From Vibrio sp. SCSIO 43136 (lineage in GTDB: Bacteria > Pseudomonadota > Gammaproteobacteria > Enterobacterales > Vibrionaceae), in assembly GCF_023716565.1 (NCBI RefSeq), contig NZ_CP071848.1:248001-312000 (forward strand): DNA of 64,000 nt. Reading direction: 5' to 3'. The notes under the pieces were generated by a model that was not told the DNA's origin, searched no databases, and worked only from the letters and a program-made list of their open reading frames with translations. The translations under genes were made by a program, and so were the position numbers. Below are positions 1 through 64,000 of the stretch, one piece after another; position 1 is the first letter of the stretch; every line of letters starts with the position of its first letter.

Positions 1-629
1 TTCATTGTCGATGGCGCTTTGGGCAATCCAGAGATAACAGCGATTTCACTCAAGGTCAGATCTTTTACTTCTTTGCCGAAGTAGACCTGAGCGGCTGCAC
101 CCACACCATAAGAGCGGTGACCAAGGTAAATTTTGTTGAGGTAAAGCTCGAGAATTTCATCTTTGCTTAGCATCTGCTCAATGCGTAGTGCAAGAAAGAT
201 CTCTTTGATCTTTCGCATGATTTTCTTTTCGTTACTCAAAAAGAAGTTACGCGCTAGCTGCTGGGTAATGGTACTCGCACCCTGTTTAGCACTGCCTGAT
301 GTCGCAACGACAATAGCAGCACGAGCAATACCAATTGGGTCGATACCTGGGTGGTCATAGTAGCGGCTATCTTCGGTGGCGATAATCGCTTCCAGTAGAT
401 GCGGAGGCATCTCTTCTAGCTTCAGCGGAATACGGCGTTTCTCACCAAATTGAGAAATTAGCTTACCGTCTTTGCTGTACACCTGCATTGGTGTTTGCAG
501 CTGAACGTCTTTAAGAGTGTCGATGGCTGGTAAGTCATCTTGTACGTAATAGTACATGCCGACAATTGCACCCACTCCCAAAACTATGCAACACAATGAA
601 AAGGCTAGTAAATACTTTATGAATTTCAC
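1..629 (-). CDS. mrcA: Penicillin-binding protein 1A, N-terminal part (partial)
   Basis: Bifunctional peptidoglycan glycosyltransferase/transpeptidase of the inner membrane; only the first 209 codons are inside the window, and the gene runs off the left edge. The start is a GTG at 629 giving a short cytoplasmic end, one membrane anchor (about residues 4-25) and then the glycosyltransferase family 51 domain. Visible GT51 motifs are EDSRYYDHPG (catalytic Glu region), QGASTITQQLARN and the KIKEIFLALRIE / ELYLNKIYLG helices. The transpeptidase domain lies outside. It is divergent from pilM, the arrangement found in many gammaproteobacteria. The family call is firm; separation from PBP1B rests on the motif wording and the context. 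Confidence 0.95.
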   Translation of the reverse strand, partial: MKFIKYLLAFSLCCIVLGVGAIVGMYYYVQDDLPAIDTLKDVQLQTPMQVYSKDGKLISQFGEKRRIPLKLEEMPPHLLEAIIATEDSRYYDHPGIDPIGIARAAIVVATSGSAKQGASTITQQLARNFFLSNEKKIMRKIKEIFLALRIEQMLSKDEILELYLNKIYLGHRSYGVGAAAQVYFGKEVKDLTLSEIAVISGLPKAPSTM

Positions 630-773
630 CGAAAAATCCCTGATCTAATAGGCGGTTAGGTTAGTTAAGTCGATACACTAGGATACAAATTAATCAACTA
701 GCTCGGCTAGTGAAATTTTTATCCTGCAGCGTAAGCGCTCAAGTGTATCACTTTATTTAGGTTGGCGTCGTCC

Positions 774-1730
774 ATGGCTACATCGTTCATTACCGGCTTA
801 GACATAGGCCCGCACGCCATTAAAGCCGTGCTGATCAAGCGAACTCATCGCTCAATGAGCGTTGAACGATGCGTTAGTTTGCGTTCGCAAAAGGCTATTT
901 TCGTCGATAATCACACGCTCGGGTATCAAGACTGCGTCAATTTACTCAAAGAAGTTCGTAAAGCGTTGCCTTGGTACGCACGAAAAGTCGCACTTGCGTT
1001 ACCAGACAATGCCGCTGCGAGCAAAGTATTGCAGTTGCAGCCCGATCTTGAAGAGGAAGAGTTGATGTTTGCAGTACGCCAAGAAATGGCGTTGCAAACC
1101 AGTGCCAGTGATGACGACTTATACCTAGATTTTTACTCGGTAGAGTCACTGCTATCGGGCTCGGAAAAAGTGGCTGATTATCAAGTGATTGCCGCTAAAA
1201 AAAACGTGGTAGATAGCCACTTAGCGCCAGTTTCAAAAGTAGGCTTTCGTCCCCAATTAATGACATTACAAGGTCAGGCACTCAGCAGCACTTGGAAGCT
1301 GATTTCACAGCATCAAAAGGACCAACAGCATGGAATGCTGGTTTACGTGTGGCAGCATAAACTATTGCTCTGTACTCGTCCGTTTAATTCGGAACCCTAT
1401 ATAAAAGAAGTCTCTCTTCCCCCTAGTCATGGCGATGAGGATGTCGCTGGGCAGTTTGTACGACTGCTGAGTCGTCAGCTCAACCTGTATAACTCCAACC
1501 ATCCAGCACAAAAAGCGGCCAAGATATGGTTAAGTGGCGAGTTGTCACCGAGGCTTGAGTTGACCTGGCTAGCTGAGCAAATCGAACTTGAAGTCGAACT
1601 CGTCGATGCATTGTCTTTATTACCTAGAGCTAAGAAATGCTCAGCGAATGCGCAGGCTGATGGATTTGAAATTGCGTTAGGACTTGCGTTGTTGGCCTGT
1701 GACTGGGAGGAGTGGCATGCAAACCATTAA
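774..1730 (+). CDS. pilM: Type IV pilus assembly protein PilM (actin-like ATPase)
   Basis: Cytoplasmic actin-fold protein that docks on the N-terminal tail of PilN and links the pilus motor to the membrane alignment complex. The N-terminal GLDIGPHAIKAVLI (residues 7-20) is the phosphate-1 loop of the actin/FtsA/PilM fold, and the C-terminal WLSGELSP segment matches the second nucleotide-binding region. I chose ATG 774 (318 aa) rather than the in-frame TTG at 762, because GLDIG normally lies close to the N-terminus in this family and the AGG just before 762 is too close to serve the TTG. It is the first gene of pilMNOPQ and its 3' end overlaps pilN. Confidence 0.93.
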   Translation: MATSFITGLDIGPHAIKAVLIKRTHRSMSVERCVSLRSQKAIFVDNHTLGYQDCVNLLKEVRKALPWYARKVALALPDNAAASKVLQLQPDLEEEELMFAVRQEMALQTSASDDDLYLDFYSVESLLSGSEKVADYQVIAAKKNVVDSHLAPVSKVGFRPQLMTLQGQALSSTWKLISQHQKDQQHGMLVYVWQHKLLLCTRPFNSEPYIKEVSLPPSHGDEDVAGQFVRLLSRQLNLYNSNHPAQKAAKIWLSGELSPRLELTWLAEQIELEVELVDALSLLPRAKKCSANAQADGFEIALGLALLACDWEEWHANH

Positions 1731-2277
1731 TTTACTTCCGTGGCGAGATTGGCAGCAGCAGGCTTACCAAAGAGGAACTTATCTTCGTATCGCAATGGGG
1801 CTACTGGTCACGGCTGTCATTGTTGTTGGTTACGGTTACCTCAATCAACTCAAAGTCAATCAGCAACTGCAACGCAATCAGTATCTTCAATCTCAAATTG
1901 ACGACATGAATCGCCAATTAAGTCGTTTGAATTCACTCAAAGCCGATCATAAGAAGCTTCAAGCCAAGATTAACTTAGTCACTCAGCTGCAAGACAAGCG
2001 CGCCAAAGTACCGCGGTTTATGAGTCAAATCCCTAACTGGATAGCCGCCGATGTCTATGTCGATAAGATCGACATGAATGACGAGCATGTCACCTTGACA
2101 GGGTTTAGCAAAAATACCGCCGCCATCGCCAGCATGCTCGACAACCTAGAAACCACTCCGTTGGCGCAAGATGTCAAAATGCATTCGATCGTTTCTGGAC
2201 GAGAGCTGTTTGGTCAGAGCTATAACAATTACTCGGTTTCCTTTGTGTTTGATGTTCAGTCGCAGGGAGAACGATAA
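1717..2277 (+). CDS. pilN: Type IV pilus assembly protein PilN
   Basis: Bitopic inner-membrane protein of the PilMNOP alignment complex; its cytoplasmic tail binds PilM. Residues 4-10 read INLLPWR, the conserved PilM-binding motif, which fixes the start at ATG 1717 (GGAGG just upstream, at 1706-1710) and rejects the longer reading from 1684. A membrane segment spans about residues 23-42, followed by a coiled coil to about 85 and a small periplasmic ferredoxin-like domain. It overlaps pilM by 14 bp, so translation is probably coupled. 186 aa. Confidence 0.94.
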   Translation: MQTINLLPWRDWQQQAYQRGTYLRIAMGLLVTAVIVVGYGYLNQLKVNQQLQRNQYLQSQIDDMNRQLSRLNSLKADHKKLQAKINLVTQLQDKRAKVPRFMSQIPNWIAADVYVDKIDMNDEHVTLTGFSKNTAAIASMLDNLETTPLAQDVKMHSIVSGRELFGQSYNNYSVSFVFDVQSQGER

Positions 2278-2279
2278 GC

Positions 2280-2864
2280 ATGCAGTCATTAGAGATGGAT
2301 GAATTTGCCTATTGGCCACGAGTTTATCAATGGGGCGTGATTGCTTTGGTGTGCTTTGCACTTCTGCTGTTAGGTTGGTGGTTTTACTTAGTGCCACAGC
2401 ATCAAGCGCTTAGCCATGAAGAGCAGCAAGAACAAAGTCTTAAATCGTTGTTTGAAATTAAAGCTCGTCAAGTGGCCGCGTTGCCTAAGTATGACCAGCA
2501 GCTCAAGCTATTGAATCAACGTTACCAGCTGTTGCAACAACAGTTGCCCGAACAAAAAGAGCTAGCGACTTTGCTTGCTTCGATAAATGAGCTTGGTATT
2601 AAGCACGATCTCACTTTTACCCGTATTGATTGGGGAGAGCGCCAAGTGACTAGCGAGCTCTATCGCTACCCATTGAATATTGAACTGACAGGCAGCTACG
2701 AGAATATCGGAGATTTCAGTCAGGCCATTGGCGAGCTGCCAAGGATAGTTAACTTTGCTGACGTAGATTGGCAGCGGGTAAGCCAAGAAAGCAAAACCTT
2801 GCACTTTCGTGTTCGAGCCTTTGCCTATCAGTTTAGACCGGGGTCCACAGATGCAGAAAAATAA
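2280..2864 (+). CDS. pilO: Type IV pilus assembly protein PilO
   Basis: Inner-membrane partner of PilN; the heterodimer carries PilP and aligns the inner-membrane motor with the PilQ secretin. 194 aa with a single membrane segment at about residues 17-37 (VYQWGVIALVCFALLLLGWW), a Gln-rich coiled coil (about 45-90) and a periplasmic ferredoxin-like domain (NIELTGSYENIGDFSQAI). It starts 2 bp after the pilN stop and overlaps pilP by 14 bp, so the operon is tightly packed. Family assignment is by domain plan and position. Confidence 0.93.
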   Translation: MQSLEMDEFAYWPRVYQWGVIALVCFALLLLGWWFYLVPQHQALSHEEQQEQSLKSLFEIKARQVAALPKYDQQLKLLNQRYQLLQQQLPEQKELATLLASINELGIKHDLTFTRIDWGERQVTSELYRYPLNIELTGSYENIGDFSQAIGELPRIVNFADVDWQRVSQESKTLHFRVRAFAYQFRPGSTDAEK

Positions 2865-3372
2865 CACATGGATGGTGCTGCTGATGGCTGGCCTTTTGTT
2901 TGGGTGCCAAGAGGATAAACCCTCGATTGAGCGCTGGGCGAGTAAAACTCAAGCCATGGCAAAAGCCACCGTAAAGCCCTTACATCAAAGTGCGGTGTAT
3001 CAAGCGGAGCCTTTCCATTTCTCAACTACCAGCCATCCATTTAATTTGCCTAAAGTGCGCCAAGTCGCACCCAATAAATCGCCTACTCGTCAGTGCTGGC
3101 AGCCTGAAGTGAAAGGGGCAATCGCACCACTCGAGCGATATCCGCTCGCCCAACTACAACTGACCGGCATTATGCAGCGCAGCGGAACTCCCACCGGATT
3201 ACTTCGTGCGCCAGATGGCAAGGTACATAAAGTTCGCACTGGTTCTCGGCTTGGATTAGACAATGGGCAAGTCGTTAATGTGGAGAAAGGCTTTATCGTC
3301 ATAGAAGAAGTGATGGCCGATGGACTAGGTTGCTGGCAAAAGCGTCAGGTCAAACTGGCATTAAACCGTTAG
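2851..3372 (+). CDS. pilP: Type IV pilus assembly lipoprotein PilP
   Basis: Inner-membrane-anchored periplasmic lipoprotein that connects PilNO to the PilQ secretin. The ATG at 2851 gives a lipoprotein signal peptide with lipobox L16-F17-G18-C19; the upstream start at 2809 would bury it, so it was rejected. The C-terminal domain contains LTGIMQRSGTPTGLLRAPDG and VRTGSRLGLDNGQVVNVE, a small beta-domain typical of PilP. 173 aa. The Asp after the first residues of the mature protein (C-Q-E-D) was not used to infer sorting. It is fourth in the operon. Confidence 0.93.
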   Translation: MQKNNTWMVLLMAGLLFGCQEDKPSIERWASKTQAMAKATVKPLHQSAVYQAEPFHFSTTSHPFNLPKVRQVAPNKSPTRQCWQPEVKGAIAPLERYPLAQLQLTGIMQRSGTPTGLLRAPDGKVHKVRTGSRLGLDNGQVVNVEKGFIVIEEVMADGLGCWQKRQVKLALNR

Positions 3373-3410
3373 AGCCTCTAGTGAATAATGAATATTACAA
3401 GGAAGTAGCA

Positions 3411-4826
3411 ATGAAAAACGCAGTTTGTTGGTATGCGTGGCAACACTATTTAATTAGTTTTCTGGTCCTGTGTGTGCCGCTTAGTGCGGGAGCTGCAACA
3501 GGTAGTAAAGTCCAGCCATTAGATGAAAACTCGGTACCGATCGTCTTGAACCAAGCCGGGGACAAAATATCGATCAACTTTCAAGACATTCCAGTGCGAA
3601 ATGTGCTGCAGCTGATCGCCGACTACAACCAGTTTAACTTAGTCGTATCAGATGATGTGGGTGGAAGCGTGACACTCAAGATTGATGATACGCCTTGGGA
3701 CCGAGTACTTGATATCATTTTGCAGCTCAAGGGGTTAGATAAACGAGTTGTGGGAGATGTCGTCTTGATTGCGCCTAAACAAGAGTTTGAACTGCGTGAA
3801 CAAAAGCAGCTCAAGTTGGCTAACCAGAATACTAAGCTCGAACCGTTAAGTACCCAAGTGATTGAAATAGAGTTTGCTAAAGCCTCAGAAGTGGCGGAAA
3901 TGATCGGCGGAGATGGCTCAATGTCCATGCTATCTGAGCGAGGCTCTATCGCCGTAGATGAAAGAACCAATACACTTCTACTGCGAGATGTTGAGCAAAA
4001 CGTGGTCATGATCCAGCAGATCATTGACGATCTCGATATTCCCGTAAAACAGGTCCAAATAGAGGCGCGGATCGTTACTGTGGTCGAAGGTGAGCTAGAA
4101 GAGCTAGGGGTCCGCTGGGGATTTTCTTCAACCAATGGCAGTGTGACCGCAGGTGGTAGTATTGAAAGCAACTTGGCGGCCACTGGCCTTTATTCTGGTG
4201 GAGGGGATGATGAAGATAGCTCGCTACCGATAGAAGACTTTCTTAACGTAAACCTCGGTGCAACTAACGCCAACGCCTCAAGCATTGCGTTTCAGTTTGC
4301 CAAGCTGGGCTCAGATACCTTGGTCGACCTTGAGCTGTCAGCTCTGCAAAGTGAAAACAAAGCGGAAATTATCTCAAGTCCACGTTTGATCACCACCAAC
4401 AAGAAACCCGCTTATATCGAGCAAGGTACGGAGATTCCTTACATGGAGTCTTCATCGAGCGGAGCGACCACGGTTGCGTTTAAAAAGGCCGTATTGAGCC
4501 TAAAGGTTATCCCACAAATTACCCCAGACAATCGCATGGTATTGGACCTGAGTGTGACGCAAGACAGACCCGGTCGAGTGGTTAAGGCGGGCACAGGAGA
4601 AGCAGTCACGGTTGAAACTCAGCGGATCGGTACTCAGGTGTGGCTTGAAAATGGGGAAACCTTGGTGCTCGGCGGTATTCATCAACAGAGCTTGTCTCAA
4701 TCAGTCGATAAAGTGCCACTGCTTGGCGATCTACCTTTGTTAGGCGCTCTGTTTCGCCGTGAATATGAAAACATTGGCAAAAATGAACTGCTCATTTTCA
4801 TCACGCCGAAAATTGTTGTGCAGTAA
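3411..4826 (+). CDS. pilQ: Type IV pilus outer-membrane secretin PilQ (short form)
   Basis: Forms the outer-membrane channel through which the pilus (and in competent vibrios DNA) passes. ATG 3411 has AAGGAAG upstream and gives a signal peptide ending near residue 28 (SAGAA). Next come a secretin/TonB short N-terminal domain (ISINFQDIPVRNVLQLIADY), an N1-type domain (NTLLLRDVEQNVVMIQQII) and the secretin core ending VPLLGDLPLLGALFRREYEN. At 471 aa it lacks the N-terminal peptidoglycan-binding AMIN repeats of longer PilQ proteins such as the one of Pseudomonas aeruginosa, and resembles the compact ComE/HofQ form in length. A weak hairpin follows at 4868-4895. Confidence 0.93.
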   Translation: MKNAVCWYAWQHYLISFLVLCVPLSAGAATGSKVQPLDENSVPIVLNQAGDKISINFQDIPVRNVLQLIADYNQFNLVVSDDVGGSVTLKIDDTPWDRVLDIILQLKGLDKRVVGDVVLIAPKQEFELREQKQLKLANQNTKLEPLSTQVIEIEFAKASEVAEMIGGDGSMSMLSERGSIAVDERTNTLLLRDVEQNVVMIQQIIDDLDIPVKQVQIEARIVTVVEGELEELGVRWGFSSTNGSVTAGGSIESNLAATGLYSGGGDDEDSSLPIEDFLNVNLGATNANASSIAFQFAKLGSDTLVDLELSALQSENKAEIISSPRLITTNKKPAYIEQGTEIPYMESSSSGATTVAFKKAVLSLKVIPQITPDNRMVLDLSVTQDRPGRVVKAGTGEAVTVETQRIGTQVWLENGETLVLGGIHQQSLSQSVDKVPLLGDLPLLGALFRREYENIGKNELLIFITPKIVVQ

Positions 4827-4867
4827 GTACAGTTAGCGGAATAAAATATCGCTCACGTAAGTAGATG

Positions 4868-4896
4868 AAATAGCGGCTGTAAATAGTCGCTATTTT
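4868..4896 (+). terminator. Weak hairpin after pilQ
   Basis: An 8-bp perfect stem (AAATAGCG at 4868-4875 with CGCTATTT at 4888-4895) and a 12-nt loop lie 41 nt after the pilQ stop. There is no proper U-tract, so it may be a weak terminator or an mRNA-stabilising 3' structure. Confidence 0.35.
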
Positions 4897-4916
4897 GCTA
4901 TAAATGAAAAATTCGG

Positions 4917-4946
4917 TTGCATTGTTGTGGTCTTAATTGAGATAAT
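4917..4946 (+). promoter_or_regulatory. Candidate sigma70 promoter for aroK-aroB
   Basis: TTGCAT (4917-4922) and GATAAT (4941-4946) are separated by 18 bp in the 241-bp pilQ-aroK gap. The start site would be near 4953, leaving a leader of about 115 nt. By-eye match only. Confidence 0.4.
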
Positions 4947-5067
4947 TTTGGGTCTGATCACGAATTATCTGTGAGGAATTGGTGCCTCGGGAGCAACTTA
5001 AGCAATGAAATCATTAGCTTTTCCCTTGGCGATGTCATTGAATTAACGTTGTAAATTACTGCTAAAC

Positions 5068-5586
5068 ATGGCTGAAAAACGTAATATTTTCCTTGTTGGC
5101 CCTATGGGGGCTGGCAAAAGCACTATTGGTCGTCACCTTGCTCAACAACTTCACATGGAATTTGTTGACTCTGATACCGTTATCGAAGAACGCACTGGCG
5201 CAGATATCGCTTGGGTATTTGACGTTGAAGGTGAAGACGGCTTCCGTAAGCGCGAAGAGTCTGTAATCAACGACCTGACTGAACAACAAGGTATTGTTCT
5301 AGCAACAGGCGGCGGCTCAGTAAAAAGTAAAGATAACCGCAACCGTCTATCTGCACGCGGAATTGTCGTTTATCTAGAAACTACAATTGAAAAGCAACTT
5401 GCACGCACCCAACGTGACAAGAAGCGTCCACTACTGCAAACGGATAACCCACGCGAAGTTCTAGAAGACCTTGCTGGTGAGCGTAATAGTTTGTATGAAG
5501 AAGTGGCTGACTTTGTCGTTCGTACCGACGATCAAAGTGCAAAAGTGGTAGCCAACCAGATCGTAAAAATGCTAGAAGAACGTTAA
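5068..5586 (+). CDS. aroK: Shikimate kinase I
   Basis: Phosphorylates shikimate at the 3-hydroxyl with ATP, fifth step of the chorismate pathway, in the cytoplasm. 172 aa, the usual length. Walker A is GPMGAGKST at residues 11-19; the Asp of VDSD (about 34) and the Arg of GFRKRE bind shikimate; GGGS is the glycine loop; RDKKRPLL is the LID. It is followed after 25 bp by aroB, the enzyme two steps earlier in the same pathway, as in Escherichia coli. Confidence 0.97.
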
Positions 5587-5611
5587 GTTCTTAATTTTGG
5601 AGAGCAAACCC

Positions 5612-6697
5612 ATGGAACGGATTACGGTCGAGCTTGGTGAGCGCAGCTACCCAATCTCTATAGGCGCTGGGTTATTTTCAGACTCAGCGCACTTTTCCCA
5701 AGTCAAATCTCAACGTGTCGTTGTTGTTAGCAACGTGACCGTTGCCCCGCTGTACGCGCAAACTGTCGTTTCTCAGTTTGAGGCTCAAGGGTATCAGGTA
5801 AGCTTGCTTAGCCTTCCTGATGGTGAGCAGTACAAAACTCTAGATACCTTCAACACCATCATGACTTTCCTGCTAGAAGGAAACTATGGCCGTGACGTGA
5901 CTCTGGTTGCGCTTGGCGGTGGTGTGATTGGTGATCTTGTCGGCTTCGCTGCTGCGACCTACCAACGTGGTGTTGATTTTATTCAGATCCCAACCACCTT
6001 GTTGTCGCAAGTGGACTCTTCTGTTGGTGGAAAAACCGCAGTTAACCACCCTATGGGTAAAAACATGATCGGTGCTTTTTACCAGCCTAAGTCGGTGGTG
6101 ATTGATACTAAGTGCCTTTCAACCTTGCCTGAGCGTGAATTTGCCGCTGGCATGGCAGAGGTGATCAAGTACGGCATTATCTATGACCAGGAATTTTTCA
6201 CTTGGCTTGAAGAAAACATGGCATCGCTGGTGGCATTAGACCCTCAAGCGTTGAGCTATGCGATTGCCCGCTGCTGCCAGATCAAGGCAGAAGTGGTCGA
6301 GCAAGATGAAAAAGAGTCTGGCATTCGTGCGCTTTTGAATTTAGGTCATACCTTTGGTCATGCGATTGAAGCTGAGATGGGCTATGGTGTTTGGCTGCAT
6401 GGCGAAGCCGTATCGGCAGGCACGGTACTGGCGGCTAAGACAGCTCAAATGCACGGACTGATTAATCAAGCGCAATTCGAGCGAATCGTCACTATACTTA
6501 AAAATGCCAACTTACCAGTGAACGCACCTAACAGTATGACTTTTGACGACTTTATCAAGCACATGATGCGTGATAAAAAAGTACTTTCTGGTAAATTACG
6601 TTTGGTATTACCAACGAGCATCGGCACCTCAAAAGTAGTGTCTGATGTTCCTAATCAAGTTATCGAGCAAGCTATCGAAGTGTGTCGCGACCTATAA
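5612..6697 (+). CDS. aroB: 3-dehydroquinate synthase
   Basis: Converts DAHP to 3-dehydroquinate, second step of the shikimate pathway, using NAD and a divalent metal (zinc or cobalt). 361 aa. The NAD-binding glycine loop [14 protein letters not shown], the [14 protein letters not shown] active-site segment, and the metal ligands in [11 protein letters not shown] and WLHGEAV are all present. ATG 5612 was preferred over TTG 5597 because GGAG at 5599-5602 is a well-placed ribosome-binding site for it. It lies between aroK and damX. Confidence 0.97.
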
Positions 6698-6727
6698 CAC
6701 TTCGTCAGTGTTTAAGGTGGGTGGCCA

Positions 6728-8257
6728 ATGAGTTTGGCTCATGAATTACGAGTATTAGAATTACCTTCTCAAGTGGAGCTGCTAGACAGATTGCAGCTCC
6801 TGACTCGTTTTAGCTCCAATTTAGTCAATGTCCGTGGCGTGAAAGGTGCGGGCAAAACTTGGCTGGCTCAACGCTTTTTAGAAGCGTGGGCAACCGATAA
6901 AAATCAAGCACTTCTACTTTGTCACCCTAATCAAGATGATGCTCAGCAGCGTTCGCTGTTGCTCAGTCAGGTAGTGAGTGACCCGCTGTTTAACCAAAAT
7001 GACCCTGTGGTTGAGAGTTTTGCTCACTTAGTAGGGGATGAGCCTTGCGATATCGTCATTGTGGTTGATGACGCCCACCTATTAAGCGAAGACTTACTCA
7101 CCGAGCTGTGGATGCTTGTCGTTGAAGCTCAGCAGCAGCCCAAGTGGATGGTCAATATCGTGCTATTCTCTGAAGGGGATGCACTAGAGCACATTTTGAC
7201 TCGCATCAGTTATGGCCAAGAAGGCAAACCGGTTGATTTAGAAGTAGAGACACTGAGCCATGAAGAGGCACAGGAGTTTACTGAACTCTTAGTGGTCAAA
7301 TACGCCAGCAGTCTCGATGCCAAACAGAAAATTCGTAAGCAAGCACTTAAGTGCCCGCCGCTACCGGGGCCATTGATGGATTTAGGGAATAAGAAAGTGG
7401 AAAAAAGGATAATTATCCGCTCGGTGACGGAATCACCATTGCGCATTGCCGCCGTCGCCTTGGTTATTTTGCTCCTAACCGCTGCTGGCTATTGGTGGCT
7501 TTACAGTCAGCCGAAGCCTATGCCGATGGGTGGTGACACTGAAATGGTGGATGCGGGCATCGAAACTATCCAACCTGAGATGGTTAGTGGGGCCAAAGCG
7601 ACAGATACAGATAGCAGCGAGCCTTTAGAGTCCATGGTCGTCGTGGAAGATGATTCCGACGCACTTCCGCCAGCGCTGGCCGATGGTATTGCCTCTGTTG
7701 GTGGTGACGGCAATGACGGTAAGCGAGTTGTGGTGCCTTCAGATGTTGTAGATGCTCTGCTGGAAGAGCGCACCCCACCACAAACTGTGCAGGTGATTGA
7801 CGATGCAGTCACCGACGCCAAGCAAGACGCAGTTCAACAACAAGCGCAAACTCCACCGGAAACAAAAGTGGTGCTTGACGACGCCGCACCAGTAGCAAGC
7901 GAGGCGACAACGGTCACTACACCTGAAGAAGTGCCGGCTGCGCAAACCAGCGCATTGACGACTGCTCATCAAGAGCTGCAAGCCCTTAGTCCAACCGATT
8001 ACACCTTACAACTGGCGGCGCTGACCAGCGAAGCCGAAGTAACAGCGTTTATTGCTCGCCATCAGTTGGAAAACAAAGTTCGAGTCTACAACACCGAGCG
8101 AAATGGAGCATTGTGGCACATAGTGACTTATCGAAATTTCCCAACCATTCAGCAGGCGCGTGATGCGGTTTCTGAGCTGCCTCAATCGCTACAATCGATC
8201 GGTGCATGGGCAAAATCTGTTAACCAAGTGCAGCGAGAGATAGTAAGTGACAATTAA
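6728..8257 (+). CDS. damX: Cell division protein DamX (AAA ATPase-like, TM, SPOR)
   Basis: Inner-membrane division protein whose C-terminal SPOR domain binds denuded septal peptidoglycan. 509 aa in three parts: a cytoplasmic P-loop domain (GVKGAGKT at residues 37-44, IVIVVDDAHLL as Walker B), one membrane segment at about 238-259 (LRIAAVALVILLLTAAGYWW), then a long acidic, Ala/Thr/Val-rich periplasmic linker and the SPOR domain at about 424-503 (YTLQLAALTSEAEVTAFI and WHIVTYRNFPTIQQARDAV). The aroB-damX-dam order matches that of enterobacteria. Confidence 0.95.
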   Translation: MSLAHELRVLELPSQVELLDRLQLLTRFSSNLVNVRGVKGAGKTWLAQRFLEAWATDKNQALLLCHPNQDDAQQRSLLLSQVVSDPLFNQNDPVVESFAHLVGDEPCDIVIVVDDAHLLSEDLLTELWMLVVEAQQQPKWMVNIVLFSEGDALEHILTRISYGQEGKPVDLEVETLSHEEAQEFTELLVVKYASSLDAKQKIRKQALKCPPLPGPLMDLGNKKVEKRIIIRSVTESPLRIAAVALVILLLTAAGYWWLYSQPKPMPMGGDTEMVDAGIETIQPEMVSGAKATDTDSSEPLESMVVVEDDSDALPPALADGIASVGGDGNDGKRVVVPSDVVDALLEERTPPQTVQVIDDAVTDAKQDAVQQQAQTPPETKVVLDDAAPVASEATTVTTPEEVPAAQTSALTTAHQELQALSPTDYTLQLAALTSEAEVTAFIARHQLENKVRVYNTERNGALWHIVTYRNFPTIQQARDAVSELPQSLQSIGAWAKSVNQVQREIVSDN

Positions 8258-8266
8258 CGCTGAGGT

Positions 8267-8305
8267 TTACGGCAAAATGTGTTACATTCCGCAGCCGTAA
8301 TTTTT
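8267..8305 (+). terminator. Weak terminator/attenuator-like hairpin between damX and dam
   Basis: TTACGGC (8267-8273) pairs perfectly with GCCGTAA (8294-8300) across a 20-nt loop, followed by five T (8301-8305). The short stem and large loop make it weak; it may lower dam expression relative to damX. Confidence 0.4.
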
Positions 8306-8327
8306 GCTGTAGTGGTTTGATCGTTCA

Positions 8328-9149
8328 ATGAAGAAACAACGCGCTTTTTTAAAGTGGGCAGGTGGTAAATATGGTTTAGTTGAAGACATTCAACGCCACC
8401 TTCCGCCAGCGAAAAAACTGATCGAGCCTTTTGTCGGGGCGGGATCGGTGTTTCTGAATACTGACTTTGAACGTTACCTGTTAGCAGACATCAACCCAGA
8501 TCTGATTAACCTCTACAACCTGCTCAAAGAAGAGCCGCAACGTTACATCGACGAGAGCAAGCGTCTTTTCCAGCCAGACTACAATCGTAAAGAAGCGTAT
8601 TTGGACATTCGTGCCCAGTTCAACGCCAGTGACGATGTGTTTTTCCGTTCGGTTGCGTTTTTGTACATGAACCGCTTTGGTTTTAATGGTTTGTGTCGCT
8701 ATAACAAAAAAGGCGGTTTTAATGTGCCTTTCGGTTCTTACAAAAAGCCTTATTTTCCTGAGCAAGAACTAGAGTTTTTTGCACAAAAAGCGAAGAAAGC
8801 GACTTTTGTTTGCGAAGGTTACTTAGAGACATTTAGCCGAGCACGCAAAGGTGCCGTAGTGTATTGCGACCCGCCTTACGCTCCGCTCTCAACCACCGCC
8901 AACTTTACCTCTTATGCTGGCAACGGATTTAGCTTAGATGACCAAGCTGCCCTTGCCGATGTCGCTGAGCGCACTGCAAACGAGCGTGGCATCCCTGTAC
9001 TTATCTCCAACCACGACACCACCTTAACTCGTCGTCTATACCACGGTGCAGAGCTTAATGTGGTTAAGGTGAAGCGTACTATTAGTCGTAATGGGGCTGG
9101 GCGCAATAAGGTTGATGAACTACTCGCCCTGTTCAACCCGACAAAATAG
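8328..9149 (+). CDS. dam: DNA adenine methyltransferase (GATC-specific)
   Basis: Transfers methyl from S-adenosylmethionine to N6 of adenine in GATC. This marks strands for mismatch repair and, in vibrios, is needed for chromosome II replication control. 273 aa, class alpha order: KWAGGK (9-14), the SAM motif EPFVGAG (33-39), a target-recognition region with RYNKKGGFNVPFGSY, and the catalytic DPPY at 181-184. It lies in the damX-dam-rpe-gph-trpS cluster, as in E. coli. The core context indicates the housekeeping Dam rather than a restriction enzyme partner. Confidence 0.97.
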   Translation: MKKQRAFLKWAGGKYGLVEDIQRHLPPAKKLIEPFVGAGSVFLNTDFERYLLADINPDLINLYNLLKEEPQRYIDESKRLFQPDYNRKEAYLDIRAQFNASDDVFFRSVAFLYMNRFGFNGLCRYNKKGGFNVPFGSYKKPYFPEQELEFFAQKAKKATFVCEGYLETFSRARKGAVVYCDPPYAPLSTTANFTSYAGNGFSLDDQAALADVAERTANERGIPVLISNHDTTLTRRLYHGAELNVVKVKRTISRNGAGRNKVDELLALFNPTK

Positions 9150-9254
9150 TCGAAAACTCAACTATCAAAATTGCCTCTAGGATTTAAACGATTGCTTAGG
9201 TAGAATTGCGCCCAATTTCTACCCAATAACAAACTCCCTACTATGAGGCCTGTG

Positions 9255-9929
9255 ATGAAAGACTTCCTAATCGCGCCATCTATCCTATCTGCTGACTTTG
9301 CTCGTCTAGGCGAAGACGTAGAAAAAGTGCTTGCTGCTGGCGCTGACGTAGTTCACTTTGACGTAATGGATAACCACTACGTGCCAAACCTAACTTTTGG
9401 TGCGCCAGTGTGTAAAGCACTACGTGACTACGGCATCACAGCCCCAATCGACGTTCACCTAATGGTTAAGCCAGTGGACCGCATCATCCCTGATTTCGCA
9501 AAAGCGGGCGCAACTATGATTACGGTTCACGCTGAAGCGACTGAGCACTTAGACCGTACACTTCAGTTGATTAAAGAGTGTGGCTGTCAGGCGGGTGTGG
9601 TATTTAACCCTGCAACGCCACTTCACTACTTAGATTACATCATGGACAAAGTAGACATGATCCTACTCATGTCTGTGAACCCTGGGTTTGGCGGCCAATC
9701 ATTTATCCCGAACACTCTTGATAAACTGCGTGAAGTACGTGCACGTATCGATGCATCTGGCCGTGAGATCCGACTAGAGATCGACGGTGGTGTGAAAGTG
9801 GATAACATCCGTGAAATTGCAGAAGCGGGTGCTGACATGTTTGTTGCAGGCTCAGCTATCTTTGGTCGTCCAGATTACAAAGAAGTGATCGACGAGATGC
9901 GTGCTGAACTTGCGAAAGTTAAGCGTTAA
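9255..9929 (+). CDS. rpe: Ribulose-phosphate 3-epimerase
   Basis: Interconverts ribulose 5-phosphate and xylulose 5-phosphate in the pentose phosphate pathway, using a metal in a TIM barrel. The start at ATG 9255 gives [20 protein letters not shown], collinear with known Rpe N-termini, with GAGG at 9245-9248 as ribosome-binding site; ATG 9243 would add four residues. Metal and catalytic motifs [10 protein letters not shown], the phosphate loop NPGFGGQ and EIDGGV are present. 224 aa. Confidence 0.96.
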
Positions 9930-9951
9930 TCGTTCGTATTTAGTATCATCG

Positions 9952-9980
9952 AAGCGAGAGCATTGGCTCTCGCTTTTTTT
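9952..9980 (+). terminator. Rho-independent terminator after rpe
   Basis: AAGCGAGAGC and GCTCTCGCTT form a perfect 10-bp stem closed by ATTG and followed by a run of T to 9980. It implies that gph is expressed by read-through or from its own promoter. Confidence 0.85.
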
Positions 9981-10015
9981 ATATCTACAGGTTTTCAGTT
10001 ACAGGAGTGGCTAAG

Positions 10016-10687
10016 TTGTTGGATTCAATAAAACTTATCGCATTTGATTTGGATGGTACTTTGCTTGATAGCGTGCCTGATTTGGCATGGGCTGCGGATA
10101 AGGCGGTGCAGTCGCTAGGCTTTCCAGCCGTGCAGGAAGTGCAGGTAAGAGACTGGGTAGGCAACGGTGCCGACGTACTGATTGCGCGCTCTCTTAGCCA
10201 AAGCATTACGCCAGACCCGCAATTAAGCGATGAGTTGAAACAAAAAGCTCGCACCCTGTTTGATGATTTCTACCACCAAAGCGGCCATGCACTTAGCCAT
10301 CTTTACCCTAAAGTGGTTGAGACGTTGAATGCATTGCACCAAGCGGGATTTACACTGGCGCTGGTCACTAACAAACCGTCTAAATTTGTCCCTGATATTT
10401 TGGCGCATCACGGCATTGAGCATCTATTTGTCGACGTGCTCGGCGGAGACTGTTTTGAAGAGAAAAAGCCCAATCCAATGGCGCTTAACTGGCTGCTCGA
10501 AAAGCATCAACTTGAGCCTTCACAGATGCTGATGGTCGGTGATTCTAAGAATGATATTTTGGCTGCAAAAAATGCGGGCTGTCATTCGTTTGGCCTAACT
10601 TATGGTTACAACCATGGTGAGCCAATCAGCGATTCAGCGCCTGATTATGTGGCAGACTGTGTGGCTGAGCTTCTAGAACTCAAATAA
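10016..10687 (+). CDS. gph: Phosphoglycolate phosphatase
   Basis: HAD-superfamily phosphatase that removes phosphate from 2-phosphoglycolate, for instance that produced by repair of oxidised DNA ends. Motif I is FDLDGTLLD, motif II VTNKPS, motif III with KPNPMALNWLL, and motif IV GDSKNDILAAKNAG. No ATG is available. GTG 10007 overlaps the AGGAG at 10003-10007, whereas TTG 10016 sits 8 nt after it, so TTG 10016 (223 aa) is preferred; TTG 10019 is possible. Confidence 0.92.
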   Translation: MLDSIKLIAFDLDGTLLDSVPDLAWAADKAVQSLGFPAVQEVQVRDWVGNGADVLIARSLSQSITPDPQLSDELKQKARTLFDDFYHQSGHALSHLYPKVVETLNALHQAGFTLALVTNKPSKFVPDILAHHGIEHLFVDVLGGDCFEEKKPNPMALNWLLEKHQLEPSQMLMVGDSKNDILAAKNAGCHSFGLTYGYNHGEPISDSAPDYVADCVAELLELK

Positions 10688-10693
10688 TCGAGC

Positions 10694-10725
10694 CTAGCGC
10701 CGAGTTTATTTAGATTCGGGGCTAG
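10694..10725 (+). terminator. Imperfect hairpin after gph
   Basis: CTAGCGCCGA (10694-10703) pairs with TTCGGGGCTAG-type sequence at 10716-10725 with one mismatch and a 12-nt loop. No U-tract follows on the plus strand, so it is at best a weak terminator in the 117-bp gph-trpS gap. Confidence 0.3.
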
Positions 10726-10804
10726 AAAATTGTCTGCTAATCAGTACACTCGAACATTCACCAAATAATTCCTAACTGAGAAATAAAGCAAGGATATCTC
10801 CACA

Positions 10805-11830
10805 ATGAGCAACTCAAAAAAACCGATCGTATTGAGTGGTGTTCAGCCATCAGGCGAACTTAGTATTGGTAACTACCTGGGTGCTCTTCGTCAGTGGCAA
10901 CAGATGCAAGATGACTACGATTGTCACTACTGTGTGGTAGACCTACACGCAATCACTGTTCGTCAAGATCCGAAAGCACTGCGTGAAGCAACTCTGGATG
11001 CGTTAGCTATCTGTCTAGCGGTGGGTGTTAGCCCTGAGAAAAGCACTCTGTTTGTGCAGTCTCACGTACCAGAGCACGCTCAGTTAGGTTGGGTTCTTAA
11101 CTGCTACACCCAAATGGGTGAGCTAAACCGTATGACTCAGTTCAAAGATAAATCGCAGCGCTATGCTAACGATGTGAATGTGGGTCTATACGATTATCCA
11201 GTGTTGATGGCAGCCGACATCCTACTTTACGGCGCACACCAAGTGCCAGTGGGCAGTGATCAGAAACAGCATCTAGAGCTTGCTCGTGATATCGCGACGC
11301 GTTTTAACAACATCTACAGCCCAGAGCAGCCAATCTTTGAGGTGCCAGAGCCGTACATTCCAACCGTGAATGCGCGTGTAATGAGCCTTCAAGATGCATC
11401 GAAAAAGATGTCTAAGTCGGACGATAACCGTAAAAACGTTATCACCCTGCTAGAAGAGCCTAAGTCGATCATCAAGAAGATCAACAAAGCGCAGACGGAT
11501 GCAGATAACCCACCACGTATCGCTCACGATGTGGCGAACAAGGGTGGCATCGCAAACCTAATGGGTCTTTACTCAGCAGCGACTGGCCTGAGCTTTGACG
11601 AAATTGAGCAAAAATACGCAGGCGTTGAGATGTACGGCCCGTTCAAGAAAGATGTGGGCGAAGCGCTGGTTGCTATGCTAGAACCAGTACAAGCGGAATA
11701 CCGCCGTATTCGCAACGACCAAGCGTACCTAGAGCAAGTGATGCGTGAAGGTGCTGATAAAGCGTCAGCACGAGCGGCGCAAGTATTGAAGAAAGTTTAC
11801 GATGCAGTAGGTTTTGTGGCTCGCCCATAA
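10805..11830 (+). CDS. trpS: Tryptophan--tRNA ligase
   Basis: Class I aminoacyl-tRNA synthetase that charges tRNA-Trp. 341 aa. The HIGH motif appears as SIGN in [14 protein letters not shown] (about residues 15-28), typical of TrpRS, and KMSKS occurs at about 201-205 in [12 protein letters not shown] 10805 is preceded by AAGGATATC. It ends the dam-rpe-gph-trpS cluster and is followed by a strong terminator. Confidence 0.97.
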
Positions 11831-11852
11831 TTTTTACCCAACGAAACTCACT

Positions 11853-11880
11853 AAGGCCAGCATGATTGCTGGCCTTTTTT
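11853..11880 (+). terminator. Rho-independent terminator after trpS
   Basis: AAGGCCAGC, loop ATGATT, GCTGGCCTT, then a T run. It closes the cluster before the porin region. Confidence 0.88.
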
Positions 11881-12227
11881 ATGCCTCTACTTGCCTATAG
11901 GTTTCATATCGTAAGTTGACGGCAAATAATGAGACCTGAAGCTAGTATTTGAGTAAATATTCCATTTAATTTTCATCCGTATCTAAAGGTGTTGAAACTG
12001 TTTTTTTGTTCGAAAATTCCTCATTTCAATAGTGATGAGCTTCTCATCAAATTGCACATATCCTTTTCTATTTCATGACTAAGAGTGACATTGGTCGCCA
12101 GCTGATGCTGGGTATCACTTTAGAATAATTCACTGCATTTTTCGTTTTTGTGCAGAGATCCCCTCCTGTTTATCCCAGCGGGCGTAGATAGCAACGTTAA
12201 AAACTTAAAAATCAGAAAGGAATTGAT
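11881..12227 (+). other. 347-bp non-coding region upstream of the porin-nuclease unit
   Basis: AT-rich with no credible ORF (the 80-codon minus ORF here crosses into the porin and has no support). It presumably holds the promoter and a long leader for the porin gene. A perfect 7-3-7 palindrome lies at 12033-12049. Poly-T tracts occur at 12000-12007. I did not find a convincing sigma70 pair, Pho box or full CRP site by eye. Confidence 0.5.
12033..12049. promoter_or_regulatory. Perfect 17-bp palindrome, candidate operator
   Basis: TGATGAG-CTT-CTCATCA is an exact inverted repeat 179 bp upstream of the porin start. Its symmetry suits a dimeric regulator. It does not fit the CRP spacing (TGTGA-N6-TCACA), and the cognate protein is unknown. 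Confidence 0.4.
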
Positions 12228-13304
12228 ATGACCAACAAGAATGCTATTGCGATAGCCTTGTCGGCAATGTTTGCCGCCACTGGCGCTCACGCAGCCACCA
12301 TATATCAGCAGGACAATGGTGATTATATGAAGCTGTATGGTGAAGTTGGTGTCGGCGGGCACATAGGTGCGCGTTACGAATACGGAGAGTTTTACACCGA
12401 AGATAAAAGCTACATCGATGACTCATTCGCCACCATGGGGGTGAAAGGGATCAAAGACAAAATGCATTATCGCTTGGAGCTGGATTATGAGCGAGAGAAC
12501 TGGCCAGGCGGTTCAGGAGACATGGTACTGGCGATAGACAAAGTTTTTCTTGGCTATGATGTGTTGGATGATCACTACCTTGAAGTTGGCCTAACCGATA
12601 CTGCATTTGATGATTACGACAAGTGGGGTGATTTCACCTTTGATACCACAGTTGAAACGGGTGAAGCGGGCGACCAAGACCAAACGGTGAAATATGAAGG
12701 GCTGTTGTTTGACAAGATCAAAGTCGCTGGCTCGTACACTTATGCGGGTAAAACCAGCTCCGGCTCTGAAGTGGGTAATGTCACCAGTAGCTACATTGGT
12801 TACTTCGATGACGATTACTCTGCGGTGATCGGATATGAGCGACGCACCGGTTCTGAAGGCCGTTCTAAGTACGGTAAACAACAGTTGGTGGGACTTGGCG
12901 CTCGATATCGTGCCACTGAAGATCTTTGGTTAGGTATCAACGGCTTCTATGAAGAAGAAGATATAGCTCAAGAAATCACGCCGATCGATGTCACCGATCC
13001 TAACAACAAAATATATGTCTATAACGATTTCCAAACCTTGAAAAACAAAGGCGCTTTAGTCTCAGCCAAATACGCACTGACTGATATTTGGGAGCTTACG
13101 CTGTCGGCAAACTACGAAGCGTATGAGAAGTGGGACAAAGAGAGTAAGTACTGGGATGGCAAAGATTCCAGTTGGGGTAAAGAGCGCACTTGGCAAACGT
13201 TCGGTGTCAACTATCGCCCAACTCGTTCTTCGGTGATTGCACTTGAGCTTAACGCAGGTGAAGCGGCTCAGCGTGCTTATGCTTACGCACGCGTTTACTT
13301 CTAA
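12228..13304 (+). CDS. Outer-membrane porin, Gram-negative trimeric-porin type
   Basis: Predicted beta-barrel pore. 358 aa with a signal peptide cleaved after A22 (GAHA-A). The mature protein is acidic and rich in alternating aromatic and polar residues, and ends ARVYF with the C-terminal Phe used for BAM recognition. The start MKLYGEVGVGGHIGARYEY resembles the first strand of OmpL/OmpU-like porins. ATG 12228 has AGGAATTG upstream. It sits 25 bp before the extracellular nuclease gene and has no terminator of its own, so the two are probably co-transcribed. The substrate is unknown; the pairing suggests, without proof, uptake of nuclease products. Confidence 0.85.
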   Translation: MTNKNAIAIALSAMFAATGAHAATIYQQDNGDYMKLYGEVGVGGHIGARYEYGEFYTEDKSYIDDSFATMGVKGIKDKMHYRLELDYERENWPGGSGDMVLAIDKVFLGYDVLDDHYLEVGLTDTAFDDYDKWGDFTFDTTVETGEAGDQDQTVKYEGLLFDKIKVAGSYTYAGKTSSGSEVGNVTSSYIGYFDDDYSAVIGYERRTGSEGRSKYGKQQLVGLGARYRATEDLWLGINGFYEEEDIAQEITPIDVTDPNNKIYVYNDFQTLKNKGALVSAKYALTDIWELTLSANYEAYEKWDKESKYWDGKDSSWGKERTWQTFGVNYRPTRSSVIALELNAGEAAQRAYAYARVYF

Positions 13305-13329
13305 TTCAGGGATGCAAAAGGAAATTAAA

Positions 13330-16300
13330 ATGAATAACAAAATAACGCTTTTAGCTGGCGCCATTTCTGCGGTGCTCAGTGGTGGTGCATTCGCCGATAT
13401 CAATAACGTGGTGATCTCTGAGTATGTGGAATCCAGTGTTGATGCATACGCCAAAAACAGTGCCATTGAAATTACCAACACCGGCAGCACCGATGTTTCC
13501 CTAGATAGCTACGCAATCTATTACAGCAGCTACAAAAACAAAGTTTTAAAACCCAATGGTACTGACTCAGTGTTGAAAGGCGTCACTATCGGTGCGGGTG
13601 AGTCGATTGTGATTGTCGCTGAAGATGCCACCAGTGATTTAACCGATGCGACGACGGCAAATAGTGCCACGGTGATTAACTCTGGCAGCTATGGCAGCAT
13701 TCGCTTCGATGCGCTTAACTTCAATGGCGATGACGCTGTTTGGATCGGCGCTGCCGATAATGCAGATACTATCCACGACATCATTGGCTCTAATAGCTCA
13801 AGCTGGGGCAAAGAAGTCACACTGCGCCGAACCTCTGACGCCAAAACGGCAGATGCGACTTATGTGGCAGCGCACTGGAAAAATGTCGGAACCGATATTT
13901 ATACCGACCTAGGTAAGCCAACGTTTGAAGACCCAGCGCCGGTAAGCGAAGGGGCGTGTACTATGGCTGGCGATACCATAGTGGTGAAGAGTGTCGGTGA
14001 AGTACAAGGTGAGGGTAACTTCTCCCCGCTGATTGCTGAAGGGGAGTATATCTCGACCGATAGCTACAAAGTGACGGGCGTGGTGTCTGCGGTAACATCC
14101 TACCCAGCCAGTGGCTTCTACCTTTACGCCGAAGATGGCAATGAGAAAACCTCTGACGGGGTGTTTGTTTACAGCAAAAGTGCTAGCGATGACTTAGTCG
14201 GTAAAACCGTTTGTGTCGTAGCCAAAGCGAAAGAGTATTACGGATTGACTCAGCTTGCGCTGCAAGATGACTGGGAGATCATGGATGATACCGTGACTAC
14301 GGTTGCACCCGTTGAGCTGAAACGTATTGCCAGTGACACGACATTCGCTTCAACGCTTGAACGTTACGAAGGTATGCTGGTCACAACGGTTGCTGAAATG
14401 GGTAATTCAGATGCAGAGCAAGCGGAGATTGACGCTATCGTTGACCAGGTGACGGTGACTGATGAGGGCGAAAGTGAAGCAGAACTTGCGACTAAGTTAC
14501 AACTTGCCAAAGAGGCGAAACAGCAAGAGCTAGCTAAAAAAGCACTGCGAGTATCACGTAGCTTTAGCTTTGATTACGATTCGTTCCGTAACAACATGGT
14601 ACTGGCGTATAAGCGTCCAAACCCTCAACCGAATCAAGATCATGTCGCTGGCAGTGCCGAGTCTCTAGCACAGGCGGCAGAAAACAATGATTTTCGTGTT
14701 TACGTTGAATCTGATGGTAAAGCGGCCAACGGACAGATCCCATATTACCCAGCATTTGCTCAAGACCCTCAAAATAACTACGTTCGAATCAATGACAGTG
14801 TTGTCGGTTTGACCGGGGTGCTTGATTACTCCTACAGCAATTTCCGCATCATAGTGCCAAAAGCGCTTGAAGAGAGTGGCAATATTACTTTTGTGCACAA
14901 CACTCCTCGCACGAGTGCACCAAGCATTAACGAAGATTACGGCAAAGATGGCTTCACCATTAAAGTGGCGACGCAAAACGTCTTGAACTACTTCAACTCA
15001 CCTTATGGCGGTAGCTCTAACAACTTTGGTGATAACCGCGGCGCAGATTCACAGCAAGAGTTTGAGCGCCAACAGGCGAAACTGGTGCAAGCTATTTATG
15101 GCCTTGACGCCGATGTATTGGGCTTGATGGAGATAGAGAACAACGGCTTTGGTGATTTTGGTGCGATCAAAGAGTTGTTGGCGGCGATCAACCTTAAATA
15201 CTATGACGAAGACTATGGTGATCGTGGTAAGCAAAACTCGATTCACAATCGTTACGTGTTTGTCGGCTTTGATAAAAATGGCGATACCATCTTAGATGAC
15301 CAAGATACCGTTGGCTCTGATGCGATCACCACGGGAGTGATTTACCGTCCGTCGAAAGTGGCTTTGGTCGGTGGCAAAATTATTCCGATGCCTTCACAAC
15401 ACGCACCACAAATTGTCGACGAAAATGGCGCAGTGATCCTAGATAGCAAAGGCGAGGTGCGTGAAAGTGGCAACAACTATCAGCGTAATACAGTTGCAGC
15501 GACCTTTAAGGTGCTTCATACCGGTAAAAAACTGACGGTTGCGGTTAACCACCTTAAATCTAAAGGCTCTACCTGTTATGAAGATTGGCAAGGCTGGCAA
15601 GAGTGGGAGAACTTTGATCCAGTCAAAGATGATGTGAAGAACGACGATTACCAAGGATCGTGTGAAAACTTCCGTGTTGCTGCTGCCTACCATCTAGGTA
15701 ACGAAATGGAAAAAATCGCTGGTGATAAAGTGATTTTGGGTGATATGAACGCTTATGCCCACGAAGATCCAATGTTGGTGCTTACCAGTAATCCAACGGG
15801 CAAGACCATCAAAGCGGCGGGTTACACCTTCTTTGGTGATATTCCACAGTTTGGCCCTGAGGGCGCTGTGATCACTAAGACCTTTGGTTACCTCAATGCT
15901 GTCGATCTAAAAACAGCCGAAGGGGAAACCTCCTGGAGTTACTCGTACAACGATGAAGTGGGGTCACTGGACCATATGTTGATCAGTTCGTCATTGAAAG
16001 CGCGTTTAGTCGATGCGACAGATTGGCATATCAACGCTCCAGAGTCGTCGCTGTTTGACTACAGTGATCGCTACAAAGGCGGTGACAGCAACGAACCAAA
16101 CCCGTTTTATGCTGAAACACCATACCGCTCTTCTGACCATGATTCGGCGATTATCAGTCTGGGTTACAAATATGGTGAAGCGGGCGATGTGCCAGTGAGC
16201 ATTGGCACTAAGAGTGGTCGTGCCGATATCGCTTTCCCTGTTGGCGCAGATGCCAAAGCGGGCGATGTTGCGACTATCTCGATTTCTCCTGCGATGGAGC

Positions 16301-16623
16301 GAGTCAACTTACCTAAGGTGACGTTGACGGCTAATGGTCAACAAACAGTGATGTTTGATGTGACGGGTTTAGAGTCTGGTCGCTATACAGTGTCAATGGC
16401 CTTGACTGGTTTGAGAGATACAGAATCTGAAAGCACTTTGGCTGAGCAAACCTCCAAGGTGATTGAGTCCAAATCTCTCACTGTCGATATCGCCAAACGC
16501 GATAGCAGCAACGTGAAACCAGTAACACCAGAGTACGACGGTACTGGCGGATCTGGTGGTAGCTTAGGCTTAGGCGCACTGCTCGCCATGTTTGGTCTAG
16601 GCTGGCTTCGCCGCCGCCGATAA
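13330..16623 (+). CDS. xds: Large secreted nuclease, ExeM/NucH family with GlyGly-CTERM anchor
   Basis: Extracellular DNase of the type known in Vibrio cholerae as Xds. ATG 13330 with AGGA upstream gives a signal peptide cut after A22. Next comes a lamin-tail-like domain (about 23-150, IEITNTGSTDVSLDSYAIYY), an OB-fold region interrupted by a charged helical insert (about 355-410), and an endonuclease/exonuclease/phosphatase domain from about 543 to 935. Catalytic motifs are LGLMEIENNG, VNHLKSKG (about 738-745), LGDMNAYAHED and SSDHDSAI. The tail (about 1070-1097) is Gly-rich, then a hydrophobic stretch and RRRR, a GlyGly-CTERM signal processed by rhombosortase on type II-secreted proteins. 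1097 aa. Confidence 0.93.
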   Translation: MNNKITLLAGAISAVLSGGAFADINNVVISEYVESSVDAYAKNSAIEITNTGSTDVSLDSYAIYYSSYKNKVLKPNGTDSVLKGVTIGAGESIVIVAEDATSDLTDATTANSATVINSGSYGSIRFDALNFNGDDAVWIGAADNADTIHDIIGSNSSSWGKEVTLRRTSDAKTADATYVAAHWKNVGTDIYTDLGKPTFEDPAPVSEGACTMAGDTIVVKSVGEVQGEGNFSPLIAEGEYISTDSYKVTGVVSAVTSYPASGFYLYAEDGNEKTSDGVFVYSKSASDDLVGKTVCVVAKAKEYYGLTQLALQDDWEIMDDTVTTVAPVELKRIASDTTFASTLERYEGMLVTTVAEMGNSDAEQAEIDAIVDQVTVTDEGESEAELATKLQLAKEAKQQELAKKALRVSRSFSFDYDSFRNNMVLAYKRPNPQPNQDHVAGSAESLAQAAENNDFRVYVESDGKAANGQIPYYPAFAQDPQNNYVRINDSVVGLTGVLDYSYSNFRIIVPKALEESGNITFVHNTPRTSAPSINEDYGKDGFTIKVATQNVLNYFNSPYGGSSNNFGDNRGADSQQEFERQQAKLVQAIYGLDADVLGLMEIENNGFGDFGAIKELLAAINLKYYDEDYGDRGKQNSIHNRYVFVGFDKNGDTILDDQDTVGSDAITTGVIYRPSKVALVGGKIIPMPSQHAPQIVDENGAVILDSKGEVRESGNNYQRNTVAATFKVLHTGKKLTVAVNHLKSKGSTCYEDWQGWQEWENFDPVKDDVKNDDYQGSCENFRVAAAYHLGNEMEKIAGDKVILGDMNAYAHEDPMLVLTSNPTGKTIKAAGYTFFGDIPQFGPEGAVITKTFGYLNAVDLKTAEGETSWSYSYNDEVGSLDHMLISSSLKARLVDATDWHINAPESSLFDYSDRYKGGDSNEPNPFYAETPYRSSDHDSAIISLGYKYGEAGDVPVSIGTKSGRADIAFPVGADAKAGDVATISISPAMERVNLPKVTLTANGQQTVMFDVTGLESGRYTVSMALTGLRDTESESTLAEQTSKVIESKSLTVDIAKRDSSNVKPVTPEYDGTGGSGGSLGLGALLAMFGLGWLRRRR

Positions 16624-16639
16624 ATGCACTTGTAAAGTA

Positions 16640-16668
16640 AAAGGGTCAGCTCATCGCTGGCCCTTTTT
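16640..16668 (+). terminator. Rho-independent terminator after the nuclease gene
   Basis: AAAGGGTCAGC, loop TCATC, GCTGGCCCTTT, followed by T. The stem has one G-T pair. Confidence 0.82.
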
Positions 16669-16758
16669 ACCACTTTCCCATGCACGAGCCTTGCCTTTCT
16701 TGCTCACTTGGGCACAATACCGCCCTGATATGCTAACCCAACGCTTGCGAACCATTTC

Positions 16759-17337
16759 ATGCTGTTAATCATCGATAACTACGACTCGTTTACCTATAAC
16801 CTGTACCAGTACTTTTGTGAGTTGGGCGCAGAGGTAAAAGTCGTGCGTAATGATGAGATCTCTTTGCAAGGCATTGAAGCATTGAGCCCGACTCATTTGG
16901 TGATCTCTCCAGGGCCATGTACGCCTAACGAAGCGGGCATATCACTCGATGCAATTAAACATTTTGCAGGTAAGCTACCTATTATGGGCGTCTGCCTTGG
17001 TCACCAAGCCATAGCCCAAGTGTTTGGTGGCGAAGTGGTTCGTGCTCGCCAAGTGATGCATGGTAAAACATCGCCAATTCGACACAACAACCGCAGTGTC
17101 TTTGAGGGGCTTAATAACCCTTTGACGGTCACTCGTTACCACTCTTTAGTGGTGAAAAATGACTCTTTGCCCGACTGCTTTGAACTCACCGCATGGAGTG
17201 AGCTCGAAGACGGCAGCATGGATGAGATTATGGGTTTTCAGCATAAAACCTTGCCTATCGATGCGGTGCAGTTTCACCCTGAATCTATCAAGACCGAGCA
17301 AGGTCATGAGTTGCTGGCGAACTTTCTAAAGCGCTAG
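16759..17337 (+). CDS. pabA: Aminodeoxychorismate synthase glutamine amidotransferase subunit
   Basis: Supplies ammonia from glutamine to PabB for 4-aminobenzoate and thus folate synthesis; such proteins can also serve anthranilate synthase. 192 aa, class I amidotransferase. The catalytic triad is Cys79 in GVCLGHQ, and His173 and Glu175 in FHPES; the oxyanion loop is [11 protein letters not shown]. It stands alone here, without pabB or trpE, next to argD as in several gammaproteobacteria. A TrpG identity is less likely because no trp genes are near. Confidence 0.93.
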
Positions 17338-17506
17338 CAGATCACTTTTTTTAACATTTCTCACTTTTTGTTGTGATTTATCCTGAGCTGAAAGATTATG
17401 CGCAGGATTATTTCCTGTCATCGATAAGATATTCAGTATTCATTCCTTTAGCATCGATGTTAGATTTTTCCCTCACAAATAAAGCTTTATAGTTGCTTAA
17501 AAATGT

Positions 17507-17520
17507 TGCATAACTATTCA
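17507..17520 (+). promoter_or_regulatory. Candidate ArgR box
   Basis: TGCATAACTATTCA matches 12 of 14 positions of the palindrome TGAATAATTATTCA, the core of the enterobacterial ARG box. A second, poorer candidate starts at 17586 (TGAATTGTAAATACA). ArgR boxes usually come in pairs about 3 bp apart, which is not the case here. Confidence 0.4.
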
Positions 17521-17650
17521 TGATTATGCGGTATTTTTGAGCCAGAGATGGCAACAACCAAACTTTCTGCTCTTGATTTGGTTAATGAATTGTAAATACA
17601 ATGATTGTATAGACAATAATTCCAGCCATGAGTGTGAAGGCTTTGGAGAT

Positions 17651-17695
17651 ATGTTTAAAAGCCGCGAAGACTTAGCACAAAAGCGAACGGAGTAA
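17651..17695 (+). CDS. Possible 14-aa leader ORF before argD
   Basis: ATG TTT AAA AGC CGC GAA GAC TTA GCA CAA AAG CGA ACG GAG TAA, preceded by TTTGGAG at 17643-17649. The stop is 5 nt before the argD ATG, and the argD ribosome-binding site (GGAG) overlaps the last codons. The product would be [14 protein letters not shown], with two Arg codons. The frame differs from argD, so it is not an N-terminal extension. It could couple translation into argD or be chance; I know of no described homologue. Confidence 0.35.
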
Positions 17696-17700
17696 GTGAA

Positions 17701-18912
17701 ATGACGATGGATAAGAATGTAGAGCGTAGCTGGTTTGATGATTACATGGTGCCTTGTTATAGCCCGATGGAGATCATTCCAGTGCGTGGTGAAGGTGCTA
17801 AGGTTTGGGATCAGCAGGATAAAGAGTATATCGATTTTGCTGGTGGTATCGCTGTGAGCTGTTTAGGCCATTGTCATCCAGCGATGGTCAATGCACTTAC
17901 TGAGCAAGCAAACAAGCTTTGGCATTTAAGTAACGTGATGACCAATGAACCTGCGCTTCGCTTAGCAAAAAAACTGACCCAAGTGAGCTTTGCCGAGAAA
18001 GTGTTTTTTGCCAACTCCGGTGCAGAAGCCAACGAAGCAGCCCTGAAATTGGCGCGTCGTGTTGCTGCCGATAACTACGGTGACCATAAATCTGAAATCA
18101 TCGCATTTAAACAAGGTTTCCACGGCCGTACTTTCTTCACTGTGACGGTTGGTGGGCAAGCGGCTTACTCAGATGGTTTTGGCCCTAAGCCGGGCAATGT
18201 GACTCACCTTCCTTACAATGATGTTGAAGCACTGGCGGCACATATTTCCGATAACACCTGCGCCATCATGATGGAGCCTTTGCAAGGTGAAGGCGGCATC
18301 ATTTCACCAACCCCTGAGTTTGTTGCTGCGGTTCGTGAACTGTGTGACAAGCACAATGCACTGTTGATTTTTGATGAAGTGCAAACGGGTAATGGCCGTA
18401 CCGGACATTTCTATGCTTACCAAGGTCTAGGTGTTACTCCTGACATTCTTAGCACGGCGAAATCTTTAGGTGGAGGCTTCCCGATTGGTGCCATGCTTAC
18501 CACTGAGAAGCTTGCCCAGCACATGAAGGTAGGCACTCACGGTTCGACCTACGGTGGTAACCCTCTGGCGTGTGCGGTTGCTGAAGCGGTAGTCGATGTC
18601 GTCAGTCAGCCAGAAGTCCTTGAGGGAGTTAAGCAGCGTGAAGCCAAGTTTCGTGAAGGCCTGGCTGCGATCAATGCTAAGTACCCAATTTTCTCAGAAG
18701 TGCGTGGCCAAGGTCTATTGCTGGGAGCAGCACTCAATGAAGAGTGGCAAGGACGTGCTCGTGACGTGCTCGTAGCCGCAGGTAAAGAAGGCCTGATGGT
18801 TCTCGTTGCTGGTGCTAACGTGGTTCGCTTTACACCATCACTAGTGATCAGCGATGAAGAGATCGAGCAAGGTCTAGCGCGTTTAGAAAAAGCGATCGCT
18901 TCACTGGTATAG
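17701..18912 (+). CDS. argD: Acetylornithine / succinylornithine aminotransferase
   Basis: PLP-dependent class III aminotransferase acting on N-acetylornithine in arginine synthesis and, with succinylornithine, in the arginine succinyltransferase (AST) pathway (AstC). 403 aa. The PLP lysine is Lys254 in [32 protein letters not shown] binds cofactor phosphate; [13 protein letters not shown] carries the Asp. The name argD follows Vibrio usage, and astC would be equally fair given astA and astD downstream. ATG 17701 is 7 nt after GGAG. A hairpin in the 97-bp gap separates it from astA. Confidence 0.93.
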
Positions 18913-18955
18913 CGGATAGTCTATACCTTGGGGAGCAACCCAATAAATACAAAAG

Positions 18956-18985
18956 GCAGGTGAGTATTGCAGTATCACCTGCTTT
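18956..18985 (+). terminator. Hairpin between argD and astA
   Basis: GCAGGTGA (18956-18963) pairs exactly with TCACCTGC (18975-18982), loop 11 nt, then TTTAACTTT. A partial terminator or processing site could set argD expression apart from astA-astD. A smaller inverted repeat, GGTATAG/CTATACC, lies at 18906-18927 over the argD stop. Confidence 0.45.
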
Positions 18986-19009
18986 AACTTTGCATCGGAG
19001 GGATTTGAG

Positions 19010-20029
19010 ATGCTTGTAGTTCGCCCTATTGCAAAATCCGACTACGAGGCGCTGCATACGTGCGCTGTTGAGTCAGGACATGGATTTACTTCACTACCGG
19101 TCGATGAAACCTTGTTGACCAACCGAATCGATCACTCGGTCTATAGTTTTGAAAAGCCAGAGGTAAGTGAACCTGGCGATGAAGGCTATTTGATGGTGGG
19201 CGTTGACTCCGAGACGGGTGAAGTCGCAGGCACCACAGGCATTGAAGCCTCCATTGGTTGGGATGTTCCTTTTTATACCTATCATATCAGTAAAATTGTT
19301 CACAGCTCGCCAAAACTGGGGGTGAACAATGTGGTTAAGTTACTGACGTTTGGTAACAACTACACTGGATGCAGTGAAATCTGCACACTGTTCTTACGAC
19401 CGAGCTTCCGTCACGGGCTGAATGGTCGTTTGATGTCTAAATGTCGCTTCCTAATGATGGCCGAACACCCGCAGCGCTTTTCAGAGACCGTTTTTGCTGA
19501 AATGCGTGGTGTTTCTGATGCTGAGGGTAATTCCCCATTTTGGAAGTGGCTGCAAGACAACTTCTTCTCAATTGAATTTACCCAAGCTGATTACCTTACA
19601 GGGGTGGGCAAGAAAGGCTTTATCGCCGATCTGATGCCAAAACTGCCTATTTACGTCAACTTGCTGAGCAAAGAGGCGCAAGCGGTGATCGGTCAGGTTC
19701 ACGACAACACAAGACCAGCCCTTAAATTATTAGAAAACGAAGGCTTCAGTTGTCGCGGTTACGTCGACATCTTTGACGCAGGTCCAACGGTGGAGTGTGA
19801 CCTACGCAATATTCAGGCAGTTCGCAACTCGTTTCGCGCCAAAGTGGTGGTCGGAGAGCACACTAGTGCCAAAGATTTTCTGATCGCTAATACCGATTTT
19901 GAAGGCTTTAGAGCGGTTGCCGCCCAAGCGGCGTATGACTCTGAAGCGAATAGTGCCATTGTTACGCCAGAAGTGGCCAAGGCACTGAATATTGAATCGG
20001 GTGATTTTGTCCGTATGTTGGCTCAATAA
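19010..20029 (+). CDS. astA: Arginine N-succinyltransferase
   Basis: First enzyme of the AST pathway: succinyl-CoA plus L-arginine gives N2-succinylarginine. 339 aa, the family length, starting [19 protein letters not shown] (the acyltransferase fold start) with GGAGGGA at 18997-19003. Conserved stretches [21 protein letters not shown] split across the acyl-CoA region, and [24 protein letters not shown] and [14 protein letters not shown] are all family-like. It is 10 bp upstream of astD. Confidence 0.95.
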
Positions 20030-20039
20030 GGAGAGAGCG

Positions 20040-21497
20040 ATGACTCAGTGGATTGCAGGTGAATGGCTCAAAGGAAAAGGTGAGAGCTTTCAATCGCTAT
20101 CACCGTACAACTTAGAACCGGTTTGGCAAGGCGAGGCAGCAACACCAGCCCAAGTGGAAGAGGCTGTTATTGCGGCGCGTAAAGCATTTATCGACTGGAA
20201 GAAGCGCTCCTTTGCTGAGCGTGAAGCCATTGTGTTGGCTTTTGCCGAGAAGGTAAAACAAAACAGCGAAAAGATCGCACAAGTGATCGCTAAGGAAACG
20301 GGTAAGCCTATCTGGGAAACCCGCACTGAAGCGGCCGCCATGGCGGGAAAAATTGCGATATCTATCCGTGCTTATCACGAACGCACTGGAGAGCACGCCA
20401 AAGAAGCAGCAGGAAACCAAATCGTGTTGCGTCATCGCCCGTTAGGGGTGATGGCGGTGTTTGGCCCATATAATTTCCCAGCGCACCTACCCAATGGTCA
20501 TATTGTGCCAGCGTTGCTTGCAGGCAACACCATCGTCTTTAAGCCTTCCGAGCAAACCCCTTGGACTGGTGAGTTAGCGATGAAGCTATGGCAAGAAGCA
20601 GGATTGCCTGATGGGGTGATTAATCTGGTGCAGGGCGCCAAAGAAACGGGTGTTGCTTTGGCTGAGGCTAAAGGTATCGACGGCGTACTCTTTACAGGCA
20701 GTGCCAATACTGGCCATATCCTGCATAAGCAGTTTGCGGGTCAACCGGGCAAAATGCTGGCGCTAGAAATGGGTGGCAATAACCCGATGGTGATTTCAGA
20801 CGCCTACGGTGATTTGGACGCATGTGTGTACACCATTATCCAATCGGCCTTTATTAGCGCAGGGCAACGTTGTACCTGTGCTCGCCGCCTATACGTACCT
20901 GTAGGGGATAAAGGGGATGCATTGCTAAACGCTTTGGTTACTGCCACGACTAACATTGCCGTAGACCAGCCGTTTGCTGAGCCAGCACCATTTATGGGAC
21001 CACAGATCTCAGTGGCAGCCGCACAATTTATCTTAGATGCACAATCTCGTTTGCAGCAACTTGGTGGTTCAAGCTTAGTTGAGGCGAAAGCGGGACAAGC
21101 GGCATTTGTCTCACCGGGGATTATCGATGTGACCGCCATCAGTGAACTGCCGGATGAAGAGTATTTCGGCCCATTACTGCAAGTGGTGCGTTATCAAGGA
21201 TTAGAGCAAGCCGTAGAGAAAGCTAACGATACTCGCTTTGGTTTATCCGCAGGTTTAGTCTCCACCGATGATGCCGAGTGGGAATACTTTGTTGACCATA
21301 TCCGAGCTGGCATAGTCAATCGTAATCGTCAGTTAACTGGTGCCAGCGGTGATGCCCCATTTGGTGGTCCTGGAGCGTCAGGTAATCTGCGCCCTAGTGC
21401 TTACTATGCTGCGGATTACTGTGCTTACCCAATGGCATCGATGGAAGGCGAAGCGCCAGTGCTTCCTGCCACCTTATCGCCGGGTGTTCGCCTATAA
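20040..21497 (+). CDS. astD: N-succinylglutamate 5-semialdehyde dehydrogenase
   Basis: NAD-dependent aldehyde dehydrogenase that oxidises succinylglutamate semialdehyde to succinylglutamate in the AST pathway. 485 aa from ATG 20040 ([15 protein letters not shown], preceded by AAGGAGAGAG); the longer reading from 19992 overlaps astA and is rejected. Catalytic Cys lies in [15 protein letters not shown], the general base Glu in [10 protein letters not shown], and [14 protein letters not shown] forms the cofactor entrance. astB and astE, which complete the pathway, are absent from this window. Confidence 0.95.
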
Positions 21498-21507
21498 AGG
21501 AGTGTTT

Positions 21508-22299
21508 ATGAACCCTGAAGTTATGTTTGAGCGTTTATGGCAAGACTACATTACTCGTATGTGTCCATCTGCGCACAAAGTGCATCAACTGTTGACCGAA
21601 GATGAACCTTTGATCAACGACCACATTGCGTTGAGAACCTTCGCTTTAGCTCCGGTTGGGCTAGAAGTGCTCGCCAAGCCATTTATTGATATGGGTTATG
21701 AGCAAGGTGGCGAATACCACTTTGAGGCGAAAAAGCTCTATGCCAAACACTTCCAACACCCAGACCCTAACTTGCCGAAGGTATTTATTAGTGAATTGTT
21801 GATAGAGCAGTGCTCAAGCGAACTTCAGGCGATAGTGCATCAGTTAATTGGACAGCTGGATTCTGGTGACTTTGACGATGGTGCATTTCTTTACTCTGGG
21901 CGACCTTGGACCTTGAGCTTCGAGCACTACCAGCAACTGGCACAAGAAAGTGAATATGCAGCATGGCTGGCAGCACACGGTTATGGGGCTAACCATTTTA
22001 CCGTCAGTGTGAATCAATTGACTCAGTTCGCAGAGGTTCAAGCGGTCAATGACCATTTGAGCCAAGAGGGTTTCACCATCAATAGTGTCGGTGGTGAAGT
22101 GAAAGGTTCAGCAGAGGTCTTGCTTGAGCAGTCTTCGACCATGGCTGATAAAGTGGTTGTACGCTTTGATGATGGTGAACAAACCATTCCTGGCGGCTTT
22201 TACGAGTTTGCTAAGCGCTATCCATCAAGTGATGGTGAGCTTTATCAAGGGTTTGTTGCCGCCTCTGCGGATAAGATATTCGAAAGTACCGACCAGTAA
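21508..22299 (+). CDS. DUF1338 (2-oxoadipate dioxygenase/decarboxylase-like) protein
   Basis: Member of the DUF1338 family, which includes the Fe(II) enzyme HglS that converts 2-oxoadipate to 2-hydroxyglutarate. 263 aa from ATG 21508, 10 bp after astD with AAAGGAGTG. Features that suit the family are NDHIALRTFAL near the N-terminus (metal His), GYGANHFTVSVNQL and VRFDDGEQTIPGGFYEFAKRYP with a Glu ligand candidate. Its location as last gene of the ast cluster points to amino-acid catabolism, but the substrate is not known; HglS function should not be assumed because family members differ. Confidence 0.85.
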   Translation: MNPEVMFERLWQDYITRMCPSAHKVHQLLTEDEPLINDHIALRTFALAPVGLEVLAKPFIDMGYEQGGEYHFEAKKLYAKHFQHPDPNLPKVFISELLIEQCSSELQAIVHQLIGQLDSGDFDDGAFLYSGRPWTLSFEHYQQLAQESEYAAWLAAHGYGANHFTVSVNQLTQFAEVQAVNDHLSQEGFTINSVGGEVKGSAEVLLEQSSTMADKVVVRFDDGEQTIPGGFYEFAKRYPSSDGELYQGFVAASADKIFESTDQ

Positions 22300-22346
22300 A
22301 AACCAGTATGAGTAAAGTTAGCTGTCACAAACTAACTTTCATGAAT

Positions 22347-22381
22347 AAAAAAAACCACCAAACAATGTTTGGTGGTTTTTT
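22347..22381. terminator. Bidirectional terminator between the ast cluster and crp
   Basis: AAAACCACCAAAC, loop AAT, GTTTGGTGGTTTT with A runs on the left and T runs on the right. It can serve both convergent transcripts. Confidence 0.9.
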
Positions 22382-22405
22382 AGTATCTTGGTCAGATTTC
22401 GTTAA

Positions 22406-23038
22406 TTAGCGAGTGCCGTAAACAACGATAGTCTTACCGTGAGCAGAAATCAGATTTTGCTCTTCTAGCATCTTCAAGATACGACCCACGGTCTCACGAG
22501 AACAACCAACAATTTGGCCGATTTCTTGACGAGTGATCTTGATTTGCATGCCGTCTGGGTGCGTCATTGCATCAGGTTGCTTCGCTAGGTTAAGTAGCGT
22601 CTGTGCGATACGGCCCGTTACGTCTAGGAATGCTAGGTCACCCACTTTTTGGCTCGTCACTTGTAGGCGGCTTGCCATTTGCGCTGAAAGGCGCATTAGG
22701 ATGTCTGGGTTAACCTGGATAAGCTGACGGAACTTCTTGAAAGAAATTTCAGCAACTTCACAAGGAGTTTTGGCACGAACCCAAGCGGTACGCTCTTGGT
22801 CTTCTTCGAAAAGACCTAGTTCACCGATGAAGTCACCTTGGTTAAGGTAAGACAAGATCATCTCTTTGCCTTCTTCATCCTTGATAAGTACAGCAACAGA
22901 ACCTTTTACGATGTAGTAAAGAGTCTCTGCTTTTTCACCGGCATGGATCAGAGTACTTTTTGATGGGTACTTATGAATATGACAGTGTGAAAGAAACCAT
23001 TCTAATGTAGGGTCGGTTTGAGGTTTACCTAGAACCAT
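22406..23038 (-). CDS. crp: cAMP receptor protein
   Basis: Global cAMP-dependent regulator. 210 aa, near identical in plan to E. coli CRP. cAMP pocket: [15 protein letters not shown] with Glu73, Arg83 and Thr84, plus Thr128-Ser129. The helix-turn-helix covers about residues 169-192, with recognition residues Arg181, Glu182 and Arg186 in SRETVGR, so the TGTGA-type target should be conserved. A CRP-like site upstream at 23233-23248 suggests autoregulation. Confidence 0.98.
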
Positions 23039-23232
23039 AATTTTTCACTTCCTCTGCAGGGTATGCTCAGCAGCTTCCGTACGCACTGAGCCAGATTTGA
23101 TCTGGTCAACTAGCATAGGACGTCGGACGCCACGCTGCAAGCTATCTTGTGTCTCGATAAAGATAGTAACGTGTTTCCGAATCCATTTCTTGACTTTGAT
23201 CGGGGCTCAACCGTGATCGACTACGCAAAAAT

Positions 23233-23248
23233 GTGCACATCATCACGG
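23233..23248 (-). promoter_or_regulatory. Candidate CRP site upstream of crp
   Basis: On the minus strand CGTGA-TGATGT-GCACA fits TGTGA-N6-TCACA at 8 of 10 defined positions. It lies about 195 bp upstream of the crp start codon, inside the 242-bp prkB-crp gap, and is consistent with autoregulation as in E. coli. Confidence 0.45.
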
Positions 23249-23280
23249 CTTGAGGATATTTTTTATACAGTGTCTCACGA

Positions 23281-24150
23281 TTAGCCAATTTTACCGGTTT
23301 CAATCAGCTGAACCAGCATCGGCTGCACGATGAGCTCCATAGCAAAACTCATCTTACCGCCAGGCACGACAAGTGTGTTATGTCGCGACATGAATGAGCC
23401 GTCAATCATAGATAGCAGATATGGAAAGTCCACGTGTTTCATGCCACGTAGGCGGATCACCACAAAGCTTTCATCCAAACTTGGGATGCCTTTTGCGTTA
23501 AGTGGGTTTGAGGTGTCGACCGTAGGCACACGCTGGAAATTGATGTGTGTGCGGGAAAATTGCGGTGTGATGTAATTGAGGTAATCATCCATCGAACGAA
23601 CGATGGAATCCATCACAGCTTCTCTCGAATGACCACGATCTCGGGTATCACGCACAAACTTTTGAATCCATTCAAGGTTGACGATGGGTACCATGCCAAT
23701 CAGAAAATCGACGTGTTTAGATACGTTCACATCCCCATCAACAACCCCGCCGTGCAGTCCTTCATAGAAGAGCACGTCACTGTCTTCAGGCAGTTGCTGC
23801 CAAGGGGTAAATGTGCCCGGCATTTGGTTGTAAGGCACCGCTTCATCGAAAGTGTGTAAGTAACGACGCACTTCTCCCTGACCTTCCTCACCAAAGCGGC
23901 GGAAAAAAGCTTCAAGGGCTGGGAAGTCATTCGCTTGTGGACCAAAGTAGCTGATATGGCGACCTTGTTCTTTGGCTTTACGGATTTCAACGTCCATTTC
24001 TGGGCGGGTGTAGCGGTGAAAGCTGTCTCCTTCAACCCAAGCCGCTTTGATGTCCATCATGTTGAACATTTTGCGAAAGGCTTCAGAAGTAGTGGTGGTT
24101 CCTGCACCTGAGGAACCGGTCACCGCAATGATAGGGTGTTTAGCTGACAT
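23281..24150 (-). CDS. prkB: Phosphoribulokinase (orphan, class I/bacterial type)
   Basis: P-loop kinase predicted to phosphorylate ribulose 5-phosphate to ribulose 1,5-bisphosphate. 289 aa. The P-loop is GSSGAGTTTTSE (about residues 12-23), followed by VEGDSFHRYTR with substrate-binding Asp and His-Arg, and FYEGLHGG as Walker B region. It is full length and intact, but no RuBisCO gene is present here and vibrios are not autotrophs. Such genes next to crp are known in several gammaproteobacteria without a settled role. Transcription is toward crp. Confidence 0.9.
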   Translation of the reverse strand: MSAKHPIIAVTGSSGAGTTTTSEAFRKMFNMMDIKAAWVEGDSFHRYTRPEMDVEIRKAKEQGRHISYFGPQANDFPALEAFFRRFGEEGQGEVRRYLHTFDEAVPYNQMPGTFTPWQQLPEDSDVLFYEGLHGGVVDGDVNVSKHVDFLIGMVPIVNLEWIQKFVRDTRDRGHSREAVMDSIVRSMDDYLNYITPQFSRTHINFQRVPTVDTSNPLNAKGIPSLDESFVVIRLRGMKHVDFPYLLSMIDGSFMSRHNTLVVPGGKMSFAMELIVQPMLVQLIETGKIG

Positions 24151-24356
24151 TGACGAACCTTGTCTTTATTATTCCATTTTTGAGTTTGTGTGCATAAGCC
24201 AATCAGAAGCTCGATCCACTCTCCCCCTTTCTAAGGGGAAGGAGCGAATATTGCGCTTTTATTATGCCCTGCACACAAAAACATATAGTTGAACTATCTT
24301 AGTTGAACTCAACCTGTTTGCACAATCAGAGCGGTAAGACTTCGGGGTGGCGCAAA

Positions 24357-24572
24357 TTATGCTCTTGCAGGGTTTACTTGAATATCCACCGTCTCATGTA
24401 GCTCAGAAAAGACGATAACGGCTTGGCCGGACGCTAGCTGGCTTTTCACTTGGGAAATTTTGTCATCAAGAGAAATTTCTTGCGAGCCGTAATCTGTGCC
24501 TTCGCGTAAGACGAACTCTTTGATCAAGTTATCCAGTGTTTCTGACTCGATCTGTTGCCACGGAATTATCAT
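24357..24572 (-). CDS. yheU: YheU family protein (UPF0270)
   Basis: Small conserved protein of unknown function. The start at 24572 gives [17 protein letters not shown], collinear with E. coli YheU; the upstream start at 24593 was rejected. Core motif [10 protein letters not shown], then [11 protein letters not shown] near the end. 71 aa. It overlaps the 3' end of yheT by 44 bp and is likely translationally coupled. Confidence 0.9.
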
Positions 24573-25548
24573 TGTTGACCTCTTTACTAACAAATGATGC
24601 GTAATAAGCAGGAAGCGCTTCTTCTAGCCACAAGCGGGGTTGCCATAGTGTACCAGTGACAAAGCCAACGTGCCCGCCTCTATCCAGTAGTTGATATTCA
24701 ATATGGTCAGGCAGGGCAAAGCGAGGGATCACCGCTTCAGTCATGAAAGGGTCATCTTTCGCATGGATCACTTGCAGCGGCACTGAGACCTCTTTAAGTC
24801 GCTGTAATCCTGAGCATTGCTGGTAATAGTCGTTGGCACCATCAAAACCGTGTAATCTGGAGGTTAGCAATTCGTCAAAGTCGATCAAGCGTTTGAGCTT
24901 AGTGATGTGCAGCTCATTAACGCTGAGTTCTTGATTGATAAGTGGTAGCTTGCGAATGGCATTGCGCTTGAGTGAGCCAAGTAAATACTCTCTATATACT
25001 TTGGAAAAACCCTGTTCGATGCGTTCAGCACAGGCAGCAAGGTCAAGTGGCGCTGATACCACGGTTGCGGCAGATAGGAGAGGTTGGTGTTTATACTCAG
25101 CGAGATAGTTGACCAACATATTGCCCCCCAAAGAGACGCCTACAGCGACTTTGTCTTGAGTTGGGAAGCGCTTATCTAGCTGCTCGAGAAAGTAACGAGC
25201 ATCTTGCGTTTCACCACTGTGGTAGGCTCGGGCCTTACGGTTCGGCTCACCGCTGCAGCCACGAAAGTGCATCATTACTGATAGCCAGCCTTGCTTGGCA
25301 AAAGCGCGCATCAAACCATTGGCATATGGGCTGTCGAAGCTGCCTTCTAAACCATGAAATAGCACAAACACTGGCTTATTTTGGGCAGCCTTAGGTGACT
25401 CACTCCACGCCAAGTCAACAAAGTCACCGTCTGGTAACTCAAGCCGCTCGGTTACTGGGTGGAATAATGCCCTGCGGCGCAGCATTCTTGGCAACAGGGT
25501 TTGAACATGTGGATTTTTAAGCCCGATTGGGGCACGAAAAATAGTCAT
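24529..25548 (-). CDS. yheT: Alpha/beta hydrolase YheT
   Basis: Predicted serine hydrolase of the YheT/ABHD1-3 family, substrate unknown. The nucleophile is Ser139 in [15 protein letters not shown] carries the acid residue, and GGHVGF the catalytic His; FHGLEGS and [11 protein letters not shown] are family signatures. ATG 25548 (339 aa) starts 10 bp after the preceding gene's stop; the longer form from 25590 would overlap that gene by 32 bp and adds a non-conserved tail. Same order as in E. coli (yheS-yheT-yheU). Confidence 0.92.
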
Positions 25549-25558
25549 AACGTCGGCT

Positions 25559-26023
25559 CTATATTTGTGCTGGTCGGGAGAATACGTCAATGAGGTGGTC
25601 TGCTCCTAACTGTTTGCAGTAGAGCCGAGTCAGTGACGGAGTAGCGTTGGGTTTTAACGGTAAATGGTTGATGCAGTCGACAAGGTCGGATTGCTGCTGT
25701 TTTTCCAATTGCAGTTCAAACTGCAATGCTTCTCGGTAAGTGGTATCAGGGAGTTGGGTTTTGAACTTTTTACGCAGCTCACGATAGCTTAGTAGCAGTG
25801 TCTCTGTGCGAGCGAGGCAGGTATGCAGTGTGGGCCAGTGTTTATCATCTAGCCCCAATGCTTGTTCATCTAGCCATTTCAGCAGCAAGACCAAATTGAC
25901 GTTACCGTGATAGTGGTTTTGCAAATGTAGGCACGCCTCGGCGATCTCCCGCACACCGTAGTATTGCAGGCTAAATTGCCATAGCCTTTCTAGGGTGAGG
26001 GAAGGGGCGTGCTCTTGACTCAT
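25559..26023 (-). CDS. TIGR02444-family protein of unknown function
   Basis: 154 aa, mostly helical, with an acidic start (SLTLERLWQFSLQYYG) and a central NVNLVLLLKWLDEQ that matches the TIGR02444/DUF2390 family. No catalytic motif, signal peptide or membrane segment is visible. It overlaps the yheS stop by 4 bp and precedes yheT, so it is likely translated in the same unit. The function is not known. Confidence 0.8.
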   Translation of the reverse strand: MSQEHAPSLTLERLWQFSLQYYGVREIAEACLHLQNHYHGNVNLVLLLKWLDEQALGLDDKHWPTLHTCLARTETLLLSYRELRKKFKTQLPDTTYREALQFELQLEKQQQSDLVDCINHLPLKPNATPSLTRLYCKQLGADHLIDVFSRPAQI

Positions 26024-27942
26024 TGCTGGGTAAACTCCGTTTCCATTTGCTCAAGCTCCTCTTGAGCGGACATCCATTCCATCTCGACCTCTTCAAGCTC
26101 ACTTTTGGCGCTGGCTTGTAGGGCGAGTACTTGGTTAAGTTTAGCTTTATTTTCAGCTTGGTACAGTTCGGTATCTGCTAACTGGGTTTCAGCCTCTGCA
26201 AGCTTTTGGCCTAATTTATCCATCTGAGTTTCGAGTTTTGTCAGATTTTTGCGAATTGGTGCGGTGAGCTTACGAAATTCAGCTTCACGTCGCTTTTGTT
26301 CTTTCTTCGCAGCGGCACTGTTTTGAGTATTTTTCTCTGGTGCGTTGGCTTGCAGTTCTTTTTTCTCGACTTTTTGTTGCTCGGTCAGCCATTTGTAGTA
26401 GTCGTTTAGGTCACCGTTAAACGGCGCAACTTGGCGGTCGTGAACCAGATACAGGTCATCGGTGGTAGCACGAAGTAAGTAACGGTCGTGGCTGACAATT
26501 ACCATCGCCCCTTCAAAGGTCTGTAGCGCTAACGTCAGTGCTTGACGCATGTCGAGATCTAAGTGGTTGGTCGGTTCATCGAGCAGTAGTAAGTTAGGCT
26601 TTTGCCACACTACAAGCGCCAGTACTAAGCGGGCTTTTTCTCCCCCAGAGAACGGTGCGACTTTTTCCAGCGCCTTATCACCTTGAAAGCCAAAGCTACC
26701 AAGGTAGTCGCGTAGCTGTTGTTCGGTTTGGTCCGGTGCAATTTGCATCATGTGCTGAAGCGGGGTTTCTTCTGGGTGCAAAGTTTCCAGTTGATGCTGT
26801 GCAAAGTAACCAATTTTCACCCCTTGGGAGTAAGTTAGGTCACCTGCTTTGGCTTTCAGTTCGCTAGAGAGCAGCTTGATCAGGGTAGATTTACCTGCAC
26901 CATTACGGCCAAGTAAGCCTATTCGACTTCCTGGAACGAGGTTAAGGCGAATTTTCTCAAGAATTAAATTGTCGTCGTAGCCTGCTGCTACCTCATCCAT
27001 CATCAAAATTGGGTTTGGTAGAGCGCTTGGCTCACGAAACTGAAAACTAAATGGGTTATCAAATTGCGCAGGCAGCACCTTTTCCATTTTTTCTAGGGCT
27101 TTGATACGGCTTTGTGCTTGGCGAGCTTTCGAAGCTTTGTAACGGAAGCGGTCAATGTAGCTTTGCATGTGTGACATTTGCTTTTGCTGCTTTTCAAACA
27201 TCGCTTGTTGCAGCACAAGTTTTTGCGCTCGCTGCTCTTCAAAAGAAGAGTAGTTACCAGTGTATTCGTTGAGTAGCTGGTTTTCGACGTGGATGATACG
27301 GCTCACGATTGGGTCGAGGAAATCTCGGTCGTGAGAGATCAAAATGAGAGTACCAGGGTAGGTTTGCAGCCAGCGCTCTAGCCACATCACCGCATCTAGG
27401 TCTAAGTGGTTGGTTGGCTCATCGAGTAGGAGTAAGTCAGAGCGACAGATCAGCGCTTGTGCTAAGTTAAGGCGCATTCGCCAGCCCCCTGAAAACTGGG
27501 TAAGATTCCAGCTCATCCGCTCTTGGCTAAAACCTAGACCATCGAGCAGTTCTGCTGCACGCGCACGAATGGTGTAGCCACCAATGGTTTCAATCTGGCC
27601 ATGCAATTCTGCGGCGAGCGTACCTTGGTCATTTTGCTCTGCTTGAGTTAGCTTTTGTTCTAGCGCTCGATACTCTCGATCGCCGTCGATGACGTATTCA
27701 AGCGCCTGCCTTTCAAGTGCAGGGGTCTCTTGCGCCACCCAAGCCAGTTCCCACTGTTTTGGAATCGAGAAGTTACCCGCATCGATAGAGAGTTCATCTT
27801 TCAATAGGGCAAACAGGGTCGATTTACCACAACCATTTTTTCCGACCAAGCCGACTTTATCCCCTGGGTGGATAGTCGCACTGGCTTGTTCGAGTAATGG
27901 CTTACCGCCACGAAGAAGTTGAATGTCGGAAAAAGTAATCAT
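26020..27942 (-). CDS. yheS: ABC-F family ATPase YheS
   Basis: Soluble protein with two ATPase domains; ABC-F proteins bind the ribosomal E site and modulate translation. 640 aa. First domain: GLVGKNGCGKSTLF, signature QFSGGWRMRLNLAQ and LLLDEPTNHLDLDA. Second: GLLGRNGAGKSTLIK, FSGGEKARLVLALV and LLLDEPTNHLDLDM. The linker (about 240-300) is charged and helical, and a C-terminal coiled coil follows (about 540-640). No membrane domain is present. It is divergent from kefG with a 122-bp gap. Confidence 0.95.
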   Translation of the reverse strand: MITFSDIQLLRGGKPLLEQASATIHPGDKVGLVGKNGCGKSTLFALLKDELSIDAGNFSIPKQWELAWVAQETPALERQALEYVIDGDREYRALEQKLTQAEQNDQGTLAAELHGQIETIGGYTIRARAAELLDGLGFSQERMSWNLTQFSGGWRMRLNLAQALICRSDLLLLDEPTNHLDLDAVMWLERWLQTYPGTLILISHDRDFLDPIVSRIIHVENQLLNEYTGNYSSFEEQRAQKLVLQQAMFEKQQKQMSHMQSYIDRFRYKASKARQAQSRIKALEKMEKVLPAQFDNPFSFQFREPSALPNPILMMDEVAAGYDDNLILEKIRLNLVPGSRIGLLGRNGAGKSTLIKLLSSELKAKAGDLTYSQGVKIGYFAQHQLETLHPEETPLQHMMQIAPDQTEQQLRDYLGSFGFQGDKALEKVAPFSGGEKARLVLALVVWQKPNLLLLDEPTNHLDLDMRQALTLALQTFEGAMVIVSHDRYLLRATTDDLYLVHDRQVAPFNGDLNDYYKWLTEQQKVEKKELQANAPEKNTQNSAAAKKEQKRREAEFRKLTAPIRKNLTKLETQMDKLGQKLAEAETQLADTELYQAENKAKLNQVLALQASAKSELEEVEMEWMSAQEELEQMETEFTQQ

Positions 27943-28064
27943 GGTGTTTGGTGTTCTCTAGCTTTTAGTGCGTGAAATAGTAGGGGCTAAGTGGATAAAT
28001 GTCGATCATTATCCAATTTGCGATATGATGGCTAAATGCTCAAAGTTATGGACAACTTATTGAT

Positions 28065-28649
28065 ATGCAGGATGTACGCATACTTTCCGCCAATAGCCCC
28101 AAGGTGCTGGTGATTTTCGTTCACCCAGACCCAGACAAGTCGATCGCCAATAAAGCGTTGATCCGAGCCATCGAAGGCTTGCCACACGTCACGGTGCATG
28201 ATCTGTATGCGCATTACCCTGATTTTTTCATTGATGTGCCAGCCGAGCAAAAACTTTTGGTCGAGCATGACATCATTGTTTTCCAACACCCTCTCTACAT
28301 GTATTCGTGCCCTGCGCTACTAAAAGAGTGGATGGATAGAGTAATAGAAAAAGACTTTGCCTTCGGTGAAGGTCTAGCTTTGGCTGGTAAAAAGTGGCGC
28401 TGCATTATTACTACGGGTGGTGCCGAGTCGGCATTTGCCTCCAGCGGCTACAACAAATACCCCTTGTCTGAGATCTTGCAGCCATTTGAGCTGACGGCTT
28501 CTTTATGTCGTATGGAGTGGCTTGAACCTATGGTGCTTTATTGGGCGCGTAATGTCAGTGATGGCTACCGTAATGAGCATGCTATGCGATACCGCAACTG
28601 GATTATCTCACTAGCAACGCAGGAGGAAGACGATGGCAGCAACCAATGA
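28065..28649 (+). CDS. kefG: KefG-type ancillary quinone oxidoreductase
   Basis: Flavodoxin-fold NAD(P)H-quinone oxidoreductase subunit required for full activity of the KefB potassium efflux channel. 194 aa. Features are [19 protein letters not shown] near the start, the [19 protein letters not shown] segment of the NQO1/KefF/KefG family and [13 protein letters not shown]. It overlaps kefB by 17 bp, which supports the pairing. Confidence 0.92.
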
Positions 28650-30417
28650 AATCCTCACCAGTAGTGTTGTGTTTCTCACCGCTGCGGTCGTTGCGGTTCC
28701 GTTAGCACAGCGTCTGGGCTTAGGTTCGGTGATAGGTTATCTGCTTGCAGGGATCATGATTGGCCCTTGGGGTATGGGGCTAATTTCAGACGTGGACGCT
28801 ATTTTGCATTTTGCCGAGCTCGGCGTGGTGCTATTGCTGTTCTTAATCGGTCTTGAACTTAACCCCAAAAAACTGTGGCAACTGCGGCGGCCGATCTTAG
28901 GTCTAGGTGGTGCTCAAGTGGTCGTGACGAGCTTGGTGATTGCATTGGGCATTTACTTCACCGGTTTAAGCTGGCAATCAAGTTTAGTGATTGGCATGGG
29001 CTTGGCTCTGTCATCGACGGCGATTGCATTACGAGTGATTGAAGAGCAGGGGCATAGTGGCAGTGAAACTGGCCAATCAGGTTTTGCCGTATTGCTGTTT
29101 CAAGATATCGCAGTGATACCTATGTTAGCGATGATCCCATTACTGGCGGGTAGTGGCTCTGTGTCTGGGCAAGAAGTATTGATCAATGTCGCCGCCATCT
29201 TAGGGTTATTGGTATTTGGTCATTACTTGCTAAGACCACTGTTTCGCTACGTCGTGATGACAGGGGTGCGAGAGCTATTTACGGCCACGGCGCTGTTGTT
29301 GGTATTAGGCATTGCCGTATTCATGCAATATCTTGAGCTTTCTATGGCGCTTGGCACCTTTTTAGCGGGGGTGCTGCTGGCTGAAAGTGAGTATCGTCAT
29401 GAGTTAGAAACGGCTATTGAGCCCTTTAAGGGCTTGCTTCTCGGGCTGTTCTTTATCGCAGTTGGTATGGCGGTAAACTTAGGCCTATTGGTCTCGATGC
29501 CGTTAGAAGTGCTGTTGTGCGTTGTGGGTTTGGTTGGCATTAAGGCAGGTATTTTGTACCTCCTCGCTCGTTTGTTTGGCGTTCGGGCCAAAGCTCGCAG
29601 CAGTATTTCACTGATTCTCAGTCAAGGTGGTGAGTTTGCTTTTGTCATATTGACCGCCGCACTAACAGAAGGTCTTCTGGATCAGGATACGATCGCATTC
29701 TTACTGGTGGTGGTGAGTTTATCTATGTTGACCACGCCTTTGTTGTTGCTAGTGCAAAAGCACTGGTTTAGCCGCACCTTTAATGAACAAGAAGCGCCAG
29801 AAGCCGATGTTGTTGACCGTAGGCCGAGGGTAATCATTGCAGGGTTTGGCCGATTTGGTCAGGTGGTTGGGCGCTTGATGTACGCCAACCGGATAAAGAT
29901 CACCGTATTGGAAAGTGATGCTAGCCAAATCACTTTGTTGCGCCGTTTTGGCTACAAAGTCTTTTATGGGGATGCGACTCAACTCGATTTGCTGCGTGCC
30001 GCAGGGGCGGACAAAGCTGAAGCCATGGTGATCTGTACTGATAGCCCTGATGAAGTGATGAAGATCGTTGAGCTTTGCCAGTATCATTTCCCAAAACTCA
30101 AATTATTAGCTCGTGCGCGCAGTCGGGTAGAAGCGTATCAGCTACTCAATCATGGGGTGCATAACTACTCTCGCGAAACCTTCCTAGGTGCACTAGACCT
30201 CGGACGTCAAGCGTTGGTGGAACTTGGGATGCACCCTTATCAAGCGCGCCGGGCACAAGAGCACTTCAAGAAACTGGATATGAACATGTTAAAAGAGCTG
30301 TTACCTCAACACAGTGAGGACAAAGAGCTCGCATTAAGAGCCAAAGAAGCGCGCAAGGAGCTCGAAGAGATCTTTGGCCGAGAAATGGAAAAAGACGCCA
30401 AGCAAAACTGGGAGTAG
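28633..30417 (+). CDS. kefB: Glutathione-regulated potassium/proton antiporter KefB
   Basis: Inner-membrane CPA2 antiporter that is gated by glutathione adducts and acidifies the cytoplasm during electrophile stress. 594 aa: about twelve hydrophobic segments in residues 8-375, then a cytoplasmic RCK/KTN domain starting with the Rossmann loop [17 protein letters not shown] (about 398-415). The acidic residue of ESDASQ and [20 protein letters not shown] follow, and a helical tail ends the protein. KefC is an alternative, but the kefG neighbour and yheV downstream match the kefB locus. Confidence 0.92.
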
Positions 30418-30419
30418 AT

Positions 30420-30614
30420 GTGAAAAAACGATTTATCGCCGGGGCGAGTTGCCCTAAGTGTCATAGCGTCGATAGTTTACGCTGGTGGGAGCAAAATAAA
30501 GTGGAGTGGGTTGAGTGTGTTGACTGTGATTACACCGAGCAACGCACCCCTGAAGCTGTAGAGAAAAGTGAACACGCTTCAGATCAGATGATTGGGATAT
30601 TTAAGCCAGATTGA
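30420..30614 (+). CDS. yheV: YheV family zinc-ribbon protein
   Basis: 64 aa protein with a four-cysteine zinc ribbon: Cys11-x2-Cys14 and Cys33-x2-Cys36. Start is GTG 30420, 2 bp after the kefB stop. Conserved neighbour of kefB in gammaproteobacteria, function unknown. Confidence 0.88.
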   Translation: MKKRFIAGASCPKCHSVDSLRWWEQNKVEWVECVDCDYTEQRTPEAVEKSEHASDQMIGIFKPD

Positions 30615-30704
30615 TTGTAATCGAGGAATTAATCCCCATAATAAACCCAAGCAAAATTTATACATATATTCCCGATTGATGGGAATTACCTCCCTGGAGT
30701 AGTC

Positions 30705-31283
30705 ATGAAAATTGAAAAGAACGTTGTAGCAAGCCTTGCTTACCAACTAAAGCTTGAAGATGGTGTTGTTGTTGACCAATCAACAGTAGAAGCGCCTCTA
30801 GATTACCTACACGGTCACGACAACCTGATCACAGGTCTAGAGAAAGAGCTAGAAGGCAAGGAAGCAGGTGCTAAATTCACGGCTGTGATTGCTCCAGAAG
30901 ATGCATACGGCGAGCACAACGACGCTCTTGTTCAACGTGTACCAGCGAACGTTTTCCAAGGTGTTGATCAAATCGAAGTTGGCATGCGCTTCATGGCTGA
31001 CACGGATCAAGGTCCTATCCCAGTGGAAGTGACTGAAGTCGATGGTGAAGAAGTTGTGGTTGACGGTAACCACATGCTAGCAGGCCAAACACTGACGTTT
31101 GAAGTTGAGGTTGTGGCGATTCGTGCTGCGTCTGAAGATGAAATTGCTCACGGTCATATCCACCAAGGTGGTGGCTGCTGTGGTGGTGAAGGCAAAGGTG
31201 AAGGCGGCTGCTGTGGTGGTGGCGAAGGACACGATCATGGCGAGAAAGACGGTTGCTGCGGTAGCGGTAACTGCGCAAGCTAA
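30705..31283 (+). CDS. slyD: FKBP-type peptidyl-prolyl isomerase SlyD
   Basis: Cytoplasmic prolyl isomerase, chaperone and metallochaperone that assists nickel insertion. 192 aa. FKBP domain (residues 1-69 and about 130-145, with DGVVVDQSTVEAPLDYLHG), an inserted IF chaperone flap (about 70-125), and a metal-binding tail from about 148 containing seven Cys and five His (HGHIH, three CC pairs, GHDHG). CTGGAGTAG precedes ATG 30705. A terminator follows, then slyX convergent. Confidence 0.95.
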   Translation: MKIEKNVVASLAYQLKLEDGVVVDQSTVEAPLDYLHGHDNLITGLEKELEGKEAGAKFTAVIAPEDAYGEHNDALVQRVPANVFQGVDQIEVGMRFMADTDQGPIPVEVTEVDGEEVVVDGNHMLAGQTLTFEVEVVAIRAASEDEIAHGHIHQGGGCCGGEGKGEGGCCGGGEGHDHGEKDGCCGSGNCAS

Positions 31284-31310
31284 TCGATTTGCCTACAACG
31301 ATTGAATACG

Positions 31311-31342
31311 AAAAAACCTCGCAATTTGTGCGAGGTTTTTTT
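31311..31342. terminator. Terminator between slyD and slyX
   Basis: AAAAAACCTCGC, loop AATTTGT, GCGAGGTTTTTTT. A and T runs on both sides make it usable in both directions between the convergent genes. Confidence 0.88.
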
Positions 31343-31375
31343 ATGTAAGGCATTGGTGTCGTGGGTCAACACGCC

Positions 31376-31597
31376 TTAGTAGTGCGGAGGAGGAGTCTCT
31401 TCCGATGGGTCGGCGAGGTTTGAAGTGTTCATGCTTTTAACCTTACTAACCATAAAGCGCATCTGCTCTTGCATCTTTGACATCTGCATTTGCTGCTGGG
31501 ATAGCGCTTCGTTTAATTCTTCAATCGTCTGTTCTTGAAATGCTAAACGACACTCCAGATCTTCAATTCGATTTTCCAGTTGCTGTTTATCGCTCAT
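31376..31597 (-). CDS. slyX: SlyX protein
   Basis: 73 aa coiled-coil protein of unknown function. ATG at 31597 gives MSDKQQLENRIEDLECRLAF, then a continuous heptad pattern through about residue 50 and a Pro-rich end (TPPPHY) as in other SlyX proteins. The longer reading from 31690 overlaps the upstream gene and is rejected. Confidence 0.92.
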   Translation of the reverse strand: MSDKQQLENRIEDLECRLAFQEQTIEELNEALSQQQMQMSKMQEQMRFMVSKVKSMNTSNLADPSEETPPPHY

Positions 31598-31607
31598 AGG
31601 AACTCCA

Positions 31608-32588
31608 TTACGGTTCAATACGCCATGCTTCAGCGATACCCGCTGATGAGCCGGAAATGATTCGCTGGTTGCGGTCAAAGGCGGCATCATACACTACCGC
31701 TCGTGGTGGGCGAGAATCTTTTTGCACTTGAACCTCCCAGTAGTCGAGACGTTTACCTGAGTATGTGTCCCATAACATGACTCTGCCCCCTGGGGTGCCA
31801 GTGAGCAGCTGCGAGCCATCATCAGAGAATCTGGCAGTGGTAAAGATTAACTGGCGATCAAATGCTTTCAACTCAGAGATTTTTTCACCCGTGGTGAGAT
31901 CCCAGATAAAGGCGTCGTTAGCACTATCAGAGGTGAAGGCTAATTTTCCATCCCGCTGCAGCGCTATGCGTACAATGCGGTGGCCATGTTCAAATTGGAA
32001 TCTCGCAAGACCTGTCTGAGTATCCCACAAGTAAACTTGGTAATCGTTACCTCCAGACAGAGCGAAACGTCCGTTAGGGGATAACGCCACGGTATTCACT
32101 TTTTCTCGATGTGCAAGGAACTCCATGCGTCGACCGCTGACTAAGTCCACGTAGATAGCTTTGCCGTTGGATAGTCCAAGTAACACCTGTTCACCATCAC
32201 TGCTGATATCAATATCACGGATCAGACCATCAGATATCGACCATAGGCCTTGTGCTTGAGTCCAACCGAGGTCCCAAGTGGCGAAATTTTGTTGAGTGGC
32301 GGTGACGGCATAGCGACCACTGTCTGCAATGCGAATATGCGACACCGTATTTTCGTCGGGATCCTGAGCACCGAGTTGTGCCAGTTGATTATTGTCATAA
32401 AGATCCCAAAGTAATAGTTGTTGGCGGTTTGAATACAGAAGTGCAAACCGTCCATCTCGACTCAGCGCAAAGCTTGTCGAACCTTGAGGCTCTATTGACC
32501 AATGTTGGTCACGCTCTGCAGTAAATAGACAGCCATTTAACGTCAGGCTGACAATTGCAAGCCAAATAGAGTGAGAAATTAGACGCAT
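31608..32588 (-). CDS. WD40-repeat lipoprotein
   Basis: 326 aa with a lipoprotein signal peptide (lipobox L17-N18-G19-C20) followed by seven beta-propeller-like repeats that end in LLWDLYD, ATWDLGW, IYVDLVSG, YLWDTQTG, FIWDLTTG, MLWDTYSG and AEAWRIEP, so a complete seven-blade propeller is likely. ATG 32588 is used; TTG and GTG codons 3-9 nt further upstream are alternatives. It lies 10 bp before slyX and divergent from fkpA. The cellular partner is unknown; an envelope scaffold role is only a guess from the fold. Confidence 0.85.
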   Translation of the reverse strand: MRLISHSIWLAIVSLTLNGCLFTAERDQHWSIEPQGSTSFALSRDGRFALLYSNRQQLLLWDLYDNNQLAQLGAQDPDENTVSHIRIADSGRYAVTATQQNFATWDLGWTQAQGLWSISDGLIRDIDISSDGEQVLLGLSNGKAIYVDLVSGRRMEFLAHREKVNTVALSPNGRFALSGGNDYQVYLWDTQTGLARFQFEHGHRIVRIALQRDGKLAFTSDSANDAFIWDLTTGEKISELKAFDRQLIFTTARFSDDGSQLLTGTPGGRVMLWDTYSGKRLDYWEVQVQKDSRPPRAVVYDAAFDRNQRIISGSSAGIAEAWRIEP

Positions 32589-32731
32589 CACCAACAAATC
32601 CTGTTTGTCTCTTGGGTTATTAACCTAGTATATTGATGCGACAACAGTTTTGCACATGTGTGTACCCGAATTAGAAAATTAGTGTCGTCGAACAACGTCA
32701 CTGAGATGCTAAGCCAATAATGGAGAAATAA

Positions 32732-33511
32732 ATGAAACCGTTTTTTAAAGTGTCTTTGCTTGCTGCGACTGTAATGCTAGCGGTAGGTTGCCAAAAAGAA
32801 GAAGCACCTAAAGTTGAAGAAGCACCAAAAGTTGAGCAAACGGCACAAGCTGTGACTTTCCAATCGGATGATGAGAAAGCAGCGTACGCAATTGGTGTAT
32901 CATTTGCTAACTACCTAAGCACTAGCATCGAAAAACCAAGTGAGATCGGTATCGACCTGAAAAAAGAGCTGGTTCTTAAAGGTATCGAAGACGTGTTTGC
33001 TGACAACGCAGCAATGACTGAAGACGAAATCCGTGCAGCGCTTGAGTCTCTAGACCAGCGTGTTGCAGAGAAGATGCAAGCAGAAGCTGCAGCAAAAGCT
33101 GAAGCTGCGCTTAAGGAAGGCAGTGACTTCCGTGCTGAATTTGAAAAACAAGACGGCGTGACGAAAACTGAATCAGGTCTTCTTTACCAAGTACTGACCG
33201 AAGGTGAAGGTCAATCTCCATCTGAAACAGATACGGTAGAAGTACACTACACGGGTACGCTAATTGACGGTACTAAGTTTGATAGCTCGTATGACCGCAA
33301 CCAGTCAGCAACTTTCCCACTTAACCGCGTAATCCCAGGTTGGACCGAAGGTGTTCAGCTAATGAAGCCAGGTTCTAAGTTCAAGTTTGTTATCCCGCCT
33401 GAGCTAGCTTATGGTGAGCAAGACACTCCAACGATTCCTGCGAACTCAACGCTGGTATTTGAAGTTGAGCTACTGAAAGTAGACGCTCCAGAGCAAGAAG
33501 CAACTCAATAA
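32732..33511 (+). CDS. fkpA: FKBP-type peptidyl-prolyl isomerase FkpA
   Basis: Periplasmic prolyl isomerase and chaperone. 259 aa. The N-terminus MKPFFKVSLLAATVMLAVGC looks like a lipoprotein signal with Cys20, unlike the soluble E. coli FkpA. Residues about 45-145 form the helical dimerisation domain, followed by the FKBP domain (VEVHYTGTLIDGTKFDSSYD, FPLNRVIPGWTEGVQLM, IPPELAYGE). A terminator follows at 33528. Confidence 0.94.
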   Translation: MKPFFKVSLLAATVMLAVGCQKEEAPKVEEAPKVEQTAQAVTFQSDDEKAAYAIGVSFANYLSTSIEKPSEIGIDLKKELVLKGIEDVFADNAAMTEDEIRAALESLDQRVAEKMQAEAAAKAEAALKEGSDFRAEFEKQDGVTKTESGLLYQVLTEGEGQSPSETDTVEVHYTGTLIDGTKFDSSYDRNQSATFPLNRVIPGWTEGVQLMKPGSKFKFVIPPELAYGEQDTPTIPANSTLVFEVELLKVDAPEQEATQ

Positions 33512-33527
33512 GCGCTTCAAATTGATG

Positions 33528-33554
33528 AAAGAGTCCTACGGGGCTCTTTTTTTT
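33528..33554 (+). terminator. Rho-independent terminator after fkpA
   Basis: AAAGAGTCC, short loop, GGGCTCTTT followed by T to 33554. Confidence 0.82.
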
Positions 33555-33704
33555 GACTTGATTTTGAGCGGTCGCAGTACGATAAATTCACGAATGTTTG
33601 CGCTATGTCACCTGTTGGGCATAGGGATGACGGTTGTGAATTCAAAAAATCTGATAAACTTGCAGTAATTCGTTGAGAAAAATAACTACATTGGATTGGT
33701 AAAC

Positions 33705-34430
33705 GTGGATACAAAAGAAGTCACAATCGACACGGACTCACTATTGGAAATGGAGTCCATTGACGTAAAACCTTTCACGGCGCACGACAAAACCATATTA
33801 CGCTCCTATGAAGCGGTAGTAGATGGACTGGCAAGCTTGATCGGTCCTCACTGTGAGATCGTGCTGCACTCACTGGAAGACCTCAACACCTCGGCGGTGA
33901 AAATTGCCAACGGCGAAAATACCGGTCGTACTGTCGGCTCGCCAATCACTGACCTTGCGCTAAAAATGCTTAAAGACATCGAAGGCTCGGAACGTAACTT
34001 TTCTCGTTCATATTTTACCCGAGCAAAAGGTGGCGTATTGATGAAGTCGATCACCATTGCGATCCGTAACTCGGATAACCGCGTGATTGGCCTACTATGT
34101 ATTAATGTTAACCTTGATGCCCCTTTCTCTCAGGTGTTGCAGTCATTCATGCCGACCGATGACGCCAAAGATGCTGCATCTTCGGTTAACTTTGCCAGCG
34201 ACGTTGAAGAGCTGGTAGATCAGACGGTTGAACGTACTATCGAAGAGATCAATGCCGATAAGTCAGTTTCAAACAATACTAAGAACCGACAAATTGTTAT
34301 GGACCTATACGATAAAGGCATTTTTGATATTAAGGATGCGATTAACCGTGTTGCAGACCGCTTGAATATTTCTAAGCACACGGTTTACTTGTATATACGT
34401 CAACGCAAAACAGAGGATGGCGAAAAGTGA
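33705..34430 (+). CDS. yheO: YheO-like transcriptional regulator (PAS-like plus HTH)
   Basis: Predicted DNA-binding regulator. About 241 aa. An N-terminal YheO/PAS-like ligand domain ([42 protein letters not shown]) is followed by a C-terminal helix-turn-helix ([25 protein letters not shown], about 200-232). Start is either GTG 33705 or TTG 33696; GGA at 33693-33695 favours the GTG by spacing. The stop overlaps the tusD start by 4 bp (GTGA), the same linkage as in E. coli. The regulated genes are unknown. Confidence 0.88.
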
Positions 34431-34819
34431 GCTTAAGCTACACGCTGGTGGTCAACGGGGCTGGCTATGGCAGTCAGTCCTCACGTACAGCGCTGCAATT
34501 TGCTAACGCATTAATCTCCCAAGGACACACTCTTCGCAGTGTGTTTTTTTATCAAGATGGAGTAAGTAATGGCAGCGCATTAGCAGTACCTGCTAATGAT
34601 GAGGTCGATACCACCAAAGCGTGGCAAAAGCTGGCCAAAGAACATCAAGTACGTCTGGAGACTTGCGTTGCAGCGGCATTACGTCGAGGCATCGTAAGTG
34701 AGGACGAGGCGCAGCAACACGGATTAGCCAATCACAACTTGGCCGAAGGTTTTACTCAAGCAGGGCTTGGTTCGCTTGCTGAGGCTATGTTAACCCAAGA
34801 TAGAGTGGTGCAATTTTGA
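34427..34819 (+). CDS. tusD: Sulfurtransferase complex subunit TusD
   Basis: Part of the TusBCD hexamer that relays sulfur from IscS via TusA to TusE and MnmA for 2-thiouridine in tRNA. 130 aa. The active cysteine is Cys80 in [13 protein letters not shown], and [18 protein letters not shown] is the DsrE fold start. GTG start overlaps yheO by 4 bp. Confidence 0.94.
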
Positions 34820-35172
34820 GTCAGTTAACTTATCTATTCCAGTCATCACCGCACGCTTCTAGTGGTGGTCGAGAAGGTATTGATGCGCTGATGGCCGCTT
34901 CCGCTTATTGTGAGGATATCAGCGTTATTTTTGTTGGTGATGGCGTAAGTCAGTTGCTGCAAGGGCAGCAGCCAGGCGTCATCCTGAGTAAAGATTATGC
35001 GCCAATGCTTAAATTGTTTGACCTGTATGACATAGAGCAGGTTTACGTCTGCCTTGAGTCACTCGAAGAGCGAGGTTTAGGTCATGCTGACTTGGTCATT
35101 GAAGCGCAGAAGCTATCAAGGACTGAAATTGCAAGCAAACTTAATCAAGCTGGCAAGCTGCTGACGTTTTAG
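34816..35172 (+). CDS. tusC: Sulfurtransferase complex subunit TusC
   Basis: DsrF-like subunit of TusBCD. 118 aa. Signatures are [20 protein letters not shown] and [15 protein letters not shown] [17 protein letters not shown]. The start codon is TTG 34816, overlapping the tusD stop by 4 bp, so translation is probably by re-initiation. Confidence 0.92.
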
Positions 35173-35180
35173 GAGTCACT

Positions 35181-35456
35181 ATGCTACACATCATTAAGAC
35201 GGTTGCGGCAGTAACACAAGCCAACCAATATGCAACAGCAGGCGATAATTTCTTACTCATTGAAGATGCGGTCTACGCGAGTAATTCACAGCACTTTGCG
35301 TTTGCCAACTTGCCGAAACAAAACGTAGCGGTACTCATAGAAGATTGTGTTGCTCGAGGTATCGCACAACGCATTTCTCCATCGATTGAACAGCTAGATT
35401 ATAATGGTTTTGTTCGCCTTACGGTTGCTCAGGACAAATCAGCGACTTGGGCATAA
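35181..35456 (+). CDS. tusB: Sulfurtransferase complex subunit TusB
   Basis: DsrH-like subunit of TusBCD, 91 aa, ATG 35181 after GGAGTC. MLHIIKTVAAVTQAN and LIEDAVYAS match the family. Last gene of yheO-tusDCB, followed by the str promoter region. Confidence 0.92.
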   Translation: MLHIIKTVAAVTQANQYATAGDNFLLIEDAVYASNSQHFAFANLPKQNVAVLIEDCVARGIAQRISPSIEQLDYNGFVRLTVAQDKSATWA

Positions 35457-35589
35457 TCTCCGGCACTGCACCACTCTTTGCTGACTAGATATGCGCTTGT
35501 AGCGCCTCTATCAAAATAATAGGCAGCTCAATCGGGTTCCTTTTCCTGACCGTTGCAGCAAATCTGCTCAAAAAAGATCCGTATATTTC

Positions 35590-35628
35590 TTGACACACCT
35601 CTCACCTCTGAATAGAATTTTGCGTCCC
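35590..35628 (+). promoter_or_regulatory. Promoter of the str operon
   Basis: TTGACA (35590-35595), 17-bp spacer, TAGAAT (35613-35618), then a GC-rich discriminator GCGTCCC (35622-35628). A near-consensus promoter with a GC-rich discriminator is what is expected for growth-rate and ppGpp-controlled ribosomal genes. The rpsL start is 80 nt further on. Confidence 0.82.
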
Positions 35629-35694
35629 TAATTGCCAATGGTAGTTAGGGATAGATTTTTCACAAAGCTTACTTTAAGTAAATTCAGGAGCTAG

Positions 35695-36072
<378 letters not shown>

Positions 36073-36169
36073 TGGATTCCGTTAAGTAAGGCCAAACACT
36101 AAATTATTTTTAATTTTTGAAGAAACTGAAAAGTTTTGGATAACCTGAAGAAGACAACGGAGAATTTCC

Positions 36170-36640
36170 ATGCCACGTCGTCGCGTAATTGGTCAGCGTA
36201 AGATCCTTCCAGATCCTAAGTTCAAATCTGAGCTGCTGGCAAAATTTGTAAACATCGTAATGGTTGACGGTAAGAAATCAACTGCTGAAAAAATCGTTTA
36301 CGGTGCACTAGATACAATGGCTGAGAAGTCTGGTAAAGACCACTTAGCTGTATTTGAAGAAGCTCTTGAAAATGTTCGCCCAGCGGTAGAGGTTAAATCT
36401 CGCCGTGTAGGTGGTTCAACTTACCAAGTACCTGTAGAAGTACGTCCGGTTCGCCGTAACGCACTTGCTATGCGTTGGTTGGTTGAAGCTGCGCGTAAGC
36501 GTGGTGAAAAATCTATGGCTCAACGCCTAGCTGCTGAAATGCTAGATGCGTCTGAGAACAAAGGTACTGCGGTTAAGAAACGTGAAGACGTTCACCGCAT
36601 GGCTGACGCTAACAAAGCGTTCGCTCATTACCGCTGGTAA
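36170..36640 (+). CDS. rpsG: 30S ribosomal protein S7
   Basis: Primary 16S rRNA-binding protein of the 30S head and, in E. coli, the translational repressor of the str operon. 156 aa starting [18 protein letters not shown] with AACGGAGAA upstream. Contains the beta-hairpin [14 protein letters not shown]. Two hairpins follow before fusA. Confidence 0.99.
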
Positions 36641-36647
36641 TGCCTTT

Positions 36648-36675
36648 AAAGTGCTGCGGCTCGCCGCAGCACTTT
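36648..36675 (+). other. Strong 12-bp hairpin between rpsG and fusA
   Basis: AAAGTGCTGCGG (36648-36659) and CCGCAGCACTTT (36664-36675) pair perfectly around a CTCG tetraloop, 8 nt after the rpsG stop. No U-tract follows, so a processing site, stabiliser or intrinsic pause is more likely than full termination. Confidence 0.6.
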
Positions 36676-36725
36676 ACCTTAAACTTACTAGGGCTTATTC
36701 ATCTTTCAAATAGCCTGATAACGCC

Positions 36726-36749
36726 ATCGCTTTTTTAAGCGATAGTTTT
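36726..36749 (+). terminator. Small hairpin with T-rich flank before fusA
   Basis: ATCGCTT (36726-36732), loop TTTT, AAGCGAT (36737-36743), then AGTTTTG. Possibly a weak attenuator reducing flow from rpsG into fusA. Confidence 0.4.
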
Positions 36750-36803
36750 GTATTTGAAACATTAATAATTCCTACTAACTGTTCTAAGAACTGAGGATGC
36801 AAA

Positions 36804-38900
36804 GTGGCTCGCAAAACCCCTATCGAGCGTTACCGTAATATCGGTATCTGTGCTCACGTGGATGCAGGTAAAACCACCACAACTGAGCGTATTCTGTTCT
36901 ACACCGGCCTTTCTCACAAAATTGGTGAAGTTCACGATGGTGCAGCAACCATGGACTGGATGGAGCAGGAGCAAGAGCGTGGTATCACAATCACCTCAGC
37001 TGCGACGACTACCTTCTGGCGTGGTATGGAAGCTCAATTCCAAGATCACCGCGTAAACATCATCGATACCCCAGGACACGTTGACTTTACTATCGAAGTA
37101 GAGCGTTCTTTGCGCGTGCTTGATGGTGCAGTAGTTGTATTCTGTGGCTCATCTGGTGTTGAACCTCAATCTGAAACCGTATGGCGTCAAGCAGACAAAT
37201 ACAGCGTTCCTCGCATGGTATTTGTTAACAAGATGGACCGTGCAGGTGCAGACTTCCTACGTGTTGTAGACCAAATTAAAGATCGTCTGGGTGCGAACCC
37301 TGTTCCAATCCAGCTAAACATTGGTGCGGAAGATGACTTCAAAGGTGTTATCGACCTTATCAAGATGAAAGCGATCAACTGGAATGAAGCCGACCAAGGC
37401 ATGTCTTTCACTTACGAAGACATTCCAGCGGATATGCAAGAAGAAGCGGAAGAGTGGCGCAACAACCTAGTTGAAGCGGCAGCGGAAGCAAGTGAAGAAC
37501 TGATGGATAAATACCTTGAAGAAGGTGAACTATCAGAAGCTGAGATCAAACAAGCACTTCGTACTCGTACTCTAAACAACGAAATCGTACTGGCCACTTG
37601 TGGTAGTGCGTTCAAAAACAAAGGTGTACAAGCGGTACTGGATGCAGTGATCGAATTCCTCCCTTCTCCGGTTGACGTTCCAGCGATTAAAGGCGTTGAC
37701 GAAAGCGAGAACGAAGTAGAGCGTCATGCTGATGATAACGAACCGTTCTCAGCGCTTGCGTTCAAAATTGCGACTGACCCGTTTGTTGGCACGCTAACCT
37801 TCATGCGCGTTTACTCTGGTGTTGTAAATTCCGGTGATACGGTCTACAACTCAGTTAAGGAAAAACGTGAACGTTTCGGTCGTATCGTACAGATGCACTC
37901 AAACAAGCGTGAAGAAGTTAAAGAAGTTCGTGCGGGTGATATCGCAGCAGCGATCGGTCTCAAAGAAGTGACAACAGGTGACACCCTGTGTGACCAGAAC
38001 CACAAAGTGATTCTTGAGCGCATGGAATTCCCTGAGCCAGTAATTCAGATCGCTGTAGAGCCACGCTCGAAAGCAGACCAAGAAAAAATGGGTATTGCTC
38101 TAGGAAAACTAGCGGCAGAAGATCCATCGTTCCGTGTGGAAACCGATGACGAAACAGGCCAAACCCTGATTTCAGGTATGGGTGAACTTCACCTAGACAT
38201 CATCGTTGACCGTATGAAGCGTGAATTTAGTGTTGATTGTAACGTGGGTAAACCGCAAGTTGCATACCGTGAAACCATTCGCGGCAACACAGAAGCTGAA
38301 GGCAAATTTGTTCGTCAATCAGGTGGTCGCGGTCAATACGGTCATGTATGGCTGAAGATTGAACCATCAGAACCTGGCGAAGGGTTTGTTTTTGTAGACG
38401 AGATCGTTGGTGGTGTGGTTCCTAAGGAATACATCAGCTCGGTATCGAAAGGTATCGAGGAGCAAATGAACAACGGTGTGCTTGCTGGCTATCCAATGCT
38501 GGATATTAAAGCAACGCTATACGATGGTTCATACCACGATGTCGACTCAAACGAGATGGCGTTTAAGATCGCTGGCTCGATGGCATTTAGAAAGGGTGCG
38601 CTTGAAGCTCAACCAGTAATTCTAGAGCCAATGATGAAAGTAGAAGTAACCACTCCAGAAGACTGGATGGGCGATGTTGTTGGTGACCTTAACCGTCGCC
38701 GCGGCATTATCGAAGGTATGGACGAGGGTACCGCTGGCCTGAAGATTATTCGTGCACAGGTGCCGTTGTCCGTTATGTTCGGTTACGCAACAGACCTACG
38801 TTCAGCGACGCAAGGACGTGCTTCTTACTCGATGGAATTCAGCGAGTATGCAGAAGTACCGAAAAACGTTGCGGATGCTATTATTGCAGAACGTGGTTAA
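36804..38900 (+). CDS. fusA: Elongation factor G
   Basis: Translational GTPase that drives translocation and, with RRF, ribosome recycling. 698 aa from GTG 36804 (GAGGATGC upstream). G1 [16 protein letters not shown]2 with [12 protein letters not shown]3 DTPGHVDF, G4 [10 protein letters not shown]. Domains II to V follow; domain IV carries [14 protein letters not shown]. The loop segment usually changed in fusidic-acid resistance shows no obvious break. Confidence 0.98.
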
Positions 38901-39019
38901 TCGTTATTTGATTAATAACGAACCTATTGCGTTGATGAGAGTTGACGCATAAAATAGCAAATTCTGGCGCGCCTCGGAGCTGAATTCGGGGCGAATCATA
39001 ACTAGGAAGGAACACGATC

Positions 39020-40204
39020 GTGTCTAAAGAAAAATTTGAACGTACTAAACCGCACGTTAACGTTGGTACTATCGGCCACGTTGACCACGGTAAAACAACT
39101 CTAACTGCTGCAATCTGTACTACTCTAGCTAAAGTGTACGGCGGTGAAGCGAAAGACTTCGCATCTATCGATAACGCTCCAGAAGAGCGTGAGCGCGGTA
39201 TCACAATCGCAACTTCTCACGTTGAGTACGACACTCCAACTCGTCACTACGCACACGTAGACTGCCCAGGACACGCCGATTACGTTAAAAACATGATCAC
39301 TGGTGCTGCGCAAATGGACGGTGGTATCCTAGTAGTAGCTGCGACTGACGGCCCAATGCCTCAGACTCGTGAGCACATCCTACTTGGCCGTCAGGTTGGT
39401 ATCCCATACATCATCGTATTCATGAACAAATGTGACATGGTTGACGATGAAGAACTACTAGAACTAGTAGAAATGGAAGTTCGTGAACTTCTTTCTGAGT
39501 ACGAATTCCCAGGCGACGACCTACCAGTAATCCAAGGTTCTGCTCTTGGTGCACTAAACGGCGAAAAACAATGGGAAGACAAGATCGTTGAGCTAGCTGA
39601 AGCTCTAGATTCTTACATCCCAGAGCCAGAGCGTGCTGTAGACCAGCCGTTCCTAATGCCAATCGAAGACGTATTCTCGATCCAAGGTCGTGGTACTGTT
39701 GTAACTGGTCGTATCGAGCGCGGTATCCTAACTGTAGGTGACGAAGTAGAAATCGTAGGTATCAAAGAGACTACAACTACTACTTGTACTGGTGTTGAGA
39801 TGTTCCGTAAGCTTCTTGACGAAGGTCGTGCTGGTGAGAACGTTGGTGCACTTCTACGTGGTACTAAGCGTGACGAAGTTGAGCGTGGTCAAGTTCTTGC
39901 AGCTCCTGGCTCAATCAACCCACACACTAAGTTCGAGTCTGAAGTATACGTACTTTCTAAAGACGAAGGCGGCCGTCACACTCCTTTCTTCAAAGGCTAC
40001 CGTCCACAGTTCTACTTCCGTACTACGGACGTAACTGGTGACATCCAGCTTCCAGAAGGCGTTGAAATGGTAATGCCAGGTGATAACGTTCAAATGACTG
40101 TTACACTAATCGCTCCAATCGCTATGGACGAAGGCCTACGTTTCGCTATCCGTGAAGGTGGCCGTACTGTAGGTGCTGGTGTTGTTGCTAAGATCTTCGA
40201 CTAA
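39020..40204 (+). CDS. tuf: Elongation factor Tu
   Basis: GTPase that delivers aminoacyl-tRNA to the ribosome. 394 aa from GTG 39020 with AGGAAGGAACAC upstream. G1 [10 protein letters not shown] (18-27), G2 [13 protein letters not shown]3 DCPGHADY, G4 NKCDMVD. The codon usage is very strongly biased. The 119-bp leader contains CGTTATT/AATAACG and CGCCTCG/CGGGGCG hairpin-forming sequences. This is the str-operon copy; vibrios usually have a second tuf elsewhere. Confidence 0.98.
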
Positions 40205-40500
40205 TATTTAGTTGAATCTTGCACGCTTCTTCGTAAGAAGAACACGCATCTGAAAAAGGGGAGCTTCGGCTCTCCTTTTTTGATCTCGACAGTCGGCCAA
40301 CGGACGCTTCGCTTACGGTAATCGGCGAAAGTTGTTGACTGAACATCATTAATACATAGAATCCCGTTTCCCGTTTCCCGTTTCCCGTTTCCCGTTTCCC
40401 GTTTCCCGTTTCCCGTTTCCCGTTTCCCGTTTCCCGTTTCCCGTTTCCCGTTTCCCGTTTCCCGTTTCCCGTTTCCCGTTTCCCGTTTCCCGTTTCCCAT
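40201..40500 (-). other. Speculative ORF reading through the tandem repeat
   Basis: ATG at 40500 (minus) is 8 nt after AAGGAGG (40509-40515), a near-perfect ribosome-binding site, and opens a 99-codon frame: about 46 residues of repeated ETGNGKR and a unique tail ([20 protein letters not shown]...). All three frames of the repeat are open, so a change in copy number would switch the tail. The tail is antisense to the tuf terminator and has no recognisable domain. More likely chance than a gene. Confidence 0.12.
40254..40281 (+). terminator. Rho-independent terminator of the str operon
   Basis: AAAAAGGGGAGC, loop TTCG, GCTCTCCTTTTTT. A smaller hairpin, CTTCTT-CGT-AAGAAG, precedes it at 40226-40240. 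Confidence 0.9.
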
Positions 40501-40506
40501 TTCCCA
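40363..40506. repeat. 7-bp tandem repeat, CCCGTTT x19 plus variant CCCATTT
   Basis: Nineteen perfect copies of CCCGTTT run from 40363 to 40495, then one CCCATTT (40496-40502) and a terminal CCCA. On the minus strand the unit is AAACGGG, giving GGG tracts every 7 nt. It lies in the 399-bp tuf-bfd gap, 80 bp after the tuf terminator and 100 bp before bfd. The near-perfect identity of the copies implies recent expansion and probable length variation by slippage. The rest of the gap holds the tuf terminator and the bfd promoter region. Confidence 0.97.
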
Positions 40507-40551
40507 GCCCTCCTTATAACCAACCATTCTAAAATTTACAAAACTGTAACT

Positions 40552-40570
40552 AGCAATGCGAACCATTACC
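40552..40570 (+). promoter_or_regulatory. Candidate Fur box at the bfd promoter
   Basis: AGCAATGCGAACCATTACC matches the 19-bp Fur consensus at 12 of 19 positions by my alignment and ends 33 bp before the bfd start, near a possible -10 TACACT (40574-40579). Fur or iron control of bfd is known in other gammaproteobacteria. Confidence 0.35.
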
Positions 40571-40603
40571 ATTTACACTAAGTGTGTTCGGTAAGGAGTT
40601 TGT

Positions 40604-40801
40604 ATGATTGTTTGTGTATGTCACCGTGTATCAGATAAATTGATTCGCCAGATGGTGACAGAGAAAGGTTTTTCAAGTGTACGTGCTATTCGAGAAGTTA
40701 CTCCTCTTGGCTCTCAATGTGGCAAATGCGTACCGATGGCCAAAGCCATCATCAATGAAACCAACGACAAACTCTCCGCTCAATACCAACAAGCTGGATA
40801 A
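40604..40801 (+). CDS. bfd: Bacterioferritin-associated ferredoxin
   Basis: [2Fe-2S] protein that docks on bacterioferritin and reduces its iron for release. 65 aa. Cluster ligands: Cys4-x-Cys6 and Cys39-x2-Cys42 (MIVCVCHRV and GSQCGKCVP). AAGGAG precedes ATG 40604. It is 94 bp upstream of bfr, with two hairpins in between. Confidence 0.95.
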   Translation: MIVCVCHRVSDKLIRQMVTEKGFSSVRAIREVTPLGSQCGKCVPMAKAIINETNDKLSAQYQQAG

Positions 40802-40817
40802 TAGTTCTGAAAATTAT

Positions 40818-40878
40818 CCAATAAACATTGGCGTTTTTTTTGACTCTTCTTAAGAGGCTTCTACATTTATAAGAAGCC
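40818..40878 (+). other. Two hairpins between bfd and bfr
   Basis: CCAAT-AAAC-ATTGG (40818-40831) is followed by CG and eight T (40834-40841), a short intrinsic-terminator shape. GGCTTCT (40856-40862) pairs with AGAAGCC (40872-40878) just before the bfr ribosome-binding site (GAGGAGG). They may set the Bfd:Bfr ratio. Confidence 0.45.
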
Positions 40879-40895
40879 AAGAGGAGGGCTTAGTC

Positions 40896-41372
40896 ATGAA
40901 AGGCGATCCAAAAATCATAGAACATCTCAATATCATATTGGGCAACGAACTTGTTGCGATTAACCAATACTTCCTTCACGCCCGCATGTACAAAGATTGG
41001 GGGCTCAAACACCTCGCCGATAAGGAATATCACGAATCCATCGATGAGATGAAACACGCTGACCACCTTATTGAACGTATTCTTTTTCTGGAAGGGCTCC
41101 CTAATTTGCAAGATCTAGGCAAATTGATGATAGGGGAAGACACCAAAGAAATGCTCGAATGCGACCTCAAGTTAGAGATGGCGGCTATTCCTGATCTTCA
41201 AGAGGCAATTGCTTACGCAGAAAGCATACGAGACTACGTTTCTCGCGACTTGTTCCAAGATATTCTAGAAGATGAAGAAGAGCATGTAGATTGGCTGGAA
41301 ACTCAGCTTGGTCTTATCGAGCTTACTGGCATCGAAAATTATCTTCAAGCACAGTTTGTCGATGAAGAGTAG
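40896..41372 (+). CDS. bfr: Bacterioferritin
   Basis: 24-mer iron storage protein with ferroxidase sites and inter-subunit haem. 158 aa. Met52 (DEMKHAD) is the haem ligand; ferroxidase residues are Glu18, Glu51, His54, a central Glu of the [11 protein letters not shown] helix, and Glu/His of [10 protein letters not shown]. Partner of bfd upstream. Confidence 0.96.
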
Positions 41373-41384
41373 TTTGCAAATTCT

Positions 41385-41409
41385 CACTCCCTTATTCGAT
41401 AGGGGAGTG
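41385..41409 (+). terminator. Hairpin after bfr
   Basis: CACTCCC (41385-41391) with GGGAGTG (41403-41409), loop 11 nt, 12 nt after the bfr stop; no U-tract. Possible weak terminator or stabiliser. Confidence 0.35.
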
Positions 41410-41492
41410 GGATCATTCCGCTTTCCTTACTTTGCTCAAACATCCCCAAATCCAATCGCTTAAATTTGCTTCGATTAATTTTCAAACAGACC

Positions 41493-41520
41493 TTGCAACC
41501 GAAACTGTGATCTGTATAAT
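41493..41520 (+). promoter_or_regulatory. Promoter of the S10 operon
   Basis: TTGCAA (41493-41498), 16-bp spacer, TATAAT (41515-41520), then GC-rich GCTCGCC. It leaves a leader of about 260 nt before rpsJ. Confidence 0.75.
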
Positions 41521-41526
41521 GCTCGC

Positions 41527-42098
<572 letters not shown>

Positions 42099-42112
42099 GG
42101 GAGATTAGAATA

Positions 42113-42742
42113 ATGATTGGTCTAGTCGGACGTAAAGTGGGTATGACCCGCGTATTTACCGAAGAAGGCGTTTCTATCCCTGTAACAGTTGTTGAGGTAG
42201 AAGCTAACCGTGTAACTCAAGTACGTACTCTTGAGCAAGACGGCTACGCTGCTATCCAGGTAACTGCAGGCGCTAAGAAAGCTAACCGTGTATCTAAGCC
42301 AGAAGCTGGTCACTTTGCGAAAGCAGGTGTTGAAGCGGGCCGCGGTCTTTGGGAATTCCGTTTAGAAAACGGCGAAGAGTTCGAAGTTGGCGCTGAGCTA
42401 ACTGTTGAACTATTCAACGAAACTAAAAAAGTAGACGTTACTGGTACATCTAAAGGTAAAGGCTTCCAAGGCGCTGTTAAGCGTTGGAACTTCTCTACTC
42501 AAGATATGACTCACGGTAACTCATTGTCTCACCGTGCACCGGGTTCAATTGGCCAATGTCAAACTCCAGGTCGCGTGTTTAAAGGCAAGAAAATGGCAGG
42601 TCACATGGGTGCTGAGCGTGTAACGACTCAAAACCTAGAGATCGTACGTGTTGACGCTGAGCGCAACCTGCTTCTTATTAAAGGTGCAGTACCAGGCGCA
42701 ACTGGCGGTAACGTGATCGTTAAACCAGCTGTTAAAGCATAA
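42113..42742 (+). CDS. rplC: 50S ribosomal protein L3
   Basis: Early 23S rRNA-binding protein near the peptidyl transferase centre. 209 aa. Contains the [14 protein letters not shown] loop and [19 protein letters not shown] extension; the Gln methylated by PrmB lies in this extension. Confidence 0.99.
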
Positions 42743-42759
42743 CGTCTCAGGAGTAAGTA

Positions 42760-43362
42760 ATGGAACTAATGGTTAAAGGTGCTGATGCACTAACTGTTTC
42801 CGAAACTACTTTCGGACGTGAGTTTAACGAAGCTCTTGTACACCAAGTAGTTGTTGCGTACGCAGCAGGTGCTCGTCAAGGTACTCGTGCTCAAAAAACG
42901 CGTTCAGAAGTATCTGGCGGTGGCGCTAAGCCATGGCGTCAAAAAGGTACTGGCCGTGCACGTGCTGGTACAATTCGTAGCCCAATCTGGCGTACAGGTG
43001 GTGTTACTTTTGCTGCGAAACCACAAGATCACAGCGTTAAAGTAAACAAGAAAATGTACCGTGGTGCTATGAAGAGCATTCTTTCTGAGCTAGTTCGTCA
43101 AGAGCGTCTAATCGTTGTTGATAACTTCTCAGTAGAAGCACCAAAAACTAAAGAGCTAGTAGCTAAGCTTAAAGAACTTGAGCTTAACGATGTTCTAATC
43201 GTAACTGGCGAAGTAGACGAAAATCTATTCTTAGCTGCTCGTAACCTATACAAAGTTGACGCACGTGACGTTGCTGGTGTTGATCCAGTATCTCTAGTTG
43301 CATTTGACAAGGTTCTTATGACTGCTGAAGCAGTTAAGCAAGTTGAGGAGATGCTAGCATGA
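42760..43362 (+). CDS. rplD: 50S ribosomal protein L4
   Basis: Exit-tunnel protein and, in gammaproteobacteria, the autogenous repressor of the S10 operon through its leader. 200 aa. The tunnel loop includes [19 protein letters not shown], intact. Overlaps rplW by 4 bp. Confidence 0.99.
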
Positions 43363-43661
43363 TCACTGAAGAACGTATCCTAAAAGTTCTACGTGCTCCG
43401 CACATCTCTGAAAAAGCAACTATGGCTGCTGAGAAAGCGAACACTATCGTTTTCAAAGTATCTATCGATGCTACTAAGAAAGAGATCAAAGCAGCTGTAG
43501 AAAAGCTATTTGAAGTTGAAGTTAAGTCTGTAAATACTCTTATCACTAAGGGTAAGACCAAACGTCAAGGTCTACGCCAAGGTCGTCGTTCAGACGTTAA
43601 GAAAGCGTACGTTACTTTGAAAGAAGGTCAAGATCTTGACTTCGTTGGCGGCGCGGAATAA
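43359..43661 (+). CDS. rplW: 50S ribosomal protein L23
   Basis: Tunnel-exit protein and docking site for trigger factor and SRP. 100 aa. [20 protein letters not shown] opens the fold; the Glu of the exposed loop sits in [14 protein letters not shown]. Starts inside the rplD stop (ATGA). Confidence 0.99.
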
Positions 43662-43677
43662 CAGGAGTAGTTAAACA

Positions 43678-44502
43678 ATGGCTATTGTTAAATGTAAGCC
43701 GACTTCCCCTGGTCGTCGTCACGTAGTTAAAGTTGTTAACGCTGACCTTCACAAAGGTAAGCCATACGCTCCACTTCTAGAGAAAAACTCTAAGAATGGT
43801 GGTCGTAACAACAACGGTCGTATTACAGTACGTCACATCGGCGGCGGTCATAAGCACCACTACCGTGTAATTGACTTCAAACGTCAAAAAGACGGTATCC
43901 CAGCGACAGTTGAGCGCCTGGAATACGATCCAAACCGTAGTGCAAACATTGCACTAGTTCTATACAAAGACGGTGAGCGTCGTTACATCATTGCACCTAA
44001 AGGTGTAAATGCTGGTGACGTAATCCAGTCTGGTGTTGATGCGCCAATCAAAGCAGGTAACACTCTGCCGATGCGTAACATCCCAGTGGGTTCTACTGTT
44101 CACTGTGTTGAGCTTAAGCCTGGTAAAGGTGCTCAGCTAGCACGTTCTGCTGGTGCGTACGTACAAATCGTTGCTCGCGACGGTGCATACGTAACAATCC
44201 GTCTACGTTCTGGCGAGATGCGCAAAGTTCTTTCTGAAGGTCGTGCAACGATCGGTGAAGTTGGTAACTCTGAGCACATGCTACGTGAACTAGGTAAAGC
44301 TGGTGCTTCACGCTGGCGCGGCGTACGTCCAACCGTACGTGGTGTAGTAATGAACCCAGTAGACCACCCACACGGTGGTGGTGAAGGCCGTACTTCTGGT
44401 GGTCGTCACCCAGTATCTCCTTGGGGTCAGCCAACTAAAGGCTTTAAGACTCGCAAGAACAAGCGCACTGACAAGTACATCGTACGTCGTCGTAACAAGT
44501 AA
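43678..44502 (+). CDS. rplB: 50S ribosomal protein L2
   Basis: Core large-subunit protein essential for subunit joining and peptidyl transferase activity. 274 aa. The conserved catalytic-region His lies in [19 protein letters not shown]-terminus [18 protein letters not shown]. Confidence 0.99.
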
Positions 44503-44511
44503 TCTATATAA

Positions 44512-44802
<291 letters not shown>

Positions 44803-44812
44803 GGAGTAGATA

Positions 44813-45145
44813 ATGGAAGCTATCGCTAAACATAACTTTGCTCGTATTTCTCCACAGAAAGCTCGCTTAGTTGCGGATCAAATTCGTGGTAAATCTGTAG
44901 ACCAAGCTCTAGAAATTCTGACTTTCAGCAACAAGAAAGCTGCTGATCTAATCAAGAAAGTTCTTGAGTCTGCTATCGCTAACGCGGAGCACAACGAAGG
45001 TGCAGATATCGACGATCTATCAGTCGCTAAAATCTTTGTAGATGAAGGCCCTATCATGAAGCGTATTATGCCTCGTGCTAAAGGTCGTGCGGATCGTATC
45101 TTGAAGCGTTCAAGCCACATCACTGTTGTTGTTGCAGACGCTTAA
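44813..45145 (+). CDS. rplV: 50S ribosomal protein L22
   Basis: Lines the narrow part of the exit tunnel. 110 aa; the tunnel hairpin [20 protein letters not shown] is intact with no insertion of the kind seen in macrolide-resistant forms. Confidence 0.99.
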
Positions 45146-45162
45146 GACTAGGAGAGAAAGCA

Positions 45163-45861
45163 ATGGGTCAAAAAGTACATCCTAATGGTATTCGTCTTGG
45201 CATCGTTAAGCCTTGGAATGCTACATGGTTTGCTAACACCAAAGATTTCGCTGACAACCTAGACGGCGACTTCAAGGTACGTCAGTTCCTTACGAGCGAA
45301 CTGAAAAAAGCTTCACTATCACGTATCGTTATCGAGCGTCCTGCTAAGAGCATCCGTGTGACTATTCACACTGCTCGTCCAGGCGTTGTTATCGGTAAGA
45401 AAGGTGAAGACGTTGAGAAGCTACGCGCAGCTGTAGCTAAAATTGCAGGTGTACCAGCGCAAATTAACATCGCTGAAGTACGTAAGCCTGAGCTAGACGC
45501 ACAACTTGTTGGCGACAGCATCGCATCTCAGCTAGAGCGTCGTGTTATGTTCCGTCGCGCTATGAAGCGTGCAGTTCAAAACGCAATGCGTCTGGGTGCT
45601 AAGGGTATCAAAGTAGAAGTAAGCGGTCGTCTAGGCGGCGCTGAAATCGCGCGTACTGAATGGTACCGTGAAGGCCGTGTGCCACTACACACCCTACGTG
45701 CTGACATTGATTACGCAACTTCTTCGGCTCACACTCAATACGGTGTGATCGGCATCAAGACTTGGATCTTCAAAGGTGAAATCCTAGGCGGCATGCCAGC
45801 AGCTAACGCTGTAGAGCCAAAGGCTGACAAGCCTAAGAAGCAGCGTAAGAGCCGTAAGTAA
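45163..45861 (+). CDS. rpsC: 30S ribosomal protein S3
   Basis: mRNA-entry protein with helicase role. 232 aa, KH domain with [18 protein letters not shown] and C-terminal domain; Lys/Arg-rich tail. Confidence 0.99.
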
Positions 45862-45872
45862 GGAGTCTAACG

Positions 45873-46283
45873 ATGCTACAACCAAAACGTACTAAGTTCC
45901 GTAAGGTTCAGACTGGTCGTAACCGTGGTCTAGCTAAAGGTACTGAAGTAAGCTTCGGCGAATTCGGTCTTAAAGCAACTGGCCGTGGTCGTATCACTGC
46001 TCGTCAGATCGAAGCGGCTCGTCGTGCTATGACACGTCACATCAAACGTCAAGGCCAAATCTGGATTCGTATTTTCCCAGACAAGCCAATTACTGAAAAA
46101 CCTCTTGAAGTTCGTCAAGGTAAAGGTAAAGGTAACGTTGAGTACTGGGTTGCACAAATCCAGCCAGGTAAGGTTATGTACGAAATGAACGGCGTATCTG
46201 AAGAGTTGGCACGTGAAGCGTTCCGCCTAGCGGCTCGCAAACTGCCTATCAAAACAACATTTGTAACTAAGCAGGTGATGTAA
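45873..46283 (+). CDS. rplP: 50S ribosomal protein L16
   Basis: Binds near the A site and tRNA elbow. 136 aa. Starts [19 protein letters not shown]; the Arg hydroxylated in E. coli lies in [19 protein letters not shown] GKVMYEM region. Stop overlaps the rpmC start by 1 bp (TAATG). Confidence 0.99.
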
Positions 46284-46474
46284 TGAAAGCACAAGAGCTA
46301 CGCGAAAAAAGCGTTGAAGAACTTAACGCTGAGCTATTGAATTTGCTACGCGAGCAGTTCAACCTGCGTATGCAGGCTGCAACTGGTCAGCTTCAGCAAA
46401 CTCACACTCTTAAAGCTGTACGTCGTGATATCGCACGTGTTAAAACTGTTTTGACTGAGAAGGCAGGCGCATAA
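46283..46474 (+). CDS. rpmC: 50S ribosomal protein L29
   Basis: Small helical protein at the tunnel exit beside L23. 63 aa, [20 protein letters not shown]. Overlaps rpsQ by 1 bp. Confidence 0.99.
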
Positions 46475-46728
46475 TGAGCGACAAAATCCGTACTCAACTT
46501 GGTCGTGTTGTTAGCGACAAAGGCGATAAGTCTATCGTTGTTGCTATCGAGCGCATGGTTAAACACCCAATTTACGGCAAGTACGTAAAGCGCACGACTA
46601 AACTACACGCACATGACGAAAACAACGAGTGTGGCCTAGGCGACACTGTTGAAGTTCGTGAATGTCGTCCACTGTCTAAGACTAAGTCTTGGACTCTGGT
46701 ACGCGTAGTAGAAAAAGCGAAATTCTAA
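46474..46728 (+). CDS. rpsQ: 30S ribosomal protein S17
   Basis: Early 16S rRNA-binding OB-fold protein. 84 aa, [19 protein letters not shown] and [20 protein letters not shown]. Last gene of the S10 operon here, followed by a terminator. Confidence 0.99.
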
Positions 46729-46749
46729 TTTCCTTTTGATACTGCGAAA

Positions 46750-46788
46750 AAGCGGCTCGGAATTTTTTTTTCGAGCCGCTTATTTTTT
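46750..46788 (+). terminator. Terminator between S10 and spc operons
   Basis: AAGCGGCTCG (46750-46759) and CGAGCCGCTT (46772-46781) form a 10-bp perfect stem, followed by A and six T. The loop itself is T-rich. Confidence 0.85.
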
Positions 46789-46814
46789 GTCTACCCAATC
46801 TGAAAAAAGGGTGG

Positions 46815-46829
46815 TACAATTCGCGTCCC
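46815..46829 (+). promoter_or_regulatory. Promoter -10 and discriminator of the spc operon
   Basis: TACAAT (46815-46820) followed after 2 nt by GCGTCCC (46823-46829), the same discriminator as at the str promoter. No good -35 is visible at 16-18 bp, so the element call rests on the -10/discriminator and its place after the terminator. Confidence 0.55.
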
Positions 46830-46890
46830 TTTTAAAGAGGCAGCCGACCCGAGAGGGTCTATTTTTTGTAACATTTAGCGGAGCACTAAC

Positions 46891-47262
46891 ATGATCCAAA
46901 TGCAAAGTATGCTGGACGCAGCTGATAACTCAGGCGCTCGCAGTGTAATGTGTATTAAGGTTCTGGGTGGTTCTCACCGTCGTTATGCACATATCGGTGA
47001 CGTTATCAAAGTTACTGTGAAGGAAGCAATTCCTCGCGGTAAAGTAAAGAAAGGTGACGTTCTGAAGGCGGTGGTTGTGCGCACCCGTAAAGGCGTTCGT
47101 CGTCCAGACGGTTCTGTCATTCGCTTCGACCGTAATGCTTGTGTATTGTTGAACGACACTACTGAGCAACCAGTCGGCACACGTATCTTTGGTCCAGTGA
47201 CTCGTGAACTTCGTAATGCGAAATTCATGAAGATTGTTTCACTAGCACCTGAAGTACTGTAA
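46891..47262 (+). CDS. rplN: 50S ribosomal protein L14
   Basis: Interface protein forming bridge B8 with 16S rRNA; target of RsfS. 123 aa, [20 protein letters not shown]. First gene of the spc operon. Confidence 0.99.
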
Positions 47263-47273
47263 GGAGCTATAAA

Positions 47274-47591
47274 ATGGCAGCTAAAATCCGTCGTAATGAC
47301 GAAGTAATCGTTCTTGCTGGTAAAGATAAAGGCAAGCGCGGTAAAGTAACTAAGGTTCTAGCAACCGGTAAAGTTATCGTTGAAGGTATCAACCTTGTTA
47401 AGAAGCACCAGAAGCCTGTACCGGCTCTTGGTCAACAAGGTGGCATCGTTGAACAAGAAGCAGCTATTGATGCTTCTAACGTTGCAATCTTTAACGCAGC
47501 TACTGGTAAAGCTGACCGTATCGGTTTCCGTATTGAAGACGGCAAAAAAGTTCGTTTCTTCAAGTCTAACGGCGAAACCGTTTCTAACTAA
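47274..47591 (+). CDS. rplX: 50S ribosomal protein L24
   Basis: Assembly initiator protein with KOW motif ([20 protein letters not shown]). 105 aa. Confidence 0.99.
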
Positions 47592-47614
47592 TAGAAGTAA
47601 TTTGGAGTTCTACT

Positions 47615-48154
47615 ATGGCGAAACTGCATGATTACTACAAGTCGTCTGTAGTCGCTGAACTGACCAAAGAGTTCAGCTACACAAGCGTCATGCAAGTCCC
47701 TAGAATCGAAAAGATCACCCTAAACATGGGTGTGGGTGAAGCAATCAACGATAAGAAACTGCTAGAAAACGCAGCAGCTGATATGGCAACGATCTCTGGT
47801 CAGAAGCCACTAATCACTAAAGCGCGTAAATCTGTTGCAGGTTTCAAAATCCGTGAAGGCTACCCAATCGGTTGTAAAGTAACCTTGCGTGGCGAACGTA
47901 TGTGGGATTTTCTTGAGCGTTTGATTAACATCGCTCTTCCACGTGTACGTGACTTCCGTGGCGTTAGCGCTAAGTCTTTTGACGGACGCGGTAACTACAG
48001 CATGGGCGTTCGCGAGCAAATCATCTTCCCGGAAATCGACTACGATAAAGTCGATCGTGTTCGCGGTCTTGATATCACTATCACGACGTCTGCAAGCACT
48101 GATGAGGAAGGCCGAGCTCTGCTGGCTGCCTTTAACTTCCCATTCCGTAAGTAA
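47615..48154 (+). CDS. rplE: 50S ribosomal protein L5
   Basis: 5S rRNA-binding protein contacting P-site tRNA and S13. 179 aa, [36 protein letters not shown]. The gene lies between rplX and rpsN in the usual spc order. Confidence 0.99.
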
Positions 48155-48171
48155 GGTGAAGGGTTACTGTT

Positions 48172-48477
48172 ATGGCTAAACAATCTATGAAAGCACGCGA
48201 AGCAAAGCGTGCGAAGCTTGTAGCTAAGTACGCTGAAAAGCGTGCAGCGCTAAAAGTTATCATCAGCGATGTAAACGCATCTGAAGAAGATCGTTGGAAC
48301 GCAGTTCTTAAACTGCAAACTCTTCCACGTGATTCAAGTGCATCACGTCAGCGCAACCGTTGTAACCAAACTGGTCGTCCACACGGTTACCTACGTAAGT
48401 TCGGTCTAAGCCGTATTAAGGTTCGTGAAGCTTGCATGAAAGGCGAGATTCCGGGTCTTCGTAAGGCTAGCTGGTAA
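48172..48477 (+). CDS. rpsN: 30S ribosomal protein S14 (zinc-free form)
   Basis: 30S head protein. 101 aa, the long C- form: it lacks the CxxC pairs of the short zinc-binding type, having [20 protein letters not shown] with isolated Cys. Confidence 0.99.
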
Positions 48478-48506
48478 TTGCCACTTAATCATTTGGAGTA
48501 AAGTTT

Positions 48507-48899
48507 ATGAGCATGCAAGATCCGATTTCGGATATGCTGACCCGCGTTCGTAACGGTCAGGCAGCAAACAAAGTTGCTGTAACTATGCCTTCTTCAAAGC
48601 TTAAAGTTGCAATTGCTGCACTACTAAAAGCTGAAGGTTACATCGCAGACTTCGCTGTAAGCGGCGAAGCGAAACCAGAGCTAGAAGTTACTCTTAAGTA
48701 CTTCCAAGCGAAACCAGTAATTGAGCAAATCCAACGTGTTTCTCGTCCATCTCTTCGTGTTTACAAGAAGAAAGACGAGCTACCATCTGTAATGGGTGGT
48801 CTGGGTATTGCTGTAGTTTCCACTTCCAAAGGTCTTATGACTGACCGTGCTGCTCGTAAAGCAGGTCTTGGTGGTGAAATCATCTGTTACGTAGCTTAA
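48507..48899 (+). CDS. rpsH: 30S ribosomal protein S8
   Basis: Primary 16S rRNA-binding protein; in E. coli it represses the spc operon at the rplE region. 130 aa, [20 protein letters not shown] and [20 protein letters not shown]. Confidence 0.99.
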
Positions 48900-48911
48900 T
48901 AGGAGTAGACT

Positions 48912-49445
48912 ATGTCTCGTGTTGCTAAAGCACCTGTCGCTATTCCAGCTGGCGTAGAGGTGAAACTAAACGGCCAAGAAGTAAGCGTAAAAGGTCCTAA
49001 AGGTGAACTAACTCGCGTTCTTAACGCAGGAGTTGTAGTAGCTCAGGAAGAAAACAACCTAACTTTCGGTCCGAAAGAAGGTGTTGCTAACGCATGGGCA
49101 CAAGCAGGTACTGCTCGCGCTCTAGTTAACAACATGGTTGTTGGTGTTACTGAAGGCTTTACTAAGAAGCTAATCCTTAAGGGTGTAGGTTACCGTGCTG
49201 CTATCAAAGGCAACGCTGTAGGCCTAACTCTAGGCTTCTCTCACCCAGTTGAGCATGAACTGCCAGCGGGTATCAAAGCTGAGTGTCCAAGCCAAACTGA
49301 GATCGTACTAACTGGTTGTGACAAACAACTTGTTGGTCAGGTTGCAGCTGACATTCGTTCTTACCGTGAGCCTGAGCCTTACAAAGGTAAAGGTGTTCGT
49401 TACGCAGATGAAAATGTGCGTACTAAAGAAGCTAAGAAGAAGTAA
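48912..49445 (+). CDS. rplF: 50S ribosomal protein L6
   Basis: Stalk-base protein near the sarcin-ricin loop. 177 aa; C-terminal [20 protein letters not shown] is the RNA-binding motif. Confidence 0.99.
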
Positions 49446-49454
49446 GGTAACACT

Positions 49455-49808
49455 ATGGATAAGAAAGCATCTCGCATCCGTCGTGCTACACGTGCACGTC
49501 GTAAGATTGCAGAACTTGGTGCAACTCGCCTGGTAGTACACCGTACTCCTCGCCACGTATACGCTCAAGTTATCGCAGCGAACGGCTCTGAGGTTATCGC
49601 AGCCGCTTCTACTGTAGAAAAAGCGATCCGTGAGCAAGTGAAATACACTGGTAACATCGAAGCAGCACAAGCAGTAGGTAAAGCTATTGCTGAGCGCGCT
49701 CTTGAAAAAGGCGTGTCTTCAGTTGCATTCGATCGCTCTGGTTTCCAATACCACGGTCGAGTAGCGGCGCTAGCAGATTCTGCTCGCGAAGCTGGTCTGA
49801 AATTCTAA
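49455..49808 (+). CDS. rplR: 50S ribosomal protein L18
   Basis: 5S rRNA-binding protein. 117 aa, basic N-terminus [18 protein letters not shown] and the [16 protein letters not shown] segment [20 protein letters not shown]. Confidence 0.99.
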
Positions 49809-49821
49809 GGTAGGGTTGATG

Positions 49822-50325
49822 ATGTCTAAAGAACAACAACAACAAGCTTCAGATTTGCAAGAAAAGCTGATCGCTGTTAACCGTGTTTCTAAAACGGTTA
49901 AAGGTGGTCGAATCTTTAGCTTTACTGCACTAACTGTAGTTGGTGACGGTAACGGTCGTGTAGGTTTCGGTTACGGCAAAGCTCGTGAAGTACCTGCTGC
50001 GATTCAAAAAGCAATGGAAAAAGCGCGCCGTAACATGGTTACTGTAGCGCTTAAAGATGGCACTCTTCACCACGCTGTGAAAGGTCGCCACACAGGCTCT
50101 AAAGTTTACATGCAGCCAGCTGCTGAAGGTACAGGTATCATCGCCGGTGGTGCGATGCGTGCAGTACTTGAAGTTGTAGGTGTTCACAACGTACTTGCGA
50201 AAGCGTACGGTTCAACGAACCCTATCAACATCGTTCGTGCAACGATCGATGGTCTGAGCGGCATGAAGTCACCAGAAATGGTTGCTGCTAAACGTGGTCT
50301 AACTGTTGAAGCTATTTCGGAGTAA
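49822..50325 (+). CDS. rpsE: 30S ribosomal protein S5
   Basis: Fidelity and mRNA-entry protein. The start is ATG 49822 ([16 protein letters not shown]), 6 nt after TAGGG; ATG 49819 and TTG 49816 are too close to that site. 167 aa. The loop altered in spectinomycin resistance ([17 protein letters not shown]) is wild-type like. Confidence 0.98.
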
Positions 50326-50332
50326 GATTACC

Positions 50333-50509
50333 ATGGCAACTATCAAAGTAACTCAAACTAAAAGCTCAATTGGTCGACTACCTAAGCACAAAGCGTGTCT
50401 TAAAGGTCTAGGCCTTCGTAAAATCAACCACACAGTAGAACTTGAAGATACTCCGTGCGTACGCGGCATGATCAACAAGGTTTACTACATGGTTAAAGTT
50501 GAGGAGTAA
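50333..50509 (+). CDS. rpmD: 50S ribosomal protein L30
   Basis: 58 aa, ATG 50333, 7 bp after the rpsE stop; the frame is open from 50306 but that part overlaps rps[21 protein letters not shown]. Confidence 0.98.
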
Positions 50510-50514
50510 TCAGA

Positions 50515-50949
50515 ATGCGTTTGAATACTCTATCACCGGCTGCTGGTTCTAAGCCTTCTAAGAAGCGCGTAGGCCGTGGTATCGGTTCAGGCCTAGGCAA
50601 GACTGGTGGTCGTGGCCACAAAGGTCAAAAATCACGCTCAGGCGGTAAAGTACGCGTTGGTTTTGAAGGCGGTCAGATGCCTCTTAAACAACGTCTACCA
50701 AAATTCGGTTTTACTTCTCGCAAGAGCCTAGTAACAGCTGAAATTCGTCTAGCTGAGCTAGCGAAAGTTGAAGCTGACGTGATCGATCTAAACAGCCTTA
50801 AAGCTGCTAACCTAATCACTAAGAACATCGAATTCGTAAAAGTTGTTCTTTCTGGTGAACTTAGCAAAGCTGTGACTGTTAAAGGTCTTCGCGTGACTAA
50901 AGGCGCTAAAGCTGCTATCGAAGCTGCTGGCGGTAAAATCGAGGAATAA
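50515..50949 (+). CDS. rplO: 50S ribosomal protein L15
   Basis: Late-assembly 23S rRNA-binding protein. 144 aa, with the Gly-rich extension [20 protein letters not shown] and [18 protein letters not shown]. Confidence 0.99.
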
Positions 50950-50973
50950 TAATACTCGAGGGACGAGGTACAG

Positions 50974-52311
50974 ATGGCAAAGAAACCAGGACAAGATTTT
51001 CGTAGTGCTCAAAGCGGCTTAGCTGAACTAAAGTCGCGCTTACTATTCGTAATAGGTGCACTTTTAGTATTCCGAGCCGGCTCTTTTGTGCCGATTCCTG
51101 GTATTGACGCAGCTGTACTTGCCGATCTTTTTGATCAGCAGAAGGGCACCATCGTTGAAATGTTTAACATGTTCTCCGGTGGTGCACTTGAGCGTGCATC
51201 CATCTTAGCACTGGGCATCATGCCGTATATTTCGGCATCGATCGTAGTTCAGTTGCTTACAGTAGTTCACCCAGCGTTGGCTGAACTCAAAAAAGAGGGT
51301 GAAGCTGGCCGTCGTAAGATAAGCCAATACACACGCTACGGCACGCTAGTGCTTGCAACATTCCAAGCCATTGGTATTGCAACTGGCCTACCGAACATGG
51401 TCGACAATCTGGTCGTTATCGACCAAACCATGTTCACGCTAATTGCTACCATCAGTCTAGTAACCGGTACCATGTTCTTGATGTGGTTAGGTGAACAGAT
51501 TACTGAGCGCGGAATTGGTAATGGTATTTCTCTCATTATCTTTGCAGGTATCGTTGCTGGATTGCCTTCGGCAGTTGGTCAAACAATCGAGCAAGCGCGT
51601 CAAGGTGAATTGCACGTACTTCTTCTGCTGCTAATCGGTGTATTAGCTTTTGCTGTAATCTACTTCGTAGTTTTCATGGAGCGTGGTCAACGTCGTATCG
51701 TTGTAAACTACGCGAAGCGTCAACAAGGTCGTAAGGTTTTTGCAGCACAAAGCACGCACCTGCCACTTAAAATTAATATGGCAGGTGTAATTCCAGCGAT
51801 TTTTGCATCGAGCATTATTTTGTTCCCAGGAACACTGGCTCAATGGTTTGGTAACTCTGGTGGTGAGGACAGCGCGCTTAGTTTCCTAACTGACGTGTCT
51901 TTGGCTCTTAGCCCAGGTCAACCATTGTATGTAGTGCTTTATGCAGCAGCGATTATCTTCTTCTGCTTCTTCTACACGGCGTTGCAATTCAACCCGCGTG
52001 AAACAGCAGATAATTTGAAGAAGTCTGGTGCATTCGTACCCGGTATCCGCCCAGGTGAGCAGACAGCGAAATATATCGATAAAGTGATGACACGACTAAC
52101 CCTTGCGGGCGCTCTGTACATTACCTTTATCTGTCTGATCCCAGAGTTCATGATGGTCGCGTGGAACGTACGTTTCTACTTCGGCGGTACTTCACTACTT
52201 ATCGTAGTGGTAGTAATCATGGATTTCATGGCACAGGTACAGACTCATCTGATGTCTCAACAGTATGATTCTGTGTTGAAGAAAGCTAATCTGAAAGGCT
52301 ATGGCCGTTAA
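50974..52311 (+). CDS. secY: Protein translocase subunit SecY
   Basis: Channel subunit of SecYEG. 445 aa with ten membrane segments; signatures include [33 protein letters not shown] (split here as [15 protein letters not shown]), the SecA-contact loops [20 protein letters not shown] and [20 protein letters not shown]. In the spc operon between rplO and rpmJ. Confidence 0.98.
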
Positions 52312-52350
52312 TCGGCGGTAGTTGACAGATTACACTTACGGAGTTTAGCA

Positions 52351-52464
52351 ATGAAAGTTCGTGCTTCCGTTAAAAAAATCTGCCGTAACTGTAAAGTTAT
52401 CAAGCGCAACGGTGTTGTGCGTGTAATTTGCAGTGAGCCAAAGCATAAGCAACGCCAAGGCTAA
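52351..52464 (+). CDS. rpmJ: 50S ribosomal protein L36 (zinc-binding form)
   Basis: 37 aa starting [20 protein letters not shown]. The zinc ligands Cys11, Cys14, Cys27 and His32 are present. ACGGAG precedes the ATG. Too short for usual ORF cut-offs. Last gene of the spc operon. Confidence 0.97.
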
Positions 52465-52481
52465 TTAGCAGAAATTTTTAC

Positions 52482-52510
52482 TTGAAATATAAGGTATGGT
52501 CGAGTATATT
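52482..52510 (+). promoter_or_regulatory. Candidate alpha-operon promoter
   Basis: TTGAAA (52482-52487), 17-bp spacer, TATATT (52505-52510). The -10 lies in the loop of the terminator hairpin described next. Start would be near 52517. Confidence 0.5.
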
Positions 52511-52526
52511 CCTCGGCCTACCTTTT
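52493..52526 (+). terminator. Terminator after rpmJ, overlapping the alpha promoter
   Basis: GGTATGGTCGAG (52493-52504), loop TATATTC, CTCGGCCTACC (52512-52522), then TTTT. The stem has one bulge and one G-T pair. Confidence 0.55.
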
Positions 52527-52613
52527 GCGTGCAAAAGAAGTAGTATTCCGCAGCGTATCCATAACGGGCTTTGCTGCGGCTATTCTTTTTAGAAACATTT
52601 GGAGTGAATAATG
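52517..52613 (+). ncRNA. Alpha-operon leader (probable S4-binding pseudoknot)
   Basis: About 95 nt between the presumed start and the rpsM ATG, including CCGCAGC...GCTGCGG (52548-52579 region). In E. coli and relatives this position folds into a pseudoknot that S4 binds to repress rpsM-rplQ translation. I infer the same by position, not by a structure model. Confidence 0.45.
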
Positions 52614-52967
52614 GCCCGTATAGCAGGCATTAACATTCCTGATCAAAAGCATGCTGTAATCGCACTTACTGCGATCTACGGTATCGGTAAAACTCGCTCT
52701 CAAGCTATCCTAGCTGAAGTGGGTATTGCTGAAGATGTTAAGATCAGTGAACTAACTGAAGAGCAGATCGATCAACTGCGTGATGGTGTAGCTAAGTACA
52801 CTGTAGAGGGTGATCTACGTCGTGAAGTTTCCATGAACATCAAGCGTCTAATGGACCTTGGCTGTTACCGTGGTCTTCGTCATCGTCGCAGTCTACCACT
52901 ACGTGGACAGCGTACTAAAACCAATGCTCGCACCCGTAAGGGTCCGCGTAAGCCGATCAAAAAGTAA
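52611..52967 (+). CDS. rpsM: 30S ribosomal protein S13
   Basis: Head protein contacting P-site tRNA and bridges to L5. 118 aa, [20 protein letters not shown]; basic tail. TTTGGAGTG precedes the ATG. First gene of the alpha operon. Confidence 0.99.
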
Positions 52968-52984
52968 TCGGAAGGTAGAGTACA

Positions 52985-53374
52985 ATGGCAAAACAACCAA
53001 CTCGCGCTCGTAAGCGCGTACGCAAGCAAGTTGCTGATGGCGTAGCGCACATCCATGCATCTTTCAACAACACAATCGTTACCATTACTGACCGTCAGGG
53101 CAACGCACTAGCGTGGGCTACTGCAGGTGGTTCAGGTTTCCGTGGTTCTCGTAAGTCTACTCCGTTCGCAGCACAGGTTGCAGCAGAGCGCGCAGGCGAA
53201 ATGGCTAAAGAGTACGGTCTAAAGAACTTAGAAGTTATGGTTAAGGGCCCAGGTCCAGGTCGTGAGTCAACTATCCGCGCACTAAACGCTGCTGGATACC
53301 GCATCACAAACATCGTTGATGCTACTCCGATCCCTCATAACGGTTGTCGTCCACCTAAGAAACGTCGCGTATAA
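52985..53374 (+). CDS. rpsK: 30S ribosomal protein S11
   Basis: Platform protein near the mRNA exit. 129 aa, [20 protein letters not shown] and the C-terminal [15 protein letters not shown]. Confidence 0.99.
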
Positions 53375-53406
53375 CGTTTCGTTTTTAGGAAAACTGGAGA
53401 AAGAAC

Positions 53407-54027
53407 ATGGCAAGATATTTGGGTCCTAAGCTGAAGCTTAGCCGTCGTGAAGGCACTGACTTATTCCTTAAGTCTGGTGTTCGCGCGATCGATACCAAGT
53501 GTAAAATTGATAACGCACCAGGTGTACACGGCGCTCGTCGCGGTCGTCTATCTGACTATGGCGTTCAGCTTCGTGAGAAGCAAAAAGTTCGTCGTATGTA
53601 CGGCGTTCTAGAAAAACAATTCCGTAACTACTACAAAGAAGCTGCACGCCTTAAAGGCAACACAGGTGAAAACCTGCTTCAGCTTCTTGAAGGTCGTCTT
53701 GATAACGTAGTTTACCGTATGGGCTTTGGTGCAACTCGCGCTGAATCTCGTCAGCTAGTTAGCCACAAAGCTATCCTAGTTAACGGTAAAGTTGTAAACG
53801 TTCCTTCATTCAAAGTTGCGGCTAACGACGTTGTTTCTATCCGTGAGAAAGCTAAACAGCAATCTCGCATCAAAGCAGCTCTAGAAGTTGCTGAACAACG
53901 CGAAAAACCAACTTGGATTGAAGTCGATGGTGGCAAAATGGAAGGTACATTCAAGCGTATGCCTGAGCGTTCTGACCTGTCAGCTGACATCAACGAACAC
54001 CTGATCGTCGAGCTTTACTCTAAGTAA
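53407..54027 (+). CDS. rpsD: 30S ribosomal protein S4
   Basis: Early 16S rRNA-binding protein and repressor of the alpha operon. 206 aa, [20 protein letters not shown], with S4 domain [20 protein letters not shown]. It has a single Cys (KCKI), so no zinc site. Confidence 0.99.
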
Positions 54028-54051
54028 GGTTTAAATTAAAGAGAGGACACA

Positions 54052-55044
54052 ATGCAGGGTTCTGTAACAGAATTTCTTAAGCCACGTCTTGTTGACATCG
54101 AACAGATCAGCACGACACACGCAAAAGTAACCCTAGAGCCGTTAGAGCGTGGTTTTGGCCATACTCTAGGTAACGCGCTTCGTCGCATCCTTCTATCTTC
54201 TATGCCTGGTTGCGCAGTAACTGAGGTAGAGATTGAAGGTGTGCTTCACGAGTACAGCACCAAAGAAGGTGTACAAGAAGATATCCTTGAGATCCTTCTT
54301 AACCTGAAAGGTCTAGCTGTAAAAGTGGCCGAAGGCAAAGATGAAGTGTTTATTACACTGAACAAGTCTGGCTCGGGCCCTGTTGTTGCAGGTGACATCA
54401 CCCATGATGGTGATGTTGAGATCGCTAACCCAGAGCACGTTATTTGTCACCTAACGGATGACAACGCTGAGATCGCTATGCGCATCAAAGTTGAACGTGG
54501 TCGTGGTTATGTTCCTGCTTCAGCTCGTATTCACACTGAAGAAGACGAGCGTCCAATCGGTCGTTTGCTTGTAGACGCAACATTCAGCCCAGTAGACAAA
54601 ATTGCCTACGCAGTTGAAGCAGCGCGTGTTGAGCAGCGTACTGACTTGGATAAACTTGTTATCGATATGGAAACTAACGGTACGCTAGATCCTGAAGAAG
54701 CTATCCGTCGTTCAGCAACTATTCTTGCTGAGCAACTAGATGCCTTCGTTGATCTTCGTGACATTCGTGTTCCAGAAGAGAAAGAAGAGAAGCCGGAGTT
54801 CGATCCGATCCTACTACGTCCTGTAGACGATCTTGAACTAACAGTTCGCTCTGCTAACTGTCTGAAAGCAGAAGCGATTCACTACATCGGTGATCTTGTA
54901 CAGCGCACTGAGGTTGAGCTACTTAAAACGCCAAACCTTGGTAAAAAATCTCTTACTGAGATTAAAGACGTACTTGCATCACGTGGTCTGTCTCTGGGCA
55001 TGCGCCTAGAAAACTGGCCACCAGCGTCTATCGCTGAAGATTAA
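54052..55044 (+). CDS. rpoA: RNA polymerase subunit alpha
   Basis: Dimerisation platform of RNA polymerase. 330 aa. N-terminal domain with [21 protein letters not shown]-terminal domain (about 250-322) with [39 protein letters not shown], the helices that bind UP elements and CRP (Arg265 region). Confidence 0.99.
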
Positions 55045-55070
55045 TCGATACTAGTTAGAAGGATTAGGTC

Positions 55071-55457
55071 ATGCGCCATCGTAAGAGTGGTCGTCAACTC
55101 AACCGCAACAGCAGTCATCGCAAAGCGATGTTCAGCAACATGGCTAGCTCTCTAGTACGTCATGAAGTTATCAAGACTACTTTGCCAAAAGCAAAAGAGC
55201 TACGTCGCGTAGTTGAGCCTTTGATTACACTAGCTAAGACTGACAGTGTTGCTAACCGTCGTCTAGCATTTGCACGCACTCGTGATAACGAAGTTGTTGC
55301 AAAACTATTTAACGAACTAGGTCCACGTTTTGCTGCTCGTCAGGGCGGTTACACTCGTATCCTAAAAGCTGGCTTCCGTGCTGGTGATAAAGCTCCAATG
55401 GCTTACATTGAGCTTGTAGATCGCCCAGAAGCATCTGAAGAAGCTGCTGCTGAGTAA
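55071..55457 (+). CDS. rplQ: 50S ribosomal protein L17
   Basis: 128 aa, [29 protein letters not shown]-like [18 protein letters not shown]. Last gene of the alpha operon; terminator follows. Confidence 0.99.
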
Positions 55458-55477
55458 TCAGTAAGTTCGTAAGAACT

Positions 55478-55506
55478 AAAAAGCCGAGCGCAAGCTCGGC
55501 TTTTTT
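55478..55506. terminator. Terminator after rplQ
   Basis: AAAAAGCCGAGC, loop GCAA, GCTCGGCTTTTTT. Symmetric runs let it also serve the convergent metY gene. Confidence 0.92.
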
Positions 55507-55524
55507 GCGTTTAATGGACAGGAA

Positions 55525-56793
55525 TTAGGCCTGCAGTGCCTGATTGAGATCTTCTAATATGTCATCGATGTGTTCGATACCAACAGATAGACGGATCATC
55601 TCAGGCGATACTCCCGCTTGGGCTTGTTCTGATGGTTCTAGTTGGCGGTGAGTGGTGGATGCTGGATGACACGCGAGTGTTTTAGCATCACCAATATTCA
55701 CTAATCGCTTCACAAGTTTTAGCGCATCATAAAAACGTACACCTGCGTCGTAGCCATCTTTAAGACCAAATGAAAGGATCGCCGAAGGCTTTCCATCCAT
55801 ATATTTTTCTGCCAACGAATAGAACTCAGACTCTTTGAGTCCGGCATAACTTACCCAGCTGACTTTATCGTGCTTCTCTAAAAACTCAGCAACTTTAAGC
55901 GCATTTTCGCAGTGACGCTCCATTCGTAGCGGTAAGGTTTCTAAGCCCTGCATCAACATAAAAGCATTCATCGGTGATAGTGCTGCGCCGGTATTACGTA
56001 AAGGCACAGTACGAACACGGCCGATAAAAGCTGCGGCACCAAAAGCTTCGGTATACACCACACCATGATACGAAGGCTCAGGTTGATTAAGCACCGGGAA
56101 GCGCTCTTTGTGCTCAGCCCAAGGGAATTTGCCTGAATCAACGATTACACCCCCAAGCGTTGTGCCATGACCACCAACATATTTTGTCAGCGAGTGCACG
56201 ACAATATCTGCACCAAACTCAATAGGTTTACACAACACTGGAGTGGCGACGGTGTTGTCGACAATGACGGGTACACCTTGCGCATGGGCTAGCGTTGCAA
56301 TCCCTTCAATGTCGACGATATTGCCCGCTGGATTACCAATGGACTCACAGTAGACAGCCTTGGTCTTGTCATCGATAAGCTCAGCGAGAGATTCTGGTTT
56401 ATCATCTTTGGCGAAGCGAACTTCAATGCCCTGATTGGGAAGCATGTGGGCAAAAAGGGTATAGGTGCCACCATAGAGCTGTGGGGTCGATACGATGTTA
56501 TCGCCCGCCTGAGCGAGCGCTAAGATGGCGTAGTTAATAGCAGCGCTACCAGCACTGACCACCAAAGAGGCTAAACCACCTTCGAGTGCAGCCATGCGTT
56601 GTTCTAGAACATCGTTGGTAGGGTTCATGATTCGGGTGTAGATATTGCCCGGGACTTCGAGATTGAACAGGTCAGCCCCGTGCTGAGCACTATCGAACTC
56701 ATAAGCAACGGTTTGATAGATTGGCGTGGCTACTGATTTGGTGGTTGGGTCGGTTTGGTAGCCGTGGTGTATCGCCAGTGTTTCGTCTTTCAT
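55525..56793 (-). CDS. O-acetylhomoserine/O-acetylserine sulfhydrylase (MetY-type)
   Basis: PLP enzyme of the Cys/Met metabolism family that makes homocysteine from O-acetylhomoserine and sulfide. 422 aa, longer than cystathionine gamma-synthase as is typical of MetY. The PLP lysine is Lys204 in HSLTKYVGGHG; YTRIMNPTNDVLEQRMAALE, VSAGSAAINYAI and VDNTVATP are class signatures. Substrate choice (acetylhomoserine or acetylserine) cannot be settled from sequence. It is convergent with rplQ, and its product pathway fits the sulfate genes at the right end. Confidence 0.9.
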   Translation of the reverse strand: MKDETLAIHHGYQTDPTTKSVATPIYQTVAYEFDSAQHGADLFNLEVPGNIYTRIMNPTNDVLEQRMAALEGGLASLVVSAGSAAINYAILALAQAGDNIVSTPQLYGGTYTLFAHMLPNQGIEVRFAKDDKPESLAELIDDKTKAVYCESIGNPAGNIVDIEGIATLAHAQGVPVIVDNTVATPVLCKPIEFGADIVVHSLTKYVGGHGTTLGGVIVDSGKFPWAEHKERFPVLNQPEPSYHGVVYTEAFGAAAFIGRVRTVPLRNTGAALSPMNAFMLMQGLETLPLRMERHCENALKVAEFLEKHDKVSWVSYAGLKESEFYSLAEKYMDGKPSAILSFGLKDGYDAGVRFYDALKLVKRLVNIGDAKTLACHPASTTHRQLEPSEQAQAGVSPEMIRLSVGIEHIDDILEDLNQALQA

Positions 56794-56906
56794 CGCACTT
56801 CCTTGACTGTGAACAGATTTTATAAGTAACAGTCAGCATGGCATGAGTAAGCACAAAGATCATGCGCATGGTTGAAAAGTGTTCACGTCGTCACTGGCGA
56901 GTTTAG

Positions 56907-56964
56907 ACCAATGCTACTAATTATGTGCACCAGCTAGTCTGTTCAGATAATTAGTAGCATTGGT
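56907..56964. repeat. Perfect 18-bp inverted repeat with 22-bp centre
   Basis: The arms are 56907-56924 (ACCAATGCTACTAATTAT) and 56947-56964, exact reverse complements. The element ends 12 bp after the stop of the DUF2780 gene (minus strand) and 114 bp before the metY start. No T-run flanks it on either strand. Could be a long-stem 3' structure or a small intergenic repeat element. Confidence 0.85.
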
Positions 56965-56976
56965 ATTGTTACAGGT

Positions 56977-57474
56977 TTATTGCCATAAGCTCGTTAGTGA
57001 ACCAAGCAAGCCTTGGGAAGCGCCTTGGCTGGTGAGGTATTGCAAAATCACGGGGGCAAATTGACTGACCAAAGAAGGGTCTAGACCCAATGAACTGAAT
57101 ACTTTGTTAACACCGTCCATATTACTCGTAAGGCTTGAAAGCCCTGGTACCGAACTGTTTAACGAATCCATTCCCGGAATCAGGCTAGTTAGCTCAGACT
57201 GCTGTGAACTCCCTAATTGGCTAGATGCGAGAGACAGCAATGCACCGGCACCACCAGCGGCTTGAGTTGAGCTAACACCTAGGTTATCAGTAAGCAGGCT
57301 TACCAAAGGAGAGTCGCTGACACTTTGGCTTTGACCGAGCACATCTCCTGCAAGGGCTGTGAGTGATTGACTATCTGCCGAGGTATCTTTGTCTTTACTT
57401 AGGTTGAGGAAAGCATAACTTGGCTGGCTAAAAATGAATGAGCAGAGAGCGATTATTGTTAGAGTTTTCTTCAT
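56977..57474 (-). CDS. DUF2780 secreted protein
   Basis: 165 aa with a signal peptide (MKKTLTIIALCSFIFSQPSYA, cleaved near residue 21) and a Ser/Gly/Leu-rich low-complexity body; pattern GGAGALLSLASSQL and SLVSQFAPVILQYL matches DUF2780 (VcgC/VcgE) proteins of vibrios and other marine gammaproteobacteria. ATG 57474 is 7 nt after AGGA; GTG 57477 is the alternative. Function unknown, probably periplasmic. Confidence 0.82.
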   Translation of the reverse strand: MKKTLTIIALCSFIFSQPSYAFLNLSKDKDTSADSQSLTALAGDVLGQSQSVSDSPLVSLLTDNLGVSSTQAAGGAGALLSLASSQLGSSQQSELTSLIPGMDSLNSSVPGLSSLTSNMDGVNKVFSSLGLDPSLVSQFAPVILQYLTSQGASQGLLGSLTSLWQ

Positions 57475-57513
57475 CACAGCATCCTTGGTTTGTGATTGGT
57501 TACTTTTTCAATA

Positions 57514-57544
57514 TACAAAAAAAGCGATGCCTTGGCATCGCTTT
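57514..57544 (-). terminator. Terminator after fklB
   Basis: On the minus strand AAAGCGATGCC, loop AA, GGCATCGCTTT followed by TTTT. An 11-bp perfect stem. Confidence 0.88.
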
Positions 57545-57565
57545 ATAATTCCAAAAGTTGAGACA

Positions 57566-58186
57566 TTACAGAATGTCTAGAAGCTCAACTTCGAATACTA
57601 GTGCAGCATAAGGAGGGATAGCTGCGCCTGCGCCACGCTCACCGTATGCTAGATCTTGTGGGATGTATAGTTTCCACTTCGAACCAACAGGCATTAGCTG
57701 TAGAGCTTCAACCCAACCAGCGATAACGCCAGTTACAGGGAACTCAGCAGGTTGACCACGCTCTACAGAACTGTCAAATACAGTGCCGTCAGTCAGTTGA
57801 CCGTGGTAGTGTACGCGAACTTGCTTGTCAGAAGTTGGGATCTCACCAGTGCCTTCAGTGATGATTTCGTACTGAAGACCAGACTCAAGAACTGTTACTT
57901 CAGAACGTAGAGCGTTATCTTTTAGGAACGCTTCGCCGTCAGCTGCAGCAGCTTTCGCTTGTTCTTCACGAGCTGCTTGAGCGCGAGTGTGGATTTCTTG
58001 AAGTGCGTTGTTGATCTCGTCAACTTCGATTTCTGGCATTGAACCAGTAAGAGCTGTCGCAATACCTTTAGCGATAGCGTCAACGTTTAGACCTTCAAGA
58101 CCAGAACCCGCAAGTTGCTGACCCATTTGTAGACCGATACCGTAGCTAGCTTTTTGCTCTACAGTTTCTAGTTTGATTTCAGACAT
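57566..58186 (-). CDS. fklB: FKBP-type peptidyl-prolyl isomerase FklB
   Basis: FKBP22-type isomerase. 206 aa with no signal peptide: helical dimerisation domain (about 1-95) and FKBP domain ([55 protein letters not shown]). Divergent from ytfB, as in E. coli. Confidence 0.95.
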
Positions 58187-58314
58187 GGTGTCTCTCTTAA
58201 AAAATGTGATTTTTTACAGATTTGTGCCTCGAAAGCATACCAGTTCTACTAGCGTGAAGAAACGTTAAATGCCAATATGTAGCTAGGTTTCACGGTAATC
58301 TTGAGCAGTAAGGT

Positions 58315-58884
58315 ATGAATCGACGTCAACGTAAAAAAAGAACCGAATCATTTGGTGACAAGTTGCAGCGCCAATGGCAAGACCTCGACTTCAAACAAGC
58401 TCTTAGTCAGTTAAAGAGCTATCGCGACCGTTTACCTAAACTGCATCAAAGGATTATTGCTGCAATTGCTGTCGTTGTTGTCGTTTTGTTGCTGTTGCCA
58501 AGCCCTACCTCATTGCCAGAAATGAGCAATAGTGAGCAAGGTGAAGAGAGCCGAAAGACGGTCGAGCTCAATACCACTGGGCTTAGCGAGCAAAAAAATG
58601 ACCGAGTCGCAGCGCCGAAAGAGATCCCTTGGAAAGAGTACACCGTTAAGTCGGGGGATACTTTGGCTAAAGTTTTTCGCACCAACGGTTTGCCCATGAG
58701 TGACTTGAACGCACTGGCTAGAATTGAAGGCAGTGACAAGCCATTAAGCCAAATCAAAAAAGGTCAGTTGGTTCGTTATAAGCTCACTAATAACGGCGAG
58801 CTAGATATTATTCAAGTCGAAAAACAAGGTGGGGCAGTGATGTTTTTCCGTCTATCTGATGGCGGCTTTGGTCGTAGTAAGTAA
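58315..58884 (+). CDS. ytfB: Opacity-associated protein A / YtfB family cell-wall protein
   Basis: 189 aa: basic N-terminus with OapA_N-like segment (SYRDRLPKLHQRIIAAIAV), one membrane segment at about 46-62, and a C-terminal OapA/LysM-like domain from about 108 (EYTVKSGDTLAKVFRTNGLP, GQLVRYKLTNNGELDIIQVE). E. coli YtfB is linked to division and glycan binding. Its stop directly abuts the elaA stop on the other strand. Confidence 0.88.
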   Translation: MNRRQRKKRTESFGDKLQRQWQDLDFKQALSQLKSYRDRLPKLHQRIIAAIAVVVVVLLLLPSPTSLPEMSNSEQGEESRKTVELNTTGLSEQKNDRVAAPKEIPWKEYTVKSGDTLAKVFRTNGLPMSDLNALARIEGSDKPLSQIKKGQLVRYKLTNNGELDIIQVEKQGGAVMFFRLSDGGFGRSK

Positions 58885-59346
58885 CTACTGACTAACGGCT
58901 CTTCTCATATCGATATGGGGAATACCGTCTTCGAGATAAGAATCGCTATAAGCGATAAACCCATGTTGGTTGTAAAAACCTTGCAAGTGCTCTTGAGCCC
59001 CAATCTCGATGACATGGTCGGGAAATAGTGTCTCCATGTTAGTGAGTGCTTGCTCCATTAGCTTATGACCTAATCGATGACCACGTGCCGAAGCTTTAGT
59101 TGCGATTCGACCAATACTACTTGCCCCTGCATAGCTGACATCTTTATCCAATAACCTTGCACACGCCACCAATTCGTCGCCTTGATAGCCCAATAAGTGA
59201 TAAGTGCTCGTTAGCGTATCTTTGCCATCTAGTTCTGGGTAAGGGCAGTTTTGTTCTACGACAAATACATCGACTCTTAGTTTCAATAGCTCGTACAGCT
59301 GATGATTAGACAAAGATTCAAACGGTAGGCATTTCCATTGGTACAT
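58885..59346 (-). CDS. elaA: ElaA-type GNAT acetyltransferase
   Basis: 153 aa GNAT-fold protein. LLKLRVDVFVVEQNCPYPELDGKD is the ElaA signature near the start; the acetyl-CoA loop is GHRLGHKLMEQAL; the tail has GAQEHLQGFYNQHGFIAY. Substrate unknown. Confidence 0.9.
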   Translation of the reverse strand: MYQWKCLPFESLSNHQLYELLKLRVDVFVVEQNCPYPELDGKDTLTSTYHLLGYQGDELVACARLLDKDVSYAGASSIGRIATKASARGHRLGHKLMEQALTNMETLFPDHVIEIGAQEHLQGFYNQHGFIAYSDSYLEDGIPHIDMRRAVSQ

Positions 59347-59363
59347 CAGGGCAACTCCTTAAA

Positions 59364-59393
59364 CTAAAAAACCGCAGCACAGGGCTGCGGTTT
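59364..59393 (-). terminator. Terminator after cpdB
   Basis: On the minus strand AAACCGCAGC, loop, GCTGCGGTTTTTT. It lies between elaA and cpdB, both on the minus strand. Confidence 0.82.
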
Positions 59394-59412
59394 GATTCTA
59401 ATCGCTTGTGGG

Positions 59413-61374
59413 TTATTTTTGTAGGTCGATTCGGTAAACACCAAAACCAACATCATCGGTCGCCACACGCTCCATAGGGTATTGTGCTTTATTACCAATG
59501 AACTGTTTGGCTTTGTCACTCGGTGATGTCTCAAAGCGAATATCTAGCTTAGTGTCGCTCTTCACTGGTGCGAAAGACCAGTTGTTGTCGGCGCTAGGTA
59601 CCACTTGGCCTTTGTCTCGGCTAACGTTAGTGATGTAGTTTGCCAATACAGTTCGGTTCTCATCTGGAGAGTCAAAGGCAACAAATGCAGAACCAGTTCC
59701 TGGGAACTTGTTGCTGTAGGCGCGGTAGTTGTTGGTCGCAATGATAAAGTCTTGTTTTAGGTCGATAGGTTTACCTTGGAAAGTCAGGTTAACCACACGC
59801 TCTGAATCAGGATTGATCACTTTACAGTTACCGTTGTACTTCGCCGGTTGCGTAATATCGATTTGATAGTTTACGCCATCCATCACATCGAAGTTGTAGG
59901 TGCGGAAGCCATCCCAATCGATCAATGACTGAGGCTTACTCGACGTCACATCGATTTGATTGAATTGGCCTGCGCTACACTCCAGCCATTCTTTCACTTC
60001 ATGGCCTGTTACCTTAAGAGCAACAAGTGTGTTTGGATAGAGGTATAAATCGGCAGCGTTACGGAAGGTTAGCTGACCTGACTCCACTTCAGTGAAGTTA
60101 GCAGGGTCATTTTTACGACCGCCGGCTTTAAACGGTGCTGCCGCAGAAAGTACCGGGATACCGTCGAGGTCTGGGTCACCTTGGATGAAACGCTCGACAT
60201 AGTCTTTTTGCGCAAGGTTTACAATCTGTACTGTTGGGTCATCTTGCACCAATGCAAGGAAGCTATACATAACATCGCTAGCTTTACCAATTGGTTGGTT
60301 AACAAACTCACGAGTGCCAGCATGGTCTTCTTTTAGTACTTCAACCATCGCCGTATCAGCGTCAACTAGTGCTTGCTTGGTCTTCTTGTCGAAGATAGGG
60401 CGAGCTTCAGTCATCGCATCGACGACATTCCAATCATCACCTTCTTGCTTTAGCACAAGATCCATCACGCCCACGTGGCTGCCCCAACGGCCCGGCATAA
60501 CGGCAGCAACACCATTAATGGTGCCTTTCTTGTTATCAACGCCTTGAATATTGTCAAAGCCCTTACCTGGGAAAACAGCGTGTGAGTGACCAAAGGCGAT
60601 AGCGTCAATGCCTTCAACGTCTGCTAAGTAATAGGTGGAGTTTTCTGCGCCACGCTTGTAAGGGTCACTTGCTAGACCTGAGTGAGGTACGGCGACGATG
60701 ATATCCGCACCTTCAGCTTTCATCTGAGGTACCAGCTTTTCAGCAGTTTCTTTAATGTCTGCTGCAGTAACTTTGCCTTCTAGGTTTTTTTTATCCCACA
60801 CCATGATCTGTGGAGGCACGAAACCGATGTAACCAATTTGCACTTCTTGGTCATTGCCATCGTTATCTTTAAAGGTATGGGTTTTAATGATGTATGGCTT
60901 GAAGTAATGCTCGCCCGTTTTAGCGTCAAAAACGTTAGCACTGATGTAAGGGAAGTTTGCATCATTGATACTTTCTTTGAGGAAGTCTAAGCCGTAGTTA
61001 AACTCGTGGTTACCAATGTTACCTACATCATAGTCAAGTTGGTTCATTGCTTTATAAGCTGGGTGTAGCTCGCCAGGCTTGATGCCTTTTGAGGCCATAT
61101 AGTCACCCATTGGGCTGCCTTGAAGTAAATCACCATTGTCTACTAGCACGCTGTTTGTTACTTCACCTCGAGCCTGTTTTACCAAGCTTGCTGCACGGGT
61201 CAGACCAATTTTTTGCGATGGTTTATCTTTGTAATAATCGTAATCCATCAAGTTGGTGTGAATGTCGGTAGTTTCAATGATACGTAGTTTGATGGTGTCA
61301 GCGAATACAGGGTTTGCTGTCAGCATCATGCCACTGAGCACTGCGAGGGTAAGCGGTTTAACGGCCAGTTTCAT
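59413..61374 (-). CDS. cpdB: 2',3'-cyclic-nucleotide 2'-phosphodiesterase/3'-nucleotidase
   Basis: Periplasmic enzyme that hydrolyses 2',3'-cyclic and 3'-nucleotides for scavenging. 653 aa with a signal peptide cut after A25 (PVFA-DT). Metallophosphatase motifs are [38 protein letters not shown] and [11 protein letters not shown]; the C-terminal 5'-nucleotidase domain (about 370-600) contains the aromatic substrate-stacking region. No partner gene is adjacent. Confidence 0.95.
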
Positions 61375-61685
61375 GATTTACTCCAATGGGTTTATTAACC
61401 TGACTAATGTAACAAAATGTTGTGCAATGAATTTTCTATGCGTCAGTTTAATGTGATCTATCTCGAATATTGATTTGCTAAACTGTTATCTCTGAAACAA
61501 AAATAGCCGCTAATTATGAATTTTTCCTTTCAGGCAGAAGCTTTTATTGATCTCTAACGGTGAGGTCCGCTGCAACTTTTTTAACTCCTTATCAACTTTT
61601 CGCATAAAAAATGAAATTTTAGAATTTCAGGTAATAACAAAGGGTGGTCATAATGCCTTCATTCAAGAAATAGGGATGTCGAGCA
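61375..61685. promoter_or_regulatory. 311-bp divergent region between cpdB and cobA
   Basis: Holds both promoters presumably; I see no clear sigma70 pair or CysB site by eye. A half-good CRP-like sequence (TGTGATCTATCTCGAA, 61452-61467) is about 80 bp upstream of cpdB. The 60-codon ORF at 61547-61729 overlaps cobA and has no support. Confidence 0.35.
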
Positions 61686-62543
61686 ATGACCAACTCACCA
61701 AGCAATTTGACGACGCTACCAAAAGGTAAGCCGAGCCTTGTAGGCTCCAGTAACAAATACGCCAGTTTGCGCCATGGTGAAGTTGCCATCGTCGGCGCAG
61801 GCCCTGGAGATCCCGATCTTCTCACCATTAAAGCTCTGCGTTACCTACAACACGCAGACGTTGTGTTGTACGACTACCTAGTCTCTGACGAAATCATGCA
61901 GCTGGTAAATCCAGACGCACAATTGGTTTGTGTCGGTAAGCGAGCAGGCCATCACAGTGTGCCGCAGCAGACCACCAATCAGCTGTTGGTCGATTTTGCC
62001 AAGCAAGGCAACAAAGTGGTGCGCATTAAAGGCGGCGATCCTTTTGTATTTGGTCGTGGCGGTGAAGAGCTTCAAGAACTTGCTCAATCAGGCATCGCAT
62101 TTCAAGTCGTGCCTGGTATTACTGCGGCTGCGGGGGCAACGGCCTACGCAGGTATTCCACTGACTCACCGTGATTACGCCCAGTCGGCACTGTTTGTTAC
62201 CGGTCATCTAAAGGCTGATAGCGATCAAATGGACTGGTCAACGCTGGCACGTGGCAAGCAAACACTGGTGATTTACATGGGGCTGATGAAATCGGCTCAT
62301 ATCCAACAACAGCTGATTGCCCACGGGCGAGCAGCAACAACCCCTATTGCGATCATTGAACGAGGTACTCAAGCGAATCAGCGAGTGTTCAAAGGTCAGC
62401 TTAATCAGTTATCCCAACTCGCCAGCCAGGCTGAAGCTCCGGCTTTAATCGTGGTAGGTGAGGTAGTGGCTCTGTCAGAGCAGCTCAACTGGTTCAACCC
62501 AACTCAAAAATCAGAGCCACTAGTGGCAAACGGTTTTGCATAA
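61686..62543 (+). CDS. cobA: Uroporphyrinogen-III C-methyltransferase
   Basis: SAM-dependent methylation of uroporphyrinogen III at C2 and C7 to precorrin-2, the branch to siroheme for sulfite and nitrite reductases. 285 aa with about 30 non-conserved N-terminal residues, then [46 protein letters not shown] and [20 protein letters not shown]. It lacks the CysG oxidase/ferrochelatase domain. Leads into cysD-cysN. Confidence 0.95.
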
Positions 62544-62579
62544 GCCAAGACTTTGACGAATTAAGGAAGCGTAAAGACC

Positions 62580-63488
62580 ATGGACAAGCAAAGATTGACT
62601 CACCTGCAACAACTGGAAGCTGAAAGCATCCACATTATTCGTGAAGTAGCGGCAGAGTTTGATAACCCGGTGATGATGTATTCGATCGGTAAAGACTCTT
62701 CGGTAATGCTTCATTTAGCACGTAAAGCATTTTATCCGGGCAAGATCCCGTTCCCACTGCTGCACGTGGATACCGATTGGAAATTCAAAGAGATGATTGA
62801 GTTTCGTGATCGCACCGCCGAGAAATACGGCTTTGAGCTTTTGGTTCATAAGAACCCAGAAGGTCTGGCGATGGGCTGTAGCCCGTTTGTTCACGGCTCA
62901 TCTAAGCACACCGACATCATGAAGACCCAAGGCTTGAAGCAAGCGTTAGATAAATATGGTTTCGATGCGGCTTTTGGTGGTGCACGACGTGACGAAGAGA
63001 AATCTCGTGCCAAAGAGCGTGTGTATTCATTCCGTGACAAGAACCACACTTGGGACCCTAAAAACCAACGTCCAGAGCTTTGGAAAACGTACAACGGCCA
63101 GGTTAATAAAGGCGAGAGCATCCGTGTGTTCCCACTTTCAAACTGGACTGAGCTGGATATTTGGCAATACATCTATCTAGAGAATATCGAAATCGTACCG
63201 CTATATCTTGCCGACAAGCGGCCAGTCGTTGAGCGTGATGGCATGTTGATCATGGTTGATGACGATCGCATGGAGCTGCAAGAAGGCGAAAAGATTGAAC
63301 ACAAGAGTGTGCGATTTAGAACGCTTGGCTGCTACCCGTTAACAGGGGCCGTGGAGTCGGAAGCAAATACCCTAACGGGCATTATTGAAGAGATGTTGGT
63401 GGCGACATCGAGTGAGCGCCAAGGACGTGCGATAGACCACGATCAATCGGGATCGATGGAGCTCAAAAAGCGTCAAGGTTACTTCTAA
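62580..63488 (+). CDS. cysD: Sulfate adenylyltransferase subunit 2
   Basis: Adenylates sulfate to APS with the GTPase subunit CysN. 302 aa. PP-loop-type nucleotide site [36 protein letters not shown] and the end [10 protein letters not shown]. The ATG lies 36 bp after the cobA stop, and cysN follows after 17 bp. Confidence 0.97.
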
Positions 63489-63505
63489 GGATTGAGGAAT
63501 TAAAA

Positions 63506-64000
63506 ATGAACAGTGCGGTAGAAGCGCAGCTAGCGCAGTTGGGTATCGAGGGATACCTCAACCAACACCAACATAAATCACTATTACGCTTTTTGACTTG
63601 TGGTTCTGTCGATGATGGCAAAAGTACCCTAATTGGTCGTTTGCTCCACGATACTAAGCAGATCTATGAAGATCAGTTGGCGGCAGTGCACTCTGACTCT
63701 CAACGTGTCGGTACTACAGGTGAGCGCCCTGACTTGGCACTGCTAGTTGACGGCTTACAAGCCGAGCGAGAGCAGGGCATTACTATCGATGTCGCTTATC
63801 GCTATTTCTCAACTCAAACTCGTAAGTTCATCATCGCAGATACTCCGGGGCACGAACAGTACACCCGTAATATGGCAACAGGCGCATCCACTTGTGATGT
63901 TGCGGTGATCTTGGTGGATGCACGTAAAGGGATCTTGGATCAAACGCGTCGCCACTCATTTATCGCAGGTCTGCTAGGCATCAAGCAGTTCATTGTTGCT
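63506..64000 (+). CDS. cysN: Sulfate adenylyltransferase subunit 1 (partial)
   Basis: GTPase subunit of ATP sulfurylase; the first 165 codons are present and the gene runs off the right edge. G1 [16 protein letters not shown]2 [15 protein letters not shown]3 [15 protein letters not shown] 63506 is preceded by TTGAGGAATT. Whether cysC is fused or separate cannot be seen. Confidence 0.96.

Follow-up and report, generated by a model that had tools for sequence, protein, structure and literature searches.

A perfect heptad array between tuf and bfd

The window, by which we mean the whole 64,000-nucleotide stretch of Vibrio sp. SCSIO 43136 DNA that was analysed, carries a long tandem repeat in the gap between tuf and bfd, the latter followed by a bacterioferritin-like gene that we take, from gene order, to be bfr (Table 1). 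An earlier note on this DNA had counted 19 perfect CCCGTTT units and then one CCCATTT, and both direct reading and Tandem Repeats Finder agree; the program gives the array a score of 281, with 20.6 copies and 99% matches, and the remaining four rows that it reports in the window score 42-69. About 100 bases separate the end of the array from the start of bfd. The same note had called the surroundings an otherwise ordinary intergenic region, which is wrong: the tuf–bfd gap also contains a repeated G-rich module and a promoter-like signal. Upstream of these lies a hairpin with a T run that we read by eye as the tuf terminator; a similar hairpin is visible by eye 3′ of tuf in relatives, and a consensus scan listed no terminator at this position.

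Table 1. Coordinates of the features at the tuf–bfd locus (numbered along the window) and of facing arrays elsewhere.
Feature	Position	Strand	Basis
tuf (EF-Tu), gene upstream of the array	39020..40204	+	Pfam GTP_EFTU domains
tuf terminator hairpin with T run	40253..40281	+	Read by eye; predicted fold
Left G-rich module, GGACGCTTCGCTTACGG core at 40302-40318	40290..40330	+	Profile E 6.9e-4; copy of the 52-locus family
Promoter-like TTGACT-N16-TAGAAT	40335..40362	+	10/12 consensus matches; ends 1 base before the array
Heptad array, 19 x CCCGTTT	40363..40495	+	Direct read, Tandem Repeats Finder
Degenerate edge, CCCATTT (40496-40502) and CCCA (40503-40506)	40496..40506	+	Direct read
bfd, downstream gene	40604..40801	+	Pfam Fer2_BFD
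Bacterioferritin-like gene	40896..41372	+	Pfam Ferritin
Facing GGGAAAC/CCCGTTT arrays (Lysobacter, Hydrogenophilus MAG)	L097:1353-1483, L024:7214-7378, L081:5180-5339, L026:1429-1573		

The minus strand of the array is a GGGAAAC repeat that is quadruplex-capable by motif, with 20 G3 tracts, and the predicted energy of this strand over 40205-40525 goes from -68.6 to -99.7 kcal/mol once quadruplexes are allowed. The capacity of the array to form quadruplexes is predicted only, from such modelling and by analogy with the CD data that exist for GGGNATC repeats in the available part of PMC4692102. A further suggestion, that length changes in steps of seven would matter by shifting a reading frame, finds no support, as the array is intergenic and its unit is stop-free in all frames on both strands.

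Distribution and length variation of heptad arrays

The genome to which the window belongs consists of two contigs of 3.17 and 1.81 Mb. Within it the 21-base word (CCCGTTT)3 is present 94 times, spread over 15 places, versus 0 times for the reversed word, so the array is not a product of chance, and runs of three or more units at 15 places do not support its first description as a single curiosity. The earlier note had proposed a search for (CCCGTTT)n across this and other Vibrio genomes; the word is present in seven of 148 Vibrio genomes (drawn from a larger group), this one included, and the other six have 2 to 11 matches each versus 94 here, all six being, to judge from their contig numbers, drafts, which can collapse arrays. 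Sister units, among them CCCGCTT, ACCGTTT and TTCAACCC, occupy further loci of the same genome among the matches listed for a looser word and by Tandem Repeats Finder. Across the stretches that we fetched, this program reports 39 arrays of at least four units with a period of 7-8, which is no census because most of these stretches were picked by repeat patterns; two arrays of at least six units (C1 2844114 and C2 624247) lie in the 33 12-kb stretches that were fetched to compute GC skew. Exact CCCRTTT counts in 16 rows, from loci selected for three or more units, are 3 in six rows, 4 in one and 5 in three, followed by 7, 11, 14, 18, 20 and 20, and these counts show no preference for four units.

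Whole-unit length differences exist between species. In G128, G020 and G063, three further Vibrio genomes, an orthologous array with aligned flanks counts 8, 7 and 4 whole units, respectively, so the earlier expectation that copy number varies holds in this form, between species and at a locus other than the window array. A second pair (L221 and L050) has 6 and 9 units, L050 starting at its contig end. At the tuf–bfd gap itself, no array was seen by eye in any of the 20 relatives with a readable gap (of 29 fetched, recognized by a tuf C-terminus pattern), and the 21-base word has 0 occurrences in those genomes; the window array therefore looks like a gain of this lineage. A heptad array at C1 431 kb is interrupted by a 1,251-bp insertion sequence (L011:2399-3649), IS3-like by eye, with CGT on both sides.

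Several Vibrio relatives (within L187-L215) have, by eye, a stretch after the tuf terminator that is bounded by GGTTATAA...TTATAACC-like ends, and the window retains the right end of that stretch, TTATAACCAACC, from about 40514, again by eye. Compared with plasmid records, the tuf region matches 28, all of other genera, at 60-90% identity and, where features are named, over tuf, fusA and ribosomal genes; a C2 query has no match among plasmid records.

A wider survey of bacteria from many phyla gave, among the matches listed, 127 arrays in 119 loci, 70 of them within long ORFs. For the other 57 listed arrays the nearest gene end is a stop with the G-rich strand in sense in 22 and with the C-rich strand in sense in 11, and a start in 14 and 10, respectively. 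As a general rule across bacteria, a preference for a gene end and strand is a weak tendency only. A Lysobacter genome and a Hydrogenophilus MAG contain GGGAAAC and CCCGTTT arrays in facing pairs, separated by about 90-125 bases (Table 1), and a Gallionella MAG has 17 GGGAAAC units between convergent ORFs (L060:4480).

A G-rich module and a promoter-like signal adjoin the arrays

Just upstream of the arrays lies a module with the consensus GGACGC-n-GCTAACGG, which we also call the GGACGCTTCGCTAACGG module. The word GGACGC-n-GCTWACGG occurs 48 times in this genome versus 1 for the reversed control; in 147 other Vibrio genomes it occurs at most 4 times in any, with up to 7 for the reversed control, both strands summed. 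A profile built from 34 copies finds at least 65 matches at E 0.1 or better in this genome when the best 150 of 1188 first-look candidates are scored, and these merge into 52 loci (for example L256-L285), every one of them on chromosome 1 (p 6e-11 relative to length). Under stricter filters, with the best 41 candidates scored per listed genome, the profile has no match at E 0.001 in the 147 other Vibrio genomes and 37 in this one, though it is blind to relatives with other words, and by eye other Vibrio arrays show different G-rich words at this place.

The 52 loci thin out from origin to terminus (13, 14, 9, 7, 6, 1, 1 and 1 over eight equal distance bins), with 1 locus versus 16 expected in 0.86-1.84 Mb, a bias that relies on origins set by GC skew and that terminators or convergent gaps may themselves share. 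Where the module lies on one strand only, 30 copies run with the fork and 13 against it (p 0.014). Rfam searches of 20 loci placed rRNA operons upstream of the module at L151, L153, L179 and L254, tRNA genes at L020 and L164, and CsrB at L152, where the left module directly follows the CsrB RNA gene (L152:1997-2313). At L254:4115-12001 two rRNA operons stand close together, and the 5S/tRNA end of one is followed by an element with 12.8 TTCAACCC-type units. The earlier question of whether arrays sit near terminators has a partial answer: many copies lie after a terminator, as judged by eye.

Array-bearing copies of the module mostly have TTGAC-N16-nAnnnT adjoining the first unit. A scan of the window region returned 2 promoter-like sites versus a shuffle mean of 1.4, so the window site alone is not above chance and the case for a promoter rests on the family. 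There, a sigma-70-like -35/-10 pair at proper spacing is above chance. Of 34 C-rich arrays scanned in 60-base windows, 11 have TTGAC 27-34 bases upstream of their start (p 2e-6), and in an unbiased scan of 5-mers before arrays of at least five units it ranks first with 11 of 26, the next word having 5. In 13 elements (14 were found, and one in a long ORF was set aside) the best -10 match gives a spacer of 16 in 10, of 15 in 2 and of 17 in 1, and none of 5000 shuffles attained their mean -10 score; because L151 and L254 are near copies the 13 count as about 12, and as the elements share some ancestry the counts are not fully independent. Among 43 module matches to a looser word, 9 have both signal and array, 1 the signal only, 4 the array only and 29 neither (Fisher p 1.1e-5), the sole signal-only copy (L159) having two full units plus partial ones. 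Three of the longest arrays (C2 333308, 463729 and 504320) have no TTGAC within 60 bases upstream and no module match, four arrays of other Vibrio with TTGAC show no -10 at spacers of 15-18, and two further arrays of other Vibrio (L217 and L219) have no TTGAC by eye. That arrays stand just behind this signal may reflect common descent, transcription-linked growth or a function of the transcript.

The last of these could mean that the signal is a working promoter and that its product, a (CCCGUUU)n RNA, serves as the leader of a co-directed gene, here bfd, or as an antisense transcript into a convergent gene, with array length tuning the effect. The motif is kept even though the spacers differ, it directly adjoins the array, 9 of 10 signal-bearing modules have an array of at least four units, and the 10 of 43 modules with the signal compare with a background expectation of 0.015 per module. 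Against this, several copies have a poor -10 hexamer, some arrays have no signal, and relatives lack array and signal at tuf–bfd while the region before bfd, by eye, is apparently kept. We regard this reading, made from sequence patterns, as possible but doubtful, and the earlier proposal that the array switches tuf or bfd-bfr is unsupported.

Arrays favour convergent gaps, and long arrays one replication strand

Convergent gaps contain 20 of the 39 arrays, yet in the sampled stretches they make up 13.7% of the intergenic sequence (33 of 167 gaps; p 2.6e-8), a count that uses simple ORF calls and so misreads rRNA and tRNA neighbours. All 12 of the 12 arrays with a stop codon no more than 15 bases away have their G-rich strand in sense. 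The window array falls outside this group and has no convergent neighbour; it follows a second rule, which concerns replication. Among arrays of at least six units, the C-rich strand is the nascent leading strand, the G-rich strand thus being the leading-strand template, in 17 of 19 (p 7e-4), and among those of at least nine units in 14 of 15; for all arrays of at least four units the bias is just 23 of 34 (p 0.06), five with equal G and C excluded. These thresholds were picked after the data were seen, and origins were placed by GC skew. Both exceptions at six or more units come after a stop codon and have their G-rich strand in sense, so the replication rule and the stop-codon rule are partly confounded.

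One could combine the module, the signal and the strand bias as follows: the module would be a chromosome-1-specific signal of this lineage, its 52 sites being addresses read by a DNA-binding protein; a subset with a promoter would start transcription inside the heptad array; and growth would be fed both by replication and by transcription of a leading-strand template that forms quadruplexes, so that array length would be a log of encounters between fork and transcription. We consider this unlikely.

Two other proposals concern the element as a structure. In the first, the array would be one arm of an RNA hairpin, acting as a terminator or 3′-end shield, that pairs with the left G-rich module in the manner of REP/BIME elements. 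At some loci the left words and the array show complementarity (over 12 bases at L178 and 11 at L011), several copies are inverted repeats by eye, and the excess of arrays in convergent gaps would fit, yet arrays match their own upstream 170 bases over a mean of 5.79 versus 5.87 when partners are swapped (in 1147 of 2000 swaps the mean is at least as high as observed), and the window copy matches over 5 bases only; such pairing is quite improbable. With this negative swap test, the array as a specific hairpin arm, as in a BIME, is rejected.

The second proposal, that a mobile non-autonomous unit such as a MITE or REPIN carried the array along, draws on the 52 dispersed loci in one genome and none by profile in 147 others. 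It sits poorly with the divergence of copies outside the core, with a strict limit to chromosome 1 that would be odd for a transposon, and with the lack of a Y1/RAYT transposase domain in this genome, and we give it equally little weight. A REP/RAYT system was also rejected: PF01797 has 0 matches in this genome, and the control search was positive in 5 of 14 genomes. Finally, perfect repeats invite suspicion of an assembly or polishing artefact, which is extremely improbable given a two-contig genome, 15 such loci with unique flanks, and CCCGTTT arrays in other Vibrio assemblies that are orthologous at one place in three genomes.

A repeat that probably grew by slippage within an intergenic element

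The reading that we prefer, with a probability of roughly 0.6, is that the array is a slippage-grown, quadruplex-capable heptameric repeat in a lineage-specific intergenic element, that quadruplexes helped its growth, and that it has no part in switching tuf or bfd-bfr. The element would follow a gene end and consist, in order, of the GGACGC-n-GCTAACGG module, TTGAC-N16-nAnnnT and the C-rich repeat, with the first repeat unit touching or nearly touching the -10-like hexamer. At the downstream end of this element, a heptameric simple sequence repeat probably grew by replication slippage. Slippage of a perfect seven-base repeat would account for the flawless interior units, for lengths that differ by whole units and for the single degenerate edge; it is the likeliest origin, and the earlier note had also named it.

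To judge from the strand bias of the long arrays, growth is favoured when GGGAAAC is the leading-strand template, probably because it folds into quadruplexes. For tuf and bfd-bfr the array probably has no switching role; at most, transcripts from a weak additional promoter would begin with its bases.

Long heptad arrays, though known, lack an explanation. The genome studied here holds dozens of them, differing in units, lengths and orientations, together with a promoter-like signal at a near-constant distance and a strand bias, which makes the competing causes of growth (leading-strand quadruplexes, transcription start and gene ends) separable with simple reporter and passage assays. The heptad loci may also serve as strain markers.

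Relation to known repeat systems

The extragenic palindromes REP/BIME and REPIN are dispersed, G-rich, and found at gene ends and between convergent genes. The Vibrio element resembles them in being dispersed and G-rich and in its place at gene ends and in convergent gaps; it differs in that the genome is without a RAYT domain and in that an array matches its own arm no better than others.

Among tandem repeats in Vibrio, the VNTRs of Vibrio parahaemolyticus gain and lose six-base units, mostly by single steps, in serial culture (PMC3265528). The present arrays share the tandem organization; in the part of that paper available, however, the units are 6 bp and change within a species, whereas those described here are of seven bases and the differences seen are between species. 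TAACTGA heptamer repeats occur in Beggiatoaceae, Cyanobacteria and Bacteroidetes in up to 43 copies (available text of PMC4679880). Like the Vibrio arrays they are intergenic heptad direct repeats with a patchy distribution across species; unlike them they are not G-rich and, in the BOGUAY genome, lie mostly just upstream of start codons (same excerpt of PMC4679880); the Vibrio arrays are mostly at gene ends.

A literature search for GGGAAAC and Vibrio returned, among the matches listed, no title on repeats, and a search for Vibrio intergenic repeat families led only to a paper on the heptameric quadruplex-forming repeats GGGNATC and GGGGA(C/T)T of Xanthomonas and Nostoc (Rehm et al. 2015, PMC4692102), which contains 0 occurrences of GGGAAAC or of the word Vibrio. 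The Vibrio array is akin to these repeats as a tandem heptad with a G3 tract and a four-tract quadruplex motif. Its unit, GGGAAAC, does not fit the GGGNATC consensus, and the Vibrio arrays lack the four-unit preference that sets the published repeats apart from them in the portion available (PMC4692102). They also come with a module restricted to their lineage and with a promoter-like signal, neither of which the same portion of PMC4692102 mentions for its repeats. As a G-rich heptad repeat, the family is remarkable for its number in one Vibrio lineage, for the promoter-like signal that adjoins it and for a module confined to chromosome 1.
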